A program made the translations under genes and the position numbers. A stretch of DNA of 64,000 nucleotides from NCBI RefSeq assembly GCF_006385555.1, contig NZ_CP041036.1, positions 4,278,001 to 4,342,000 of the forward strand, given 5' to 3'. The notes under the pieces are model-generated. The model was not told where the DNA came from, made no database searches, and worked only from the letters and a program-made list of their open reading frames with translations. The stretch is from Shewanella polaris. Its GTDB lineage: Bacteria > Pseudomonadota > Gammaproteobacteria > Enterobacterales > Shewanellaceae. Of the stretch, positions 1 to 64,000 are shown in pieces. Numbering within the stretch: the stretch's first letter is position 1; every line of letters begins with the position of its first letter.

Positions 1-2
1 CA

Positions 3-542
3 TCCAAATACCCCAACATCAATCTTAAATTAGAAACCATCAAGTCACGTATCGACACCATCAAGCATACTGACGTCTCAATTATGCTCTCTGGTAAACA
101 ACAGCCTAGTGCAGATGTGTATGACTTATTTCCAATCACCTATATTCCGGCGTGCAATGCATCAGTCCATGCAGAGTTATCATTGCAAGGCTTTAAAGCA
201 TTAACTCAAGTGCCATTAATATTGCATAAAGCTAGGCCACACGCATGGCATCAATGGGCTGAAAGTGTCGGATTTGATGGTTTTCAGCCGAAACAAATTA
301 TCCAATTAGACAGTATGTTTAGTGTCGCGCGCGCGGCAGAACAAGGACTTGGAGTGGCATTAATCCCGCTTCCCATTAGCCAGGCATGGTTTGATAACAA
401 CACCCTTCAGTCATTATTTCCCCATCCACTTTATAGCCATGACCGCTATTACCTCACCCGTCACACCAATGAACAGCAGCGACCAGAAGTGCAATTGCTA
501 ATAGATTGGATCCTTAAAAGCTTTCATGATGAAAGCCATTAA
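3..542 (+). CDS. LysR-family transcriptional regulator, 3' part (5' end outside window)
   Basis: An open frame runs into the window from its left edge and gives 179 residues before the stop. The visible part is the effector-binding half of a LysR-type regulator of the GcvA-like subgroup. It contains a segment like LDSMFSVARAAEQGLGVALI, the usual second half of the substrate-binding lobe, followed by the typical closing stretch with a conserved RPEVQ and a terminal amphipathic helix. The N-terminal helix-turn-helix is off the window, so target genes cannot be guessed. The first ATG at 84 is internal, because in-frame LysR-like sequence continues upstream of it. The gene converges on the transporter gene that ends at 553, with only about 10 bp between the stops. 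Confidence 0.8.
   Translation, partial: SKYPNINLKLETIKSRIDTIKHTDVSIMLSGKQQPSADVYDLFPITYIPACNASVHAELSLQGFKALTQVPLILHKARPHAWHQWAESVGFDGFQPKQIIQLDSMFSVARAAEQGLGVALIPLPISQAWFDNNTLQSLFPHPLYSHDRYYLTRHTNEQQRPEVQLLIDWILKSFHDESH
520..536 (-). terminator. Possible terminator of the TDT transporter gene
   Basis: There is a perfect 7-bp inverted repeat (GCTTTCA, 3-nt loop, TGAAAGC). On the minus strand it is followed by TTTTAAGG. It lies inside the 3' end of the convergent LysR gene, just past the transporter stop. The T tract is short, so this is tentative. Confidence 0.35.
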
Positions 543-552
543 TTATCGCCTC

Positions 553-1536
553 TTAACCCTGGGGCAGGCTAAATAATTTGCCATTAAAAACACGTATTAA
601 TGTTTGGTAAAAAACCCAAACAATGATGATTGTAGAAACAACAATCATCACTTGTGCTAAATATGCATAAAAAACAAAACCAGTTTGAGCAAACATAACC
701 AGTGTTGCTACTGCCATTGCCGTTAAAGGGAAAGTATAGGCCCAAGCAGAAATATAAAACTTTTTACCCAAGAAGCTTCTACACATACTGAAAATCAGGA
801 TGGTAAAAATGAGTGCGATATTAAAAAGCATGGTCCCAAAAAAATCCAACTGATTACCATTTATATTTAAATATGCAATCAAGCTCGCCGCTGGCGGTGC
901 GATTAAAATGAACAGTGTTGGAATAAATTGCTCTGCAATAGGACCGTGAAAAATAATACGATTAATCAGTATAGGCAGCAAAATAATCCAAAAAAATATC
1001 CCTACACTAAAGAAAAACATCAATACGGGAATAGGTACAATGCCGACACCGCCAAAGGGAGCAATCAAATTACCCACTATAGGGATCATCCACGCGGGTG
1101 TTGCATGTTGTAATTGCATATCGTTATTCATCCAAAAAGAAAAGCAATAACAAGTCACAAAAAGCTCTAATATCGCTCCTATCCACCAGATAACTGACGC
1201 CCCAGGGAGGTCTAAGTTACCCAAAATAGTGGCAATCAACAGAAATGAAACTGCAATAGCGCCAAAAAATACTGATTTAACTTGATGTCGTAACTCTTCC
1301 AACACAGCATCTCTATGCACAATACATTTAATTAAAAAAGTAATAGATACCAACGCAAAAACAAGTATCGTTACACCTGCTAAAATTTCTCCAATAATCT
1401 GAGGATAATGTAATACGGTCGTGGCACGTAAATACATCAGCGTTAATCCAGAAAGCCCCATTACCGAAGAAAATAACATCACTGCAAAATTTCTTAACTT
1501 AGAAGGTTTTTGTTGAACGACCTCTTGAGACTTCAT
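553..1536 (-). CDS. TDT/SLAC1-type transporter (TehA-like)
   Basis: This is a hydrophobic protein of about 327 residues with roughly ten predicted membrane segments. It matches the tellurite-resistance/dicarboxylate transporter (TDT) family, which includes TehA, the Mae1 malate permease, sulphite exporters and SLAC1 anion channels. Family-like features are the N-terminal PSKLRNFAVMLFSSVMGLSGL stretch shortened here to its core FAVMLFSSVMGLSG, and a central ATPAWMIPIVGNLIAP segment. I place the start at the ATG at 1536, preceded by AGGGG at good spacing; a TTG three codons earlier is also open. It is divergent from an ArsR-family regulator with about 150 bp between them, a layout that suggests local control. 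The substrate cannot be told from the sequence; an anion such as sulphite, or a dicarboxylate, fits the family. Confidence 0.75.
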   Translation of the reverse strand: MKSQEVVQQKPSKLRNFAVMLFSSVMGLSGLTLMYLRATTVLHYPQIIGEILAGVTILVFALVSITFLIKCIVHRDAVLEELRHQVKSVFFGAIAVSFLLIATILGNLDLPGASVIWWIGAILELFVTCYCFSFWMNNDMQLQHATPAWMIPIVGNLIAPFGGVGIVPIPVLMFFFSVGIFFWIILLPILINRIIFHGPIAEQFIPTLFILIAPPAASLIAYLNINGNQLDFFGTMLFNIALIFTILIFSMCRSFLGKKFYISAWAYTFPLTAMAVATLVMFAQTGFVFYAYLAQVMIVVSTIIIVWVFYQTLIRVFNGKLFSLPQG

Positions 1537-1687
1537 CAAACCCAACCCCTTTTATTAATCGTTATTTTACGATTATTAAGCGCCTGAGCATTATTTTTGT
1601 CAAGTCTAATAGTAAGTTGTAAACCATACTTTTATAATGTTCAATGTACTTTAACGATGATGTCATCTAATTACGGAGGAAAACGAA

Positions 1688-2029
1688 ATGCTGTCTAAAC
1701 AAAATTTATCCAATGATATGTTTAGTACCACAGAGGATGAGCGGGCAAGAGAACAACAATTCGCCCTCATTGCTAAAGCATTATCGCATCCAGCTAGATT
1801 ACGTATTTTAAAAATTCTAATAAAATTAGATGACAGGGAGGGAGGTTGTTTAAATGGCGCACTGGTTCCCCATATCGGATTGGCTCAGTCAACCGTTTCA
1901 GAACATCTTCGCGTGTTAAAAAAATCAGGCCTTATTCGTGCCGAATCGACACCACCTAAAGTGTGTTATTTCATTAATAAAGAAAAATTAAAAGCATTTA
2001 GTATTCTGTTAACTGAAGATTATTTATAA
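1688..2029 (+). CDS. ArsR-family winged-helix transcriptional regulator
   Basis: A 113-residue winged-helix DNA-binding protein. The helix-turn-helix core is clear: ALSHPARLRILKIL is the family's first helix, and GLAQSTVSEHLRVLKKSGLI is the recognition helix with the following strand. The classical ELCVC arsenic-binding box is absent. Two cysteines (in GGCLNG and KVCYF) could still take part in sensing, but they do not match a known site. The start is supported by a strong GGAGG seven to eight bases upstream of the ATG. The gene is divergent from the TDT transporter, which is the most likely target, and the downstream RND efflux pair is about 570 bp away. The effector is unknown. Confidence 0.85.
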   Translation: MLSKQNLSNDMFSTTEDERAREQQFALIAKALSHPARLRILKILIKLDDREGGCLNGALVPHIGLAQSTVSEHLRVLKKSGLIRAESTPPKVCYFINKEKLKAFSILLTEDYL

Positions 2030-2599
2030 CCCACAAATAAACTCCCCCCGCCCGAACTCCCTATTAATGCCGATTCATTACTTCTACCTGATATAAAATC
2101 AGAACAATACCAAGAGAATCGTCTTTTCTTTTCAAGAATGAGAACTCCAAACATAATATACATTTCCTAACAGGATAAAATTATTCAGTTGATCCGATAC
2201 TAAAAACTAAAAATTTGCATCCTTTTTATGTTTTTTACGCCTTAACTTACGATAAGAAACGTCATCAGGAATAATAATGCAAAACTTACAAAATTATTTG
2301 AAGTCGGATTGAAACTTGATCGTAACAAATTTCTTGTCAGTCACTTGGTATTTCATGCCAAAGTCGACGCGAGTCAAAAGCAAAGTGCAGAACAAGCTAA
2401 ATATTAGGAGCTTAACATGCGTGATGAAATCAAAATTACATGCGTTACTATTTGTTTTTTAACTTAATTAACACTCAATAATTGTTAATTTTTTAAATTC
2501 GCTTCATTTCAGTTTTCACTGACTCGTTATATAAGATGCTCGCCATATACGAATGTGACTAACTTATCGGCAACAAAATTAATAAAGAACAATAGACTT
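2030..2599. other. Intergenic region, 570 bp, with a possible short gene remnant
   Basis: There is no complete gene. A stop-bounded reading frame at about 2246-2407 on the plus strand encodes a protein-like stretch that includes TKLFEVGLKLDRNKFLVSHL and ends at a TAG. It has no convincing start codon or ribosome binding site and I do not recognise it. The last ~100 bases are AT-rich and probably hold the promoter of the RND efflux pair. Confidence 0.4.
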
Positions 2600-3694
2600 A
2601 TGAAAATCATATCAATAAAAACAATTGTCTCCTTGCTCATTGTCATTGCTTTGATTATTGCGGGTGTAACCATTATCAGTCATAAGAAAACAGCTATGCA
2701 ATCCATTCCTCCTGCTAAAACTTATGGCTTGGTGGTGCCGGTAAACACAGCCAGCATTTCAACCGTGGTGCTAACCTTGCCTTATTTAGCCGAGGTACAA
2801 AGTGATAGCAATGTTGATTTAGCTTCAAAGGTCACGTCACGTGTAAAAATGATCGTAACCAGTGGCACCAATGTTAAACGAGGTGATCTACTGGCAGAAC
2901 TTGATGCGGGAGATCTATTGGCGCAAAAGAAAAGTCTTGAATTTAAAATAGCAGAAATGGGCAATCAGATTAAAGCTAAACAAGCCGATCTTAAAAGTTT
3001 ACAAATTAGCTATAAACGCAATACGAAACTGCTCGATATTCAAGCGGTTTCACAAGACAAAATTGATACTGATAATGCCAATATCGAGAGCATGGAATCA
3101 ACAATCGCAGGCATGAAAAACAACGTGGCCGCATTAAAACAAAATATTCGTGAAATCGATGACAACCTCAGTTATACCAGCATAAAATCACCAATAGATG
3201 GCGTGGTAAGTAAAACCTTTATCGCCGAGGGAGGCATTGCCACTGGTGGCAAATCACTCTTAAGTTTATCCGGTGGCAACACAAAAAGATTACTGGTGCG
3301 CGTTTCCGATAAAGTCATTCCTAGTGCCGTTATTTACCAACAACAAAACTGCCCAGTACATTCACTTAACAGCACTGATAACGGCTTAAACGAATACAGT
3401 TGCCAGTTGCAAACAACCGTATCGGCCGGTAACCGAGTTGAAGTAAAACTGATTGTGTATCGCGGTGAAAATATTCTATTACCCACAAATGCCGTATTGC
3501 AAAAAAATGGTAAACAATATGTTCTTCTTGTCGAAGGCGATAAAGCGGTGGCTCACCAGGTAACCATTATCGCAGAAGGCAGTGAAGGATTATTGGTAGA
3601 CGGCATAAAAGCGGGCGATGAATATGTCGTTGCTAAACCCGACATTCTACTTAAGCTGCTCACGGGCATCTCTATTATCCGAGCTAATTCGTAA
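2600..3694 (+). CDS. RND efflux periplasmic adaptor (HlyD/AcrA-like membrane fusion protein)
   Basis: This is the periplasmic adaptor of a tripartite efflux pump. From the ATG at 2600 it has 364 residues: an N-terminal signal anchor (MKIISIKTIVSLLIVIALII), then a biotinyl-lipoyl half motif ending GTNVKRGDLLAELDAGDLLA, a coiled-coil hairpin rich in K/E/N, the second lipoyl half (YTSIKSPIDGVVSKTFIAEG) and C-terminal beta-barrel and membrane-proximal domains. A GTG 15 codons upstream is also open, but the ATG places the hydrophobic helix at the N-terminus as expected. The next gene starts 11 bp after the stop, so the two form an operon. No TolC-type gene adjoins this pair; the nearest is in the minus-strand operon at 10.9 kb. 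Confidence 0.9.
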   Translation: MKIISIKTIVSLLIVIALIIAGVTIISHKKTAMQSIPPAKTYGLVVPVNTASISTVVLTLPYLAEVQSDSNVDLASKVTSRVKMIVTSGTNVKRGDLLAELDAGDLLAQKKSLEFKIAEMGNQIKAKQADLKSLQISYKRNTKLLDIQAVSQDKIDTDNANIESMESTIAGMKNNVAALKQNIREIDDNLSYTSIKSPIDGVVSKTFIAEGGIATGGKSLLSLSGGNTKRLLVRVSDKVIPSAVIYQQQNCPVHSLNSTDNGLNEYSCQLQTTVSAGNRVEVKLIVYRGENILLPTNAVLQKNGKQYVLLVEGDKAVAHQVTIIAEGSEGLLVDGIKAGDEYVVAKPDILLKLLTGISIIRANS

Positions 3695-3705
3695 AGGGTT
3701 ATAAA

Positions 3706-6700
3706 ATGTTTAATTATTTTTATCACCGTTCTTACCTGACTTTTGCACTGATTATCGCTTTGTTTATTATCGGCGTAATGGGATTAATTTCCATGCCGAA
3801 AAACCTATTCCCAGATTCAGATCGTCCTACCATTATCGTCATCACACAAATCTCAGGCGCCACAGCAAAGGTTGCGGCATCAACGGTCTCCAAACCCATC
3901 GAAGAGGAGATATCTCGGCTTGCAATGATCCGCGAAGTTAGCTCGGTTAATGTGGCAAACTTTTCTATTGTTAAAGGTGAGTTTGAATATGAAAAAGGAT
4001 TAGATGCTGCTGCGGTTGATGTTAACAATGCACTATCGATAGCAAGCAGTAAATTACCCGCTGGCGCAAACCCAGCAATTTATACTTCTGGTGCTTTTAC
4101 TCGGCCTGTCGAAGTGATTACATTATCTTCAAAAAACAGTAATTTGACCTTACCCGATTTACGTAAAATAGCCGACAGCTTTATAAAGCCTTATCTTCTA
4201 AGTAAACCTGATATTGGTAATGTAGAAGTTTTTGGTGGCTATCAAAGTGCGATTAATATCGAACTTGACCCACTTAAAGCTAAAAAATATGGTTTAGATT
4301 TTAACAAAGTCGCCAATGTTATTACTGCCACAAACAAAGATATGCCGCTAGGGTTTCTTAAAGGTAAAAATGGCTTTTTCACTCTGACCTATTACGGCGA
4401 TCATGCCGATATTGATAGTGTAAAAAACATATTTGTTGCGCCTAATGTTCATTTAAAAGATATTGCCAAAGTCAAATGGGGTTACCAAAAACGCTTTAGT
4501 GGTTATATGGGTAACGGCAAAGAAGGTATCGCCATGGCAGTGCAACGAGCTCCCGGTGGCAGTGTACTCGATGTTAGCAAGGCGACACGGACCGAACTTG
4601 AAAAACTAAAAGTACAATACCCCAATATCGAATTTCAAATTAGTGATACTCAACGCGACCTCATCGAAACCGCAAACGATAATATGCTGGAAGCATTACG
4701 TGATGCCGTTATTTATACCCTGATTGTAATGATGTTTTTTCTCGGTAACTTCCGTGCAATTATTGCTGCAGGCTTATCGATCCCACTGGTCTTTTTTGGC
4801 ACCATAGCAATTATTTACTTATTCGGTGGAGAGCTGAATATTGTGGTCTATACCGCCATCATCTTAGCACTCGGCATGTTGGTTGATGATGCAGTTGTGG
4901 TTCTTGAAAATATCGAACGGCATATAAGCGAGGTCAAAGAGGATTTAAACACCGCGATTGAAGAAGGTACCAAAGAAGTTCTGTCTCCGATATTTTCCGG
5001 CACCGTCGCGACCATCGTAATCATGTTTCCGCTGATGTTTGTCGGTGATTTCCCGCAGCATATCTTTAGACCCTTAATATCAACACTGATCATCGCACTG
5101 CTCGTTTCGTATTTTCTATCAATAACCTTTATTCCAAAATTATCGTTATACCTCTATAAAAATGGTACTCAAAAAAATCGTATCGAAAAATTTTTTGAAC
5201 GACTTTACCAAGCCTCTTTCGGACGCTTAGTCGCCCCTTATATCAGTATTCTGCATTTTACCAATGGCCGTTACGCGGTGTGGCGCAAACTATTGTTAAC
5301 CGTCGGTGTACTGGCCTTACTGATTATTAGTGTGTCAAACATTATGCCCATTATCGGCAAAGACACTATGCCGCCGATGGACACTGGGATTATCAAAGCC
5401 CACATTGTCTTCAGCGCCAATGACCGCGTAGAAGACTCAGAAGCCAAAATGAAACCCTTTTTAACTTGGTTACATCAGCAACCAGAAGTCACCATGAGTT
5501 CAGTCGCCTTCGGTTCTGAAACAGGGGTATTATCATTAGGCAGTGGTAATTTACCAAGTGAAGCCATCATCACCATTAACTGCGTCAATCGGTTCCAACG
5601 CAAAAAATCCCTATGGACCATCGAAGATGAAATCCGCGATCAATTACACACCTTATTAGGCATTAAAACCGTCGAAGTTTATGATTTTGGTGCAACACCT
5701 ATGAGTTCGATTAAAGCGCCACTGGACGTTCGTATCACATCCAGTGATTTTGAAAACTTACCCGAAATGGCCGAGAAAGTTGCACAAGCACTGGCGCCTA
5801 TAAAAGGATTAACCAGTATTACCCAAAGCTGGGCAAGTGATTTTAATGAATTAAAAGTCGATATAGATACCAATAAAGCACTGAGTTATGGGCTAACACC
5901 GGCAGCCATTGCCGAACAAATACCCATCAACGGTCGGATATTATCTATGAGCGGCAGCTTATCATCAATGTCAACTCAGTACGTTCGCTTGTACCTTAAA
6001 GGAAGTTTTAGTGAGGATATCCAAAGTCTAAAATCGATGTTGATCCAAACACCCGCTGGTGATGAATTACCGCTAACAGCATTAGCGACAATCAGTAATA
6101 ATCTGACCCAGGCAAAAATAGAACGTGACCAGATGTTATACAGCATCGATGTTAATGGATTCCGCACAACCCGCCCGGTAACTCATATTACTAGCGATGC
6201 CATCGAAGCACTAAAAACTGTGAATACAGCTGGTTACAATGTTACCCAGCAAGGCGACATTATATCCTTAAATGACAGCTTTACCCGTATGATCAAAGCT
6301 ATCGCAACAGGTATCGTTATTTTAGCCATCACACTTATCGTCATTTATCGCTCAGTTGGGCTCGGCCTAATCATGATAGTGGTCTTGCCACTATCCCTCA
6401 TCGGCGCCTCATGGGGCATGTTATTGTTTGACAAACCCAGCTGTATGCCAAGCTTAATCGGTATCTTACTGCTGTTTGGGATCATCATTAAAAACGCAGT
6501 ATTACTGGTCGATTTCTATCAAGACTTTAGGAAAAAAGAATCGCCATTTGAAAGTGCCGTTGAAAGTGTCCGTGTCCGATTCCGTCCGGTAATGATGACC
6601 GCTTTTGGCACCATAGCCGGTATGATCCCTATTGCACTAGAACAAGCCGTTGGCCTAGAACGTTTATCACCACTGGCAGATGTCGCCATCGGCGGGCTTA

Positions 6701-6768
6701 TAGTAGGTACCTTACTCACCCTAGTGTATGTACCAATGTTTGCATACGGATTCGATAGGGATAAATAA
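3706..6768 (+). CDS. RND multidrug efflux permease (AcrB/HAE1-like)
   Basis: A full-length (1020 residues) resistance-nodulation-division inner-membrane pump. It has an N-terminal TM1, two large periplasmic loops, and the TM4 proton-relay segment ILALGMLVDDAVVVLENIER, in which the paired aspartates are visible. The second half repeats the fold with GILLLFGIIIKNAVLLVDFY and VRVRFRPVMMTAFGTIAGMI. With the adaptor just upstream it should form the drive unit of an efflux complex reaching the outer membrane. The start is supported by AAAGGG about eight bases upstream. Sequence features fit HAE1-type drug or lipophile efflux rather than heavy-metal (HME) pumps, but the substrate is unknown. It is followed by a 129-bp gap before an unrelated exported TPR protein. 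Confidence 0.92.
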   Translation: MFNYFYHRSYLTFALIIALFIIGVMGLISMPKNLFPDSDRPTIIVITQISGATAKVAASTVSKPIEEEISRLAMIREVSSVNVANFSIVKGEFEYEKGLDAAAVDVNNALSIASSKLPAGANPAIYTSGAFTRPVEVITLSSKNSNLTLPDLRKIADSFIKPYLLSKPDIGNVEVFGGYQSAINIELDPLKAKKYGLDFNKVANVITATNKDMPLGFLKGKNGFFTLTYYGDHADIDSVKNIFVAPNVHLKDIAKVKWGYQKRFSGYMGNGKEGIAMAVQRAPGGSVLDVSKATRTELEKLKVQYPNIEFQISDTQRDLIETANDNMLEALRDAVIYTLIVMMFFLGNFRAIIAAGLSIPLVFFGTIAIIYLFGGELNIVVYTAIILALGMLVDDAVVVLENIERHISEVKEDLNTAIEEGTKEVLSPIFSGTVATIVIMFPLMFVGDFPQHIFRPLISTLIIALLVSYFLSITFIPKLSLYLYKNGTQKNRIEKFFERLYQASFGRLVAPYISILHFTNGRYAVWRKLLLTVGVLALLIISVSNIMPIIGKDTMPPMDTGIIKAHIVFSANDRVEDSEAKMKPFLTWLHQQPEVTMSSVAFGSETGVLSLGSGNLPSEAIITINCVNRFQRKKSLWTIEDEIRDQLHTLLGIKTVEVYDFGATPMSSIKAPLDVRITSSDFENLPEMAEKVAQALAPIKGLTSITQSWASDFNELKVDIDTNKALSYGLTPAAIAEQIPINGRILSMSGSLSSMSTQYVRLYLKGSFSEDIQSLKSMLIQTPAGDELPLTALATISNNLTQAKIERDQMLYSIDVNGFRTTRPVTHITSDAIEALKTVNTAGYNVTQQGDIISLNDSFTRMIKAIATGIVILAITLIVIYRSVGLGLIMIVVLPLSLIGASWGMLLFDKPSCMPSLIGILLLFGIIIKNAVLLVDFYQDFRKKESPFESAVESVRVRFRPVMMTAFGTIAGMIPIALEQAVGLERLSPLADVAIGGLIVGTLLTLVYVPMFAYGFDRDK

Positions 6769-6897
6769 CCACCTCATATTTCATAAGTGAATTTTTTTAA
6801 CCCATTAATGCGTTTTATATCGTTTGTCGGTTGTCGCCCTTTTCACTAAAGTTCACCTGTAGCGCGGCGCTACCTCAATCACTTAAGGATCGACATC

Positions 6898-7410
6898 ATG
6901 AAAAAGAGCATCGTTAATGGCCTAATTTGTGCCACATTAGTACTGACAGCATCAACAAGTGTTATGGCTGACGAACAAACTTCGAAAACCACTAGTAATG
7001 CCTACAAAATGGTATTAATTGAAGATGTGCCTGGCGTTGATGCATTACAATTTGGTGATGTTAAAGAAGGACTAACAGCAACACTATCGGCCAGTAAATT
7101 TGCTGTGGATGAGTATTCTCGCAATGTGAACTTATGCGCAGGATATATAAAATTAGCAGATATGGAAAAAGCTGAAAAAGCCTGTAGTGCAGCAGTGAAA
7201 AGTGCGCGTACTCAACCAGCAATCCCATCTATGACAGTTCGCGCTTATGCTTATAACAATCGTGGTGTGATGAAGTTAATGAGTCATGACAGCTTAGGGG
7301 CTTTAGCAGACTTTAAACATGCCGCAGAAGTCGATAACAACGGTATATATCAACATAATGTAGAACGTTTAGAAGCCGCTTTAAATAGCGATCAAAACGG
7401 AATGATGTAA
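6898..7410 (+). CDS. Exported TPR-containing protein of unknown function
   Basis: A 170-residue protein with a clear signal peptide (about residues 1-24, cleavage after SVMA). Two TPR-like helical repeats follow. The first is around residues 78-105 (LCAGYIKLADMEKAEKACSAA) and the second around 120-150 (AYNNRGVMKLMSHDSLGALADF). Such small periplasmic TPR proteins usually mediate protein contacts. An AAGGA lies at suitable spacing before the ATG. The 5' untranslated region has a perfect 6-bp stem hairpin (6859-6873) with a 3-nt loop and no T tract. The gene is separated from the RND operon by 129 bp and is probably transcribed on its own. It converges on the ABC exporter operon through a shared hairpin terminator. 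Confidence 0.7.
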   Translation: MKKSIVNGLICATLVLTASTSVMADEQTSKTTSNAYKMVLIEDVPGVDALQFGDVKEGLTATLSASKFAVDEYSRNVNLCAGYIKLADMEKAEKACSAAVKSARTQPAIPSMTVRAYAYNNRGVMKLMSHDSLGALADFKHAAEVDNNGIYQHNVERLEAALNSDQNGMM

Positions 7411-7487
7411 TTGGAATTAGACAAAAAAACCATTATGGTTAACGCTAATCAACCAACAAAATCCCCCAGAGCACTCGAGTCAGTGCG

Positions 7488-7528
7488 AACAATAGACAGG
7501 TAAATGAATACCACACCTGTCTATTGTT
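7488..7528. terminator. Hairpin between convergent genes (TPR gene and ABC operon)
   Basis: There is a perfect 13-bp inverted repeat (AACAATAGACAGG at 7488-7500, CCTGTCTATTGTT at 7516-7528) with a 15-nt loop, placed between two convergent stop codons. Flanking tracts are AT-rich but not pure T, so it is best read as a bidirectional transcription end or mRNA-stabilising hairpin. Confidence 0.65.
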
Positions 7529-7597
7529 ATTTATAAGGTAACTTTACTCATACTTATTTCGTTATGATATAGCCCATTAGACACTCTTACTGAAATG

Positions 7598-8743
7598 TTA
7601 TGATTTAATCTTAAAGTCTTTTTGTTTATCTGAAATAGCCATAATAGCCATAGTGACAAATACCGCAAATAATCCCCATAATTGTAACCATTTAGGCATT
7701 ACAGCCAACCATCCTGAACCTAATTGACCGAGTTCAATCATGCCCATAATAGCGGGAATAGCGGGAATAGCCTGAGAAGCTAACACTAATGGTTGCGGTA
7801 TTAATTCAACTGGCCACACAAATCCAGACACAAATAAAATCGGCATCGACACCAGCAAATACAATTGAGTGGGTAATTCTCGACGGTAAAAATAACTGCT
7901 GAGATAAATACCTAACGCCGCTGTTGCAAGTAAAAAAGGCAACATAAAAAGACCTACTTCAAGCACAGTGGCAACCACGTTGACTTTGTACCAATAGAAG
8001 CAATAACCTAAGTAGTAGCTACTAAATAGCGCGTAAATCATCATAAAAACACTCAGCCTTGCCAGAACCAAAGTCACTGGGCGCACTTGTTGCCAATATC
8101 CAGGTTTACGCCATTGACTGGCACCCAAAATACCCGTACCAATGAGTAATGTTTGATGCAGAATTAATAAAAATAAACCCGGTACTACATAGGGGGTGTA
8201 ACCCAAACTTGGGTTAAAAGCGGGTACAGAGTTAAGACTAATAGAGTTAATAGCCTGCTGGGCAAGCTCGGGGTTTTGCCCTCGGGCCAGTAAACCGATT
8301 AATTGCACTTGTTTGCTGGCATCAATACCCGCATTAAGTAATCCCTCAACAACGGCAGCATAGATTAAAAAGTAACTTGCATCACCGCCGTAGCTTAATG
8401 TTGCGCCTTTGCCTAACATTAAATCCCGCCTAAAATTAGGCGGAATAACCAATAAACCGTGCGCTTTACCCTCTTCAATCCACGTTTGAGCTTGAGCAAT
8501 ACTACTTACATTAGTGAGTATTTTTATCTTAGCACTGGCATCGGCATGACGGATCAATAGTCGACTGAGTGAAGAATTATCTTGGTCAACCACCACAACA
8601 GGTTGTTCTGTTGGCACTTCGTATAAATACGGTGATGGATAAAGTATTGAGTAAAACAATACCCCGCCAAACAATGTCGTCATAATCGCTTTATCGGTCA
8701 ATATGGCTTTGCATTCTGCAACGATTAACTGCCAGAAGTTCAT
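7598..8743 (-). CDS. ABC-2 type transporter permease (YhhJ/YbhR-like)
   Basis: A 381-residue ABC-2 family permease. It has one N-terminal membrane helix, a long periplasmic domain starting VVVVDQDNSSLSRLLIRHAD (a hallmark of YhhJ/YbhS/YbhR permeases) and five to six C-terminal helices. It is the last gene of the minus-strand operon TolC-like, HlyD-like, permease, permease. Its start overlaps the stop of the preceding permease by four bases (ATGA), so translation is likely coupled. The family forms a type I-like exporter with an HlyD adaptor, usually using an ATPase such as RbbA or YbhF. None is encoded here. Confidence 0.85.
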   Translation of the reverse strand: MNFWQLIVAECKAILTDKAIMTTLFGGVLFYSILYPSPYLYEVPTEQPVVVVDQDNSSLSRLLIRHADASAKIKILTNVSSIAQAQTWIEEGKAHGLLVIPPNFRRDLMLGKGATLSYGGDASYFLIYAAVVEGLLNAGIDASKQVQLIGLLARGQNPELAQQAINSISLNSVPAFNPSLGYTPYVVPGLFLLILHQTLLIGTGILGASQWRKPGYWQQVRPVTLVLARLSVFMMIYALFSSYYLGYCFYWYKVNVVATVLEVGLFMLPFLLATAALGIYLSSYFYRRELPTQLYLLVSMPILFVSGFVWPVELIPQPLVLASQAIPAIPAIMGMIELGQLGSGWLAVMPKWLQLWGLFAVFVTMAIMAISDKQKDFKIKS

Positions 8744-9912
8744 CTATTCACCTCTGGATCCATTAGAACATCGACTTGAGCCTGTTCAGGGATTTTTTGT
8801 GCATAGCGCCCTAACACATAAAGCAAAGGCAGTAACAGTAAAAAGCCCCAATAAGATCCCATTTGGGTCAACACTTGTCGCAAACCAACACCATAACTAA
8901 TCACACTAATATGCGAATCAATATAATGACTAGAAGGTATGAGTAACCGCCACCATTTAGCGACAATGAACATGTCGTTTACCGGAAAAGTGATCCCCAT
9001 AAATGCAAATGCTGGGGCAAATAATCCGGTACAAAAACTAACGATTCGCGCACGATCACGCACAAGCATAAAAATAACCAACACTAATAACCACAATACA
9101 ATGAGCATAACCGCTTGTGCTAAGACCAACAGCAATAAAGAGCCTGAAGCGGGTAACGCTAAATATTGATATAACCACAATAGAATAAAACCACCATGGA
9201 TAAGCATGATAGGGCTGTAAATTACCATTTTCACCCACACTTTAGACCAAATATCGTGAGCTAAATAGTTACGTTTACCATGTGGGATAAGCTCACGATT
9301 AACACTATTAACAAAAACCAGCATGGCTAGCAATTGCCATAAGGCAATTAATATTGGCGGAACTAAAAAGCTGACATAATTAACGTTTTGATTAAATAAA
9401 GCCGTGGTTTGATTACTGATAGGCGATAAACTCACATCGACAGTGGCTTTATTGGCACCTTTAAGCAATAGATTAACTTCACCGAAATGAGTCAATCCTT
9501 GTGCGAGACTTCGCTGTAGCTGGCTAGACAATAATCTTCCCACTAATAAATATTGGCTGTTATAGCGAATATCAATTATCGGGCGTTTAGATGTTAATAA
9601 GTCTTTTTTGAGTTGATAGGGAAAAATAACCAACGCATACACTTGTGATTGACGCATGGCATTGATCGCCGCCACTTCATTGGCATATGAATGTAGTGTA
9701 ACTGATGGGTTAGCTGACAATTCTCGCGCTAGCATCCGACTGATTTGACTATTGTCTAAATCAACCACAGCGACAGGTAACTGCCTTGGTATTCCGGCAC
9801 TGAATAACCACCATAAGCCCAATATTCCAATGATAGGAATATAGCTTATCAAGGCTAATTGCCATGGTGAATGCCATAAGGCTGTAAACTCACGTCTGAA
9901 TAAATGCCTCAT
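8740..9912 (-). CDS. ABC-2 type transporter permease (YhhJ/YbhS-like)
   Basis: A 390-residue paralog of the next gene in the operon. It has the same layout: N-terminal helix, periplasmic domain beginning LPVAVVDLDNSQISRMLARE, and five to six C-terminal transmembrane helices. The two permeases probably pair as a heterodimer. It lies 12 bp downstream of the HlyD-like gene and overlaps the following permease by four bases. No nucleotide-binding domain is fused to it. The partner ATPase, if any, must come from elsewhere. Confidence 0.85.
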   Translation of the reverse strand: MRHLFRREFTALWHSPWQLALISYIPIIGILGLWWLFSAGIPRQLPVAVVDLDNSQISRMLARELSANPSVTLHSYANEVAAINAMRQSQVYALVIFPYQLKKDLLTSKRPIIDIRYNSQYLLVGRLLSSQLQRSLAQGLTHFGEVNLLLKGANKATVDVSLSPISNQTTALFNQNVNYVSFLVPPILIALWQLLAMLVFVNSVNRELIPHGKRNYLAHDIWSKVWVKMVIYSPIMLIHGGFILLWLYQYLALPASGSLLLLVLAQAVMLIVLWLLVLVIFMLVRDRARIVSFCTGLFAPAFAFMGITFPVNDMFIVAKWWRLLIPSSHYIDSHISVISYGVGLRQVLTQMGSYWGFLLLLPLLYVLGRYAQKIPEQAQVDVLMDPEVNR

Positions 9913-9924
9913 CAGTAAGCCTTA

Positions 9925-10914
9925 TTAACGTTCTTCATGCTGATCTGCTTGAAACAATACCGACATTCCTACGCGTAAATCGGCAATCTTCTGCTTTGAG
10001 GTTAACTCCACCTCAAAGGTACGCATGTCAAAGTCGTGACCGCTTTCAGTTGAACGCCAAGTGGCAAAATCACCCATCACGCTAATGTGAGTAACAGTAA
10101 ACTCAACTTGCTGCTGCAATGCTGGAATCTCTAACATTACGGATTGATCTTGCTTAAATTGCAGCAATTGATCTTCTCGGACTTGTAGCACAGCCCACGA
10201 GTCACTCATATCAATAATGCTCACTACCGGAAAACCACTTGGTGCCAACTCACCAGCATGCAATAGCACTTCACTCACTTCTGCTTTTTTAGGTGAGCGC
10301 ATTTGGCTGTCTGTTAAAATCGCATTAACCTCATTAACTGCACCTTCGGCCATACGCGTTTTACCAGCAGCGGCGGCTTTGGTTTCAACTCGAGCGCCTT
10401 CTTGGATCATTTGATACTTAGCATAAGCTGCTTGTTCGGTATATTTGGCAGCTTGCCAATGAGTATAAGCTTCATCACGTTTTTGTCGTGCGACAACGCC
10501 TTCATCAAAAAGGTTTTCGATACGTTGATAGGTTTTGTCACTCAGTTCTGTCGCGGCCTTAGCTTTTAACCATTGATCTTTAACTGCCATGATATCTTGC
10601 TGTCTTTCACCATTATTGGCTTGTTGTTGCATAGCCGTTGCGGCATCTAGATTTCCTTGGGCTTGCATTAACTTGGCATCTAATTCAGGGCTGCTAATGG
10701 CAAACAAAATATCGCCAACATCAACCCGATCGCCTTTTCTGACTAAGACTTGTTCAATCCGCCCAGATACTTTTGACGAAATATTATATTCACGTGCTTC
10801 TATTTGTCCTTGCAACACCACAGGCTTAGGTACAAAAGCCAGCTTTACGCCATAGCCTAGTAGCAATATAAGTAGCACGAACACCACAACCGCAATAATC
10901 TTATTAGCCCGCAT
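9925..10914 (-). CDS. HlyD/YhiI-like membrane fusion protein of the ABC exporter
   Basis: This is a periplasmic adaptor of about 329 residues. It starts with a hydrophobic anchor (ANKIIAVVVFVLLILLLGYG), then has a lipoyl half (GQIEAREYNISSKVSGRIEQ), a coiled coil of about residues 75-190, and the second lipoyl and barrel regions. I choose the ATG at 10914: AGGGA lies seven bases upstream and the anchor then sits at the N-terminus. A start at 10965 would overlap the upstream gene by about 60 bp. With this choice the gene overlaps the 3' end of the TolC-like gene by 11 bp, so its ribosome binding site lies inside that gene. It should link the two ABC-2 permeases to the TolC-like channel. Confidence 0.88.
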   Translation of the reverse strand: MRANKIIAVVVFVLLILLLGYGVKLAFVPKPVVLQGQIEAREYNISSKVSGRIEQVLVRKGDRVDVGDILFAISSPELDAKLMQAQGNLDAATAMQQQANNGERQQDIMAVKDQWLKAKAATELSDKTYQRIENLFDEGVVARQKRDEAYTHWQAAKYTEQAAYAKYQMIQEGARVETKAAAAGKTRMAEGAVNEVNAILTDSQMRSPKKAEVSEVLLHAGELAPSGFPVVSIIDMSDSWAVLQVREDQLLQFKQDQSVMLEIPALQQQVEFTVTHISVMGDFATWRSTESGHDFDMRTFEVELTSKQKIADLRVGMSVLFQADQHEER

Positions 10915-12337
10915 AAGCTGTTCCCTGAATTTGTGTTCGGTTAATGAATTCATCCACTTGACCACTAACGGCCATCACTTTGGCATAGGCTTGAATATAA
11001 CGATATTTAGCGCCTAATTGCTGGGTTTTAACCGCGGTGAGACTTAACTCTGCATCTACCCTATCAATTGAGGTAGATAAACCTTGGTTAAAAGATAATT
11101 CTCGTAAACGTAGATTCTCTGTCGCTAGCGCTAATGAAACATCTAGCGCATCCGCTTCTTCTTTGGCTTGCAACATTTGCCGATAACTCTGATCAATAAG
11201 TAAACTTAAATCTTGCTTGGTTTGTGCCTTGGTATAACGAGCTTGCAATAAAGCACTTTTCGCCGCTTGTACTTTACCACTGCGGCCATCGCGACTAATT
11301 AGTGGTATGCTCATGCCGACACCGACCATCCAATCGGGCTCTACTTGAGCAAATAAACTGTCATCTTCGTACAAGGTATAATTACCGTATAAATACACTG
11401 TAGGGTAATAACTGCCTTTTTCTAGATCCACCAAACCATTGGCTTGTGCTTCTTTCGCTTCTAGTAGTTTTAACGCGGGGTGTTGCGTTAGCGTCAGCTG
11501 ACTAAGGCGTGGTAAAGATGGCTGTTGTTCTAGTAAAAAAAGTGCCGAGATAGGATCAACACTGGGTATATGTAGCATTCGCGCTAAGGCAATTTCGGCC
11601 ATTTCATATTGGCGCTTACTTTTACCCCAATTAACTTTGGCATTTTCTAATGCAACTTGGGCATTTAAGCGTTCAACCTTGGCGATTTGTCCCTGTTGTT
11701 CTAATTTTTTTGCATGAGTCACATGTACAGTTAATGAATCCACCAGCTGCTTTTGGGTATCAACTAAGGTTTTTGTTACCGATACCGCATAATAACGATC
11801 AACTAACTGGAGAAACAACTCACGCCGAGCCAGTGCTAACTCTTGTTCGGTCTCGGAAACTTGTGCAGCATGTATCCCTTGAGCAGCCGTAATTTTACCG
11901 CCAGTATAAATAGGCCACATAGCTTGTAAGCTGGCACGAAACACATCTTGTTCGGTAAAAGGGGTGACAAATAGTGATCCCGGAATTTCCGCTAATGCAC
12001 TAGTAAGAGCGGCTGGTAATGTACTGGTGTCGAGGGTAGCTAATGGATTTAAGTCACGTAGATCAAGTTCAATAGGCTTTTCGAGGCGAGTATAACTACC
12101 AGCAATATTGATAGAGGGGTAATTTAACGCATCTCCAGCATCTTCTTCCGCTTGTGCACGATTAACAAGCTGGGATTTAGCTTGAAGCTGATCACTCACT
12201 TGCTCTAATTGCTGCCAAGCATGACTGAATGTAATAGGCTCAGCTAAGACACTCAAATTTAATAAAGAAATACTCAAACACAGGCCAAGACGATAGCGCC
12301 TCCAACTATGCGTATTGATATTACGTTGTGGAACCAT
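10904..12337 (-). CDS. TolC-like outer membrane efflux protein
   Basis: About 477 residues, the usual size for the outer-membrane factor family. After a signal sequence ending near SVLA come two OEP repeats rich in long amphipathic helices; the second half begins near LPRLSQLTLTQHPALKLLEA. The channel spans outer membrane and periplasm and is opened by an adaptor such as the HlyD-like protein encoded next. I choose the ATG at 12337, preceded by GAGG at six bases; a GTG seven codons upstream is also open but lacks a ribosome binding site. It is the first gene of the exporter operon. It could also serve the RND pair at 2.6-6.8 kb, which has no channel gene of its own. Confidence 0.88.
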   Translation of the reverse strand: MVPQRNINTHSWRRYRLGLCLSISLLNLSVLAEPITFSHAWQQLEQVSDQLQAKSQLVNRAQAEEDAGDALNYPSINIAGSYTRLEKPIELDLRDLNPLATLDTSTLPAALTSALAEIPGSLFVTPFTEQDVFRASLQAMWPIYTGGKITAAQGIHAAQVSETEQELALARRELFLQLVDRYYAVSVTKTLVDTQKQLVDSLTVHVTHAKKLEQQGQIAKVERLNAQVALENAKVNWGKSKRQYEMAEIALARMLHIPSVDPISALFLLEQQPSLPRLSQLTLTQHPALKLLEAKEAQANGLVDLEKGSYYPTVYLYGNYTLYEDDSLFAQVEPDWMVGVGMSIPLISRDGRSGKVQAAKSALLQARYTKAQTKQDLSLLIDQSYRQMLQAKEEADALDVSLALATENLRLRELSFNQGLSTSIDRVDAELSLTAVKTQQLGAKYRYIQAYAKVMAVSGQVDEFINRTQIQGTAYAG

Positions 12338-12640
12338 AAAAACCTCAAGAGTTAACACCCTAATTTCTTGGTGGATAATAACCCAAAATGGTTATTATCA
12401 CAGCGACATATCTTATAAAAATAACCCTTTCAGTTAATTAATGCCCTCTATTGCCAACTACAACACATTGAATATTCAATGTTAGGCCATCACCCCATAG
12501 CAAACGGCTCACTAAGCATAAATACTCAGCAAGCCGTTATATACCAATCCGCATTAATAAGTGACCACTCAGAATGCGTCCAGCGGTTTTTGATTAAGGC
12601 GTCGCTATGTAGTAATGGTTATTACCATTGCGGGTTAATG
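12338..12640. other. Intergenic region, 303 bp, holding a promoter region and a repeat-like segment
   Basis: The right part (about 12541-12635) looks like a dispersed intergenic repeat and contains a small perfect palindrome; see the separate repeat entry. The left part (12338-12470) is AT-rich and should hold the exporter-operon promoter on the minus strand. A weak inverted repeat (AACGGCT and AGCCGTT, near 12504-12540) with a long loop is also visible. I see no gene. Confidence 0.45.
12541..12635. repeat. Dispersed-repeat-like segment downstream of tldD
   Basis: The segment starts ATACCAATCCGCATTAATAA and contains AATGGT-TATT-ACCATT, a 6-bp palindromic stem at 12614-12629. From general familiarity, segments beginning this way recur between genes in Shewanella and relatives. 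There is only one copy here, so copy number cannot be shown from the window. Confidence 0.35.
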
Positions 12641-14089
12641 TTAAGCCGTACCGCCTACGGTCAGCCGGTCAATTTTCAATGTAGGTTGGCCGACGCCGAC
12701 AGGTACACTTTGGCCGTCTTTACCACATACACCGACGCCTTTATCTAAGGCTAAATCATTACCGACCATTGAAATTAATCCCATCGCTTCAGGACCATTG
12801 CCAATTAATGTCGCACCTTTAATGGCATGTGTGACTTCACCATCTTCAATTAAATAGGCTTCAGAAGCTGAGAATACAAACTTACCCGAGGTAATGTCGA
12901 CTTGTCCACCACCAAAGTTCGGTGCATAAACGCCCTTTTTAACCGACTTAATAATGTCTGCAGGGATTGACTCACCGGCATTCATATAAGTATTGGTCAT
13001 TCGAGGCATAGGTAAATGCGCATAAGACTCACGACGACCGTTACCCGTTGGAGCTTGTCCCATTAAGCGAGCATTTAACTTGTCTTGCATATAACCTTTT
13101 AGAATACCGTTTTCAATTAAGGTCGTTTTTTGGCTTGGTACACCTTCGTCATCAATACTTAATGAGCCACGGCGGTTTTCCATGGTGCCATCATCTACCA
13201 CTGTCACTAATGTCGACGCCACTTGTTGACCTATTTTACCGCTAAAAGCACTGCTGCCTTTACGGTTAAAGTCACCTTCTAAGCCATGGCCAACGGCTTC
13301 ATGCAGTAATACGCCTGGCCAGCCATTACCTAATACTACTGGCATTTCACCTGCTGGAGCATCAATAGCGTTAACATTGACTTGTGCTTGGCGCACCGCT
13401 TCACGGGCAAATTCAAAGCTTAGTGGTAAGCCTGCGTCATCGGTAGCTAAAAAGATGCTATAATCATGACGACCACCGCCACCAGCACTACCACGTTCGC
13501 GCTTACCGTTATCTTCTAAAATAACACTACAGTTAAAACGCACTAAAGGACGGATATCGGCGGCTAATGTGCCATCACTCGCGACGATTAATATCTCTTC
13601 ATGCACCCCAGAGAGGCTAACAACCACCTGAATAATGCGACTGTCTAGGCTACGAATATAAGCATCGGCTTGTTTCAGAAGATCAATTTTTTTAATTTCA
13701 TCCATAGCAGCAATCGGATCAGCACTGTCATACAGTTTATGTGCAATTTGACGTTTAAAAGCTTGTACCTTTTGTTGCTCACCTACACTGGCAATACCAC
13801 GGGCCGCTTTTGCTGCTGCATCAAGGGCTACAGGGCTAATTTCGTCAGAATAAGCAAAACCGGTTTTTTCACCACTAATGGCTCGTACGCCTACCCCACG
13901 TTCAATGTGGAAACTACCTTCTTTAACAATGCCATCTTCTAATACCCAAGACTCATGGCGGCTACCTTGGAAATACAGGTCTGAAAAATCGATATTGTGC
14001 TGATGAATAGTATTTAAGTAACCTTGCAGTCCATCTAAGGTTAATCCATCTTGTAATAAACTCTGCTCTACTTGGGCTAAAAATGGCAT
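12641..14089 (-). CDS. tldD: Metalloprotease TldD
   Basis: 482 residues, against 481 in E. coli. TldD pairs with PmbA (TldE) as a zinc protease heterodimer that degrades unfolded or peptide substrates; in enterobacteria it helps mature microcin B17 and break down CcdA. The zinc-binding motif [11 protein letters not shown] is present in the middle of the protein, and the C-terminal region carries the expected [20 protein letters not shown] signature. It is the last gene of the block that starts with mreB and lies 66 bp after the nitrilase-like gene. pmbA is not in this window, which is usual. Confidence 0.96.
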
Positions 14090-14155
14090 TAAAACTCTCT
14101 TTTTTAATTGGTAACGCTTACTGTGAACTCAGTGTTAGTCAGGGCTCATTCAGTG

Positions 14156-14986
14156 TTATTTCAACTGTGGCGCTATAAATCGATTATGGCCGATCACCGG
14201 CATTTGTTGACGAATACGGCGTAGTTCCGTTAAATCAACTTTAGCTTGTACCCAGCCACATTCAGTGGCTCGCTCAGCAATCACTCGACCCCATGGATCA
14301 ACTATCATACTGTGCCCCCATGTTTCTCTACTACCTTGATTATGTTGCCCCCATTGGCCAGCACCTAACAAGTAACATTGGGTTTCTATTGCTCGAGCTT
14401 GTAATAACACTTGCCAATGCGCTTCACCAGTCACCTTGGTAAATGCTGAAGGTAGGGCAATATAATCTGCTCCCGCTAAACGCAAAGCCCGAAACATATC
14501 GCCAAAGCGAATATCATAACAAATGGCTAAACCCACTTTGCCAAAGGGGGTATCGACGATAGTAATGTGATCTCCTGGATGAAAGGTATCACTTTCGCGG
14601 TAGGTTTTGGTGCCATCGCTCACTTCGACATCGAATAAATGCAGTTTATCGTAATGCCCTAGGGTGATGCCATGATCATCAAAAAAATAACAACGACTGA
14701 AGACTCTACCATCATCGGCACGCATGGGAATAGTGCCGGCAATAAAATACACTTGGTATTGTTTTGCCATTGCCGCTAACGCATTTTTAAGATCGCTTTG
14801 ATGCTGACTGCCAGCGAATTCAAGTTGTTGACTCTCATGGCCACCAAACAATAAACAACACTCAGGTAACACCACTAATTGTGGTTCATTAGCATCTCGA
14901 GGTAAGTCTTTAAGCTGCGAGTCGACAAATGCGAGATTGGCTTTGACATCGCGACTGCTTTGGCATTGCAATAAGCTGATTTGCAT
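14156..14986 (-). CDS. Carbon-nitrogen hydrolase, Nit1/deaminated-glutathione-amidase type
   Basis: A 276-residue nitrilase-superfamily amidase. The catalytic triad is visible: Glu42 (VVLPECCLLFG), Lys114 (HYDKLHLFDV) and Cys156 (GLAICYDIRFG). This subgroup removes the amide from deaminated glutathione, a metabolite-repair role; the assignment rests on similarity to the NitA/Nit1 group and not on a specificity motif. The start at 14986 is backed by a strong AGGAG eight bases upstream and by conserved N-terminal sequence. The first 77 bases therefore overlap the 3' end of yhdP in another frame. In many gammaproteobacteria this gene sits between yhdP and tldD, as here. Confidence 0.9.
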   Translation of the reverse strand: MQISLLQCQSSRDVKANLAFVDSQLKDLPRDANEPQLVVLPECCLLFGGHESQQLEFAGSQHQSDLKNALAAMAKQYQVYFIAGTIPMRADDGRVFSRCYFFDDHGITLGHYDKLHLFDVEVSDGTKTYRESDTFHPGDHITIVDTPFGKVGLAICYDIRFGDMFRALRLAGADYIALPSAFTKVTGEAHWQVLLQARAIETQCYLLGAGQWGQHNQGSRETWGHSMIVDPWGRVIAERATECGWVQAKVDLTELRRIRQQMPVIGHNRFIAPQLK

Positions 14987-17900
14987 TTCTCACTCCTTGT
15001 AGCATAACGACATTAGTTGATGGCTCAAAAGTTGATCGTTTAATTAAACGTTCTCGTGTATCTGTGGATTGTATTTGTGCGGTTTGAAAAAGATTATTGA
15101 TGCTAGGAATAATTATGCTTGATGGCGTTGTACCAATGTATTTTGTAGTATTAAGCGCAGCACTGTCTTGAGCGTCGGTTGCGAGATCCTTGCTCTCAAT
15201 ATCAGTTTCATTACTACTATCATCTGTTTTTACTTTAGCATCTGTATCAGCTTTAGTATCTAGTTTTACTTTAGCATCAGAATCGGTTCCTACATCAGTT
15301 TCAGCGTCCTGAGGTAAAATGGCCTTAGGGATTTCGATTTCTTTACTCTTACGTTCAAGCTCTTCTAGTTGTGGATTTTCCATAGTACCTGTGAGTCGAA
15401 AACGAATTTCTGAGATAACTTCAATAACAGGCTCTAATACTTTAGTCAGTGCAAATGCCCCTAAACCCAGAGTCCACGCACTGGTACTGAGTAACACTAC
15501 GGTTGGAACACTGGACGCAAGTTGTGGCACAAAACGAATGTCGTAATTTAAGCTTTGGGTAGTTAAGTCGGTGTAACCTCTAACACGCATATCGCCAGCA
15601 ATAGCATCCATTTCGGTATCGGTGGTTTTAACCACCCCATTATCAATTGTAAGATTGCCATTAAAGGTATTGAAATACAGACCTTTGCCGAATACATCTG
15701 AAAAATCTAACGATAATTTACGTAATAATGAATCTAAACTAAATAACGAAAATACCCGTGCACCTTTATCACTTATCTCCGATAAATGGCCTTTACCTAA
15801 GTCAAACTTTAACTGACCGTTTAGAGTCTCAAGCGCGAAATGATAAGGCGCGCCTAGCCAAGATAGTTGGCCAGTAAGATCAAGCGGAGCATCTTTCAAT
15901 CCTGGGTTTATATCTAATATCGTCGATAAATCATCAAACTTGTCTGCATGTAAATTGACATCAAATAAGGTTTTATCAATCCCACGGTCAACAGACCATA
16001 ATCCATTAGCTTGTAATGTTACAGTTGGTTTGGTGAGTGAAATCGTTTGAAATTTATAACCTTGATCATTGGGCAAGCCTTGCAGTACTAAGTGCCCGAA
16101 TGATAAATTATTTACGCTAAAATCATCAACATCTACCGCTAATGTCGGCAGGTGTTGTTGCATCGATGTCGAGCTCAATTCAACACTTTCAATGCTACTC
16201 AGTGATGGGAGTAAATGCAGTTTTTTGGCAACAACTTTAATCCCTTGATCGCGCCAGTTTGGATAAAAATCGATACGACCATCAAACTGTTGTGACTCAG
16301 CTTCAACCCGCCATAAATGTTCTGTAGGTTGAGCATCAAAGTGCAATTTATCAAATGACTGACCCAATACATTTAATTGGGCAATGTCGGCATGAATGCC
16401 CAATAATTTGGGGAATTCCGATGCCACGACTGTCGATTCAGTCGAAGCGATAGTATTTGCAGGTATAACGGCATCAGGCAACTCGTGTGCGGATAAAATA
16501 CGATCGCGTACTGACGATGTGACAACTTGAGGTTCCGTAGCCGTACTAAATCGATTAATGAGTGGTAGCCATTGCGCTAACTCTATTTTTGGCAAATCCA
16601 GATGCAAGTGACCCTGTTGCTTATTTAATGTATCGCCAAGCCTAAAATGACGGCCAATCATAATGTCATAAAAAGCAAGTTGGCTGCCATTTTCGGCATT
16701 AAACCCGCCCCAAAATTCAACATTATTACCTAGCTTGATGCTTAGAGATGATTGTTTGTTATCACCAATGAGATCGGCTCGGAGTATTTGAGGCTCGACA
16801 GCTGATTTTTTATAGGGCGAAGGCAAGTCGAGAGAGGTTCCAACTAAATCAGATTTTACCGAGACTTGTAAACTGTAACCACTGGGGTCAAATATCATGG
16901 TCAATCCACCGTCCCAATTAAGTTCTCCGTTATAGGTACCGGTCATCGGATTAGTTAATTGACTCGGCAAGCTAGCGAGATCCCAGCGTCCAGCCATGTC
17001 GACATTTAAGGCTAAATTACCTTTTTTATCAGCCGTCGCCACACTAAATGTTAACGGCTGATTAAACAGCTGTGCCTTGATATTTTTAGCATTAATCAAT
17101 TGATTATTAAAAGTCACTTGGCCAGTCACTTTTTGTAAATCGAGTCCTGGAGTCGTAATAAAAATCGGATTGTTAGTTAAATTAACTTGGCCCTTTATTA
17201 GTTGTTCACCGCCTTGATATAAAGGGATAGCAAGATCCAAGGTAGTATTAATTTGCTGTTGAATTTGCACCACATCTAACGTTGCACCAACGGAGTCTTG
17301 CAACGAAGAGGCATTAATCACTTTAGTGGCGGCTTGTGCATCTGTGGTGATATCCGCTACCACTTTTAATAAAGAGTCTTTACCTAAATGCGCAATAGAC
17401 ACTCGGGCCCCGTTAACCGCCACTTTGTCGAGTTTCCCCTGCTCAATAAGCAAATCCATCATGTCATTTTCGAACAGTGCAGAAAGGGTTAAATCACTCA
17501 CAGCTGGCCAATTCGGTTGAAACTTAAAGATGCCGCTATCAAGAGTAAAACCCGCTTGGAATATTCCGCTATGATCTTGATAAGGATATCCGCTTAATTC
17601 ACCCTGCCACACAAGCTGTGCATTATTGATTTTCCCAGCAACCAAACCATCATTAAGATAATCGACTAAATGGGGGCTCATGGCCATTAGAGGAAAATAA
17701 TGTCCCACATGGGCAACGTCATTAATAGTTAGATTCGCCGCCAACGCCATAAAAGGCTGCTCAGACAATGCTAAATTCAAGCCCGCTTGCAGTGTAATAT
17801 CATCATTGACCAATTCAATATTAGGGATGGCTAGCCGATGCTGAACAACATCATAACGGCCCATAATAGCACTGCCATTAAGTGTTAATGGTTGGCTAAA

Positions 17901-19235
17901 ATCATCACTGAAGTCGAGTTTGTATTCCTGCTCTGGCAAGCTAAATTCAAGCTGATTATTGGCCCACGTTAAGTTGGCATCAATAGGGCTTATTCCTGGT
18001 ATCGACTGATAGGGTTGCCACTGTAATTGTTGAATGTCGACTTTGGCTATCATCGATTTATCTGCGGGCTTATAGAGCCTAATTGGGCCGATGTCCCCTT
18101 GAGGATTGAGATGCTGCCAATTGCTTACTTGTTGCTTACCTAATCCAGGAACTAACGGCAACATAGGCTTGAGGTATGACGGAATGATTTGATTAACGTA
18201 ACCAAAAAAATCACCTGCATGAGTGCCAACCGCTATCTTCAACGATGGCCAAGTTTGATCGTTAGTTGATAAATCTAGATCCTGACTCTCAATTTTCCAA
18301 CCACTGGATTGTGGGGTCCACCGCAATGCACCTGAATTAATCGCGAACTTTTGTTGGGTGTCACCATCGCTCCACTGTAACCAGCTAGGTTTAAAAACTA
18401 AGATGCCATCACTAATTTCGCGATGCTTGAATGTCATCCATGCATCGAGATTTATCACGCCTTGGAATTCAATATTATCAGTATCTTGCTGCGCAGTATG
18501 TTGTCTGGAAGCCCATTCGCCCAAATCCAATGAATCAGCAGTAACATAAAGTTGGCCTTCTACAGTATCGGGTTGATAGCCATCGCCTTTAAGATCAATG
18601 CGTAAAGTTAGTTGTTCTTGCTGCGACTCAAGCTGATCAACATGGATCATGCCTTGTGCTTGGTGATGATTTTCAGTGTTTAGCCACAACAGGTTATCGA
18701 TAAAAATCGGTCGATAATCATGTTGTGAACTAATCAGCTGGAGTGATGCATCTGTGATTAAAAAATGTCCCAACTGTTCTAATAATAGCCCATACAACCA
18801 ATCTAGATTTACATTGTTATTCGTTTCAGCATGTTCATCTGTGGTGGATAATTGATCGAGATTTAACGCTACTTTAACCCCATCAAATACCACGGTTTCA
18901 ATCTGTGGACGTAAGGAAATAAGCGACTGCCAAAAATCGAGTTTAATGTGTACATTTTCGCTAATAACAGTAATAGGTAGGTCATCTTGCGGCGGTAAAA
19001 CCAAATTTTTAACGGTTAGTGCTGGGCCAAATGCTTGCCATTCGGCATTGAGTTCATCCATTTGTACATTGAGGTGATATTCGCTTTCGAGGTAGTTAAC
19101 TAATTCGGTACGTATTTCAGGAATATGAGGCAATAACCCGCGAATAAGGCTAACAACCAATGCAAATAACACTAGCGTGATAGCCAAAATTTGCCAAGAT
19201 AATCTATTAATAGTTGCTGCCCGGTTTATAGACAC
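14910..19235 (-). CDS. yhdP: YhdP-family AsmA-like envelope protein
   Basis: A very large protein (1441 residues; about 1266 in E. coli). A single N-terminal membrane helix (about residues 12-32, ending SLIRGLLPHI) is followed by the long DUF3971/AsmA-like beta-rich periplasmic body. YhdP, TamB and YdbH are AsmA-like proteins that bridge the periplasm and carry phospholipids to the outer membrane. The C-terminal ~120 residues are unusual: after the last AsmA-like region comes an acidic low-complexity stretch with repeated DTKADTDAK/DAKVK units (encoded about 15170-15310), then a tail that overlaps the nitrilase gene by 77 bp. The start is a GTG that shares one base with the rng stop (TAGTG), so translation is likely coupled. 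Confidence 0.93.
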   Translation of the reverse strand: MSINRAATINRLSWQILAITLVLFALVVSLIRGLLPHIPEIRTELVNYLESEYHLNVQMDELNAEWQAFGPALTVKNLVLPPQDDLPITVISENVHIKLDFWQSLISLRPQIETVVFDGVKVALNLDQLSTTDEHAETNNNVNLDWLYGLLLEQLGHFLITDASLQLISSQHDYRPIFIDNLLWLNTENHHQAQGMIHVDQLESQQEQLTLRIDLKGDGYQPDTVEGQLYVTADSLDLGEWASRQHTAQQDTDNIEFQGVINLDAWMTFKHREISDGILVFKPSWLQWSDGDTQQKFAINSGALRWTPQSSGWKIESQDLDLSTNDQTWPSLKIAVGTHAGDFFGYVNQIIPSYLKPMLPLVPGLGKQQVSNWQHLNPQGDIGPIRLYKPADKSMIAKVDIQQLQWQPYQSIPGISPIDANLTWANNQLEFSLPEQEYKLDFSDDFSQPLTLNGSAIMGRYDVVQHRLAIPNIELVNDDITLQAGLNLALSEQPFMALAANLTINDVAHVGHYFPLMAMSPHLVDYLNDGLVAGKINNAQLVWQGELSGYPYQDHSGIFQAGFTLDSGIFKFQPNWPAVSDLTLSALFENDMMDLLIEQGKLDKVAVNGARVSIAHLGKDSLLKVVADITTDAQAATKVINASSLQDSVGATLDVVQIQQQINTTLDLAIPLYQGGEQLIKGQVNLTNNPIFITTPGLDLQKVTGQVTFNNQLINAKNIKAQLFNQPLTFSVATADKKGNLALNVDMAGRWDLASLPSQLTNPMTGTYNGELNWDGGLTMIFDPSGYSLQVSVKSDLVGTSLDLPSPYKKSAVEPQILRADLIGDNKQSSLSIKLGNNVEFWGGFNAENGSQLAFYDIMIGRHFRLGDTLNKQQGHLHLDLPKIELAQWLPLINRFSTATEPQVVTSSVRDRILSAHELPDAVIPANTIASTESTVVASEFPKLLGIHADIAQLNVLGQSFDKLHFDAQPTEHLWRVEAESQQFDGRIDFYPNWRDQGIKVVAKKLHLLPSLSSIESVELSSTSMQQHLPTLAVDVDDFSVNNLSFGHLVLQGLPNDQGYKFQTISLTKPTVTLQANGLWSVDRGIDKTLFDVNLHADKFDDLSTILDINPGLKDAPLDLTGQLSWLGAPYHFALETLNGQLKFDLGKGHLSEISDKGARVFSLFSLDSLLRKLSLDFSDVFGKGLYFNTFNGNLTIDNGVVKTTDTEMDAIAGDMRVRGYTDLTTQSLNYDIRFVPQLASSVPTVVLLSTSAWTLGLGAFALTKVLEPVIEVISEIRFRLTGTMENPQLEELERKSKEIEIPKAILPQDAETDVGTDSDAKVKLDTKADTDAKVKTDDSSNETDIESKDLATDAQDSAALNTTKYIGTTPSSIIIPSINNLFQTAQIQSTDTRERLIKRSTFEPSTNVVMLQGVRNANQLIAMPKQSRCQSQSRICRLAA

Positions 19236-20725
19236 TACATCATCACCACATCATATTTACTTTGAATGTATAACGGTTCATTTTGCAAACGTATACGCTT
19301 ACCTATATAGACTTCTAACTCTGCCAACAAATGCGATTCATCACCGCTAAAGCTCATATACACAGCTGGCGAGCAATACAGTAAAAATTCATCGGCTTTA
19401 TAAGCACGATTTAAACGAATAATCTCGCGAAAAATTTCATATGACACGGTTTCAATAGTTTTCATGGTGCCTGTGCCTTTACAAGACGGACACTCACCAC
19501 ACACCACGTGCTCTAAACTTTCGCGGGTACGTTTACGAGTCATTTCGACTAAACCTAGACCGGAAAAACCACTAACACTGGTTTTAACGCGGTCTAACGC
19601 TAATGCGGCATTTAAGCTTTCGAGCACTCGCTTTTGGTGTTCATTATTGAGCATATCGATAAAGTCGATAATAATAATTCCGCCCAAATTACGCAACCGC
19701 AGTTGTCTCGCAATCGCTTGTGTGGCTTCAAGATTAGTATTGAAAATGGTTTCTTCTAAATTACGATGGCCAACAAACGCTCCGGTATTAATGTCAACTG
19801 TGGTCATGGCTTCGGTTTGATCAATAATCAAATAACCGCCAGATTTAAGTTCCACTTTGCGGCCTAAAGCCCGCTGAATTTCGTTTTCGACATCATACAA
19901 TTCAAAGATGGGTGCGGGGCCTGCATAATGCTCAATTTTATCCGCAATTTCAGGCATGAACTCTTGAGCAAACTGTTGTAATTCTGCATAGGTACGACGT
20001 GAATCAACTTGAATATGATCAAGTTCTTCCCCCACAAAATCACGAATAATCCGCACCGGCAATGCCAAGTCTTGATACAGTAAAATAACGCCTTTGCGCT
20101 TACGACGTTCGCTAACCTTGGACCACACTCGCCGTAAAAAAGCCGCATCTTGGGCGAGTTCGCCTTCACCTACATTTTCAGCCGCAGTGCGTATAATAAA
20201 ACCGCCGTCATCATCAACATAAGGCAAGGTAATATTTTTAAGACGTTGACGTTCTTCTTCGAGCTCAATGCGTTGTGATACGCCCACATGGCTAGAACCA
20301 GGCATAAAGACTAAATATCGTGAAGGTAAGGTAATGTCGGTTGTTAGACGGGCGCCTTTAGTACCGAGTGGATCTTTAACCACTTGCACCATAATGTCTT
20401 GGCCTTGGCGCACCAGCTCCGCAATATCACGCACCACAAAGTTGCCTTTCTCGACATCGGCAACACATTCGGTATGAGGAACAATATCGGAAGCATGTAA
20501 GAAAGCGGCTTTATCTAAGCCAATATCAACAAAAGCAGCCTGCATACCAGGAAGTACACGGCTGATTTTACCTTTATAGATATTGCCGACTAAACCTCGT
20601 TTCATACGACGTTCAATATGCACCTCTTGCAACACACCATGCTCGACTAATGCAACACGCGCTTCTGTTGGCGTGACATTGATAAGTAATTCTGTGCCTT
20701 TTTTACGTTGTGCTTTTATATTCAT
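19235..20725 (-). CDS. rng: Ribonuclease G
   Basis: 496 residues, close to the E. coli protein (489). RNase G is the RNase E paralog that trims the 5' end of 16S rRNA and turns over some mRNAs. Visible features: the N-terminal ELLINVTPTEARVALVE, an S1 domain beginning near GLVGNIYKGKISRVLPGMQA, the DNase I-like catalytic segments with TTVDINTG and IIIIDFIDML (the magnesium-binding aspartates), and the zinc-link CGECPSC. The long scaffold domain of RNase E is absent, which separates it from rne. It is in the conserved mreBCD-maf-rng order and lies about 70 bp after maf. Confidence 0.96.
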   Translation of the reverse strand: MNIKAQRKKGTELLINVTPTEARVALVEHGVLQEVHIERRMKRGLVGNIYKGKISRVLPGMQAAFVDIGLDKAAFLHASDIVPHTECVADVEKGNFVVRDIAELVRQGQDIMVQVVKDPLGTKGARLTTDITLPSRYLVFMPGSSHVGVSQRIELEEERQRLKNITLPYVDDDGGFIIRTAAENVGEGELAQDAAFLRRVWSKVSERRKRKGVILLYQDLALPVRIIRDFVGEELDHIQVDSRRTYAELQQFAQEFMPEIADKIEHYAGPAPIFELYDVENEIQRALGRKVELKSGGYLIIDQTEAMTTVDINTGAFVGHRNLEETIFNTNLEATQAIARQLRLRNLGGIIIIDFIDMLNNEHQKRVLESLNAALALDRVKTSVSGFSGLGLVEMTRKRTRESLEHVVCGECPSCKGTGTMKTIETVSYEIFREIIRLNRAYKADEFLLYCSPAVYMSFSGDESHLLAELEVYIGKRIRLQNEPLYIQSKYDVVMM

Positions 20726-20797
20726 AAGCCACCAGTATTCAGGTCATGCTTCAATCGTAATAGTGACAGCACTGTAGATAACCGTCGAAGCAATATC

Positions 20798-21388
20798 TTA
20801 TTGAGAGTGCTGCATCATGCAGGCTAATAATTCACGAGTATCAACTAAGGGCAAACCGACAACGGCAGAGTAACTGCCTATAATTGATTTAACAAAGCAG
20901 CCACCCAGAGCTTGTATACCGTAAGCACCCGCTTTATCCATAGGCTCACCAGAAGCAACATAAGCCTCTATATCAGCTACGGATAACTCACAGAATGTCA
21001 CTTGAGTACGACACAATCGGCTAAAAGTTTGCTCGCCATCTGTTAATGCTACTGCAGTCATCACCTCGTGAGTTTGACCAGACAGCAATCTCAACATGCG
21101 TTTGGCATCATCTTGGTCGACTGGTTTTCCTAATATCTGGTCATTCAGTACTACTATCGTATCCGAACCCAATACTTTAGGTGCGAAAAAATGTTCACTA
21201 AGTGCTAACCCCGCTTGGGCTTTTTCGAGCGCTAAACGGGATACATATTGAGTGGCAGTTTCGGTCGACAGAGGTGTTTCATCTATATCAGGCGCAACTA
21301 ACTCGAACGAAAAACCCGGATGACTAAAGCCTGCTTGAAGTAATAATTCTTTTCTTCTTGGTGAGGTAGAAGCCAGTACCCATGTCAT
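20798..21388 (-). CDS. maf: Maf-family nucleotide pyrophosphatase (YhdE-type)
   Basis: A 196-residue Maf protein. The family cleaves non-canonical or modified nucleoside triphosphates (dTTP/UTP and methylated forms) and is tied to septum regulation. The signature [12 protein letters not shown] is at the N-terminus, followed by APDIDETP, the [16 protein letters not shown] core and the [10 protein letters not shown] segment. The position between mreD and rng is the classic place for the YhdE paralog. Confidence 0.93.
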
Positions 21389-21444
21389 CTGATATTTACT
21401 CTAGTTAGTGTACATTAAAACCATACTTAGGTTTTTACGTTGGA

Positions 21445-21936
21445 TTAGCGAACTTTATAATGACGGCGCATATTACGTAACACCCAAAAGACCCACCACC
21501 AAATAAATAAACTTGAAATAGCAGGCAAAAACATTTCAACATCAAATGGCGTAGACTCGACCACAACAAACTGGGTCACAAATATAACCACATGATAAAT
21601 ACAGATAAAACAAGCCACTAAGATTGATTGTTGCCAGCGTGGATAATTTCGCAATCGCTGACATAACAACACCACAATATAGATAACCAGCGACAATGCT
21701 AATGATCGGATCCCTAAATGGGCTCCTAGTAGCACATCAAGCATTACCCCCAAAATCCATGCGGTAAGAATGTTGTAACGATGCGGTAGTGCCATCGCCC
21801 AATACATCATCACCATTAATAGCCAGTCAGGTCGCCACGCTTCAACCATTTTTGGCAGCGGCATAATCTGAAACATCATCCCGATAAATAATGTCAGCCA
21901 GACCACTAAGCGCCCATTAGCTATGTGCGTACTCAT
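21445..21936 (-). CDS. mreD: Rod-shape-determining protein MreD
   Basis: A 163-residue integral membrane protein with five or six helices. It is the membrane partner of MreC and MreB in the elongasome. It carries the expected LGIRSLALSLVIYIVVLLCQ segment. The start overlaps the mreC stop by four bases, showing tight coupling in mreBCD. Confidence 0.93.
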   Translation of the reverse strand: MSTHIANGRLVVWLTLFIGMMFQIMPLPKMVEAWRPDWLLMVMMYWAMALPHRYNILTAWILGVMLDVLLGAHLGIRSLALSLVIYIVVLLCQRLRNYPRWQQSILVACFICIYHVVIFVTQFVVVESTPFDVEMFLPAISSLFIWWWVFWVLRNMRRHYKVR

Positions 21937-22850
21937 TGATTTACCTCGCTGGTAGCGGGTTTCGTTGCCGAAGCTGTAGCCTTATCAGCAGTATTTTTAA
22001 TCAACCCTTGTACATCAGCAGGAAGCGTAAAAGGCTTGGTTTCATCTGGCCAAATAAGTAATACATAACGAATACGGTCAAGCGCAGCTAAAGGCTGAGC
22101 ATTTATCACCGCGTAGCTCTGACCGTCATCACGCGATACGCTGATCACACGAGCAACGGGATAGCCTTCAGGAAAACGATTACCTAATCCTGAAGTCACT
22201 AATAAATCACCCACGATAATATCGGTACTTTTAGCCACATGACGTAATTCAATTTGATCAATATCACCGGTACCGTTAGCAATAGCGCGCACGTCGTTGC
22301 GTGTCACTCGAACAGGAATACCGTGGGTCGTATCTGACACCATTAACACCCTGCTGGTTAATTCACTCACTTCAACAACTTGTCCCACAACACCTTTAGC
22401 ATCAACGACAGGTTGACCAACATAGACACCCGTTTGTAAGCCATGGTTTAACACCACAAACTGCCGAAAAGGATCGCTGGCAACTTCCATAACTTCGGCC
22501 ACCATTTTACGAGAATCCATGTGCACAGGCGAACCGAGCAATGCACGTAAACGTTCATTCTCTTGGCGAACATACTCGAAACGTTGTAAACGCTCAGACA
22601 TCACCAGTTGTTGGCGTAGTAGTTCTTTATTTTGCAATTCGAGCATATTGCGAGTCGCAAATGCTTCTGCGGACCAGTCAAGCATCACACCTGGGACATT
22701 GGCTAAATACTGCAGAGGACTTAATACTGAGGATAAAGATTGGCGAATGGGATCTAGGCGTTGATTAGTGATAAGTAATGCCACCGACAAAATAATTGCC
22801 AGTGTTAATCTAAATTGGATGGAAACGCCACGAACGAAAATTGGTTTCAT
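21933..22850 (-). CDS. mreC: Rod-shape-determining protein MreC
   Basis: 305 residues. There is one N-terminal membrane helix (FRLTLAIILSVALLITNQR), then a coiled coil (LELQNKELLRQQLVMSERLQ) and two periplasmic beta-barrel domains. MreC organises peptidoglycan synthases (PBP2) around MreB. The end is a short Ala/Thr/Lys-rich tail. It lies about 60 bp after mreB. Confidence 0.95.
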   Translation of the reverse strand: MKPIFVRGVSIQFRLTLAIILSVALLITNQRLDPIRQSLSSVLSPLQYLANVPGVMLDWSAEAFATRNMLELQNKELLRQQLVMSERLQRFEYVRQENERLRALLGSPVHMDSRKMVAEVMEVASDPFRQFVVLNHGLQTGVYVGQPVVDAKGVVGQVVEVSELTSRVLMVSDTTHGIPVRVTRNDVRAIANGTGDIDQIELRHVAKSTDIIVGDLLVTSGLGNRFPEGYPVARVISVSRDDGQSYAVINAQPLAALDRIRYVLLIWPDETKPFTLPADVQGLIKNTADKATASATKPATSEVNQ

Positions 22851-22912
22851 AAATTGTTCGCAACTTTGTTAACCCAGTTACGACGTTAACAAAGTTGCTC
22901 AGCTAGTAATAA

Positions 22913-23965
<1,053 letters not shown>

Positions 23966-24154
23966 TCAGGCCTGTATTCTGTGAAGTCAGAAGAATAAAA
24001 ATCAGCTAACTCTATCAATGACACCCCCATTCTACAATACCGAACAGGTCAACAATCGCTAATCTGGCATTTTTTTTTCTAAAAATGCCTAAAAAAATGT
24101 CAATCGTTCAAATTTAATCCTAAAAATCATAAAAACGATGTTTTTTTATTCAGT

Positions 24155-27100
24155 TTATTGGTTCACTTCTCGCCAATAAATGATCCTATCATGTCCTCGG
24201 TAGCGGCCAAAATAAGCACTCGCTTTTGGGTTATATAATAAAGTCGAACTTGCATCGTCCCAATTCCAATACCATTTGAGCCAATCGTCAACAGTTAATG
24301 GAGCGGTAACTTGGCCTCGATAAGGTACTAAACCGCTACTTTCCCATAACAATGTCAGCTTTCCAGAGTTCACTTCACTGCCAGCATCGCTACGAGTAAC
24401 ACTCTGTCCAGCAGTTAATGATGGCGCATATACTTCTGTGCCATCTAGAGGATCAATAACTTGAGTGCAACTATCATCGATGTTTGTTATCCAATCACTA
24501 CCATTCCAGTATTGGGCATAAGTTGTCATACGCAGTATTTCATTTTCAGGGCCATAGGTATTATCCATCACCACTCTGCCATGACGAAAATCTTGAGTCG
24601 AGAGTAGCTTTGCTGTGCAAGTATTATTGTCGGCACAAATACTGCTGCTACCCGGGAGCATATCTGCAGATGCAACTAATGCGAAGTCTCCATCATTATC
24701 AAATACTTGCACACCAATATCCAACAAAGAAAAAGGTCCGTCAACACCCGGAGCCGTCATTCGGTTGAAGCTAGCTAGGTTAGTGATGTCGACGCTTGCT
24801 TCACCTAAAGCCCATGAGCTTGCATCAATGGGCAAATCACTTAATCTGGCACTTAAATCCACACCATTATTAGCATTTTCCCCTACTAAGATTGCATTAG
24901 CTTTAGCAAAGACACCTTGATAATTTTGGGTCACATAAGTTCCTGTATTTACGGTATTTAAGGTTAGCGCTAGTTTAAAAGGCTGATCCATATAATTAAA
25001 ACTACCGCAAGATGGCACTACACTAATGTTACTGACAACAAAACGGTCTGGCACAAAACGACCTATGCTAGGAGATTCAGCCATTGGAATATCATAGAAA
25101 CTCGAACCTAAATAATTACTTAGAGGCTTAGCTGTAAATTGAAATACACCGACTTCTGTTACTGACTGTGGCACAGTATTAGTGTTAGTTGTTTGGGCTA
25201 CATGATTATATTGTGTAGTGCCAACAGCACCTAACACACCATCAGACGGGGCAACTAGCTCATGTGCTAATGTTATGTTTTCATGAGCATAATTTGGCGT
25301 ATTGATGTTATCGCAGAAATTGGTATCACCGTCAAACTCCCAAGCTTTCCCTTGAATAACTAATTTAAATGACTCGCCAGCTTTTTTGTAAACATCACAA
25401 GTACTATTACCTGCAGCGCACTTTGCACTACTATCTTCTGGCGTAACACACAAGCCCACCGGGAAGCTGACAAACTCATCAGAGCCCGTCATGACCAAGC
25501 CTTCCTCATCACCTGTGCCGGTATACTTTGCATCTAGCTGTATTTTCCCTGCATCGGGGTAGTTAACAATAAGCTCAGCTTTACCATCGTTATCGAATGC
25601 CAACGCAAGCGTTGTAGCGGCACTCTCTAGTTTACTCATCACCTTACTATTCACCGTGACTGACTGACCATTTATAGGCAAACTTGGATCAATATAACTA
25701 CTCCAAAAACTGACATCTTTTGTGGTATCAGCAAAGGTAGGTACACATTGCAACGTCTCATCTGATTTCTTCACCGCACTGATTGAAATGTTACCCGTAG
25801 GTTTGTTTGCTAGCTTATCTGGCACATCAAAAATAAAGCCACTGTCAGCAAACACCAAATTACAACTTGCTACGCTAGCCGCTTCGCCATTAATACGGCA
25901 CAAGGTTTCACTGAATGCTTTAGTACTTGGCGTTGACCCTGTAACACCTAAAGTAACGATGCCAGGAGTATTACGTCTTAATTGTAGATCTGACTTTTCT
26001 CCACCAGTGAAGGTCACCACATTTCCCCCAACCCAACCACCACCAGTGATTGTTACAGGGCTCAGTGTTGCCGTAACAGTTTCCGTCACGGTTTGGGTGC
26101 AATCTGTATTAGCACAAGCTTTAATCGACAGTATTTTTGGTGCACAGGTAATACCTTGTCCAGAGTATGAATACTCAAAGTGATCTATTTGTATTCCAAC
26201 TGGATTTGATTTTAGTGCACAAATTTCTACATTATCAATTTCATGCTTATTGGTTGATCCCCCCGTCGAACCTGTTAACGATAATAAAAAGTTATCCGGT
26301 ATTGCAGCTTGAGTGATGATGGCTGCAGCATCAAATGCGGAAATAATCTCAACAAAACCACTACCGGTATTACGTTCTACTTTCACTATTGATTGGTTAG
26401 TAATTTGTGAATCAATGGTAATACGGTAACGGTGTGCCGGAGATACATTATTGTTATCAACGGTCGGAGATAAACAACTACCATTAGTATTGGTGGTGCC
26501 ATTACTACATGTACCACGTAAATAAGGATAACCAGCCGTACCAGTACCCGATCCCCGAATTGCAACAGATTGCCGACGACGCCCGGGTCCACTAGGGCCT
26601 CCCTCTCTTGAAAAGTTACCATATTCATCGATACCAAAACCTAACCAGCCACCTGCAAAACCATTCTCATTTGAACGAGCACCATAGCCTAGTGGTCCAC
26701 CATAGGCTCCAGCTTGAGGTGTAATCGAACCATCTGATAATACTAAGGCTATACCATCGGCTCCATTACCGTCGTAAGCAAAATGATCAAACTCAATTGA
26801 CACGAAATTATCTTCAGCAGGAAATAGTCTTTGGTAAGTAGAAGATGTTGCTTGATTTGTTGATGTTTGTGTTACTCGCAAACGATTACTAACGATAGAA
26901 GGCGTAAAGCTACCTCGACTTTTTGAAACAACCCAATCATCCCCAAGGTCAGTTCGTTGGAAATCATCAGTAAAACACGTCAAAGGAGTCTCAACCTCAA
27001 TAGTACAATCTGGAACAACATCGATTAGATCTGCACTATCAACAAACGTTACTGATGAACTCCCCCCCAATACGATATCTTTCCCAGTAACAGCGCCTTT

Positions 27101-27877
27101 AATTTTTGCTGAACCATTAATGGTAACTGTACTTTCAGATACCACATAAGCATTCAAACTTGCGCCGCCTTCAATTTCAAATTTGCCATAATGATAAAAT
27201 AGTAAATTTTCTGGAGAACTGGCTAGCGTTAAATTTTTCTGAATATAATCATTTTTGATAAAAAAAGTCACTCGCCCTGTCGTTGGGAATATCAATTGAA
27301 CACCATTATTGATGCTCATTGTTTCTATCCAATACTGTCCTGAGGAAAATTCAATCTTGCCAGAGGTAGCAGACAAATTTTTGATTTTGTATTTACCATT
27401 ACTAGTAGTAAAAACAATCTTTTTATCACTACCATTAGCGACTGACACATTACGATATTCACCTTCGGCGATATTAACCGTTTCATTACCATAAGATGGA
27501 GGACCTAAATCAACAGTGCTGCTTGATTGACACTGGGCAAAGTCAATACGTCCAGAGGGTAATTCTGCAAGACTACCACCGTCACGGCAAACTCTGGAAG
27601 TACCATTGGAGCTAATACAAGAACCAAAGTTACTGTCTCCACCTTGATAATAATTATCTGTTGGCAGTTTACCGTTACTCGGTGCGTTGATGATCGTGGC
27701 TGAATTCAAATTAATTGTGCCATTGGTATCAAAGTTATTAACACCCTCTTTAAAAGTGTCGCGCCAATCAGCCGATGCTGTTGTTACCGACATAAAAAAA
27801 GCCATTAATATCCATGTAAAAATCAATAGTGTTCTAAAGATATTAGATTTCCTCGATAACCCAATGCTAATTCCCAC
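24155..27877 (-). CDS. mshQ: MSHA biogenesis protein MshQ, with an L-type-lectin-like domain
   Basis: A 1240-residue secreted protein, last gene of the MSHA locus. A signal peptide (about residues 1-36) is followed by a beta-rich region (about 130-290) resembling polymorphic-repeat folds. Residues of about 300-555 look like an L-type lectin: FDHFAYDGNGADGIALVLSD, then GFAGGWLGFGIDEYGNFS and the closing GSTGGSTNKHEIDNVEI. The C-terminal half is the DUF6701-like region typical of MshQ. The lectin call is mine from motif recognition. The start is a GTG overlapping the mshP stop by 11 bp, without a strong ribosome binding site, so it likely depends on coupling. A pilus-tip or surface-adhesion role is plausible but unproven. 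Confidence 0.9.
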   Translation of the reverse strand: MGISIGLSRKSNIFRTLLIFTWILMAFFMSVTTASADWRDTFKEGVNNFDTNGTINLNSATIINAPSNGKLPTDNYYQGGDSNFGSCISSNGTSRVCRDGGSLAELPSGRIDFAQCQSSSTVDLGPPSYGNETVNIAEGEYRNVSVANGSDKKIVFTTSNGKYKIKNLSATSGKIEFSSGQYWIETMSINNGVQLIFPTTGRVTFFIKNDYIQKNLTLASSPENLLFYHYGKFEIEGGASLNAYVVSESTVTINGSAKIKGAVTGKDIVLGGSSSVTFVDSADLIDVVPDCTIEVETPLTCFTDDFQRTDLGDDWVVSKSRGSFTPSIVSNRLRVTQTSTNQATSSTYQRLFPAEDNFVSIEFDHFAYDGNGADGIALVLSDGSITPQAGAYGGPLGYGARSNENGFAGGWLGFGIDEYGNFSREGGPSGPGRRRQSVAIRGSGTGTAGYPYLRGTCSNGTTNTNGSCLSPTVDNNNVSPAHRYRITIDSQITNQSIVKVERNTGSGFVEIISAFDAAAIITQAAIPDNFLLSLTGSTGGSTNKHEIDNVEICALKSNPVGIQIDHFEYSYSGQGITCAPKILSIKACANTDCTQTVTETVTATLSPVTITGGGWVGGNVVTFTGGEKSDLQLRRNTPGIVTLGVTGSTPSTKAFSETLCRINGEAASVASCNLVFADSGFIFDVPDKLANKPTGNISISAVKKSDETLQCVPTFADTTKDVSFWSSYIDPSLPINGQSVTVNSKVMSKLESAATTLALAFDNDGKAELIVNYPDAGKIQLDAKYTGTGDEEGLVMTGSDEFVSFPVGLCVTPEDSSAKCAAGNSTCDVYKKAGESFKLVIQGKAWEFDGDTNFCDNINTPNYAHENITLAHELVAPSDGVLGAVGTTQYNHVAQTTNTNTVPQSVTEVGVFQFTAKPLSNYLGSSFYDIPMAESPSIGRFVPDRFVVSNISVVPSCGSFNYMDQPFKLALTLNTVNTGTYVTQNYQGVFAKANAILVGENANNGVDLSARLSDLPIDASSWALGEASVDITNLASFNRMTAPGVDGPFSLLDIGVQVFDNDGDFALVASADMLPGSSSICADNNTCTAKLLSTQDFRHGRVVMDNTYGPENEILRMTTYAQYWNGSDWITNIDDSCTQVIDPLDGTEVYAPSLTAGQSVTRSDAGSEVNSGKLTLLWESSGLVPYRGQVTAPLTVDDWLKWYWNWDDASSTLLYNPKASAYFGRYRGHDRIIYWREVNQ

Positions 27878-28328
27878 GCGCTTCTACCTCCACTTGGCGA
27901 CTGACTCGCAAACACGTTGAACTGCTCGAGTTACCAGTACAATTACCGGTTTCACATACCGCAGAGCTGTTAATTCTATATTGAACGACACCACCCACGG
28001 AGGCAGAATTACAGCTCACTGTGGTGTTGCAGTTATGAAAACCTTTTACATCAAGCCCAGTTGGTGGCGTCCATGTTGCACTGACATAGGTACAATCTGC
28101 GACAGAATCATCAACAGGAAACAACTGAGCCAATGCCGCATCTGCACCACTATTTGCATTAAATAAAGCTCGAGTGCCCCACACTTCCATGTTCACCGAC
28201 TCATCGGCATCGCCAACAATACGAATTAAGCTCGCAGCGATAAGAAACATTACCGTTAGCACAAAAACACCGATAATCAGTGCGCTGCCTTGTTGCGAGT
28301 GTTGGCTTAATTTCAGCTTAGGGAACAT
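27867..28328 (-). CDS. mshP: MSHA minor pilin-like protein MshP
   Basis: 153 residues with a PilX-like N-terminus: a short basic leader, then QQGSALIIGVFVLTVMFLIA, a pilin-type hydrophobic helix without the classic GFTLIE. Four cysteines in the C-terminal half suggest disulfides. It overlaps mshO and mshQ by 11 bp on each side, and lies in the minor-pilin cluster mshCDOPQ that likely forms the initiation complex at the pilus tip. Confidence 0.9.
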   Translation of the reverse strand: MFPKLKLSQHSQQGSALIIGVFVLTVMFLIAASLIRIVGDADESVNMEVWGTRALFNANSGADAALAQLFPVDDSVADCTYVSATWTPPTGLDVKGFHNCNTTVSCNSASVGGVVQYRINSSAVCETGNCTGNSSSSTCLRVSRQVEVEARGN

Positions 28329-29145
28329 TCATCACCTGTACTTGATGGTTATATTGAAATGTTTCACCATTGACGGAAAATACTGGTTGTAAATGCACTA
28401 TCGCATTGGTCACCAGTGTCGATGGAGTAAGAATAACCGCGGGATTAACCGCTAACGCATTAACAACATTTTGTGCCATCAACACACCATTGCCCATCAC
28501 AGCGGGTACGGGCTGGTTCACCTTATAGCCATAGTTTTGGTATAGGCGCAACTCAACGCTGCTGACATTGTTAACAAAACAGTAGCTCAAAGGACTATCG
28601 GCAACATATAAGCGTTTTAATGGCGATGCCTCTGTAAAGCGAACACTTTGAGTTAATGTAATCGTAAGTTGGTCGCCTGATTCAGTGACACTTTGTATGA
28701 TAAATCGTTTAGCGGTTGTCCCTTGAGGATTATAAATATCCGCGCTTGTTAGTGGATAAATCAATACTGATTGAGCAGCATTAATACTACGAACACTTTT
28801 AATCGCTGTTAGACTATTTTGCGTAGCTTGTGGAAAAAAAGGTGCATCAAGATACGATGTGCTTGCGCTAATCGGCAATAATTCAAGACATTGATAACTA
28901 CCGTCTATTGCCGTTAACACGCGCATACTATTAGGCACAGCAGCACGAATATCCCGGGTCATCCGCTCAATGCCAAAACGGCTTTGACTGAGCACTTGAT
29001 CAACCGCGCTAGATTCAACAAAAATTCGAGTGCCGAAAATCACAAAACTACTCAACCCAACAACGACAATGCCTAAAATTAAAATGACCGTAACCATTTC
29101 AATTAAGGTAAAACCAGCGGATTTAACTTGGTTGCTAAGTGGCAT
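28318..29145 (-). CDS. mshO: MSHA minor prepilin MshO
   Basis: 275 residues with a type IV prepilin leader and helix, AGFTLIEMVTVILILGIVVV, cut after the Gly by the prepilin peptidase PilD. It belongs to the PilW/MshO type of large minor pilins. It shares one base with the mshD stop (TAATG), showing coupled translation. Confidence 0.93.
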   Translation of the reverse strand: MPLSNQVKSAGFTLIEMVTVILILGIVVVGLSSFVIFGTRIFVESSAVDQVLSQSRFGIERMTRDIRAAVPNSMRVLTAIDGSYQCLELLPISASTSYLDAPFFPQATQNSLTAIKSVRSINAAQSVLIYPLTSADIYNPQGTTAKRFIIQSVTESGDQLTITLTQSVRFTEASPLKRLYVADSPLSYCFVNNVSSVELRLYQNYGYKVNQPVPAVMGNGVLMAQNVVNALAVNPAVILTPSTLVTNAIVHLQPVFSVNGETFQYNHQVQVMNVP

Positions 29146-29684
29146 TAGTAATTACTCCTTACCGCTTGGTAAGTAATTACTTCACCGGCAGGTGTCGTCA
29201 CGGCAACAGTAATTAGTTTTTCAGCTTGAGTAGCTGGATCAATATATGCCACTGAAACCTGCAATTTATAACGAGGATAGGCCTGAGCATAGGTTTGGCT
29301 TGAATCGAGCATGTTTGCGGTTTCATTTAAGCCATTGTAATCATCAACATCGTTGAACGAGTCACGGCTTTCACCGCTATCAATACCGAGTAAACCTGAT
29401 GAAGTACAAGCAATACCGCCAGAAGCATTACACGCAGGAACGCCACCATTAGGATTGGTATTTTGATCATATCGTTTGCCCCAAATTTCATTCATTACCG
29501 AATGAGCCAACTCAGCAGAACGAACTCTGTGTAGCGTGGCTGCCGCTCTGTCTGCTTGGGGAAATAACATGCTGGTGAGCATTACAATCGCAATACCGAT
29601 CACCATCATACCCACAACAAGTTCGATTAAGGTAAAGCCTCCATGGGGATGAGGTAGTGGTTTATGCTGAATGTTATAGAGCAT
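29145..29684 (-). CDS. mshD: MSHA minor prepilin MshD
   Basis: About 179 residues. The prepilin motif [20 protein letters not shown] follows a short basic leader. I choose the ATG at 29684 because GAGGGG lies at suitable spacing and the leader then has normal length; an upstream start at 29711 would overlap mshC by 38 bp. With the chosen start it overlaps mshC by 11 bp. Confidence 0.92.
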   Translation of the reverse strand: MLYNIQHKPLPHPHGGFTLIELVVGMMVIGIAIVMLTSMLFPQADRAAATLHRVRSAELAHSVMNEIWGKRYDQNTNPNGGVPACNASGGIACTSSGLLGIDSGESRDSFNDVDDYNGLNETANMLDSSQTYAQAYPRYKLQVSVAYIDPATQAEKLITVAVTTPAGEVITYQAVRSNY

Positions 29685-30153
29685 AAATATACCCCTCAGA
29701 TTCAACCGCAATGGCTAAGGTTTCATCTGCCACTGCATTAAAACAATGGCCAGAACAAGCCGGAGATAACATCCGACCTAAGCTGTCAAAGGTAATCGAA
29801 AATACTTGGCTAGCACTACTGGCTAAGGTGATATTAGCGCCACCACCAAAATTTTGTGGTTGTTCTGCGCGAAATGGGCTACTACAGCTATTACCGATAC
29901 GGCTGCTAAAATAACGTAATGTATAGCCACTGGCGTTAACATCAAGTTGATAGCACTGATCAGTATTTTGCATTGCTTTAAGTTGGACTTGACGCAACTC
30001 GCTAATAAACTCATTACGTAAGGTATAAGCGCTGTAAGAAGAGTCAGACATTAAACGCGGTAATACCGCCACGGCAAGAATACCAATCAAAATCATGGTG
30101 GTAACTAATTCAACTAAAGTAAACCCAAGTTGAATATTGCGTTGTTGACTCAC
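29674..30153 (-). CDS. mshC: MSHA minor prepilin MshC
   Basis: 159 residues with the leader and helix LGFTLVELVTTMILIGILAV. It resembles GspH/FimT pilins, with a C-terminal disulfide-type cysteine pair around PACSGHC. The start is a GTG with AAGGA upstream. It is the first gene of the mshCDOPQ cluster and follows a 311-bp gap after mshA that contains a terminator. Confidence 0.93.
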   Translation of the reverse strand: MSQQRNIQLGFTLVELVTTMILIGILAVAVLPRLMSDSSYSAYTLRNEFISELRQVQLKAMQNTDQCYQLDVNASGYTLRYFSSRIGNSCSSPFRAEQPQNFGGGANITLASSASQVFSITFDSLGRMLSPACSGHCFNAVADETLAIAVESEGYIYAL

Positions 30154-30464
30154 TGTAATGATGTCCTTAACTTAATGAGCAGAAATATTTTCGATCTCTC
30201 TCTTTTTACAAATGAAAAATGACTATCACATGCGTAAAGGTAACAAATTCAAATAATCATTACGCTTAATCAGTATGGCTAAAATAACATAAAATATCAG
30301 TCTATTTATTCAGTTAGTCAAAAAATCACTGATGTACATTATAACAACCATCTCCCCCAGTATTAGCAAATCAAATGTATTGAAAATTCAATTTCACCTT
30401 AGAAAGAAAGTAGTAAAAAAAAACCTGCACATGGCAGGTTTTTCTTATGGCTAACAATCAAACA
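30154..30464. other. Intergenic region between mshA and mshC, 311 bp
   Basis: It holds the mshA terminator at its left end (30420-30442). The rest is AT-rich, with no reading frame of note, and should contain the promoter of the mshCDOPQ cluster. I could not pick out a convincing sigma-70 or sigma-54 site. Confidence 0.5.
30420..30442 (-). terminator. Intrinsic terminator after mshA
   Basis: A 9-bp stem (AAAACCTGC and GCAGGTTTT) with a 5-nt loop is followed on the minus strand by a run of T (the A tract just left of 30420). It sits 23 bp past the mshA stop. It would separate the abundant pilin transcript from the minor-pilin genes. Confidence 0.85.
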
Positions 30465-30971
30465 TTAACAATCATCAGCATCAGGAACTTGAGATAATAC
30501 AGGAGTCGTTGTTGCATTTGCTTGAGTATAAGTAAATGAACATTCAGCAGGTGCGCCTGCTTGCCAAATTTCGACACTGCCAGTACCTTCTTCAATAATC
30601 CAATCAGAGGCTGGATCAGATATTGTAGCTGCTGTAGCCTCACCATCTGCACCTAAATCAAAAGTAACATCTAGAGCTTCTTCTAAAGAATCCTTCGTGG
30701 CTTGTACGTAACCATAAGCAATATCTACATCTTCAGTGCCAGAACCAATATCAAGTGTTTCTGTTGCATCACTTTCTTTCCCAGCTAAAGCCGCCTTTGA
30801 ATAAACTAGGGTATTTGCACCTTGGATAGCACCACGCATTCCAGCTAAAGATGATGCACGAGCATCACCTTGCAGGTTAATAAATTTAGGCGCTGCCGTT
30901 ACCGCTAAAATACCAAGAATAATGATCACAACCACTAATTCGATTAATGTAAAACCTTGTTGCTTTTGCAT
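30465..30971 (-). CDS. mshA: MSHA major pilin MshA
   Basis: 168 residues. A six-residue leader (MQKQQG) precedes the mature helix [20 protein letters not shown]. The globular domain is acidic, with a C-terminal disulfide loop formed by two cysteines (AECSFTY and the final DDC). It is the main subunit of the MSHA pilus, assembled by MshE/MshG and exported through the MshL secretin. GAGG sits nine bases before the ATG. The strong terminator right after the gene fits a highly expressed major pilin. Confidence 0.94.
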
Positions 30972-31037
30972 ATTAAATAACCTCTATAAAAAAGAATATG
31001 GGTAAATCGACATCATTATGAGAAGTGATAAACCAAA

Positions 31038-31643
31038 TTAGTCGTTAGTAAATGATACCACCTGACCCGTTCCGGCATTATATGTTACACCGTTAGCGCC
31101 CGCGGTATCTAAATCTGGAGCAGGATCTGCGACCCCTGTGGTCTGATTTAATGTTAATGTAGCGATTTGATGATATACACACACATCAAGGTTACTGACA
31201 GATTGACCATCAATACTGGTAGATGTTCCACCCACACCATCTAACATTCTAACCGTATAACGCTGCTGGCTAGCATCTAGGTTATAAATAACATTTCTAG
31301 GTGCATTTTGTAAAACAGAATCAAATACTTCCTGACAAGTATCATCGGTCATTGTCGTAGCATCGGTATTGGTGGTTCCGGTAGGAAAACCAAACCGAGT
31401 ATCAAGTGACACACTGGTACCGTCTAAAAGCACATTGGTATTACGACGTCCATCAACTTCCCATTGAGCACGTACAAAACTCACTGCGGTAGCTAAACCA
31501 CCTGCAACCCCATCTACACTGGCATCTTGGGCATCATCAGTCACATTTAAAAAGCGTGGTAATGCCGTAGCAGCTAATAAACCGAGGATGACAATGACTA
31601 TCACCAATTCGACTAATGAAAAACCTTGTTGTTTAAATTTCAT
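31038..31643 (-). CDS. mshB: MSHA pilin-like protein MshB
   Basis: 201 residues with prepilin leader and helix QGFSLVELVIVIVILGLLAA. It is a paralog of MshA with a larger globular part. The two cysteines (DDTCQEVF and LDVCVYHQ) are spaced differently from those of MshA. It lies 66 bp upstream of mshA and 111 bp downstream of mshF; either gap could hold a promoter. Confidence 0.92.
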   Translation of the reverse strand: MKFKQQGFSLVELVIVIVILGLLAATALPRFLNVTDDAQDASVDGVAGGLATAVSFVRAQWEVDGRRNTNVLLDGTSVSLDTRFGFPTGTTNTDATTMTDDTCQEVFDSVLQNAPRNVIYNLDASQQRYTVRMLDGVGGTSTSIDGQSVSNLDVCVYHQIATLTLNQTTGVADPAPDLDTAGANGVTYNAGTGQVVSFTND

Positions 31644-31754
31644 TATATTTAACTCTTCTCTATAGCACCATAACAGAACATAAAACTGATTAAGCTATAA
31701 CTTCACTAATATTAGCAGGTTATTAAATCTTTAACACTAGCGATACACAATATA

Positions 31755-32333
31755 TCAGTCACCCATTAAAAAAATCACTCTACCCGTTTGCAGTTGATAA
31801 CGTAAACTGGCTTTATTTGAAAAGTAACGGCAAATATTCTGCTCAGACTGATAATCTACCGTAATATTTAACTCATGAACATCACTTGCCAATAATTGCC
31901 CCCATAGATGTACGCAACCTTGGGTGTCATGAGTATTAATGATTGGCCATCCTTCAGCTGACATAGAAATCCAATTATCGGTTCCCACTATATCAACATC
32001 GTCATAAATAGTGTCCATTTTCAATTGAGTATCTTTTAATACGGCATCATTGTTGCCACTATCTACTTTATTAGAAGACACATCTGACACCACGTTATGC
32101 CAAGACAATAACATCCTGTCGGGTCGACCAGAAGCTAACCATTGGCTATGCACCATAGCTAAAACATTCAATAAACGATTATGCTCAAACTCTAAGCCGC
32201 GCTCGCCTAAACTTTGGGTATTATTCAAATAACGTATACCAAAAATGGTGAGCAAGACTAATAAAACGACCATTGCAATAACTCGCCCATAAATTTTAAG
32301 CAAATCATCATCTGCTTTTTGTTGGCTCAGCAT
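31755..32333 (-). CDS. mshF: MSHA biogenesis protein MshF
   Basis: 192 residues with one N-terminal membrane helix (GRVIAMVVLLVLLTIFGIRY) and a periplasmic domain with two cysteines (QGCVHLWG and NICRYF). It lacks a prepilin cleavage motif. The function of MshF is not well defined; position between mshG and mshB supports the name. It lies 32 bp after mshG. Confidence 0.87.
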   Translation of the reverse strand: MLSQQKADDDLLKIYGRVIAMVVLLVLLTIFGIRYLNNTQSLGERGLEFEHNRLLNVLAMVHSQWLASGRPDRMLLSWHNVVSDVSSNKVDSGNNDAVLKDTQLKMDTIYDDVDIVGTDNWISMSAEGWPIINTHDTQGCVHLWGQLLASDVHELNITVDYQSEQNICRYFSNKASLRYQLQTGRVIFLMGD

Positions 32334-32365
32334 CCAAATTCCTGATAAATAATGCTCATTCTGCG

Positions 32366-33580
32366 CTAACCCCCTTTAACCACACTAAGCATATCCCACA
32401 TAGGGAGATAAATACCCAAAGCCAATATCAATACAATACCCGCAACAAATGCGATTAAAATAGGTTCAAGTTTAGCGGTAAGATTTTTTAAATCGTAATC
32501 CACCTCGCCCTCATAAAAGTCAGCGGCATCATTTAATAACTGATCGATTTGACCGGTCTCTTCACCCACGGCAACCATTTGCAATACTAACGGAGTGAAC
32601 AGCTGGCTACTATTGGATACCCGCAGCATTGATTCACCCGATTCGATGCCACGTCGCATCCCCACAATCTTGTCATGCATATAGGCATTATCTACCGCAT
32701 CGGCTACCAAACTTAATGCTTGTGTCATAGGCACACCCGCGCTAAGCATCATCGAAAAACAACGACAATAACGTGACAAAGTTGAGCGTTCAATAATAGA
32801 GCCAACCACAGGAATATGCAGTTTCCATAAGTCCCATTGCTTCTCACCCTTTTCTGTATGATGCCAATAGCGAATACCGACTACAACGCCAATTAATACC
32901 ACTATCATATGCGGCCAGAAATTAACAAACAGATTCGAGGTACCAATTAATATTTTTGTAGCCCATGGCAATTCAGCACCAAAACGAGAAAACATGTCGG
33001 CAAATTTAGGGATCACCATAATGTTCAAAATAACCATCGCAATGGTAATGGCAAACAAGACGAACATTGGATAACGCATTGCGGCTTTAATTCGCCGACG
33101 AGTTTCTTGTTCACGTTCGATATACCCCGACAACTGGATAAAAGCATCTTCCAATTTACCGGTATTTTCACCAACATGAACCATCGATATAAACAATGAA
33201 TCAAATACATCTGGATGTTGATTCATTGCCGAAGATAATGGTCGCCCAGAAGTAAGCTGTTCAGATATATCATCTAAAGCTTTCTTCATTCGGTCTGAAT
33301 GAGTGGTTTCTGATAACCCAGCAATAGCTCTTAAAATGGGAATGCCTGAACGCGTCAATGAATACATTTGTCGGCTAAAAATTTGCAGTTCTTCGAGCGA
33401 CACTTTGCTTTTAAATAAGCTCACCGAAAACGATTGCTTGGTTTTCACTTCTCGTAATTCTAACGGGATAATGCCCCGAGATAACAATGTATCGGCCGCG
33501 GAGCTTTCATTGGCAGACTCAAGCTGTGCACTGACAGCCTGCCCTTGTGAATTACGACCTCGATATTGATATGTAGGCAT
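32366..33580 (-). CDS. mshG: MSHA inner-membrane platform protein MshG
   Basis: 404 residues. It is a PilC/GspF-type polytopic platform protein with two T2SF domains separated by a membrane hairpin: the first is around SRQMYSLTRSGIPILRAIAG, the second around LSRYCRCFSMMLSAGVPMTQ. It couples ATP hydrolysis by MshE to pilin insertion. It starts two bases after the mshE stop. Confidence 0.95.
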   Translation of the reverse strand: MPTYQYRGRNSQGQAVSAQLESANESSAADTLLSRGIIPLELREVKTKQSFSVSLFKSKVSLEELQIFSRQMYSLTRSGIPILRAIAGLSETTHSDRMKKALDDISEQLTSGRPLSSAMNQHPDVFDSLFISMVHVGENTGKLEDAFIQLSGYIEREQETRRRIKAAMRYPMFVLFAITIAMVILNIMVIPKFADMFSRFGAELPWATKILIGTSNLFVNFWPHMIVVLIGVVVGIRYWHHTEKGEKQWDLWKLHIPVVGSIIERSTLSRYCRCFSMMLSAGVPMTQALSLVADAVDNAYMHDKIVGMRRGIESGESMLRVSNSSQLFTPLVLQMVAVGEETGQIDQLLNDAADFYEGEVDYDLKNLTAKLEPILIAFVAGIVLILALGIYLPMWDMLSVVKGG

Positions 33581-33582
33581 GA

Positions 33583-35343
33583 TTACAACCCAGTATCTTG
33601 TTGACTAACAAGATCTTCAGACAAGGCAACAGTTGATTCACTGACATCTTCCACCAGCTTGGACACTTCTTCTAGCGTTGTGGTACCAAGGAATAAATAC
33701 TCCATGGCCGAATGCGCGAGTGGAATAAAATGAGGACTACGTAGCGCTGCTCGGGCAAAGTCTTGCGGATTACCTGTACGCATGGCATCTATCATGTTTT
33801 CGTCTAGTTCGAGTATTTCAAAAATACCTATTCGACCACGATAACCAGATCCATTACAGGTTTGACAACCACTACCCACTTTAAACGTAGCGCTGTTAAT
33901 ATCTCTTTTAGTCACACTCGTAAGCCAGCTACGTTCAGCCGCGGTTGGCTGATAATCCACTGCGCAATTATGACAAACACGCCTCACAAGACGTTGAGCG
34001 ATAATGACTCGCAATGCACTGGCAACCAAATAACTCGCCGCGCCCATATCGAGTAATCGTAACGCACTGGTAACGGCATCATTGGTATGCAAAGTCGATA
34101 ATACAAAGTGACCTGTTAACGCACCCCGTAAACCAATTTCAACGGTTTCTTGGTCACGCATCTCCCCCACCATGATAATGTCTGGATCTTGACGGAGCGT
34201 GGTACGCAGTACGTTAGAAAAGTCCAAACCAATTTTGTGATTAACCTGAACTTGGTTAATTCGCGGTAACTGATATTCTACTGGATCTTCTACGGTAATA
34301 ATCTTTCGGTCTGCAGTATTAAGCTCATTTAAAATCCCGTATAACGTTGTCGTTTTACCGCTACCAGTTGGCCCTGTCACTAACAACATACCGTGAGGGC
34401 GCTTAATTTGTTTACGAATTCGCGCCACGATATTGGGTGGCATGCCGGTTTCATCTAAGGTTCGCAGGCCTGTGGTTTGATCTAACAAACGCATTACCAC
34501 AGATTCGCCATGATAAATGGGCATGGTCGACATCCGCACGTCAATTTGATGACCTTTTATTTCCATATGAAAACGGCCATCTTGTGGCATACGTTTCTCT
34601 GAAATATCCAATCCCGCCATCAATTTAAGCCGCAATACCAATGCCGAAGCAATATTGACTTCACTTAAGATATTTTCATGTAATTGACCATCAATACGCT
34701 GGCGGATCCGCAGCACTTTCTCGCCGGGTTCAATATGAATATCTGACGCTCGCATTTGCACTGCATCTTCAAAAATAGACTGCAATAACTTCACGACTGT
34801 GGTTTCGTTATCACTGTCACTTTGGGTTATATTAGCCAAATCGAACATGTCATCAGAGGCATATTCTTCGTCGAGTTTACCGGCGATTTCCGCGATTTGA
34901 CCAGTACGACGATAAAGGTTATCAAATGCATCGAGTAACTGTTGTTCTGGTGCTACCGCGAGCATTAACTGCTTAGGGGCTACTAATGCTTCAATATTAT
35001 CAATGGCCTGCAAGTCTGCAGGATCGCTCATTGCAACGACTACATGGTCTGGATGACTCTCTACCACTAAGGCACGAAAACGTCTCGCCTGTACTTCGGG
35101 GAGAATATTAACCACTTCATCGGCTATTGGACGGCGACTAATATCAAGATAGGGTAAATTTAGCTGTTGAGACAAAAACTTAAGTAACTGATCTTCAGTA
35201 ATACAGTTTAAATCAATTAGCGTACGACCGAGCTTTCTACCAGAATTGCGCTGTTCCGTTAAGGCTTGCTTTAATTGCTCGTCGGTAATAATCAGCTCTT
35301 GAACAAGAAGATCCCCTAACCGCATCTTTAACTTAGGCTTCAT
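33583..35343 (-). CDS. mshE: MSHA extension ATPase MshE with N-terminal c-di-GMP-binding (MshEN) domain
   Basis: 586 residues, a GspE/PilB-type secretion ATPase. Walker A is LLVTGPTGSGKTTTLYGI; the His box (LRGALTGHFVLSTLHTNDAV) and a CxxC-CxxC zinc site (RVCHNCAV and SGCQTCNGSG) follow. The first ~150 residues are the MshEN domain. Two tandem motifs are visible, RLGDLLVQELIITDEQLKQ (from Arg8) and KLGRTLIDLNCITEDQLLK (from Lys37), the arrangement known in Vibrio MshE to bind c-di-GMP. So pilus extension is probably switched on by c-di-GMP here too. The start overlaps the mshN stop by four bases. Confidence 0.96.
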   Translation of the reverse strand: MKPKLKMRLGDLLVQELIITDEQLKQALTEQRNSGRKLGRTLIDLNCITEDQLLKFLSQQLNLPYLDISRRPIADEVVNILPEVQARRFRALVVESHPDHVVVAMSDPADLQAIDNIEALVAPKQLMLAVAPEQQLLDAFDNLYRRTGQIAEIAGKLDEEYASDDMFDLANITQSDSDNETTVVKLLQSIFEDAVQMRASDIHIEPGEKVLRIRQRIDGQLHENILSEVNIASALVLRLKLMAGLDISEKRMPQDGRFHMEIKGHQIDVRMSTMPIYHGESVVMRLLDQTTGLRTLDETGMPPNIVARIRKQIKRPHGMLLVTGPTGSGKTTTLYGILNELNTADRKIITVEDPVEYQLPRINQVQVNHKIGLDFSNVLRTTLRQDPDIIMVGEMRDQETVEIGLRGALTGHFVLSTLHTNDAVTSALRLLDMGAASYLVASALRVIIAQRLVRRVCHNCAVDYQPTAAERSWLTSVTKRDINSATFKVGSGCQTCNGSGYRGRIGIFEILELDENMIDAMRTGNPQDFARAALRSPHFIPLAHSAMEYLFLGTTTLEEVSKLVEDVSESTVALSEDLVSQQDTGL

Positions 35344-36737
35344 CGGTTTTCTCCTAATTGATCTAAACGGGTTTCAATAAATGTCATGGCTGAAGTCGAT
35401 AAGCCTTCATAACTTAAAGCAGATCGGTAAGCTTGAGCTGCTTGGGAATATTTTTTCTGAGAATCTAATGCATATCCTAAACCCATCCACCAGCGAGAGT
35501 TGGTCGACTCGGATACCAGTAAATTACGGTAAGCAGATTCTGCTAAAAAGAAGTTTTTTGAGCTTTGCGCCAATTCGGTTTGAGCAACCCATTTATCTCG
35601 AGCCCAAGTAGAGTTGTCAGGGATCATATCCAAGGTTGACAATGCTTTATCATAGGCTTTCATTTCGGTTTGAATTTGCGACAAAATCACATAAAACTCC
35701 CATTGTTGCGGAAACAGACTAATACCACTCTCAAGTAATCGCATCACCGCGATAAGATTATGCTGGGCATAATAAATCGCTAGTAATTGTTTACGGGCTT
35801 TATGTAAGCTAGGTTGCAATACTATTGCCTCTAAATAGTAACCCGTGGCATCATCAAGTCGCTGCTCTTGCTCTGCATTCATCGCTTTGCGATATTGCAA
35901 TTGCGCCATTTGCGCTTTAGTCAGCACCACTTCTTTCACCGTCATCCCTGCAGGCATTTGTCTGGTAACCGATTCTTGTATAGATGAAGCAGACGCTTGC
36001 TCTGTGGTTAAGCCTTGAGTCGCTTCAATATTATTCGAGGCGTTCTTATTCGGTGACACCTTAGCCGATTCAATACTATCAGGCACCACATTATTAGATA
36101 TGGTGTTATTGTTTACTGTTTTACTAGGAACGGCCTTATTGGCGTCTGTAAAACTCGACTTATCAGAATCTTCGGTTGTAGTTAATAGCGTTGGTGTTTC
36201 AACCGTTTCAGGTACATTAACGCTATCTTGTCGTTGCGATGCTGGAGATAAACTCATTGTATCGTCATCAAGCACTGGTGCCGTATCCACTGAAGGTGAA
36301 CCTGGCATAGATATTTGATCCCTTATCCGGGCAGCATTTTGAGTTATTACCGCTGTACTCACCAATGCCGATGTTTGCATAGGTGTCGATGTTGGGTTTA
36401 ACACTAATTTAGACTGTTCAACATCAAGACCGTCATTCTTTTGCGGCAGATTAACATCTAACGATTCAGTTTCTCTGGCCACTATTGAACTGATAGAGGC
36501 TAGTTCACTGACAATTTCATTATTAGCTTGGCGGTATATTGATACCCCAAACCATAATGTAGGTATTAAGAGTATAGCTACGACAATAAGGCTAATGAGC
36601 GGCAATCGTGATTTAGCGGTTGATTGGTATTGAATTTGAGGACGTACAAACTCACCCGCTGGTTGCGTCGGAGGGATTCCGGTTTCAGACTGTTGGCGCA
36701 GCTCTAAATCTTTCAGCATTTTGATAATCACGCTCAT
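35340..36737 (-). CDS. mshN: MSHA biogenesis protein MshN (TPR protein)
   Basis: About 465 residues. There is a cytoplasmic N-terminus (MSVIIKMLKDLELRQQ), one membrane helix (LPLISLIVVAILLIPTLWFG), a long Ser/Thr/Asn-rich low-complexity linker (about residues 80-265), and C-terminal TPR repeats (AQLQYRKAMNAEQEQRLDDA onward). The start is at 36737, where the ATG overlaps the mshM stop as ATGA and GAGAT lies upstream; the frame is open nine codons further but has no better signal. MshN likely scaffolds the secretion complex together with MshM and MshL. Confidence 0.92.
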   Translation of the reverse strand: MSVIIKMLKDLELRQQSETGIPPTQPAGEFVRPQIQYQSTAKSRLPLISLIVVAILLIPTLWFGVSIYRQANNEIVSELASISSIVARETESLDVNLPQKNDGLDVEQSKLVLNPTSTPMQTSALVSTAVITQNAARIRDQISMPGSPSVDTAPVLDDDTMSLSPASQRQDSVNVPETVETPTLLTTTEDSDKSSFTDANKAVPSKTVNNNTISNNVVPDSIESAKVSPNKNASNNIEATQGLTTEQASASSIQESVTRQMPAGMTVKEVVLTKAQMAQLQYRKAMNAEQEQRLDDATGYYLEAIVLQPSLHKARKQLLAIYYAQHNLIAVMRLLESGISLFPQQWEFYVILSQIQTEMKAYDKALSTLDMIPDNSTWARDKWVAQTELAQSSKNFFLAESAYRNLLVSESTNSRWWMGLGYALDSQKKYSQAAQAYRSALSYEGLSTSAMTFIETRLDQLGENR

Positions 36738-37678
36738 TTTATCTCGCCTATTTGTGTCATCCATTCACCACAACAGCTTTCGCCATTGAATCCAACAAAC
36801 AACATCAATGCGGCAAGCAGCACAATAATCAATATACGAATACGAGAGAACCTCACTTTATGCTGCAAACTAACATCTTCAGTGTCCAATATTGCAGCAA
36901 GACAATCACGAGTAGACACCTTTTTTCCGTTTTGGCCGTAACATAATAATAAACTCTTATGTGCCAATATATTCACTAAGCGCGGAATACCTCGAGCGGC
37001 TTTAGCGATGAGTTTGATATCTGATGTACTAAACAATTCAGACCCTTTATAACCGGCTACCATGAGGCGGTAATGAATATAAGCCTGTATCTCATCCCAG
37101 GTTAACGGACGTAAATTATAACTAAAGGTGATACGTTGCCTTAACTGTCTGAACTTTGGTTGTGCTAGGCGTTGATCTAATTCTGGCTGGCCAAATAACA
37201 CCACTTGCAATAGCTTACGGCTTTCGGTCTCTAAATTGGTAAACAATCGTAATGCTTCAATACTGTCATCTGGTAATGCTTGTGCTTCATCTAAGACGAG
37301 CACCACCTGAAATCCTCGATGATTAAGCGCCAGTAAACGCTCATGGATCAATCGGGTCAATTGCTGCTGATCTAATTTATCAGGTAAATCCAACCCTAGT
37401 TCACCTGCAACAGCCCAACGTAATTCATTAGGGCTTAAATAGGGGTTAGGTAAATAAGCACAATGGTATTGAGTCGGTAAGTCATTCAACAGCTTACGAC
37501 AAACCAAAGTTTTACCTGTGCCCACTTCACCCGTGACCTTAATAAAACCTTCGCCTGTTTGTAATGCGGTTTGTAGTACTTGCAGTGCTTCCACATGCGG
37601 CGACAACCCAAAAAAGAAACCTGTATTTGGGGTAAGCGTAAAAGGCAACTGACTTAAGCCAAAATGCTCCAAATACAT
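36734..37678 (-). CDS. mshM: MSHA biogenesis ATPase MshM (ExeA-like)
   Basis: 314 residues. It is an AAA ATPase of the ExeA/GspA type: Walker A VTGEVGTGKTLVCRKLL, Walker B VVLVLDEAQALPDDSIEA, and a C-terminal membrane helix (IRILIIVLLAALMLFVGF). ExeA-type proteins help insert or assemble the secretin through the peptidoglycan. It lies 69 bp after mshL. Confidence 0.95.
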   Translation of the reverse strand: MYLEHFGLSQLPFTLTPNTGFFFGLSPHVEALQVLQTALQTGEGFIKVTGEVGTGKTLVCRKLLNDLPTQYHCAYLPNPYLSPNELRWAVAGELGLDLPDKLDQQQLTRLIHERLLALNHRGFQVVLVLDEAQALPDDSIEALRLFTNLETESRKLLQVVLFGQPELDQRLAQPKFRQLRQRITFSYNLRPLTWDEIQAYIHYRLMVAGYKGSELFSTSDIKLIAKAARGIPRLVNILAHKSLLLCYGQNGKKVSTRDCLAAILDTEDVSLQHKVRFSRIRILIIVLLAALMLFVGFNGESCCGEWMTQIGEIK

Positions 37679-37747
37679 AATTACTGGCTATCCCTTTTCA
37701 AGTATCAACCGCCGTTATCCTATGCCAACTGTCGTTATCAACTGCCA

Positions 37748-39418
37748 CTACTTAGAAGGATACCAACGTTCAATTAAATCCTGTGAACGTTTTAATTCAT
37801 CCTTCCATGTATCACCACCGACAACCGTTGGTTTTAACATAATAATCAGTTCGGTTTTCTGCTTAGATTTAGTACGACTAGTAAAGGCTTCGCCCAAAAA
37901 TGGAATATCACCCAATAATGGAACCTTGGAAACCGTTTCAATATTCTCGCTTTTCATTAATCCGCCAATAACGACGACATCACCAGATGCGGCTCGGATC
38001 ACAGTATCAGATTCACGGATCTCGCTTTGTGCTAAAGGTAATTCCAACGTTGAGTCACTGATGGTAATTTCTTTGGTTTGCGAGGTCACATCGATGACTG
38101 AAGGATGGACGTGCAATATCACATTGCCATGTTCGTCGATCTGAGGGGTTACATCTAATGCAATACCGGAGAAAAATGGGGTTAACTCAACTTGTGGAGT
38201 GGTAACTGTCGTTGTGCCAGACACTGTCGTTGAAGACACATCGGTCACGAAATACTCATCATTACCGACTTTAATCACCGCTTTTTGGTTATTAGAAGCC
38301 GTCACTCGCGGGCTTGAAAGTACATCGACATCGCCTTGAGTATCTAGCAAATTGATAATGCTACTAAAATCAGTTCCGCTGAAGTTGATTGAGGTTACGC
38401 CGCCAATAGCGGTTGTAATGGCATTGCTTAATCCTTGTCCTGCTGAGGTACTGAAATTAATATTGGTACTGCCAGCATGACCTAAAACATTTTCCCACTG
38501 GATCCCTTGCTGGTAACCGTCAGATAAGGTGACCTCTATAATTTTCGCTTCTAAAATCACTTGGCGTTGTAAATGACTTTCTGCTATTTGTAAAAAACTA
38601 CGAATTTGACGTAACTCATCAGGGAAAGCCCTAACAGTGACTAAACCCGCTTGAGGCGTCACCACAACTTGTCGACCACCACCCGTTTCACCCATAATGG
38701 ATGTTAATGTTGCTTGTAATTCACCCCAAAAATCTGTTTTAGTCGTTGAACGAATAAATGTACCATTGGTATTGTCACTACTGTTCGAATTACTGTCGCT
38801 ACTACTATTATTGCTAGAGCTATTGTTGTTATTGCTATTACTATTACTATTTCCACTACTTGAATTACTGTTTTGATCTGAAATTCGTCCAGAGCTAACT
38901 GACGTTAATGACAAGCCTTCGCGTTGCATGTAGATATAATTCAACGGAAATGTTTCGGTTCTCATACCCGATGGGAATACCCGTAAAATACGTCCTTCAC
39001 GATTAACTTCGTAACCATAAATATCTTCCACTACTTGTATAGCTTCTGACAGAGTGACTGCTTTTAAAGATAACGATATTTTACCTTGAACATCAGGATG
39101 TACCGCAATACTTAATGGGGTATCTTTCACTAAACTGGGGAAAAAGACTCTGGCATCCACTTCATTTGCAGACACATCAAAACGACGCTCCGCAGGTATG
39201 GCTCTTGCTGATGGGCCCAATATATTACTACCATTGAGCTCACGCTGAACATCTTCCGGCATCGCCGCTAGAGGGGGCGTAATAGCTTGAGGGATATCAA
39301 CTTGTTGTCTTGACTCATTCAAAGCCGTTTTTGCAGCTTGTGGATCGGGTCTATCTGTTGTTTGGCAAGCAACTAAGCACAGCGACATCAGAGGAGTAAC
39401 ATATTTAATCACATTCAT
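37748..39418 (-). CDS. mshL: MSHA secretin MshL
   Basis: 556 residues, the outer-membrane secretin through which the pilus passes. It starts with a lipoprotein signal (MSLCLVAC, lipidated Cys18). STN and N domains follow, and the secretin core lies in the C-terminal half, ending SKQKTELIIMLKPTVVGG. Residues of about 181-218 are almost pure Ser/Asn/Asp, encoded by short tandem AGT/AAC-like codons at about 38765-38880; this linker sits between the STN/N1 region and the N3-like domain and is likely flexible and variable between strains. It is followed by mshM and preceded by mshK. Confidence 0.95.
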   Translation of the reverse strand: MNVIKYVTPLMSLCLVACQTTDRPDPQAAKTALNESRQQVDIPQAITPPLAAMPEDVQRELNGSNILGPSARAIPAERRFDVSANEVDARVFFPSLVKDTPLSIAVHPDVQGKISLSLKAVTLSEAIQVVEDIYGYEVNREGRILRVFPSGMRTETFPLNYIYMQREGLSLTSVSSGRISDQNSNSSSGNSNSNSNNNNSSSNNSSSDSNSNSSDNTNGTFIRSTTKTDFWGELQATLTSIMGETGGGRQVVVTPQAGLVTVRAFPDELRQIRSFLQIAESHLQRQVILEAKIIEVTLSDGYQQGIQWENVLGHAGSTNINFSTSAGQGLSNAITTAIGGVTSINFSGTDFSSIINLLDTQGDVDVLSSPRVTASNNQKAVIKVGNDEYFVTDVSSTTVSGTTTVTTPQVELTPFFSGIALDVTPQIDEHGNVILHVHPSVIDVTSQTKEITISDSTLELPLAQSEIRESDTVIRAASGDVVVIGGLMKSENIETVSKVPLLGDIPFLGEAFTSRTKSKQKTELIIMLKPTVVGGDTWKDELKRSQDLIERWYPSK

Positions 39419-39435
39419 TTTTTATTCTTATCCTA

Positions 39436-39759
39436 TCACTCTGTTATCGACTGAAATAGTTGAAGTTTTCTTCCATCTGACAAGGTAACATAATCTTTAC
39501 TAATTTTTGATACTCGCAAGCCACTACCGTTAACTGCATCACCCACCGACAGAATGATATTATTGATAATTGCATAGGAATGTTGACCGTTAACAATACT
39601 GTTTAGCACTAAAGCTTGATTATCATCGAGGGCCTTTACAGCAAGAAACCCCTGGCTAGGTAAGGTAGGATCACGTAAAGTTTGTGCATTAGTCGCGGAC
39701 ATTAGCAGCATCATTAGGCTCACTGCAAATGCCACTGTGTTAATTTTGTTTTGCAACAC
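39436..39759 (-). CDS. mshK: MSHA biogenesis protein MshK
   Basis: 107 residues with a signal peptide (MLQNKINTVAFAVSLMMLLM, cut near TNA). The short beta-rich periplasmic domain (DPTLPSQGFLAV onward) resembles the HR region of GspC/PilP and probably contacts MshL. It overlaps the mshJ stop by 20 bp. Confidence 0.88.
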   Translation of the reverse strand: MLQNKINTVAFAVSLMMLLMSATNAQTLRDPTLPSQGFLAVKALDDNQALVLNSIVNGQHSYAIINNIILSVGDAVNGSGLRVSKISKDYVTLSDGRKLQLFQSITE

Positions 39760-40396
39760 TGATAAAGTCCTTATTCACACTCAGTGTGTAAAGTTCTAAT
39801 TCAACTAAGGCATCAGGATGAACGTCTACACGATAGTCCAGCCGCTTCCAATACAATTTATCAGGCATACTTTCGACGGCCTTAATAAACGCTAAAATAG
39901 AAAAGTAATCACCTTGTAAGGTTAACTTAATACCGTGACGATAGAGATTAATTTTATCAGCATCTCCAACTTGCAATAAGGCTTGAGGAGCAATTGAGGC
40001 AAATGAAATGAGCGACACTCCTTTCACATTACCTAACAAATTGGCTAATAACGTTGGCATATAATCAGCTGGCACCATATCAACCATTTGGTCGGTTAAA
40101 TCGGCATCGATCAATTGCATCTGCTCAGTAATTAATTGTAATCGCTGTTGGTAATCCTGATTAGGATCTAGCTGCAATCGCTCTTCATAGAGTGCCACTT
40201 GTTGCATGGAAATCGAATTTTCTTGCTGTAGCCCTTTTAATTGATTTTTCACACTTTGCTGTTGTTTCCAAAGTGATTCAAAAGGCATAAACAACAACAT
40301 TCCCGCTACTACGAATAAAGCAACAGCAATCAATACTCGTTCGCGCTGGCTTAATTCATTAAATTTTTCAGACCATATCAACCATTGTTGTTTCAT
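39740..40396 (-). CDS. mshJ: MSHA biogenesis protein MshJ (PilO/GspM-like)
   Basis: 218 residues: a membrane helix (RVLIAVALFVVAGMLLFMPF), then a coiled coil and a ferredoxin-like periplasmic domain. This is the layout of PilO/GspM alignment-complex proteins. ATGA overlap with the preceding gene shows coupling. Confidence 0.88.
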   Translation of the reverse strand: MKQQWLIWSEKFNELSQRERVLIAVALFVVAGMLLFMPFESLWKQQQSVKNQLKGLQQENSISMQQVALYEERLQLDPNQDYQQRLQLITEQMQLIDADLTDQMVDMVPADYMPTLLANLLGNVKGVSLISFASIAPQALLQVGDADKINLYRHGIKLTLQGDYFSILAFIKAVESMPDKLYWKRLDYRVDVHPDALVELELYTLSVNKDFISVAKQN

Positions 40397-41013
40397 TGTG
40401 CTAACTCCTTAGCACTAGGTTGGCTTATTAATTTAAATGCTAACGGTTGCGCTTCGCCGCGGTCCATCGTCATAGCCGAAAACGCGTACCCTTTTAATGT
40501 AGCTGTGTTTTTAAGTTTATCTATCCAAAGGGGGATACTTTGTGGGTTACGTCCATAGCCTTCAAATTCAATGCGCTGAACGTCATTGCTTTGTTGTTCT
40601 ATTGTTATATGGCTCAACCACAAACTATTGTCGGCAACAGCAGCTAAATCGGTCAACATTGGCGAGTAACCTTGGCTAATTAGCATATCCATTTGACTAA
40701 GTTTATCTTTTAATAATTTATTAAGGTCTAAACGTTGCCGCTCAAGCTCAACCTTTGCTACCAATTTAGCATCGGGTTTACGTTCAGCAATCTGTTGCTC
40801 TAACTGATTTTTTTGTTCAGTTAAGCTATTCTTTTTGCTGTTTTCCTGCTGGTTGAGCACCTGCAATTCATCGGTATTCCAAAGTCCTACGCCATAAAGT
40901 AGCGCACTGCACCCTATAAATAAGGCTAATGCGATTATCATTCTAGAAAACGTCAGCCTTTGTTTTTTAGGCAACAAATCTGCTGTATATAAATTAACGC
41001 CGGTTTTTATCAC
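40393..41013 (-). CDS. MSHA biogenesis PilN/GspL-periplasmic-like protein (MshI2)
   Basis: 206 residues with a short cytoplasmic start (VNLYTADLLPKKQRLTFSRM), a membrane helix, a coiled coil (QQENSKKNSLTEQKNQLEQQ) and a small periplasmic domain. This matches PilN, the partner of PilM. Together with MshI it equals a split GspL. It overlaps mshI and mshJ by four bases each. Published naming varies (mshI1/mshI2), so I leave the symbol blank. Confidence 0.85.
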   Translation of the reverse strand: MIKTGVNLYTADLLPKKQRLTFSRMIIALALFIGCSALLYGVGLWNTDELQVLNQQENSKKNSLTEQKNQLEQQIAERKPDAKLVAKVELERQRLDLNKLLKDKLSQMDMLISQGYSPMLTDLAAVADNSLWLSHITIEQQSNDVQRIEFEGYGRNPQSIPLWIDKLKNTATLKGYAFSAMTMDRGEAQPLAFKLISQPSAKELAQ

Positions 41014-41915
41014 ACTTCACCTCGCGTTAATTCTTGCAGTGCCAACTGAGCGAGTAAACTCGATACACCATCATGAGTAATCGCCGTCACTTTTTGATTA
41101 AAGTTGGCCGCTACAAGATTGGCCAATGATGCACTATCGCCTTCAACCAAAATACTAATCGATGCCACCGGAGCTTGACGTAACTGGCTTTCAAAATAGT
41201 CCATAGACCGCTGAATCTCTAAGCTGAGATTATCGGCTAAACCTAGCTTTAATTCTTCTAACGTCGCTTGATTCAGTTGATTAAATCCTCTGACTCGACG
41301 TTGCATTAACACTTCGCCCGCTTTAACGACCAGTAACAATAATTCTTGTTGTGGTAGGTGAGCAACCAACATATGTGCCATGTTATCGTGAGCTAATAAA
41401 TGGCTTAACGCTAATTCTTCAATGCTTATCCCTGCAACCTCCAATCCGCTAGCATTACAAGCACCCGCTAACTGCATTAAAAATTGACGACTGCTTACCA
41501 CTACATTCACTTTTGAACTGGGAATAAGGCTAGACTCAAAATAATCTAGATGAATATTAGCGACAGGCTCTGACACCATGTCCTTAACAGACCAAATTAA
41601 TGCTTGAGTCACTTCAGTAGGTTCAACATTAGGTTTTTCAGCTTGTACTAGCTGATAATATTGATGAGACAGCACTAATTGTACTCTAACTCGACCAAAC
41701 TGATGCTTTAGTGCTTCAAAAGCTTGATACCAATCGTTTTTCTTTACTGAAAACTGACTAATAACAGCTGCCGAATGGTCTTGCTTTGGCTTGTACGCCC
41801 ACAGGCAATTATCAGCGACAAATACGCCTAAATCCCCCATAGATTTGGAAGTCTGCCAAAAGGCTAGTTTACTCAAAAAACCATTGTCCATTGCTTGACC
41901 CGTATTCGCTAACAT
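41010..41915 (-). CDS. mshI: MSHA biogenesis protein MshI (PilM-like)
   Basis: 301 residues, a cytoplasmic actin-like PilM/GspL-type protein with no clear membrane helix. It is the first gene of the MSHA biogenesis run after csrD. Two starts are possible: the ATG at 41915, or the ATG at 41891 (MDNGFLSKLAFWQ), which is closer to the usual MshI length. Neither has a strong ribosome binding site. The 265 bp upstream, before the csrD stop, should hold the main MSHA operon promoter. Confidence 0.87.
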   Translation of the reverse strand: MLANTGQAMDNGFLSKLAFWQTSKSMGDLGVFVADNCLWAYKPKQDHSAAVISQFSVKKNDWYQAFEALKHQFGRVRVQLVLSHQYYQLVQAEKPNVEPTEVTQALIWSVKDMVSEPVANIHLDYFESSLIPSSKVNVVVSSRQFLMQLAGACNASGLEVAGISIEELALSHLLAHDNMAHMLVAHLPQQELLLLVVKAGEVLMQRRVRGFNQLNQATLEELKLGLADNLSLEIQRSMDYFESQLRQAPVASISILVEGDSASLANLVAANFNQKVTAITHDGVSSLLAQLALQELTRGEV

Positions 41916-42180
41916 ATTAATTATTTTAGATTCCTGGCTAATGGTACATTATCAAATCAACAGGATCATTAATTCAACACATCATCACTACACATCAAGG
42001 AGATTCAATTAGGAATCCATAGTTATTTTTGGGAAAATATGTCGCAATTAAACATAGCACTAATGCGTTGATTCTATAACTAATCAATAAAATACCGAAT
42101 ATTTATTTAAGATAAAAGTTAATATATTGATAAATAAGCTTTAACATTAGTGTATTAAAACAAACATAGCACTAAAATCG

Positions 42181-44091
42181 TTAAACTTCAGATCTTTGCC
42201 CTAAGAAATCGCCCTGTGCAGCACTCACACCGAGAATTTTTAACGTTTGCCACTCCTCGAAACATTCAACCCCTTCTGCAATCACTTTTACTTCCGCTCT
42301 ATAAAGACCACCAATTAAGCTGCGAATAAATAGTTGATTCTCCGGTCGTTGATGCACTCTTCGTACGATAGAGCGGTGTAGTTTGACTAAATCAAAATGA
42401 TATTCTTGAATATAATGGCTCCCGACAACATACTGACCGACATTATCAACAGCCAATTTCGCCCCCATTTTCCTGAGCATATCTAAGGTTTTAAGCAATA
42501 AGGTATTCTTTTGGTTTTTAACAATGATGTCTTCCGACACCTCGAAAATAAGCCGCGAAGCTAAAGGGCGATGCTCAAGTAATGTTGATTGTATCCAACG
42601 AACAAACGCTCTACTGATTAAACTATCGAGGCTTAAATTGATGCTATAAGTAAGTGTATTATCATTCATTAGCCTGAAGAGCACTTGCTCCAATATTTGC
42701 CGTTCAATCTGTGGCATCAAGCCACATTTGTTAGCCATTGGAATAAACAAGGTTGCGCGTATATCGTTACCGCGTATATCTCTAGCACGACTAAATATTT
42801 CATAATGTAGTACCTGATCATCACTGTCGACAATCGCTTGTTGTAAGGTAAAAAAACGTTTTGATACTAGCGTATTTTCTAGGAAGCTGCGCCAACGGAC
42901 AGAACCTTTGGCAATTTCTTCATCTAATGCACCTTTATCATACATAAACCAGTTATTAACCCGTTGCAGCTGTGCAGCACGAAGTGCCATTTCAGCCTCT
43001 TCAACAAGTTGAATTTGTAAATCGCCAGTTTTAAAAAATGCACAGCCTAAGTGGAAAAAATTATCAGGATCACCGATGCCATAAAAAGGTAATGCGAGAC
43101 AAGTTTTTAGTATTCGTTGGGCTAACTGATCGGCTTCTATGAGCGATAATTGTGGGACGACAATAGCTAATTGAGAATAGCTACGTCGGGCAAAAATACT
43201 GTCTTCATATTGAGTTAACGCTGCAGTAATTGCTTCGGTTGTTAGTGATAGCATCGCCTTCATGCCACCTTCACCGAATTCATTCTCAACTAAATCAACA
43301 TCATCAAACTCAATAAACATCAATACACCATGAGCCATCATTTTTTGATCATGGCTTAGCGCATCTAGACGGTTTTGAAAAAATATAGGATTACCAATTT
43401 GAGTTTGTTTATCTAAAAAAGTATCTTTCCGAATAAACTGATCTAAGCGACCACGTTCTTTATGAGCATCATCCAGATCGGCGAGTAATTTACTGAGCGC
43501 ACGATTGATCATGCGTGGTTTACCATTGGTAGGCACTTCGGCGGCTTGCTTTAATTTACCATCTAAAATAAGTTTGCTCCGCAGTGCAAGTTGCTCTACG
43601 CCATCTAATTCTCTGGAATACCAACCATAGCCAAAGCGAACAAAAATCCCGATACTAATGAAACCGATTAAAAGAATAATCAGCTCATGCCAGCCCAAAT
43701 CATACAAGGAAAAAGGCGGTGGCATAACCAACTTCATGGATAATTGACCAGGGTTCAACTGGGTTTGATATACCGTCAAGTTGCTCTTAGTGGTATCGAT
43801 TTGATCGCGATGAAATTGGTAAACGACTTGGTGTTCATGAGACAGGGAAAAATCGACCGCTTTATAAGCCGTCAATAATGGGGGTAACCAACTTGAAAAT
43901 TGATTGCTGCCATGTTGTTGGTAATCCTCGACTAACATGGTCTCTAATTCAGCGACTTTTTGTTGCTGAAAATTATAGGTTAATTGAGTAAAACCCATCA
44001 CCGCACACAACAAAAACACAAAGGCAACAGCGGCCAATGAAAGCAACCAAAAGCTGGTCATTTTTTTAGTAAGGATCTTGGTGTGTTTCAT
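42181..44091 (-). CDS. csrD: CsrD/MshH: degenerate GGDEF-EAL regulator of CsrB-type sRNA decay
   Basis: 636 residues. There are two membrane helices (about residues 10-32 and 130-150) around a periplasmic loop, a HAMP-like region, then GGDEF-like and EAL-like domains. Both catalytic signatures are lost: the GGDEF loop reads near ARRSYSQLAIV, and the EAL motif is EIFSR instead of EALxR. In E. coli CsrD such a protein does not make or break c-di-GMP but directs RNase E to the CsrB/CsrC RNAs. The gene precedes the MSHA genes, as in Vibrio, where it is called mshH. A MITE-like element ends about 100 bp upstream of the start; a TATACT -10-like box lies at 44146-44151. Confidence 0.93.
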   Translation of the reverse strand: MKHTKILTKKMTSFWLLSLAAVAFVFLLCAVMGFTQLTYNFQQQKVAELETMLVEDYQQHGSNQFSSWLPPLLTAYKAVDFSLSHEHQVVYQFHRDQIDTTKSNLTVYQTQLNPGQLSMKLVMPPPFSLYDLGWHELIILLIGFISIGIFVRFGYGWYSRELDGVEQLALRSKLILDGKLKQAAEVPTNGKPRMINRALSKLLADLDDAHKERGRLDQFIRKDTFLDKQTQIGNPIFFQNRLDALSHDQKMMAHGVLMFIEFDDVDLVENEFGEGGMKAMLSLTTEAITAALTQYEDSIFARRSYSQLAIVVPQLSLIEADQLAQRILKTCLALPFYGIGDPDNFFHLGCAFFKTGDLQIQLVEEAEMALRAAQLQRVNNWFMYDKGALDEEIAKGSVRWRSFLENTLVSKRFFTLQQAIVDSDDQVLHYEIFSRARDIRGNDIRATLFIPMANKCGLMPQIERQILEQVLFRLMNDNTLTYSINLSLDSLISRAFVRWIQSTLLEHRPLASRLIFEVSEDIIVKNQKNTLLLKTLDMLRKMGAKLAVDNVGQYVVGSHYIQEYHFDLVKLHRSIVRRVHQRPENQLFIRSLIGGLYRAEVKVIAEGVECFEEWQTLKILGVSAAQGDFLGQRSEV

Positions 44092-44191
44092 GTATCCGCT
44101 ATCCTGCTGGATTTATTTATTTTATTAATGTCTCCAATGTAATTTAGTATAACGATTGTACTCCACAACTTCACTAAGCGTTTTATTTACT

Positions 44192-44456
44192 AGGGCCTGT
44201 TGATCTTTCAAGGTTGTTTTTGCAGCGAATTGTTGGTCATTTGTACAAGGCAGAGACTTTGTGATGTAGTTATTTTACATAAAAAGTCGATAACGCAGTA
44301 AAAATGACCAACAAACGCTGCCCGAAGGGTTCGGCTAAAAACGTTTTACTCTTTGTTGAGCGAATTTAGCTTAGATTACTAGGCAGCAACCCGCTCGCCT
44401 CGATTAAAACGTTTTTATCTCGAACAAAATTTAACCTGCAAAGATCAACAGACCCT
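44192..44456. mobile_element. MITE-like non-autonomous element, 265 bp
   Basis: The ends are near-perfect terminal inverted repeats: AGGGCCTGTTGATCTTTC on the left, and the reverse complement of the right end reads AGGGTCTGTTGATCTTTG. Both continue to an AGGTT. The element is flanked by the 3-bp direct repeat ACT (44189-44191 and 44457-44459). Inside are two more nested inverted pairs: TTGTTGGTCATTT/AAATGACCAACAA and AAAAACGTTTTA/TAAAACGTTTTT. There is no reading frame for a transposase, so it would need one in trans. It lies between csrD and the malic enzyme terminator. Confidence 0.8.
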
Positions 44457-44474
44457 ACTATCTGGCACCATAAA

Positions 44475-44496
44475 AAAAGGGGCAAATGCCCCTTTT
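44475..44496 (-). terminator. Intrinsic terminator of the malic enzyme gene
   Basis: A GC-rich stem (AAAAGGGGC and GCCCCTTTT) with a tiny AAAT loop is followed on the minus strand by a T run (the A tract at 44472-44478). It lies about 70 bp beyond the malic enzyme stop. Confidence 0.85.
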
Positions 44497-44564
44497 GTCT
44501 AAATGCAATCTCGCTAACCCATCTTTATTTGAATTAGCGAATCGATTTATTTATGTCCGATATT

Positions 44565-45812
44565 CTATACCTGATATTCAGCCGGCAATGTGGTTATTTT
44601 TGCCACTCCGGAGTCTATTGCCGCTTGTGACACCGCGCGAGCAACAATCGATAACAATCTTGGATCCATTGGTTTTGGCAACACATATTGTGGACCAAAG
44701 CTTAAAGATGAAACGTTAGGATAAGCAGCAAGCACTTCAGTAGGAACCGGCTCCTTGGCAAGATTAGCGATTGCATATACAGCAGCCAACTTCATCTCGT
44801 CATTAATCACCGATGCACGAACATCTAGTGCACCTCTAAAAATAAACGGAAAGCACAATACATTATTGACTTGATTGGGATAATCACTACGACCGGTACC
44901 CATAATTAAATCTTTGCGGATATTGTGGGCTAATTCGGGTCTAATTTCAGGATCTGGATTAGAACAAGCAAAAATAACAGGATTAGGCGCCATTAACGCA
45001 ATATCATCAGCGGTTAATAAGTTCGCTCCCGACAAGCCTAAAAATACATCGGCATCTTTAATCACGTCTTGCAACGTACGTTTGTCAGTATTATTGGCAA
45101 ATAATGCTTTGTACTCATTGATATCTTCACGACGAGTATGGATAACACCTTGTCTGTCGAGCATATAAACATTTTCACGTAATGCACCACATTTAACAAT
45201 CATCGTCATACACGCAATGGCAGCTGCACCAGCACCTAAACAAACAAATACTGCATCACCAATTTTTTTACCCTGAATTTCGAGCGCGTTTAACATCCCT
45301 GCTGCAGTCACAATAGCAGTACCATGTTGATCGTCATGAAATACGGGTATATTACATCGCTTAATGAGCTCTTGTTCTATCTCAAAACATTCAGGCGCCT
45401 TGATGTCTTCTAAGTTAATTCCGCCAAAGGTATCAGCAATAGATTCAACGGTATTAATAAAGTCTTCAGTTGTGCGGTGTTTTACTTCAATATCAATTGA
45501 ATCGATATTAGCAAAACGCTTGAATAGCAGTGATTTTCCTTCCATAACAGGCTTAGATGCTAATGGACCTAAATTACCCAAGCCCAAAATAGCCGTGCCG
45601 TTGGTAATCACCGCAACGGTATTACCTTTATTGGTATATCGATATGCATTTTCAGGATTCAATGCAATTTCTCTAACGGGCTCCGCAACGCCTGGACTAT
45701 ATGCTAAAGCAAGGTCATGGCTTGATTGAGCGGGTTTTGTTAGACAAACAGCCGTTTTCCCTGGTACTGGAAATTCATGATAGTCGAGAGCTTGTTGACG
45801 AATATCTGACAT
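44565..45812 (-). CDS. Malic enzyme, short form (oxaloacetate-decarboxylating)
   Basis: About 415 residues. It converts malate to pyruvate and CO2 with reduction of NAD(P). The malic domain holds LAYSPGVAEPVREIA and the Lys/Asp catalytic region (FGGINLEDIKAPECFEIE, HDDQHGTAIV); the NAD(P)-binding domain has FVCLGAGAAAIACM. It lacks the C-terminal phosphotransacetylase-like half of MaeB (759 residues in E. coli), so it is the short bacterial type. The start at 45812 (MSDIRQQ) is chosen because CAGGA lies eight bases upstream; longer open frames upstream have no such site. It is a single-gene unit with its own terminator. Confidence 0.93.
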   Translation of the reverse strand: MSDIRQQALDYHEFPVPGKTAVCLTKPAQSSHDLALAYSPGVAEPVREIALNPENAYRYTNKGNTVAVITNGTAILGLGNLGPLASKPVMEGKSLLFKRFANIDSIDIEVKHRTTEDFINTVESIADTFGGINLEDIKAPECFEIEQELIKRCNIPVFHDDQHGTAIVTAAGMLNALEIQGKKIGDAVFVCLGAGAAAIACMTMIVKCGALRENVYMLDRQGVIHTRREDINEYKALFANNTDKRTLQDVIKDADVFLGLSGANLLTADDIALMAPNPVIFACSNPDPEIRPELAHNIRKDLIMGTGRSDYPNQVNNVLCFPFIFRGALDVRASVINDEMKLAAVYAIANLAKEPVPTEVLAAYPNVSSLSFGPQYVLPKPMDPRLLSIVARAVSQAAIDSGVAKITTLPAEYQV

Positions 45813-46389
45813 TTTATACATCCTGAAATGCGCTATATTGAAGAAAGATATGGTCAACAGTACACATTAGTTGTGAACTTGATCACCATAGAAATTTCAA
45901 TAACAATACGCTAATACTGAGACGATATAAATCAAAAACTTAATAATAGAACCCATTGCAAGCCAAAACATAGGCTACGTTTTATAAAACTAACTAATCC
46001 AACATGAATATATATAAATCAATAAGTTAAAAATGTAGGAATATAACAAGATTTAGGTTAGCAATCGGATGTAGGAGTCGTTATTTGCAGTTTATTTTGT
46101 CTAAATTACAATAAAGTGGCTTTTATGGTTTTTGGTATTGTTTATTACTAAAAAATTAGTTTTCTTCTCAGCACAATACTCGTTGACGGTTATTAACCTT
46201 TGGAGCGGGATTAGAGATGGGGCAAATAAACTAAAATCAAAATAGCTCACGTTTTTAAGTCAACTCAGCGCAGTTAGCTAGCATAATAAACAACGGCTCA
46301 ATACTGTTAACAACCTCTAGCTGAAGTTATTCAAATTTAGAACACAAAAAAGGCGCCAAAGGCGCCTTTCTAGAGTAATTGAATTACAA
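45813..46389. other. Intergenic region, 577 bp, between the malic enzyme gene and rpmE
   Basis: The right end holds the rpmE terminator (46351-46367). The left end should hold the malic enzyme promoter. The middle is AT-rich, with scattered stop codons in all frames and no repeat or RNA structure I recognise. Confidence 0.5.
46351..46367 (-). terminator. Intrinsic terminator of rpmE
   Basis: Perfect stem AGGCGCC-AAA-GGCGCCT, followed on the minus strand by a T run (A tract at 46346-46351). It lies 23 bp past the rpmE stop. Confidence 0.92.
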
Positions 46390-46602
46390 TTACTTTTTAC
46401 CAACCATACCAAAACGCTTGTTAAACTTGTCAATACGACCACCAGTATCAACAACTTTCTGAGTACCAGTGTAGAATGGGTGACATGCACCACATACGTC
46501 CAAGTGTAGGTTTTTGCCTGCAGTTGAGTTTACTTTGATGATGTTACCACAAGTACAAGTTGCAGTAATTTCAGCGTAATTTGGGTGTATATCTTTTTTC
46601 AT
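46390..46602 (-). CDS. rpmE: 50S ribosomal protein L31 (zinc-binding form)
   Basis: 70 residues. Four-cysteine zinc type: CTCGN in the first half and [10 protein letters not shown] in the second, so it is the C+ RpmE form and not the zinc-free YkgM-like paralog. It is a monocistronic gene with a strong terminator. AAGG lies about nine bases before the ATG. The leader has a conserved-looking hairpin (separate entry). Confidence 0.97.
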
Positions 46603-46610
46603 TTGGAGTT

Positions 46611-46705
46611 ACCTTAAATTGAAGGCCATGTCGCTCTCCCAACCCGAAGCTGAGCACCACATGTAGTTAATAACGGTACGTTATAGGCGCGATATAGTAC
46701 AAGGT
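46611..46705 (-). promoter_or_regulatory. Structured rpmE leader, possible L31 autoregulatory element
   Basis: On the minus strand a hairpin with outer stem CATGT/ACATG and inner stem GCTC/GAGC spans 46627-46664. In addition ACCTT (46701-46705) can pair with the AAGGT that contains the rpmE ribosome binding site (46611-46615), which could hide it. L31 leader motifs have been predicted in gammaproteobacteria; whether this one matches needs a covariance search. If transcription starts inside 46701-46705 the long-range pairing fails. Confidence 0.4.
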
Positions 46706-46741
46706 CTCATATAGACAAACAAGTAGAATTTCTAAACGATA

Positions 46742-47968
46742 CTACAATTTCCGATGTAAACGCTCTAACGCTTCATAAGTTGCTTGGGCTTTAGAAGGGC
46801 TTTGGTATTGCATTAATATTGGTTTAGATGGGCATTTCAAACTGCGATCAGACATCAGTAAGTAAATTTTATGGCTTGCAAATGCATTCGGATTTGTATC
46901 ATAAATCGCGAGCATTGCACCAAAAACATTGCTGTGCCATTGCTCTGCATAACGCTCAGCAATTCGCCATAACGTATCTTGGGGAGATTTATCAATAGTA
47001 CAAATCTTGTCTTTGTTATCGCGCTGTATGTCTACCGTTTTTGTGATGATATTATTGGCTTGGATTCGCTGAGGTGATATTTTCGTTTCATGACTAGCCG
47101 CTAATAATTTATCACTATCAGACGCTTTATTGCCAATTGGATCGATTACTTTATGTGTTATGGCAGCTTTTGGTAACACAGATTGATTAATCAATGATGT
47201 TGACCCAGCTTGGGACTGACTTTGTTGACTAGCCACTAAGTTATCAAATGTGGTTTTGTCGGCTGCTACATTTTGATAATTTGAAAGCATTTCTACAGAA
47301 GGACAATCTAATGAACGTCCTCGTTTTAGTAGCCGAATTTTGCCGTGATAAAATGCTGATGGATTAGTGTGATAAAGAGCAAGCATTGCACCATAAATAT
47401 TGGACCCCCATTGCTTACGATAGCGTACAGCAATATTCCATAACGTATCATCTTGCAACGGACTAATCTTACAATTATTTAATCTTTGTTGCGTTGGCAA
47501 TGCTGTAGTGTTTCGACTTGTTGGATCAAGTTTCGATGCCGATAATGCCACAGAGGGTGACTTCATGGTTTTTATCGCAACAGGTTGATGTCGGCTTTGA
47601 GTCACGGTTTGGGGAAATAAAGGTACAGGTGAATATTGTAACCATTTAGCATTGCGATATTCAGAAACAATGAGTGCAGCATCTCGATCACGTATTTTTT
47701 CAGTACCACTTAAGACAAATACATCACCATCTCGCTGTTCAACATCAAGCTTTTCTAACACAATGTTATCTTGATAAATTTGGCGTAAATAAAAGGTCAG
47801 CCGCGATAAATCATCCTGATCAGTGATGATATTCACTGTTAACTTAGGAGATTGTCCGCTTTCAAATGGAATAGTATCAATACTGATATTGCTAATTTGT
47901 GCAATGACAATTGAAATACTATCAACTGCCAATAATGCTAATATTGCTAGCACCTTAAAGCTTTTCAT
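46742..47968 (-). CDS. Exported FimV-like protein with two LysM/FimV-core-type domains
   Basis: 408 residues from the ATG at 47968, chosen because AGGA lies about nine bases upstream and a signal peptide (cut near VIA-QIS) follows. The N-terminal ~120 residues resemble the FimV N-terminal domain (LTVNIITDQDDLSRLTFYLR). Two copies of a compact domain follow: residues 166-240 (DTLWNIAVRYRKQW, YGAMLALYHTNPSAF) and 323-400 (DTLWRIAERYAEQW, FGAMLAIYDTNPNAF). Both match the FimV-core pattern (TLW-IA, AM-AL, NP-AF, L-CPS) and each has two cysteines exactly 56 residues apart, probably a disulfide. FimV proteins bind peptidoglycan and organise type IV pili and polarity. The protein lacks FimV's membrane helix and cytoplasmic TPR part. 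The 48.3 kb neighbour is a paralog. Confidence 0.75.
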   Translation of the reverse strand: MKSFKVLAILALLAVDSISIVIAQISNISIDTIPFESGQSPKLTVNIITDQDDLSRLTFYLRQIYQDNIVLEKLDVEQRDGDVFVLSGTEKIRDRDAALIVSEYRNAKWLQYSPVPLFPQTVTQSRHQPVAIKTMKSPSVALSASKLDPTSRNTTALPTQQRLNNCKISPLQDDTLWNIAVRYRKQWGSNIYGAMLALYHTNPSAFYHGKIRLLKRGRSLDCPSVEMLSNYQNVAADKTTFDNLVASQQSQSQAGSTSLINQSVLPKAAITHKVIDPIGNKASDSDKLLAASHETKISPQRIQANNIITKTVDIQRDNKDKICTIDKSPQDTLWRIAERYAEQWHSNVFGAMLAIYDTNPNAFASHKIYLLMSDRSLKCPSKPILMQYQSPSKAQATYEALERLHRKL

Positions 47969-48255
47969 TAAATCAATCCTTTCGATTATAAACTGCTTCA
48001 GCACAGCGTAAAACACGCTGAAAAATAATGATGTTAAATGCACTTATACACTGGCAAATAAAATGCTCATCCTAAGCTCATCAGGTGGTAATTTATTATT
48101 ATTGTTTACTTTTTTAAGCTTTTCATCGCGCGAATTATAAGTATTAACAACCGCAACTATATAAACTAACATAACTAGCTGCAACTAATTACTGATAAAC
48201 AAAAGCAAATATCCGATTAAGCAGCACTGTTTATCACTCATTATGGTTATAACAC

Positions 48256-49065
48256 TTATTTAGCCGCATGCTTTGCTTCAATGACCTCAAATACTTTTCT
48301 ATCTACTCCTTTATTATTGTATTCAGACAAAATAGCAGTTGATGGGCAATGTAACGGAACATCTTTTAATAATAAGTGAATTCTTTGCTTGGAAAAAGCC
48401 GATAAATTAGCCTCAAAAATAGCTAACATCGCACCATAAACGCTGGTATGCCATTGCTCTTTGTAACGGTTAGCTATACGCCATAATGTGTCACTATTAT
48501 CTCGCTCAATTAAACAATCTACTTGCTGCGTTGCTCCGTCTACCGATGCTATTGCTTGTGTTACTGTTGTTGACGATGATTGTGATGTTTGCTTATTTTT
48601 TTGAGATATAACAGACAATTTCTTTACAGGATTTTCTGCAACTGCTGATGATTGTTGGTTATTTGCATGAGCGGCTAAAGTGGCACTTTTAAAAGAATAA
48701 GGCGCATCAAAAACCGCCAGTACGGCTAACGTAATGGCTCCAGTGGCAGTGGCTTCGGTAATAATCAGCTGTGCATTTTTATCACTAATGACATTGGTGC
48801 CATGAAGTTGCAGCAAAAATCGGTTAATACCCTGTACAATCAACTTTTGCTGCAGAAATTGATCATCATCTAACTGGCGAATATAAAATCCTAACCGTGA
48901 CACATCATCATTTTGGGCCACAACATTAACCTTTAATTGCGGTACACTATTCAATTCAAACTGACGACTATTGATACTGACATGATTCACTTGAGCCATT
49001 GCCGCAGTCACAGAACCCAATAATCCAAAGACTAAGATGATGACCTCAATAAGTCCTTTACGCAT
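48256..49065 (-). CDS. Exported FimV-like protein, paralog with one LysM/FimV-core-type domain
   Basis: 269 residues with a signal peptide (cut near AMA-QVN). The N-terminal domain (LKVNVVAQNDDVSRLGFYIR) matches that of the downstream paralog closely. It has one C-terminal FimV-core-like domain (SDTLWRIANRYKEQW, YGAMLAIFEANLSAF, HCPS) with cysteines at 184 and 240, again 56 apart. A Ser/Gln/Thr-rich linker of about 45 residues joins the domains. The gene lies 287 bp upstream of its paralog in the same direction and is divergent from priA. It was probably made by gene duplication followed by domain gain or loss. Role inferred only: peptidoglycan-associated periplasmic factor. Confidence 0.72.
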   Translation of the reverse strand: MRKGLIEVIILVFGLLGSVTAAMAQVNHVSINSRQFELNSVPQLKVNVVAQNDDVSRLGFYIRQLDDDQFLQQKLIVQGINRFLLQLHGTNVISDKNAQLIITEATATGAITLAVLAVFDAPYSFKSATLAAHANNQQSSAVAENPVKKLSVISQKNKQTSQSSSTTVTQAIASVDGATQQVDCLIERDNSDTLWRIANRYKEQWHTSVYGAMLAIFEANLSAFSKQRIHLLLKDVPLHCPSTAILSEYNNKGVDRKVFEVIEAKHAAK

Positions 49066-49146
49066 ATATGTTGCCCTATCTCTTTGATGACACTTAGAGG
49101 TAAACTAATCCACAATCCACTATAAAATTGAAAACGATGAAGCCTT

Positions 49147-51342
49147 ATGCCCGTGTTTGTTGAAGTTGCCTTACCCGTTCCATTACGCAGAAACTTTAGT
49201 TATCGCGTAAAAGACGAACAGCAAACGGGATTACAAATTGGTCTTCGAGTTAAAGTCCCTTTTGGACCACAACAACTTATCGGCTTAATTACTGCTATCA
49301 CCGATAGCTGTGACTTAGCGCCACAACAAATTAAATCTGTTACCGCTGTATTAGATGATGCCCCATTGTTACCTGATTCGCTATATAAATTAACATTATG
49401 GGCAGCCAGATACTACTTTACCTCTCAAGGACAAATGCTCAGCCAAGCGCTACCTGTTGCATTAAGAAAAGGCCTTGAAGCAGCGCCGCAAGCAGTGATT
49501 GAATACCATTTAAGCCAGCAAGGACGCAGTGCAGACTCAAGCGTACTCAAACGAGCTCCGGCACAGAAAAAACTTTACGAGTTATTACTTGATGGCCCCA
49601 TTACCCAAGATAACTTCACCACTCAAGCATTAAGCAAACCGGCGCTAAAAGCTTTAGAGCAAAAACAATGGATTGAGCGGCAACAAAAACCACTCAGCCA
49701 TGATTTAAGTTGGCGTCAACAGTTGGTCATGAATGAGTCACCTCATAAGCTCAACAAACAGCAAGCTGTCGCTGTTGCTGTGCTCACTCAACAGCAAGGA
49801 TTCCATTGCACCTTATTAGAAGGCATTACTGGCTCGGGCAAAACCGAAGTCTACTTAACCTTGCTTGAGACTATTTTAAAACAAGGTAAGCAAGCACTGA
49901 TCCTCGTGCCTGAAATAGGCTTAACACCACAAACCATTAATCGTTTCAAACGTCGCTTCGAAGTTAATGTTGCCGTGATCCATTCAGGACTCACCGACAA
50001 TCAACGACTTGAGGCTTGGCGCCAAGCTCGTGTGGGTGAAGCGGCCATTATCATTGGCACTCGTTCGGCACTTTTTACTCCTATGGCCTTTCCTGGATTA
50101 ATTATTCTCGACGAAGAGCATGACAGTAGCTTTAAACAACAAGAAGGGGTGCGTTATCACGCAAGAGACCTAGCAGTTATGCGCGGTCATCTTGAAGATA
50201 TTCAAGTGGTATTAGGTTCAGCGACTCCATCTTTAGAAACCTTACAAAATGCACTATCTGGACGTTATCACCACCTTGAACTCAGTGAACGAGCAGGGGC
50301 AGCCCAAAAAGTTAAGCAAGGTATTATCGATATTACTTCGCAGCCACTCAAAGCAGGCTTGTCGACATCATTGATTAACGAAATGCGCATGCATCTTGAC
50401 GCGGGTAATCAGGTGCTGCTGTTTTTAAACCGTCGTGGATTTGCCCCTGCTTTGCTTTGCCACGAATGTGGCCATTTACATGAATGCGACCGTTGCGATG
50501 CATTTTTCACCGTACATCAAGGATTAAATGAAATTTGTTGCCATCATTGCGGCAATCAATACGCTATCCCACGCCAATGCCACGAATGCGGCAGCACCAT
50601 GTTAATGGGTCATGGTTTAGGTACCGAACAGCTGGAACTTGAATTAATAAAGTTGTTTCCCAATTATCCTGTTGTCCGTATTGACCGCGATACAACTCGT
50701 CGCAAAGGTTCACTCGAGCAGCAATTGCAAGGTATTCATATGGGGAAATATAAAATTCTGGTTGGAACCCAAATGTTAGCCAAAGGCCACCACTTCCCAG
50801 ATGTCACCTTAGTCGGCTTACTTGATGTAGATGGCGCATTGTTCAGTGCAGATTTTCGTGCCCCTGAACGTTTTGGGCAGCTATACACCCAAGTATCAGG
50901 CCGTGCTGGCCGTGCAGACAAACCCGGCAAAGTGCTATTACAAACCCATCAAAGTGATAACCCCATTTTACGTGATTTATTGAAACGCGGTTACGGTGAG
51001 TTTGCTCGTAGTCAGCTAAAAGAGCGTCAGCAAGCATTATTACCGCCCGCATGGCACATGGTATTAATTCGTGCAGAAGCACATTTAGCTGAAGATGCCG
51101 ATGCTTTTCTAGCACGCGCCAGTGAGCTATTGCCACAAGATAAAGACTTTGAAATAATTGGCCCAATTCCAGCGCCACTTGATCGAAAAGCAGGAAAATA
51201 CCGACGTCAATTAATACTCCAAGCTAAAAGCCGCCAACGTCTCCAAACCGAATTTGAACGAGTATTAGGCCAAATAGAGCAAATACCGGAAGGTAAAAAA
51301 TGCCGTTGGAATATAGATCGTGACCCGCAGGATTTAATGTAA
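49147..51342 (+). CDS. priA: Primosomal protein N' (replication restart helicase PriA)
   Basis: 731 residues, full length. It restarts stalled or collapsed replication forks. It has the N-terminal DNA-binding domain (PVPLRRNFSYRV), Walker A LLEGITGSGKTEVYL, DEEHD helicase motif II, and the zinc-binding cysteines CHECGHLHECDRC and CCHHCGNQYAIPRQCHECGS. It is followed by argS, with 181 bp between them. Confidence 0.97.
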   Translation: MPVFVEVALPVPLRRNFSYRVKDEQQTGLQIGLRVKVPFGPQQLIGLITAITDSCDLAPQQIKSVTAVLDDAPLLPDSLYKLTLWAARYYFTSQGQMLSQALPVALRKGLEAAPQAVIEYHLSQQGRSADSSVLKRAPAQKKLYELLLDGPITQDNFTTQALSKPALKALEQKQWIERQQKPLSHDLSWRQQLVMNESPHKLNKQQAVAVAVLTQQQGFHCTLLEGITGSGKTEVYLTLLETILKQGKQALILVPEIGLTPQTINRFKRRFEVNVAVIHSGLTDNQRLEAWRQARVGEAAIIIGTRSALFTPMAFPGLIILDEEHDSSFKQQEGVRYHARDLAVMRGHLEDIQVVLGSATPSLETLQNALSGRYHHLELSERAGAAQKVKQGIIDITSQPLKAGLSTSLINEMRMHLDAGNQVLLFLNRRGFAPALLCHECGHLHECDRCDAFFTVHQGLNEICCHHCGNQYAIPRQCHECGSTMLMGHGLGTEQLELELIKLFPNYPVVRIDRDTTRRKGSLEQQLQGIHMGKYKILVGTQMLAKGHHFPDVTLVGLLDVDGALFSADFRAPERFGQLYTQVSGRAGRADKPGKVLLQTHQSDNPILRDLLKRGYGEFARSQLKERQQALLPPAWHMVLIRAEAHLAEDADAFLARASELLPQDKDFEIIGPIPAPLDRKAGKYRRQLILQAKSRQRLQTEFERVLGQIEQIPEGKKCRWNIDRDPQDLM

Positions 51343-51523
51343 TTAAGCCGCATTACGGAGAAGGCAGTCGACCTTAAAGCTGCCATAAACTTCACTTAGA
51401 TTAATATTCAGCATAAAAAACCAATATTTCCGTTAAAGCAGATAGCAATTACCCCCCATAAACGGCTAAAATATGCGGTTCCGTCATGTCATTCATTTAA
51501 CGAATTAGTGCAAGCAAACGCCC

Positions 51524-53269
51524 ATGAAATCACATATTGAATCTTTACTAGAACAAACCATCGAATCCTTCAAACAACAAGGAATTGTGCCGGCTGATTT
51601 TCAAGCTCGCATTCAGGTCGATCGCACTAAAGATAAAAGTCATGGTGACTTAGCGACTAACCTTGCAATGATGCTGACCAAAGTAGCGAAAAAGAACCCG
51701 CGCGAATTAGCACAACTGATCATCGACACCTTACCTGCATCATCTTATGTGGCCAAAGTTGAAATTGCCGGTCCAGGTTTTATTAACTTCTTTATCGATG
51801 ACAATGCGCTAGCTAACCAGCTACAACAAGCGCTTAACGATGACCATTTAGGTGTGGTATTACCCACTAAGCAAACCATCGTTGTCGATTATTCTTCGCC
51901 AAACTTAGCCAAAGAAATGCACGTAGGCCATTTACGCTCAACCATTATTGGTGACAGCGTAGTGCGCGCACTTGAGTTTTTAGGCCATAACGTCATTCGT
52001 CAAAACCACGTAGGCGACTGGGGTACTCAATTTGGTATGCTATTGGCGTTAATGGAAGAGTTACGTGCTGCCAATGGCGAACAAGCCAAGATGGAATTGT
52101 CTGACCTAGAGAGTTTTTATCGTGCGGCTAAAGTACGTTTTGACGAATCGGCCGAATTCGCCACGCGTGCCCGTCAGTTAGTCGTCGCGCTTCAATCAGG
52201 TGATGAATACTGTAATAAATTATGGCGTGAATTTAACGACATCTCCTTAAGCCATTGTCATGATGTATATAAGCGTTTAGGGGTTAGCTTAACCCGCGCA
52301 GATGTTCACGGAGAAAGCGCCTACAATGCCGACCTAGCTCAAGTGGTTAAAGATTTAGACGCCCAAGGTCTGTTAAGTGAAAGCAATGGCGCTAAAGTGG
52401 TATTCCAAGAAGCATATCGCACCAAAGAAGGTGAGCCTCTACCGGTTATCATTCAAAAAGCGGATGGTGGCTACTTATATGCAACGTCAGATCTTGCCGC
52501 CATGCGTTACCGCTCAAACGTATTAAAAGCCGATCGCGCCATGTACTTTGTCGATTTACGTCAAGCCTTACACTTCCAACAAGTGTTTAGCCTTGCCAAA
52601 TTGGCTAAATTTGTTCGCCCTGAAATGTTGCTGGAGCACACTGGCTTTGGCACCATGAATGGTGAAGATGGTCGTCCATTTAAAACCCGTTCAGGCGGTG
52701 TGGTTAAATTAGTTGATTTACTTGACGAAGCCGATGTTCGCGCACTTGAACTGGTTCGCAGTAAAAACCCAGATATGGACCAAGAAACACTCACTGAAAT
52801 CGCTCGCGTAGTCGGCATCAGCTCTGTTAAGTATGCCGATCTATCTAAAAACCGAACCAGTGATTATATTTTCAGTTTTGAACAGATGTTGAGTTTTGAA
52901 GGTAATACTGCACCTTACTTACTTTACGCCTACACCCGCGTGGCAGGTATTTTCAAACGCGCAGCAGATATTGATCTTAGCCAAGCTAAGATAGTGCTCG
53001 AACATGAAAAAGAAAAAGACTTAGGCACAAAGCTGGCACAATTTGGTGAAGTATTAACCCGTATGACAGATAAAGGCTTGCCTCATGTGTTGTGTGGTTA
53101 CCTTTATGAACTTGCTAGTGAATTTTCAAGCTTCTATGAAGCATGCCCCGTGCTTGCTGCCGAAACCGAAGCGCAAAAGCAAAGCCGTTTGTTGCTATCG
53201 CAACTTACAGCTAAAACGTTGAAAACGGGTTTGTCGCTACTCGGCATTGAAACCCTAGAGCGGATGTAA
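51524..53269 (+). CDS. argS: Arginyl-tRNA synthetase
   Basis: 581 residues, class I synthetase. The HIGH-type motif is HVGH ([17 protein letters not shown]). The KMSK position is degenerate, as usual for ArgRS, around [17 protein letters not shown]. The C-terminal anticodon-binding DALR domain ends at LERM. It is followed two bases later by ftsN, so both are likely co-transcribed. Confidence 0.97.
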
Positions 53270-53271
53270 TC

Positions 53272-53871
53272 ATGAGTCGTGACTACGCAAATCGCAAACC
53301 TCGTTCGGGTACTAAAGCCCGCGCGCCACAACGGAAAAAAGCACCTAAGCGCTCTTTTCCATATTTGGCTGTTTTTGGGGTACTCACATTGATCATCGGT
53401 TTCGGCTATTTTTTATGGTCCATTAATGGCAGCTCAGACTCATCAGCCACAACGGAACCAGTTCAACAACCAAAGAAGAAAACAACACAAGCTGTGGTCG
53501 CTGAAGCACCGAAAAAAACCGTAAAGAAAGATCCAAATGCATTACCACCGAAACCGCAGGAAGAATGGACTTATTTAAAAGAACTTGAAAATATGCAAGT
53601 TGAAGTCGACGTGCCTCAGTCTGGCGTAGTGTCTAGCGGCATCTATCAAATGCAATGTGGCTCATTTAGGCAAGAATCACAAGCAAATGAAATGAAAGCC
53701 AGAATTGCCTTCCAAGGTGCAGAGGCGCAAGTGCGTCGCAGTGAAGGAACCAATGGCGTATGGTATCGCGTGGTGTTGGGGCCATACCCAAACAAGCGTG
53801 AAGCCGAAACCAATCGTCATAAAATGCAGAGCGCAGGTTTAAATGGTTGTCTCATTTGGTTATGGGAATAA
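53272..53871 (+). CDS. ftsN: Cell division protein FtsN (SPOR-domain)
   Basis: 199 residues, short compared with E. coli FtsN (319). It begins MSRDYANRKPRSG, like the cytoplasmic FtsA-binding tail of FtsN, then a membrane helix (FPYLAVFGVLTLIIGFGYFL), a Lys/Pro-rich linker and a C-terminal SPOR domain (about 122-198: GIYQMQCGSFRQESQANEMK). SPOR binds denuded glycan at the septum. The order ftsN-hslV-hslU is the same as in E. coli, which supports the name. The shorter length comes from the linker. Confidence 0.9.
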   Translation: MSRDYANRKPRSGTKARAPQRKKAPKRSFPYLAVFGVLTLIIGFGYFLWSINGSSDSSATTEPVQQPKKKTTQAVVAEAPKKTVKKDPNALPPKPQEEWTYLKELENMQVEVDVPQSGVVSSGIYQMQCGSFRQESQANEMKARIAFQGAEAQVRRSEGTNGVWYRVVLGPYPNKREAETNRHKMQSAGLNGCLIWLWE

Positions 53872-53906
53872 ACAACCTATTATAGTCGTAATGCATAAAT
53901 CACATC

Positions 53907-53935
53907 GCCCTGTTCTTTTGAACAGGGCTTTTTAT
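53907..53935 (+). terminator. Intrinsic terminator after ftsN
   Basis: Perfect 9-bp stem GCCCTGTTC-TTTT-GAACAGGGC, then TTTTTATT. It lies 36 bp past the ftsN stop and separates argS-ftsN from hslVU. Confidence 0.93.
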
Positions 53936-54041
53936 TAAGCATCGCTTGATATCTGCCATTTTGACCCCATATCCTTTTTAACAATCAACAATTGCATTCA
54001 CCCTAATGACCCCGTTGATGTATTAGTTAAGAGGATTTACC

Positions 54042-54566
54042 GTGACTACTATCGTATCTGTACGTCGTAATAATCAAGTTGTCATCGCTGGTGATGGCCA
54101 AGTGTCTTTAGGCAATACCGTAATGAAAGGTAATGCGCGTAAAGTGCGTCGCCTTTACCACAACAAAGTATTAGCTGGTTTTGCTGGCGGTACCGCCGAT
54201 GCATTTACTCTTTTTGAGCTTTTTGAAGCCAAGCTCGAAATGCATCAAGGCCATCTATTAAAATCTGCCGTAGAACTTGCCAAAGATTGGCGTACCGACA
54301 AAATGCTACGTAAGCTCGAAGCTATGCTGGTCGTTGCTGACCCTGAAACATCATTAATTGTTACCGGTAATGGTGACGTGGTTGAACCAGAACATGACTT
54401 AATTGCGATTGGTTCTGGCGGAAACTATGCCCATGCATCAGCTTTAGCATTACTGCAAAATACAGAATTAAGCGCAGAAGAGATTGCCGAAAAATCATTA
54501 ACGATTGCTGGCGATATTTGTGTGTTTACCAACCAATTTAAAACTATCGAAAAGTTAGACTACTAA
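54042..54566 (+). CDS. hslV: HslV, ATP-dependent protease peptidase subunit
   Basis: 174 residues. It is the proteasome-like peptidase of the HslUV (ClpYQ) complex. The start is a GTG with GAGG upstream; Met is removed to expose the catalytic Thr ([20 protein letters not shown]). [15 protein letters not shown] is the usual active-site-adjacent segment. It is followed by hslU with 25 bp between. Confidence 0.98.
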
Positions 54567-54591
54567 TTCGAGCGTAAAGAAAGGAACCGTT

Positions 54592-55917
54592 ATGTCTGAA
54601 ATGACACCTCGTGAAATTGTTCACGAACTAGATTCTCATATCATCGGCCAACAAAATGCCAAACGCTCAGTTGCCGTCGCGCTTCGAAATCGCTGGCGTC
54701 GGATGCAATTAGCGCCCGAGCTTCGTCATGAAGTCACCCCAAAAAACATTCTCATGATTGGTCCTACTGGTGTAGGTAAAACTGAAATAGCGCGTCGTTT
54801 AGCAAAATTAGCTAACGCCCCCTTTATTAAAGTCGAAGCCACCAAATTTACTGAAGTCGGTTATGTGGGCAAAGAAGTTGAACAAATCATCCGAGATTTG
54901 ACCGAGTCAGCGGTAAAAATGACCCGCGAACAGCAAATGAAAAAGTGCCGTCATCGTGCCGAAGAAATGGCAGAAGAACGCATTTTAGATGCCTTATTGC
55001 CAAAACCAAAAGATGACTGGGAAACCGACAAAAAAGACGACTCAACCACCCGTCAGGTTTTCCGTAAAAAATTGCGTGAAGGCCAGTTAGACGATAAAGA
55101 AATCGAAATCGACGTTGCGGCGCCTCAGATTGGCGTAGAAATTATGTCGCCTCCAGGCATGGAAGAAATGACCAATCAGCTACAAGGTTTATTTCAAAAT
55201 CTAGGTCAGAGCACGTCTAAGCGTAAAAAGCTTAAAATTAAAGATGCTTATAAGCAGTTAGTTGAAGATGAAGCGGCAAAATTAGTCAATCAAGAAGACT
55301 TAAAAGAACAAGCTATCGAACTCGTTGAGCAAAATGGCATTGTGTTTTTAGATGAAATAGACAAAATTTGTAAACGCGGTGAAAGCTCAGGCCCCGATGT
55401 ATCTCGCGAAGGAGTACAACGTGACTTACTGCCATTAGTGGAAGGCTGTACCGTAACCACTAAACACGGCATGGTGAAAACCGACCATATTCTATTTATT
55501 GCTTCTGGTGCATTCCAGATGTCTAAACCGTCTGATTTAATTCCAGAGCTACAAGGTCGTTTACCTATTCGAGTGGAATTAGACGCTCTTACCGCTGCTG
55601 ATTTTAAACGTATTCTCACAGAGCCATTTGCCTCACTCACTGAGCAGAGTATTGCACTAATGAACACTGAAGGTGTGACTATAGAGTTTACTGAGTCGGG
55701 TATTGATCGCATTGCAGAAGCCGCATGGCAAGTGAACGAGCGTACTGAAAATATTGGTGCTCGCCGGTTGCATACCGTGATGGAAAAATTAATGGAAGAT
55801 ATTTCCTATGATGCTTCTGAAAAATCAGGTTCAACTTATATAATTGACGCAGATTATGTCAACGACCATCTAGATACCTTGGTACAAGATGAAGATCTAA
55901 GTCGCTTTATTTTATAA
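54592..55917 (+). CDS. hslU: HslU, ATP-dependent protease ATPase subunit
   Basis: 441 residues. AAA+ unfoldase of HslUV: Walker [18 protein letters not shown], pore motif near EVGYVGKEV, Walker [11 protein letters not shown], sensor and C-terminal tail ending EDLSRFIL (the C-terminus docks into HslV). AAGGA precedes the ATG. The pair is heat-shock controlled in E. coli; I could not confirm a sigma-32 promoter here. Confidence 0.98.
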
Positions 55918-55997
55918 TCGATTCAATGGCCATTTATGTCAGATAAATGACCATTAGAAATCGCCAGCGGATATCACGAACTGGTATAACAAAAATG

Positions 55998-56049
55998 GGA
56001 TTAACGCGCGTATGATGATAATCTGCGATTTAGCGTTAATCCTTTTTTT
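55998..56049 (+). terminator. Terminator of hslVU, next to the DUF971 gene
   Basis: Perfect 10-bp inverted repeat GGATTAACGC (55998-56007) and GCGTTAATCC (56033-56042) followed by seven T. The loop is long (25 nt). The T run ends 12 bp before the next start codon, so the hairpin may also act on the downstream gene. Confidence 0.7.
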
Positions 56050-56061
56050 ATAGGTGATCCA

Positions 56062-56448
56062 ATGACACAAGCAACACCTAACGTGACTGGCGTTAAACTT
56101 AAACGCCAATCTAAGTTACTCGAAGTGACTTTCGACAACGACCAGACTTACAACATTAGTTGTGAAATGCTGCGGGTGTTCTCGCCCTCTGCAGAAGTAC
56201 AGCGTCATGGCGACCCAATATTAGTGACTCATAAGAAAGCCGTTAATATTAAAGCACTCGAACCTGTCGGCCACTACGCGGTAAAAATCACCTTTGATGA
56301 TGGCCATGATACAGGCTTGTATTCTTGGCAAGTGCTTTATAACTTGTGCAGTAATCAGGCTGAATTATGGCAACAGTATTTAGCAAGATTGCGTGCGGAA
56401 AAGGGTTCAAGAGAAGCGTTGATTGATATGAATATTAAGTATTCATAA
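56062..56448 (+). CDS. DUF971 (gamma-butyrobetaine-hydroxylase N-domain-like) protein
   Basis: 128 residues. The DUF971 fold is the small N-terminal domain of gamma-butyrobetaine hydroxylase, found alone in many bacteria. Features: LKRQSKLLEVTFDNDQTYNI, SCEMLRVFSPSAEVQ, and HYAVKITFDDGHDTGLYSWQ. It commonly lies beside hslVU in gammaproteobacteria, though a function is not established. The ribosome binding site TAGGTGA lies just after the hslVU terminator. Confidence 0.88.
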   Translation: MTQATPNVTGVKLKRQSKLLEVTFDNDQTYNISCEMLRVFSPSAEVQRHGDPILVTHKKAVNIKALEPVGHYAVKITFDDGHDTGLYSWQVLYNLCSNQAELWQQYLARLRAEKGSREALIDMNIKYS

Positions 56449-56574
56449 TTCGTTACTTTTTAACGATAGACGTTCATTTCAACACCATATTTGCATAACT
56501 TTACGCATCACGATCGGCAATTGACATTGAGAAGATTATATTAAGTAGTAACCTTCACTTGTACCGAGGTGTGT

Positions 56575-56769
56575 ATGAAAAAGTCAATTCAACTTCCGGT
56601 GATCAAAATGCTATTGGTGGGATTCGCAATGATAAGCTTGAGTGCTTGCGCTCCACTATTTCACCAAGGACATGCAAAAGCTCTGACGAATAAGACTGCA
56701 GTAACTAAAGTGATCGTTGTTAAACCAGATGTATATCGCGTCGTTAATGTTGATAACGTTCTTAAATAG
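56575..56769 (+). CDS. Small putative lipoprotein, unknown function
   Basis: 64 residues from the ATG at 56575, preceded by GAGG at about five bases. The signal MLLVGFAMISLSAC is a typical lipobox with lipidated Cys. The rest (APLFHQGHAKALTNKTAVTK) is short and basic, with a valine-rich end, and has no known domain. It is its own unit, with a terminator 42 bp after the stop. Confidence 0.65.
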   Translation: MKKSIQLPVIKMLLVGFAMISLSACAPLFHQGHAKALTNKTAVTKVIVVKPDVYRVVNVDNVLK

Positions 56770-56810
56770 GATATGGTCATTATTTGAAAGCGTTAAATGA
56801 CTCTACTATA

Positions 56811-56837
56811 AATGCCAGCTATGTTGCTGGCATTTTT
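56811..56837 (+). terminator. Intrinsic terminator after the small lipoprotein gene
   Basis: Stem AATGCCAGC-TATGTT-GCTGGCATT followed by TTT. Its stem sequence is nearly the same as that of the acnB terminator at 59154-59183, on the other side of the accessory block. Confidence 0.88.
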
Positions 56838-56893
56838 GAATGATGGGTATGGTTAATTATCGATGAATATTTAATATTCATTCTTTTTTAACA

Positions 56894-57237
56894 ATGGCCT
56901 ACGGCCACTAACGTCGTGGCGCTTCGCCCACACCAGACTAAGAGGAAACCAACGGCTGTTCCCTCTTAGAACTCCCAGCCGCCCCGCAACATTTTCAAAC
57001 AGCGAAAAGGTCGCCATGGGGATTTATCTAGCTTTTAACGTCGTTTGTAATCGGCTTCGGCCCATCTTGATGTAAAGAGTGAAAATGCTAACGCTTCCGA
57101 TGGTACATCTGATGTGAATGGATTCACGAATGTCGTGATGGCAGGATGCCAAAGAACGACCTGTACCGCGAAAGCTAGCCTGACGTCCTGTCAGGCTCAC
57201 GCTATTTTCTTCAACGGCCTCAAGTCCAGAGTTGAAT
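56894..57237. repeat. Left arm of a long imperfect inverted repeat
   Basis: The reverse complement of this arm aligns with 58711-59097. Matching blocks: ATGGCCTACGGCCACTAACG at the outer tip, the segment with CCAACGGCTGTTCCCTCTT, GCCGCCCCGCAACATTTTC, the CCATGGGGAT block, GAAAATGCTAACGCTTCCGA, and at the inner end TTCAACGGCCTCAAGT. Differences are mainly two indels of about 15 bases and an inner stretch where the mini-hairpins differ between arms. Confidence 0.85.
57104..57197. repeat. Mini-hairpin array in the left arm
   Basis: Overlapping or adjacent short palindromes: ACATC-T-GATGT (57105-57115), GTGAA-TGGA-TTCAC (57114-57127), CACGA-ATG-TCGTG (57125-57137), GGC-AGGAT-GCC (57140-57150), and AGCCTGAC-GTCCT-GTCAGGCT (57177-57197). 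Stems differ, but several loops share GGA/TCC. Confidence 0.7.
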
Positions 57238-57342
57238 CACACCCTTTGAAAGTAAAGTCTTTAACTCATTTATGCCCCGTTCCTTGTTAGCCTTTGAGAG
57301 CGCCGAATTTCCTGTTTCATTATTTGACTTACTTTTACTCAT
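57220..57342 (-). CDS. Possible 40-residue ORF overlapping the end of the DUF4238 gene
   Basis: The ATG overlaps the DUF4238 stop by eight bases. The product is a small hydrophilic, Ser/Lys/Asn-rich peptide starting MSKSKSNNETGNS, and its last codons run into the inverted repeat. There is no ribosome binding site, so it could only be made by coupled translation. It may be chance. Confidence 0.25.
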   Translation of the reverse strand: MSKSKSNNETGNSALSKANKERGINELKTLLSKGVIQLWT

Positions 57343-58342
57343 GCAAGTACGGTGTTGTATGGACTGTTTTAACAGCCTTGAGATTTGAACCAACAAACTT
57401 CTTATAAGGCTTAAGCGACTCCTCACGGTTGCCAATGATATGAAAATTCGCACGTTTGGCTATCTTGATATTCATTTCTTCTACAACATCAACTGACACT
57501 TGAACCTTGCCGCGTGGAAAACGATTTGATTTGTTTATCATGTAAGCAACATTTGGTGATATCGGATAGTAGAAATCACATTCATGATCTTTTGGTGGTT
57601 TAATCTCGTTGGTTAATGCTTGATGAACATTAACAATGGGCTGGTCAGAAGTAATGAACGGTGTATCTGTGTCATTGAGCAGCAGGCAATGAATGTCGTC
57701 TTTTCTGTCTAAGTAAAGTGATCGACCTAAGTTCATACCGAACATGTAACTAATGAACCACCAACACTCTAACGTTAACGTCTTAATATGATTGGCTGCT
57801 GTGTTGCTTATCGTATCTTTGAAGTTTTTAGTTCTCGCAATTTGTTGACCATAGAATTGCATGAACTTAATCATATTATCGTCTTTATCAAGTACCGATA
57901 AATTTCGATTTGCAAGCGCCTCTAGAGTTTCTTGAACTTCATTTTCGTGAGCTGTGTGATAGTTTTCAACACCGTTGCACTTCCAGGCTTCAATCATCTT
58001 ATCAGCGATTTCATCTTTTTTACCGCCTTGTTTATACAGCGATTCCAAGCATTGCATTGCTAGGTAATCACTTAGATAAGACATGTGCAGTTCGTGTAGG
58101 TCTTTATGGCTTTTTGACGACCATCTTTTGATTATTTGCACATGTTCAGGCGTAAGTGGTTTTACTTGATAAAAATCACGTTCAACAGCAATGTTTTTGA
58201 CACTATCGAAGCGAATATCGTTATTCTTCTTAGTCGTGTAATAAACCTGTTTGTTATCAGGCGACCATCGCTTCATATAGTTAGCCCATACATGATGATG
58301 GTTTTTCTTTGCTTCTAAACATTTTTTGTCGGTTTCAGCCAT
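57335..58342 (-). CDS. DUF4238-family protein, accessory gene
   Basis: 335 residues, no signal peptide, soluble. The pattern fits DUF4238: N-terminal HHHVWANYMKRWSPDN (family start, normally H-hydrophobic-P/A-Y-L/M-K-F/W), a helical middle, and FITSDQPIVNVH (about residues 229-240) with YPISPNVAYMIN, the family's TSD-P and later P-S/L-S blocks. The biochemical role of DUF4238 is unknown; members occur sporadically, often in variable regions. The ribosome binding site is strong (GGAGGG) and a 16-bp near-perfect palindrome lies directly upstream (58352-58367). It is the only complete gene inside the inverted-repeat block. Confidence 0.78.
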   Translation of the reverse strand: MAETDKKCLEAKKNHHHVWANYMKRWSPDNKQVYYTTKKNNDIRFDSVKNIAVERDFYQVKPLTPEHVQIIKRWSSKSHKDLHELHMSYLSDYLAMQCLESLYKQGGKKDEIADKMIEAWKCNGVENYHTAHENEVQETLEALANRNLSVLDKDDNMIKFMQFYGQQIARTKNFKDTISNTAANHIKTLTLECWWFISYMFGMNLGRSLYLDRKDDIHCLLLNDTDTPFITSDQPIVNVHQALTNEIKPPKDHECDFYYPISPNVAYMINKSNRFPRGKVQVSVDVVEEMNIKIAKRANFHIIGNREESLKPYKKFVGSNLKAVKTVHTTPYLHE

Positions 58343-58710
58343 ACGCCCTCCGTTGCACTAGTGTAACAAAAATCATTATAGATACAGAAAAGCTCCGACT
58401 TAGTAGAGATGAGGTTTTGATAAATGCGGAGCATTATAACGTTTTGGTTGATTTCGAGGTATTTGAAATCACAAGTATTTATCTGACATGAATTGTTGGA
58501 AGAAATCCACTTATTTAACTATCACTAAAACTCACCCAAAGACACTCTATAGCCAATTAACATGAAAGTTTAAGCGCTTGGGCTTTCCATAGAGCACTAG
58601 ATACTTCTGCGTTTTACCGCACCTCAATTAATTTATATTGTTCTAAATTAGTAAAATTTATAACACAGGAGTGTCCAAAAACGAGCTAGTCACTGCTTTA
58701 AAAAGCCTAA
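58343..58710. other. Non-coding spacer between the DUF4238 start and the right arm, 368 bp
   Basis: It contains the DUF4238 ribosome binding site and palindrome. A plus-strand open frame (about 58370-58491) gives protein-like sequence (TEKLRLSRDEVLINAEHYNV) but has only a TTG start inside DUF4238 and no ribosome binding site; it may be a relic. Nothing else is seen. Confidence 0.4.
58352..58367. promoter_or_regulatory. Near-perfect 16-bp palindrome upstream of the DUF4238 gene, possible operator
   Basis: GTTGCACTAGTGTAAC: the two halves match apart from one position. It ends one base before the ribosome binding site and could be a repressor site or a leader hairpin. Confidence 0.35.
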
Positions 58711-59097
58711 ATTCAACTCTGAACTTGAGGCCGTTGAAGACTCTCTATAAAAGAATAGCGTGAGCTGGCCATGGCCTTTCTCGCACATCCATGTGCTTCA
58801 AGGCATTCAGGCATCCTGCCTATCAGAGCCCGCTAGCTTTCGCGGTACAGGATGTACCATCGGAAGCGTTAGCATTTTCACTCTTTACATCAAGATGGGC
58901 CGAAGTCGATTACAAACGAAGTTAAAAGCTGGATCAATCCCCATGGCGACGTTTTCGCGCTGTTGTTTAAGTCAATCGGGAAAATGTTGCGGGGCGGCTG
59001 GGCCAATTATTTTATAAAGAGTAAAGAGGGAACAGCCGTTGGTTTCCTCTTGGTCTGGTGTGGGTGAAGCGCCACGACGTTAGTGGCCGCAGGCCAT
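58711..59097. repeat. Right arm of the long imperfect inverted repeat
   Basis: Pairs with 56894-57237 in inverted orientation. The inner end is ATTCAACTCTGAACTTGAGG and the outer tip is TTAGTGGCCGCAGGCCAT. It has extra mini-hairpins: GGCC-AT-GGCC (58767-58776), GCACAT-CC-ATGTGC (58783-58796) and AGGCA-TCC-TGCCT (58809-58821). Confidence 0.85.
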
Positions 59098-59153
59098 ATC
59101 TTAAATACACTTTTGTCTAAAAATAAGTTACCAACTACATAATTTAACCAAAT

Positions 59154-59183
59154 AAAAATGCCAGCATTTCTGCTGGCATTTTT
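59154..59183. terminator. Bidirectional intrinsic terminator after acnB
   Basis: 13-bp stem AAAAATGCCAGCA-TTTC-TGCTGGCATTTTT with A and T tracts on both sides; it would serve acnB on the minus strand, about 25 bp past its stop, and block reading from the other side. Confidence 0.93.
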
Positions 59184-59207
59184 GATCAATTGTTAACTCA
59201 TTTAAGC

Positions 59208-61805
59208 TTAAAGCGCGGCTTGGAAAATCACGCTGTCGGCTTTCTTAGTGTAAGAATCGATTTGGTCGAAGTTCAAGTAACGGTAAGTATCAGCTGCAGT
59301 TGCATCTAATTCTTTAGCGTAGTTTTGATACTCTTCAACTGAAGGTAAACGACCCAATAGCGCTGCTACTGCTGCTAACTCAGCTGATGCTAAGTAGACG
59401 TTTGCACCAGTACCTAAACGGTTAGGGAAGTTACGTGTAGAAGTTGATACTACAGTAGCACCTTCTGCAACACGTGCTTGGTTACCCATACATAGAGAAC
59501 AACCAGGGATCTCAATACGAGCACCAACACGACCGAAGATAGCGTAGTAACCTTCTTCCGTTAATTGATCGCGGTCCATCTTAGTTGGTGGTGCAATCCA
59601 TAAACGAGTCGGTAATGTTGTAGCAAACTTTTCTAACATCTTACCGGTCGCACGGAAGTGACCGATGTTTGTCATACAAGAACCAACAAACACTTCGTCA
59701 ATCTTAGTTTGTGCAACGCTTGATAATAATACTGCATCATCAGGATCGTTTGGTGCACAAAGGATTGGCTCTTTGATGTCGTTTAAGTCGATTTCGATAA
59801 TTTCAGCATATTCTGCATCTTTATCAGCTTTCATCAACTCTGGGTTAGCAATCCATTCTTCCATCGCTTTAATACGACGTTCAATCGTACGACGATCGCC
59901 ATAACCTTCTGCAATCATCCACTTTAACATCACGATGTTAGAGGTTAGATATTCGATGATAGGCTCTTTGTCTAGCTTAATGCTACAACCTGCCGCTGAA
60001 CGCTCAGCAGATGCATCAGATAATTCAAATGCTTGTTCAACTTTAAGTTTTTCAAGACCTTCGATTTCTAATACGCGGCCAGAGAAAGCGTTGATTTTGC
60101 CTTTTTTCTCAACCGTTAGCAGACCCATTTCAATTGCTTTTAATGGGATAGCATGGACTAAATCACGTAAGGTAATACCAGGTTGCATTTCGCCTTTAAA
60201 GCGCACTAGCACTGACTCAGGCATATCAAGAGGCATAACACCTGTTGCAGCAGCAAATGCCACTAAACCAGAACCGGCTGGAAATGAAATACCAATAGGG
60301 AAACGAGTATGTGAATCACCACCAGTACCTACGGTATCTGGTAATAACATACGGTTTAACCACGAGTGAATAACCCCGTCACCTGGACGTAAAGCAACAC
60401 CACCACGATTCATAATGAAATCCGGTAGTGTGTGGTGAGTCGTAACATCAACAGGCTTTGGATAAGCCGCGGTGTGACAGAATGACTGCATGGTTAAATC
60501 AGCACTAAAGCCTAAACATGCTAAGTCTTTTAACTCATCACGTGTCATAGGGCCGGTAGTGTCTTGTGAACCAACAGAAGTCATCTTAGGTTCGCAGTAT
60601 TGACCAGGACGAACACCAGATACGCCACATGCTTTACCAACCATTTTCTGAGCTAAAGTAAAACCTTTATCAGAAGCGGCGATATCTTGTGGACGAACGA
60701 ATACTTTCGATGCTTCAAGACCTAAGGTTTCACGCGCACGGTCAGTAAGGCCACGACCAATGATCAACGGAATACGACCACCAGCACGAACTTCATCTAA
60801 CAATACTTCAGTTTTTAATTCGAACGTAGAGATGACTTCATCAGTGCCACCACGTTTAACAACACCTTCATAAGGGTAGATATCGATAACATCACCGGTA
60901 TCCATTTTATCAACGTTTAGTTCGATCGGTAATGCACCTGCATCTTCCATGGTGTTGAAGAAAATAGGCGCAATTTTGTTACCTAGACAGAAGCCACCAG
61001 CACGCTTGTTAGGAACAAAAGGAATGTCATCACCCATAAACCATAACACTGAGTTAGTGGCAGATTTACGTGAAGAACCCGTACCGACAACATCACCGAC
61101 GTAAACTAAAGGATGACCTTTACCTTTTAACGCTTCGATTTCTTTGATTGGACCCACAACACCTGATTCATCAGGCACAATACCGTCACGCGCATTTTTT
61201 AACATTGCTAATGCGTGTAGTGGAATATCTGGACGAGACCATGCATCTGGCGCAGGAGACAAATCATCAGTGTTGGTTTCACCAGACACTTTGAAAACAG
61301 TTAATGTAACTTTGTCAGTCAATTTTGGACGATTTAAGAACCAATCTGCATTGGCCCAAGCATCAACCACTTGCTTAGCAAAATCATTACCCGCTTGCAT
61401 TTTTTCAACAACATCGTGGTATGAATCAAACATCAACAAGGTATTAGACAGTGCTGTAACGGCTAAAGGTGCCAATTTAGCATTGTCTAGTTGGTCAATT
61501 AACGGCTCAATGTTGTAACCGCCTTGCATAGTGCCAAGCAGTTTAACAGCGTGTTCTGTGCTTAATATTGGAGATGACACTGTGCCTTTAGCTACAGCAT
61601 CAAGGAAAGCGGCTTTTACATAGGCAGCTTCATCTACTCCTGGTGGAATACGATTTTCGAGCAAGTCGAGGATGAATGCCTCTTCACCTGCTGGTGGTGT
61701 TTCAAATAACTTAACCAGTTCAGCCACTTGTTGTGCATTTAATGGCTTAGGGACTACACCCTCTGCAGCACGTTCTGCGACGTGTTTACGATATGCTTTT
61801 AGCAC
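59208..61805 (-). CDS. acnB: Aconitate hydratase B
   Basis: 865 residues, the same as in E. coli. Citrate to isocitrate in the TCA cycle, [4Fe-4S] enzyme. I choose the GTG at 61805: GAGGA lies about eight bases upstream and the protein then begins [15 protein letters not shown], matching AcnB; the longer open frame upstream does not. The cluster cysteines are in [17 protein letters not shown] and [14 protein letters not shown] promoter-like pair sits about 100 bp upstream. It is a single-gene unit. Confidence 0.97.
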
Positions 61806-62211
61806 GGCAACATTCCTCTTTGTTTGACGCCTAACGGCGAAACTCAACGTCATTATGATTACGCTGATAATTCCACTGGTTCGGGCTTGAAATCCGACCA
61901 CCAGTATACTACAGCTTTATAAAAGTATGAATCAGCTCACACTATTAGCGGTATGAAATCAACGCGATTTATCAACCTAACAATCAATTTAGCGGGAAGT
62001 TAAATAAATTAAAATTAGACAATAGTTTGAAACAGCCTAAAAAACACTTAAATACATTAACTTACGCAACACCCACTGATTAAACTATACACAATGAAAT
62101 ATCCACTTTTTTAAATGAAATATTTTTTAAAAAAGTGTGTTTTGATTGTGTCTCATCAGCAACAAAGTAATAATTAACGCTAAAGGTTATACCGTTTATG
62201 GAGCCAGTATT
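61806..62211. other. Intergenic region between divergent acnB and the HAD phosphatase gene, 406 bp
   Basis: It holds the acnB promoter candidate on the minus strand. The right half is AT-rich with runs of A and T and should hold the phosphatase promoter; I found no clear site or RNA structure. Confidence 0.5.
61903..61931 (-). promoter_or_regulatory. Candidate sigma-70 promoter of acnB
   Basis: On the minus strand TTCATA (-35 like, 61926-61931), a 17-base spacer and TATACT (-10, 61903-61908), about 100 bp before the acnB start. Confidence 0.45.
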
Positions 62212-62880
62212 GTGTCGACCCAAATAAAAGCCGTTATTTTTGATATGGATGGAGTATTAATTGATTCCGAACCCGCTTGGCAGTTAGCCGAGCAAACTGT
62301 ACTAAATAGTTTTGGGTTAAATCTTAGCCTCGAAGAAATAGAACAAACTACTGGCTTGCGCATTGATCATGTAGTTAGCTATTGGTACCAACGTTTTCCT
62401 TGGCCGAATTACGACAACACAGTCACGGCAAATAAAATTGTTAATGAAGTTATCGCCCAAATCAATGCCAATGGTGAACCGATGCGAGGTGTCATTGAGT
62501 CGCTAGACGCCTGTAAACGTTTAGGGCTTAAAATAGGGTTAGCAACATCTTCGTCGTCATTAATTATTGAAGCTGTGCTGCATAAACTGGCCATAGGCCA
62601 TTATTTTGATGCGATTGAATCTGCTGAAAATCTAGAGTATGGCAAACCACATCCAGAGGTATATTTGAATTGTGCTAAAGGGCTTGGCGTGCCACCGAGT
62701 CAATGCATCGCTATTGAAGACTCCTTTAATGGTTTAATTGCCGCACGAGCAGCCAGTATGCAAACCGTGGCGATTCCTGCACCTCATACCGTTAATCAGC
62801 CCAAATGGATTATTGCGCATAATCAACTTGCTCATGCAGGATTACTACCCGCGCTGCTAGAGCGGACTGCGTCCTGCTAG
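62212..62880 (+). CDS. hxpB: HAD-family hexitol/sugar-phosphate phosphatase (YniC/HxpB-like)
   Basis: About 222 residues. HAD motif I AVIFDMDGVLIDSEP, motif II around GLATSSSS, and motif IV around IAIEDSFNGLIAARA. HxpB (YniC) removes phosphate from 2-deoxyglucose-6-phosphate and hexitol phosphates. The start is the GTG at 62212 with GGAG eight bases upstream; the frame is open 22 codons further but those residues are not family-like. The last codons (around CTAGAGCGG..TGCGTCC) merge into the repeat-rich spacer that follows, so the C-terminus may have been altered. Confidence 0.85.
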   Translation: MSTQIKAVIFDMDGVLIDSEPAWQLAEQTVLNSFGLNLSLEEIEQTTGLRIDHVVSYWYQRFPWPNYDNTVTANKIVNEVIAQINANGEPMRGVIESLDACKRLGLKIGLATSSSSLIIEAVLHKLAIGHYFDAIESAENLEYGKPHPEVYLNCAKGLGVPPSQCIAIEDSFNGLIAARAASMQTVAIPAPHTVNQPKWIIAHNQLAHAGLLPALLERTASC

Positions 62881-63031
62881 GTTCTAGATCGCTGGGACAG
62901 TTTCGCTGCTAAGATTTAATAACCTCTGCAGCGTCCTAGTTTTTAGCTTGTATAGCTTCTAGAAGCGAAGCGCTCTAGCCACTAGGCTTTTTAGCTTGTA
63001 AGCCTCTGGGCTTTTGGCTTAGATAGACTGC
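62866..63031. repeat. Short direct and inverted repeats between convergent genes
   Basis: TTTTAGCTTGTA occurs twice (62941-62952 and 62989-63000). CTAGAAGCGAAGCGCTCTAG is an imperfect palindrome. TGCGTCCTGCTAG (3' end of the phosphatase gene) and GCAGCGTCCTAG are similar. The CTAG tetramer is frequent. It separates the phosphatase gene from the convergent barrel gene and may act as terminator. Confidence 0.55.
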
Positions 63032-64000
63032 CTAAAAGTTTTTACCAACAAATAAATAGAATGCTGTTTCACCGCTGTCAGTAAAACCAAACCCTAATGC
63101 CGCAGGGCCCCAGTCAGTATCAGTACCTAAATACAAACTGCTGGCAAAAATCAAATCATCTAAATCCACATCATCACGATCAAACCACACATTACCAGCT
63201 TCAAGGCTTGTGCCTAAATACAAAGGTAAATCGGTGATCAATACGTCACGGCCAAGATCATATTGATAAATCACTGCGCCAAATACTTTATGGGCGCCTG
63301 CTAGGGTATCTTTACGATAACCAGACAAGTTTAAGAACCCACCTAAATCGGCAACGTGTAAGGTAAAGTCACCATCATTTTCAACAGTAGCCAACTCCAT
63401 TTTGCCCACAATGGCATGGTTGCCGAGTTTTAATGCCCCCTTCCAATCCGCCTCAAATTGCCAAGCGAGATCGTCACTAAAGGTTGTATCAAGATTACTT
63501 AACCCGCTATATGATTCATCTCGAAAATAACTGACAAAGGTAATTCGATTTCCTTCTGTTGGGAAACTAATACTGTTTAAATTGTCATAGGCAATTTTAA
63601 AATAACCACCCGTAGAATGATAACTAAGTGAATCAACCGAACCAAACTCACTGCTGACTCGCCCATCTTCAGCAATAAAGCCTAGTTCGATAATGCCATC
63701 TGAATTAAAATTATAACCCGTGCCTAAAACAATTTGAGCCACATTATGTTCGAGCTCAACATAACTGCCATCTTGATTAAACAAATCCCAATCTTTCATT
63801 TCATATTGGAATCTCGCTAGGCTATAAAATGTTTGATCACGATCTAATGGTTGATAAAATTCCGTCGCGACTAATTTTTTAAACCCTAGTTCTAATTCGT
63901 TACGCCACTCTCCGCCATTTTCAGTTAAGTCGGTCATGGTATACGCTAGACTTAATGTAATCGCGGAATCGAGAGTGAAGTCATCTTCCCAGTTAAAACC
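63032..64000 (-). CDS. Outer-membrane beta-barrel protein (BamA/Omp85-type C-terminus, likely patatin-like phospholipase), 3' part
   Basis: The frame stays open to the right edge of the window, so only the C-terminal 322 residues are seen; the ATG at 63937 is internal. The sequence is alternating amphipathic beta strands and ends YLFVGKNF, with a terminal Phe as in outer membrane barrels. Segments such as ISFPTEGNRITFVS, then LGGFLNLSGYR and LPLYLGTSLEAGNVW, match the surface-antigen (BamA/TamA) barrel as found in PlpD-like patatin phospholipases. I infer the patatin part from this pairing; its catalytic domain is off the window, so it may instead be another Omp85 protein. Confidence 0.8.
   Translation of the reverse strand, partial: GFNWEDDFTLDSAITLSLAYTMTDLTENGGEWRNELELGFKKLVATEFYQPLDRDQTFYSLARFQYEMKDWDLFNQDGSYVELEHNVAQIVLGTGYNFNSDGIIELGFIAEDGRVSSEFGSVDSLSYHSTGGYFKIAYDNLNSISFPTEGNRITFVSYFRDESYSGLSNLDTTFSDDLAWQFEADWKGALKLGNHAIVGKMELATVENDGDFTLHVADLGGFLNLSGYRKDTLAGAHKVFGAVIYQYDLGRDVLITDLPLYLGTSLEAGNVWFDRDDVDLDDLIFASSLYLGTDTDWGPAALGFGFTDSGETAFYLFVGKNF

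Follow-up and report, generated by a model that had tools for sequence, protein, structure and literature searches.

We found that the DUF4238 gene lying between a small lipoprotein-like gene and acnB in Shewanella polaris is enclosed by two arms of a repeat family present across the genus, and that other Shewanella species carry other genes between such arms at the same site. From the comparison of one genome per species, we lean towards the view that the block is a cassette slot whose cargo is replaced by homologous recombination through the arms. The block would then be one slot of a genus-wide Shewanella cassette system, and not the single undescribed element for which the initial annotation had seen it as the best candidate. 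In such a system, two outward-facing multi-hairpin repeats would mark a fixed site behind convergent genes, and the enclosed accessory gene, often a single one of anti-phage or unknown type, would be replaced over time. The arms may serve as common homology handles that recombine with arm-bearing DNA of another strain, species or locus, which presumably enters the cell.

The DUF4238 gene is enclosed by two inverted arms

The window is the whole stretch of DNA that was analysed (64,000 nucleotides), and the positions below are counted from its first letter. The block and its neighbours carry the following features.

56569 to 56769, plus strand: small lipoprotein-like gene, the left neighbour (open reading frame), pointing at the cassette
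56810 to 56837, plus strand: terminator-like hairpin of the left neighbour, stem AATGCCAGC (repeat analysis)
56894 to 57240 (347 nt), minus strand: left arm (family alignment), sense strand running outward from the cassette
56894 to 56936, minus strand: outer-end module of the left arm, ATGGCC...CCAG, most conserved and hairpin-forming (arm alignments)
57335 to 58342, minus strand: cargo DUF4238 gene, 335 aa (open reading frame and PF14022)
58708 to 59097 (390 nt), plus strand: right arm (family alignment), sense strand running outward from the cassette
59055 to 59097, plus strand: outer-end module of the right arm, CTGGTGTGGG...GGCCAT, conserved (arm alignments)
59154 to 59181, minus strand: terminator-like hairpin of acnB, with the same stem as that of the left neighbour (repeat analysis)
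59208 to 61901, minus strand: acnB, the right neighbour (longest open reading frame), pointing at the cassette

The inverted arms, for which the initial annotation had given about 344 and 387 bp, were confirmed by the family alignment at the lengths listed, and the right arm was found to contain extra inserted modules. Between 56894-57252 and 58696-59097, the arms match each other in inverted blocks of 108 nt (95%), 74 nt (96%) and 45 nt (82%), with further blocks of 23 nt (100%), 20 nt (100%) and 17 nt (88%). The cargo is a single DUF4238 gene, as had been claimed: its protein matched PF14022 (E 5.4e-18, 65.8 bits against a cut-off of 27). The ribosome-binding site ascribed to it was also recovered, a GGAGG read from the sequence immediately 5' of the ATG. 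Apart from this gene, the longest open reading frame of the block encodes 85 aa and lies within the right arm, in line with the earlier statement that no recombinase is present inside; the domain scan covered the DUF4238 protein. The GC content is 0.377 for the cargo, 0.412 for the window and about 0.49 for the arms.

The flanking genes are convergent, each with its own terminator-like hairpin, and the common stem first noticed for these core-gene terminators was verified, both hairpins carrying the AATGCCAGC stem. The lipoprotein-like gene had no Pfam match, and its orthologues were found at 72-78% in loci L097, L098 and L100. The right neighbour is presumably acnB, as named in the initial annotation; its actual start is probably further in than that of the longest open reading frame, and its orthologues are about 93-98% identical in the relatives that hold acnB.

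The arms belong to a repeat family spread across Shewanella

Eighteen arms, taken from both closely and distantly related species, were used to build a covariance model (R1). In the window, R1 matched the left arm (56913-57208, minus strand, 136.8 bits) and the right arm (58752-59078, plus strand, 96.1 bits), and these were the only strong matches, the next best scoring 8.4 bits. The S. polaris genome held 20 R1 matches at E<=1e-4, and at E<=1e-6 at least one match was present in 95 of the 97 genomes of the genus, its own included, in a scan that counted up to 25 matches per genome. Similarly, a BLAST search with the right arm matched 46 pieces in the S. polaris genome and found the arm in 83 of the 97 genomes. 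Since the repeat has many copies in the genome, the inverted arms are far beyond chance.

In an order-wide draw, R1 matched 30 of 247 genomes from 9 of 87 genera, with 18 of these 30 genomes coming from Shewanella. A 33-base outer-end piece was found in 70 stretches of the genome collection, every one of them from Shewanella records, and the right arm had no match in either the plasmid or the phage collection. Two viral contigs terminate in an arm; phage carriage was rejected for these, as they look like an ssrA prophage adjoining a chromosomal arm. The ssrA end is our assumption; an ARAGORN scan found nothing. Across 54 extracted arms, the length ranged from 272 to 544 nt.

The arms form chains of covarying hairpins related to TwoAYGGAY

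The arms are chains of hairpins with strong compensatory change. The near-clade consensus fold, from 24 short arms, contains 81 pairs, 14 of which changed on both sides. In the 18 diverse arms, 97.5% of the cells pair and 15 of 29 pairs changed on both sides. Neither value was attained in any of 500 shuffles, and with slid structures 34-49% of the cells paired, although the slide control favours the structure because it came from the same alignment, and related arms can exceed shuffles. Otherwise similar arms have exchanged whole hairpin modules: when the left arms of G085 and G077, which are orthologous, are compared, the two strands of the P2 hairpin differ jointly, although the sequence around them is nearly the same. 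The predicted fold was more stable on the sense strand in 32 of the 32 arms examined (the shortest 32 of the 54). After shuffle correction this strand preference was gone, with a mean z of -3.7 versus -3.5, so that the difference is mostly one of composition and allows no conclusion on the acting strand.

We also compared the arms with TwoAYGGAY (RF01731). A table of PMC2864571 gives human gut, gamma-Proteobacteria and Clostridiales as the origin of this motif and rates it as a probable RNA that is probably not cis-regulatory; in Rfam its type is cis-regulatory. The Rfam scan of the window region gave no useful match at E<=1, and the window's arms had no RF01731 match at that threshold; they also missed the gathering score (43 bits) in the loci L001 and L004 that hold them. 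Arms of the same architecture exceeded this score in L178 (G197, same genus) and L165 (G239, another genus), and matches under the cut-off were found in L034 (33.7 bits), L137, L141 and L163. The architecture of the L034 and L163 arms could be aligned to RF01731. By eye, the window's arms have variant forms of the AYGGAY-like loops, and an insert lies in P3 of the left arm. The matches in relatives indicate that the arm core is in all likelihood related to the TwoAYGGAY motif.

RF01731 itself matched 16 of 321 genomes in a class-wide draw (E<=1e-4), and the S. polaris genome was not among them. Outside the genus, 14 of the 15 loci around RF01731 matches, from seven genomes, were scanned and yielded 7 outward pairs and 1 inward pair, these eight coming from three genomes, two of which are of one genus. 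The spacing of the outward pairs was 105-171 bp in six of the seven and 3.7 kb in the remaining one.

Paired arms face outward around an accessory gene

The pairing of arms was counted in 67 loci with model matches, picked for their arms or as the orthologous window site. Neighbouring arms on opposite strands faced outward in 35 cases versus inward in 2, and 22 neighbours were on the same strand. An open reading frame of at least 120 aa was enclosed in 32 of the 35 outward pairs. The same arm family thus encloses other cargo at other sites and in relatives, as would be expected of the captured cassette that the initial annotation had considered, and as it had proposed to check in Shewanella genomes. 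The other three pairs are near-empty (two in L178 and one in L179, with gaps of 122-208 bp), and solo arms without cargo also exist. When the nearest open reading frame of at least 120 aa on each side was used to score gene direction, the genes around the 32 filled pairs were convergent in 19 cases, co-directional in 13 and never divergent.

Different species carry different cargo at the acnB site

We fetched the window site in 20 relatives, of which 12 hold both a DUF971 gene and acnB in the stretch. Arms stand on both sides in G085, G025 and G077, remnants only in G067 and G048, and no arms were detected by profile in the other seven (G055, G035, G063, G034, G031, G078 and G051), the gap in G063 being only about 206 bp. 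Sites without arms and sites with remnants therefore exist between the flanking genes, where the initial annotation had suggested looking for empty sites. Because the arms also flank other cargo, neither outcome that it had named as speaking against its element, arms confined to this place or the same gene and arms in all relatives, was observed.

The cargo at the acnB site is a DUF4238 gene in S. polaris, a DUF6236 gene in G085 and genes for unknown proteins of 315 aa in G025 and 427 aa in G077. Different cassettes thus lie between the same conserved genes (DUF971/lipoprotein and acnB) in four species, which is one of the criteria for minimal mobile elements. By inspection, one arm of the G025 site (L098) carries an IS3-type insertion.

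The left boundary, TTAACA followed by the ATGGCC of the arm, is base-identical in five species (S. polaris, G085, G025, G077 and G048). No shared target sequence was seen by eye at other sites, which makes repeated independent insertion at the same base unlikely. The right boundary, GGCCAT followed by ATCTTAAATACAC, is common to S. polaris and G025, and G085 and G077 share another form; two forms of the right outer boundary run counter to full inheritance of the site. G085 and G077 can be aligned across both flanks and through the two arms, with identities of 89.9% and 88.4% in the pieces that align; from the inner arm edges onward only background identity is left, and the cargo differs. From the alignment, we take this to be a clean cargo swap between orthologous arms. 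The left arms of S. polaris and G085 agree over about the outer 48 nt only. Because the outer module is common to nearly all arms, the breakpoint between these two species is not placeable more closely. The simplest reading is that the species inherited a common ancestral arm pair, the interior of which would have been replaced later. An inherited boundary with different cargo between common arms argues for a cassette slot and not for an invertible segment.

In more distant species, diverged arms also adjoin the DUF971 gene, but the gene across from it is another one. The cargo of these arms encodes a NACHT protein (G044), a KAP NTPase (G039) or a DUF2971 protein (G042), and one 195-aa gene lies between the DUF971 gene and the arms in G044 and G039.

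Cargo also differs at other slots, and the arms are mosaic

Eight sites with filled pairs in at least two genomes were read (the acnB site, L035/L079, L075/L093, L077/L089, L036/L092/L128, L031/L087, L033/L083 and L076/L088), and the main cargo differs at seven of them. L076 and L088 have in common a GGDEF-EAL protein (98%) in the same orientation, with matching flanks on one side only. L077 and L089 share one small open reading frame next to the right arm, also in the same orientation. One arm is a partial profile match only in L033, L036 and L128.

The arms themselves are chimeric in places. In arm S2m of S. polaris, the outer part is nearest to the same site in G025 and the inner part to a different site in G085. 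Of 35 outer parts, 9 had their nearest neighbour at the same site and on the same side, and the count was again 9 of 35 for the inner parts; both exceed the one to two expected with random partners by our own estimate from the pool size. The arms are mosaic on a short scale and have been shuffled between sites. A model with inherited outer parts and exchanged inner parts predicts an outer excess, and the equal counts run counter to it.

The cargo includes candidate anti-phage genes

A single DUF4238 protein is reported to give strong resistance to phage T7 (PMC9122126), and the window protein is likewise a single DUF4238-domain protein, as in the DUF4238 anti-phage system (PF14022). By analogy, it may defend against phage; it had no match in PADLOC 2.0.0 or NCBIfam. 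A search of 93 other genomes recovered close relatives of this protein in 4, and one of these relatives is a fragment containing a stop. Those in G068 (74%) and G032 (65%) lie at other loci, each with one diverged arm seen beside it (best profile E 3e-5 and 1e-7). These arms are only weakly similar to the near-clade arms, so arm homology alone fails to explain the transfer of DUF4238 between the lineages. Beside the relative in G008, neither profile nor model detected an arm.

Elsewhere, the cargo comprises AbiGi with an ORC/CDC6-like ATPase (L034), SIR2 (L125), HEPN (L036) and DUF5677 (L035). It also includes DUF2971 (L089, L128, L114), DUF4238 (L037, L093), a weak Mrr match (L083), a caspase (L137) and DUF6119 (L136). 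Further cargo proteins are of GGDEF-EAL, serine peptidase, acyltransferase or LprI-like type, and several had no match at all. PADLOC matched 10 of 30 cargo proteins versus 2 of 10 flanking controls. The cargo sample includes L166, from another genus and beside arms, and L036, L037 and L128, where one or both arms are partial. As the PADLOC models are generic and both samples small and hand-picked, enrichment of defence genes among the cargo is suggestive only and is not claimed.

How the cargo may be exchanged

For exchange by homologous recombination through the arms, the reading we lean towards, the inherited boundary and the mosaicism fit incorporation solely by homologous recombination, a further criterion for minimal mobile elements, for which the outer/inner test gave 9/35 each. 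A ComEC homologue is present in the S. polaris genome; E. coli and nine other control genomes match too, which makes it weak support. The strong structural conservation of the arms would be needless for mere homology handles.

The main rival is a dedicated trans-acting enzyme that would read the folded arms, as ssDNA or RNA, and move or swap the cassettes, with the arms as ends or attachment sites. We consider it unlikely, yet serious enough to be kept in view. The hairpin chain is conserved with compensatory change, the outward pairing resembles transposon ends, the near-empty pairs of L178 and L179 have gaps of just 122-208 bp, and outward pairs recur outside the genus (7 versus 1 among the TwoAYGGAY matches, in three genomes). 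Moreover, the arms lie at many unrelated sites and hence did spread. However, inspection by eye of the window site and the examined arm flanks revealed no target-site duplication, although an old insertion may have lost it. The mobility genes seen inside filled pairs resemble hitchhikers; each of them occurs in one to three places. Among the 35 pairs, of whose open reading frames a subset was scanned, we saw none with a non-hitchhiker transposase. The transposable element mobilised in trans, which the initial annotation had put forward, lost ground for similar reasons: no duplication by eye, an inherited left boundary and no enzyme tied to the arms.

Several candidate motors were rejected. Genes of IS91-type/tyrosine recombinase or IS1595 occur only in L031 among the cassettes read, the IS91-type as two direct copies. 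An IS110-type gene, named by inspection, lies inside one pair (L087), and L090 has a copy of it (98%) that no pair encloses. A group II intron sits 115-116 bp inside the arm in L076, L079 and L083 and is absent from the open reading frame lists of the other filled pairs; its reverse transcriptase lies within the pairs of L079 and L083 and beside the arms in L076, and a related open reading frame is near an arm in L139. A REP/BIME system with RAYT was dismissed on finding no PF01797 (Y1 transposase) match in the genome at E<=0.001, and an integron cassette on finding no arm in the 18 kb around intI (genome positions 708977-709909).

More speculative still, an undescribed exchange system might recognise the folded arms: a TwoAYGGAY-type structure, as ssDNA or RNA, would direct single genes to be inserted and replaced at numerous outward-paired sites. 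If this were true, it would provide a first function for an orphan RNA family, with many of the cargoes being anti-phage genes.

We find it improbable that the arms act as RNA, giving the cargo transcript a TwoAYGGAY-like 3' element for its insulation, stability or regulation, with turnover proceeding via the flanking core genes. Of 37 neighbouring opposite-strand pairs, 35 have the sense strand leading away from the cargo, the core is related to a family typed as cis-regulatory by Rfam, and all 32 arms examined fold more stably on that strand. However, the two strands are alike in shuffle-corrected stability, the table of PMC2864571 marks TwoAYGGAY as probably not cis-regulatory, and solo arms and near-empty pairs lack cargo. 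Inversion of the gene by recombination between the arms, as the initial annotation had also considered, is very hard to believe: repeats this long could in principle recombine, but the main cargo of L076/L088 and the small open reading frame of L077/L089 keep their orientation relative to the shared flank, and the DUF4238 gene has its own ribosome-binding site.

Relation to known systems

In open-licence literature, searched by titles and abstract starts and by terms other than the name TwoAYGGAY, we found no recognisable description of these Shewanella repeats, of genus-wide outward-paired covarying arms around slots or of a link between TwoAYGGAY and cassettes, which is a weak negative. Cassette swapping without mobility genes and exchange-promoting mosaic repeats are already known, and the outward-paired, genus-wide multi-hairpin arms are what we did not find described. 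Any gene between two outward arms of this family becomes a candidate for an accessory gene that can be exchanged, in many cases with an anti-phage or unknown role, and the slots may thereby offer a route to new defence genes. They also open to testing how one defence gene comes to replace another at a fixed place in the chromosome where no mobility genes are visible, and they give the orphan Rfam RNA TwoAYGGAY a concrete genomic setting.

TwoAYGGAY RNA (RF01731, clan CL00106) resembles the arms in its closing stem and two hairpins with ATGGAT-type loops. It differs in that the Rfam model spans 168 nt and has no known function, whereas the Shewanella core sits in a longer arm that forms outward pairs around cargo.

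In Neisseria, gene cassettes are swapped without mobility genes as minimal mobile elements, and the mosaic intergenic repeats of NIME (RS and dRS3) have been proposed to promote the exchange of adjacent genes (PMC3898611). Minimal mobile elements share with the Shewanella slots different cassettes between the same conserved genes, and theirs are incorporated solely by homologous recombination, the route that we propose for Shewanella. These elements are defined by their flanking conserved genes and between strains, whereas the Shewanella slots were compared between species and have their cargo bracketed by structured inverted repeats that recur at many sites. NIME is similar to the arms in linking mosaic intergenic repeats to the exchange of neighbouring genes. 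However, dRS3 is 20 bp and RS 30-160 bp, whereas the Shewanella arms are 272-544 nt with ordered covarying hairpins and a fixed polarity to the cargo.

Mobile insertion cassettes, or passenger MITEs, carry a passenger gene between inverted ends with no transposase inside, and they have short ends and target duplications in common with known IS. The Shewanella block is similar in that inverted ends enclose a gene and a transposase is absent. In contrast, its arms are long and structured and belong to no known IS, and no duplication was seen.

Finally, the defence hotspots of P2/P4 prophages and Tn7-like cargo share with the Shewanella slot a fixed locus with a variable anti-phage gene, and a DUF4238 gene is one such cargo (PMC9122126). 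Those hotspots sit in a phage, satellite or transposon, whereas the Shewanella slot sits in a core-gene gap without element genes.

Mobile elements and other genes, mostly in or near arm pairs

At three sites in two species, a gene for a group II intron reverse transcriptase was found 115-116 bp inside an arm, in identical orientation. The 3' end of the intron seems to abut a single fixed position at the inner edge of the arm. The genes lie at the following coordinates of the fetched loci:
L076:8166-9797, group II intron reverse transcriptase gene
L079:9722-11353, group II intron reverse transcriptase gene
L083:6278-7910, group II intron reverse transcriptase gene

At a further locus (L139), an ORF related to the group II intron reverse transcriptase was identified near an arm. 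Recombinase genes and other genes were also located, the former in a cassette and on the contig of this genome (G000:C1), the latter beside arms or copies of the repeat:
L031:4119-8432, tyrosine recombinase and IS91-type transposase, two direct copies within one cassette
G000:C1:708977-711112, chromosomal integron integrase with a third copy of the L031 recombinase adjoining it
L166:7286-8749, KAP NTPase of another genus (genome G226), beside a pair of the repeat
L090:8784-10460, 558-aa protein adjoining an arm
L126:1971-3647, 558-aa protein adjoining an arm, in a second species and at a different locus

The second repeat copy of the L166 pair was weak (E 0.005); the KAP NTPase there and the cargo of L113 fell into one shared PADLOC group. 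The two 558-aa proteins were 95% identical between species, and the pattern looks as if a larger rearrangement was also mediated by the arms.

Arms without cargo and at contig ends

Repeat arrays without cargo were observed at three loci of one genome, G311 (L162, L163 and L164), where minus copies were followed by several plus copies at a spacing of ~270-530 bp. Nearly empty arm pairs, in which the left and right arms were of unlike type, were found at two loci, and two such pairs were arranged head to tail, 52 bp apart. Two viral contigs ended in an arm. The nearly empty pairs and the contig ends lie at these coordinates:
L178:2712-4035, two nearly empty pairs
L179:5173-5843, nearly empty pair
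L251:10714-10834, arm at the end of a viral contig
L252:35-284, arm at the end of a viral contig

The gene beside the terminal arm appears to be a tyrosine integrase. Because the intervening DNA resembles the end of ssrA, both contigs are probably prophages adjoining a chromosomal arm.

Related hairpins and TwoAYGGAY pairs

Near a relative of the DUF4238 protein (52%) in genome G008, we identified the following structure, to which the arm model search gave no match:
L124:6044-6343, two hairpins with ATGGAT loops

In other gamma-proteobacteria, matches to the Rfam RNA TwoAYGGAY formed outward pairs at seven loci (L275, L277, L278, L279, L280, L282 and L287), spaced 105-171 bp apart in six and 3.7 kb in one, whereas a single pair (L281) faced inward.
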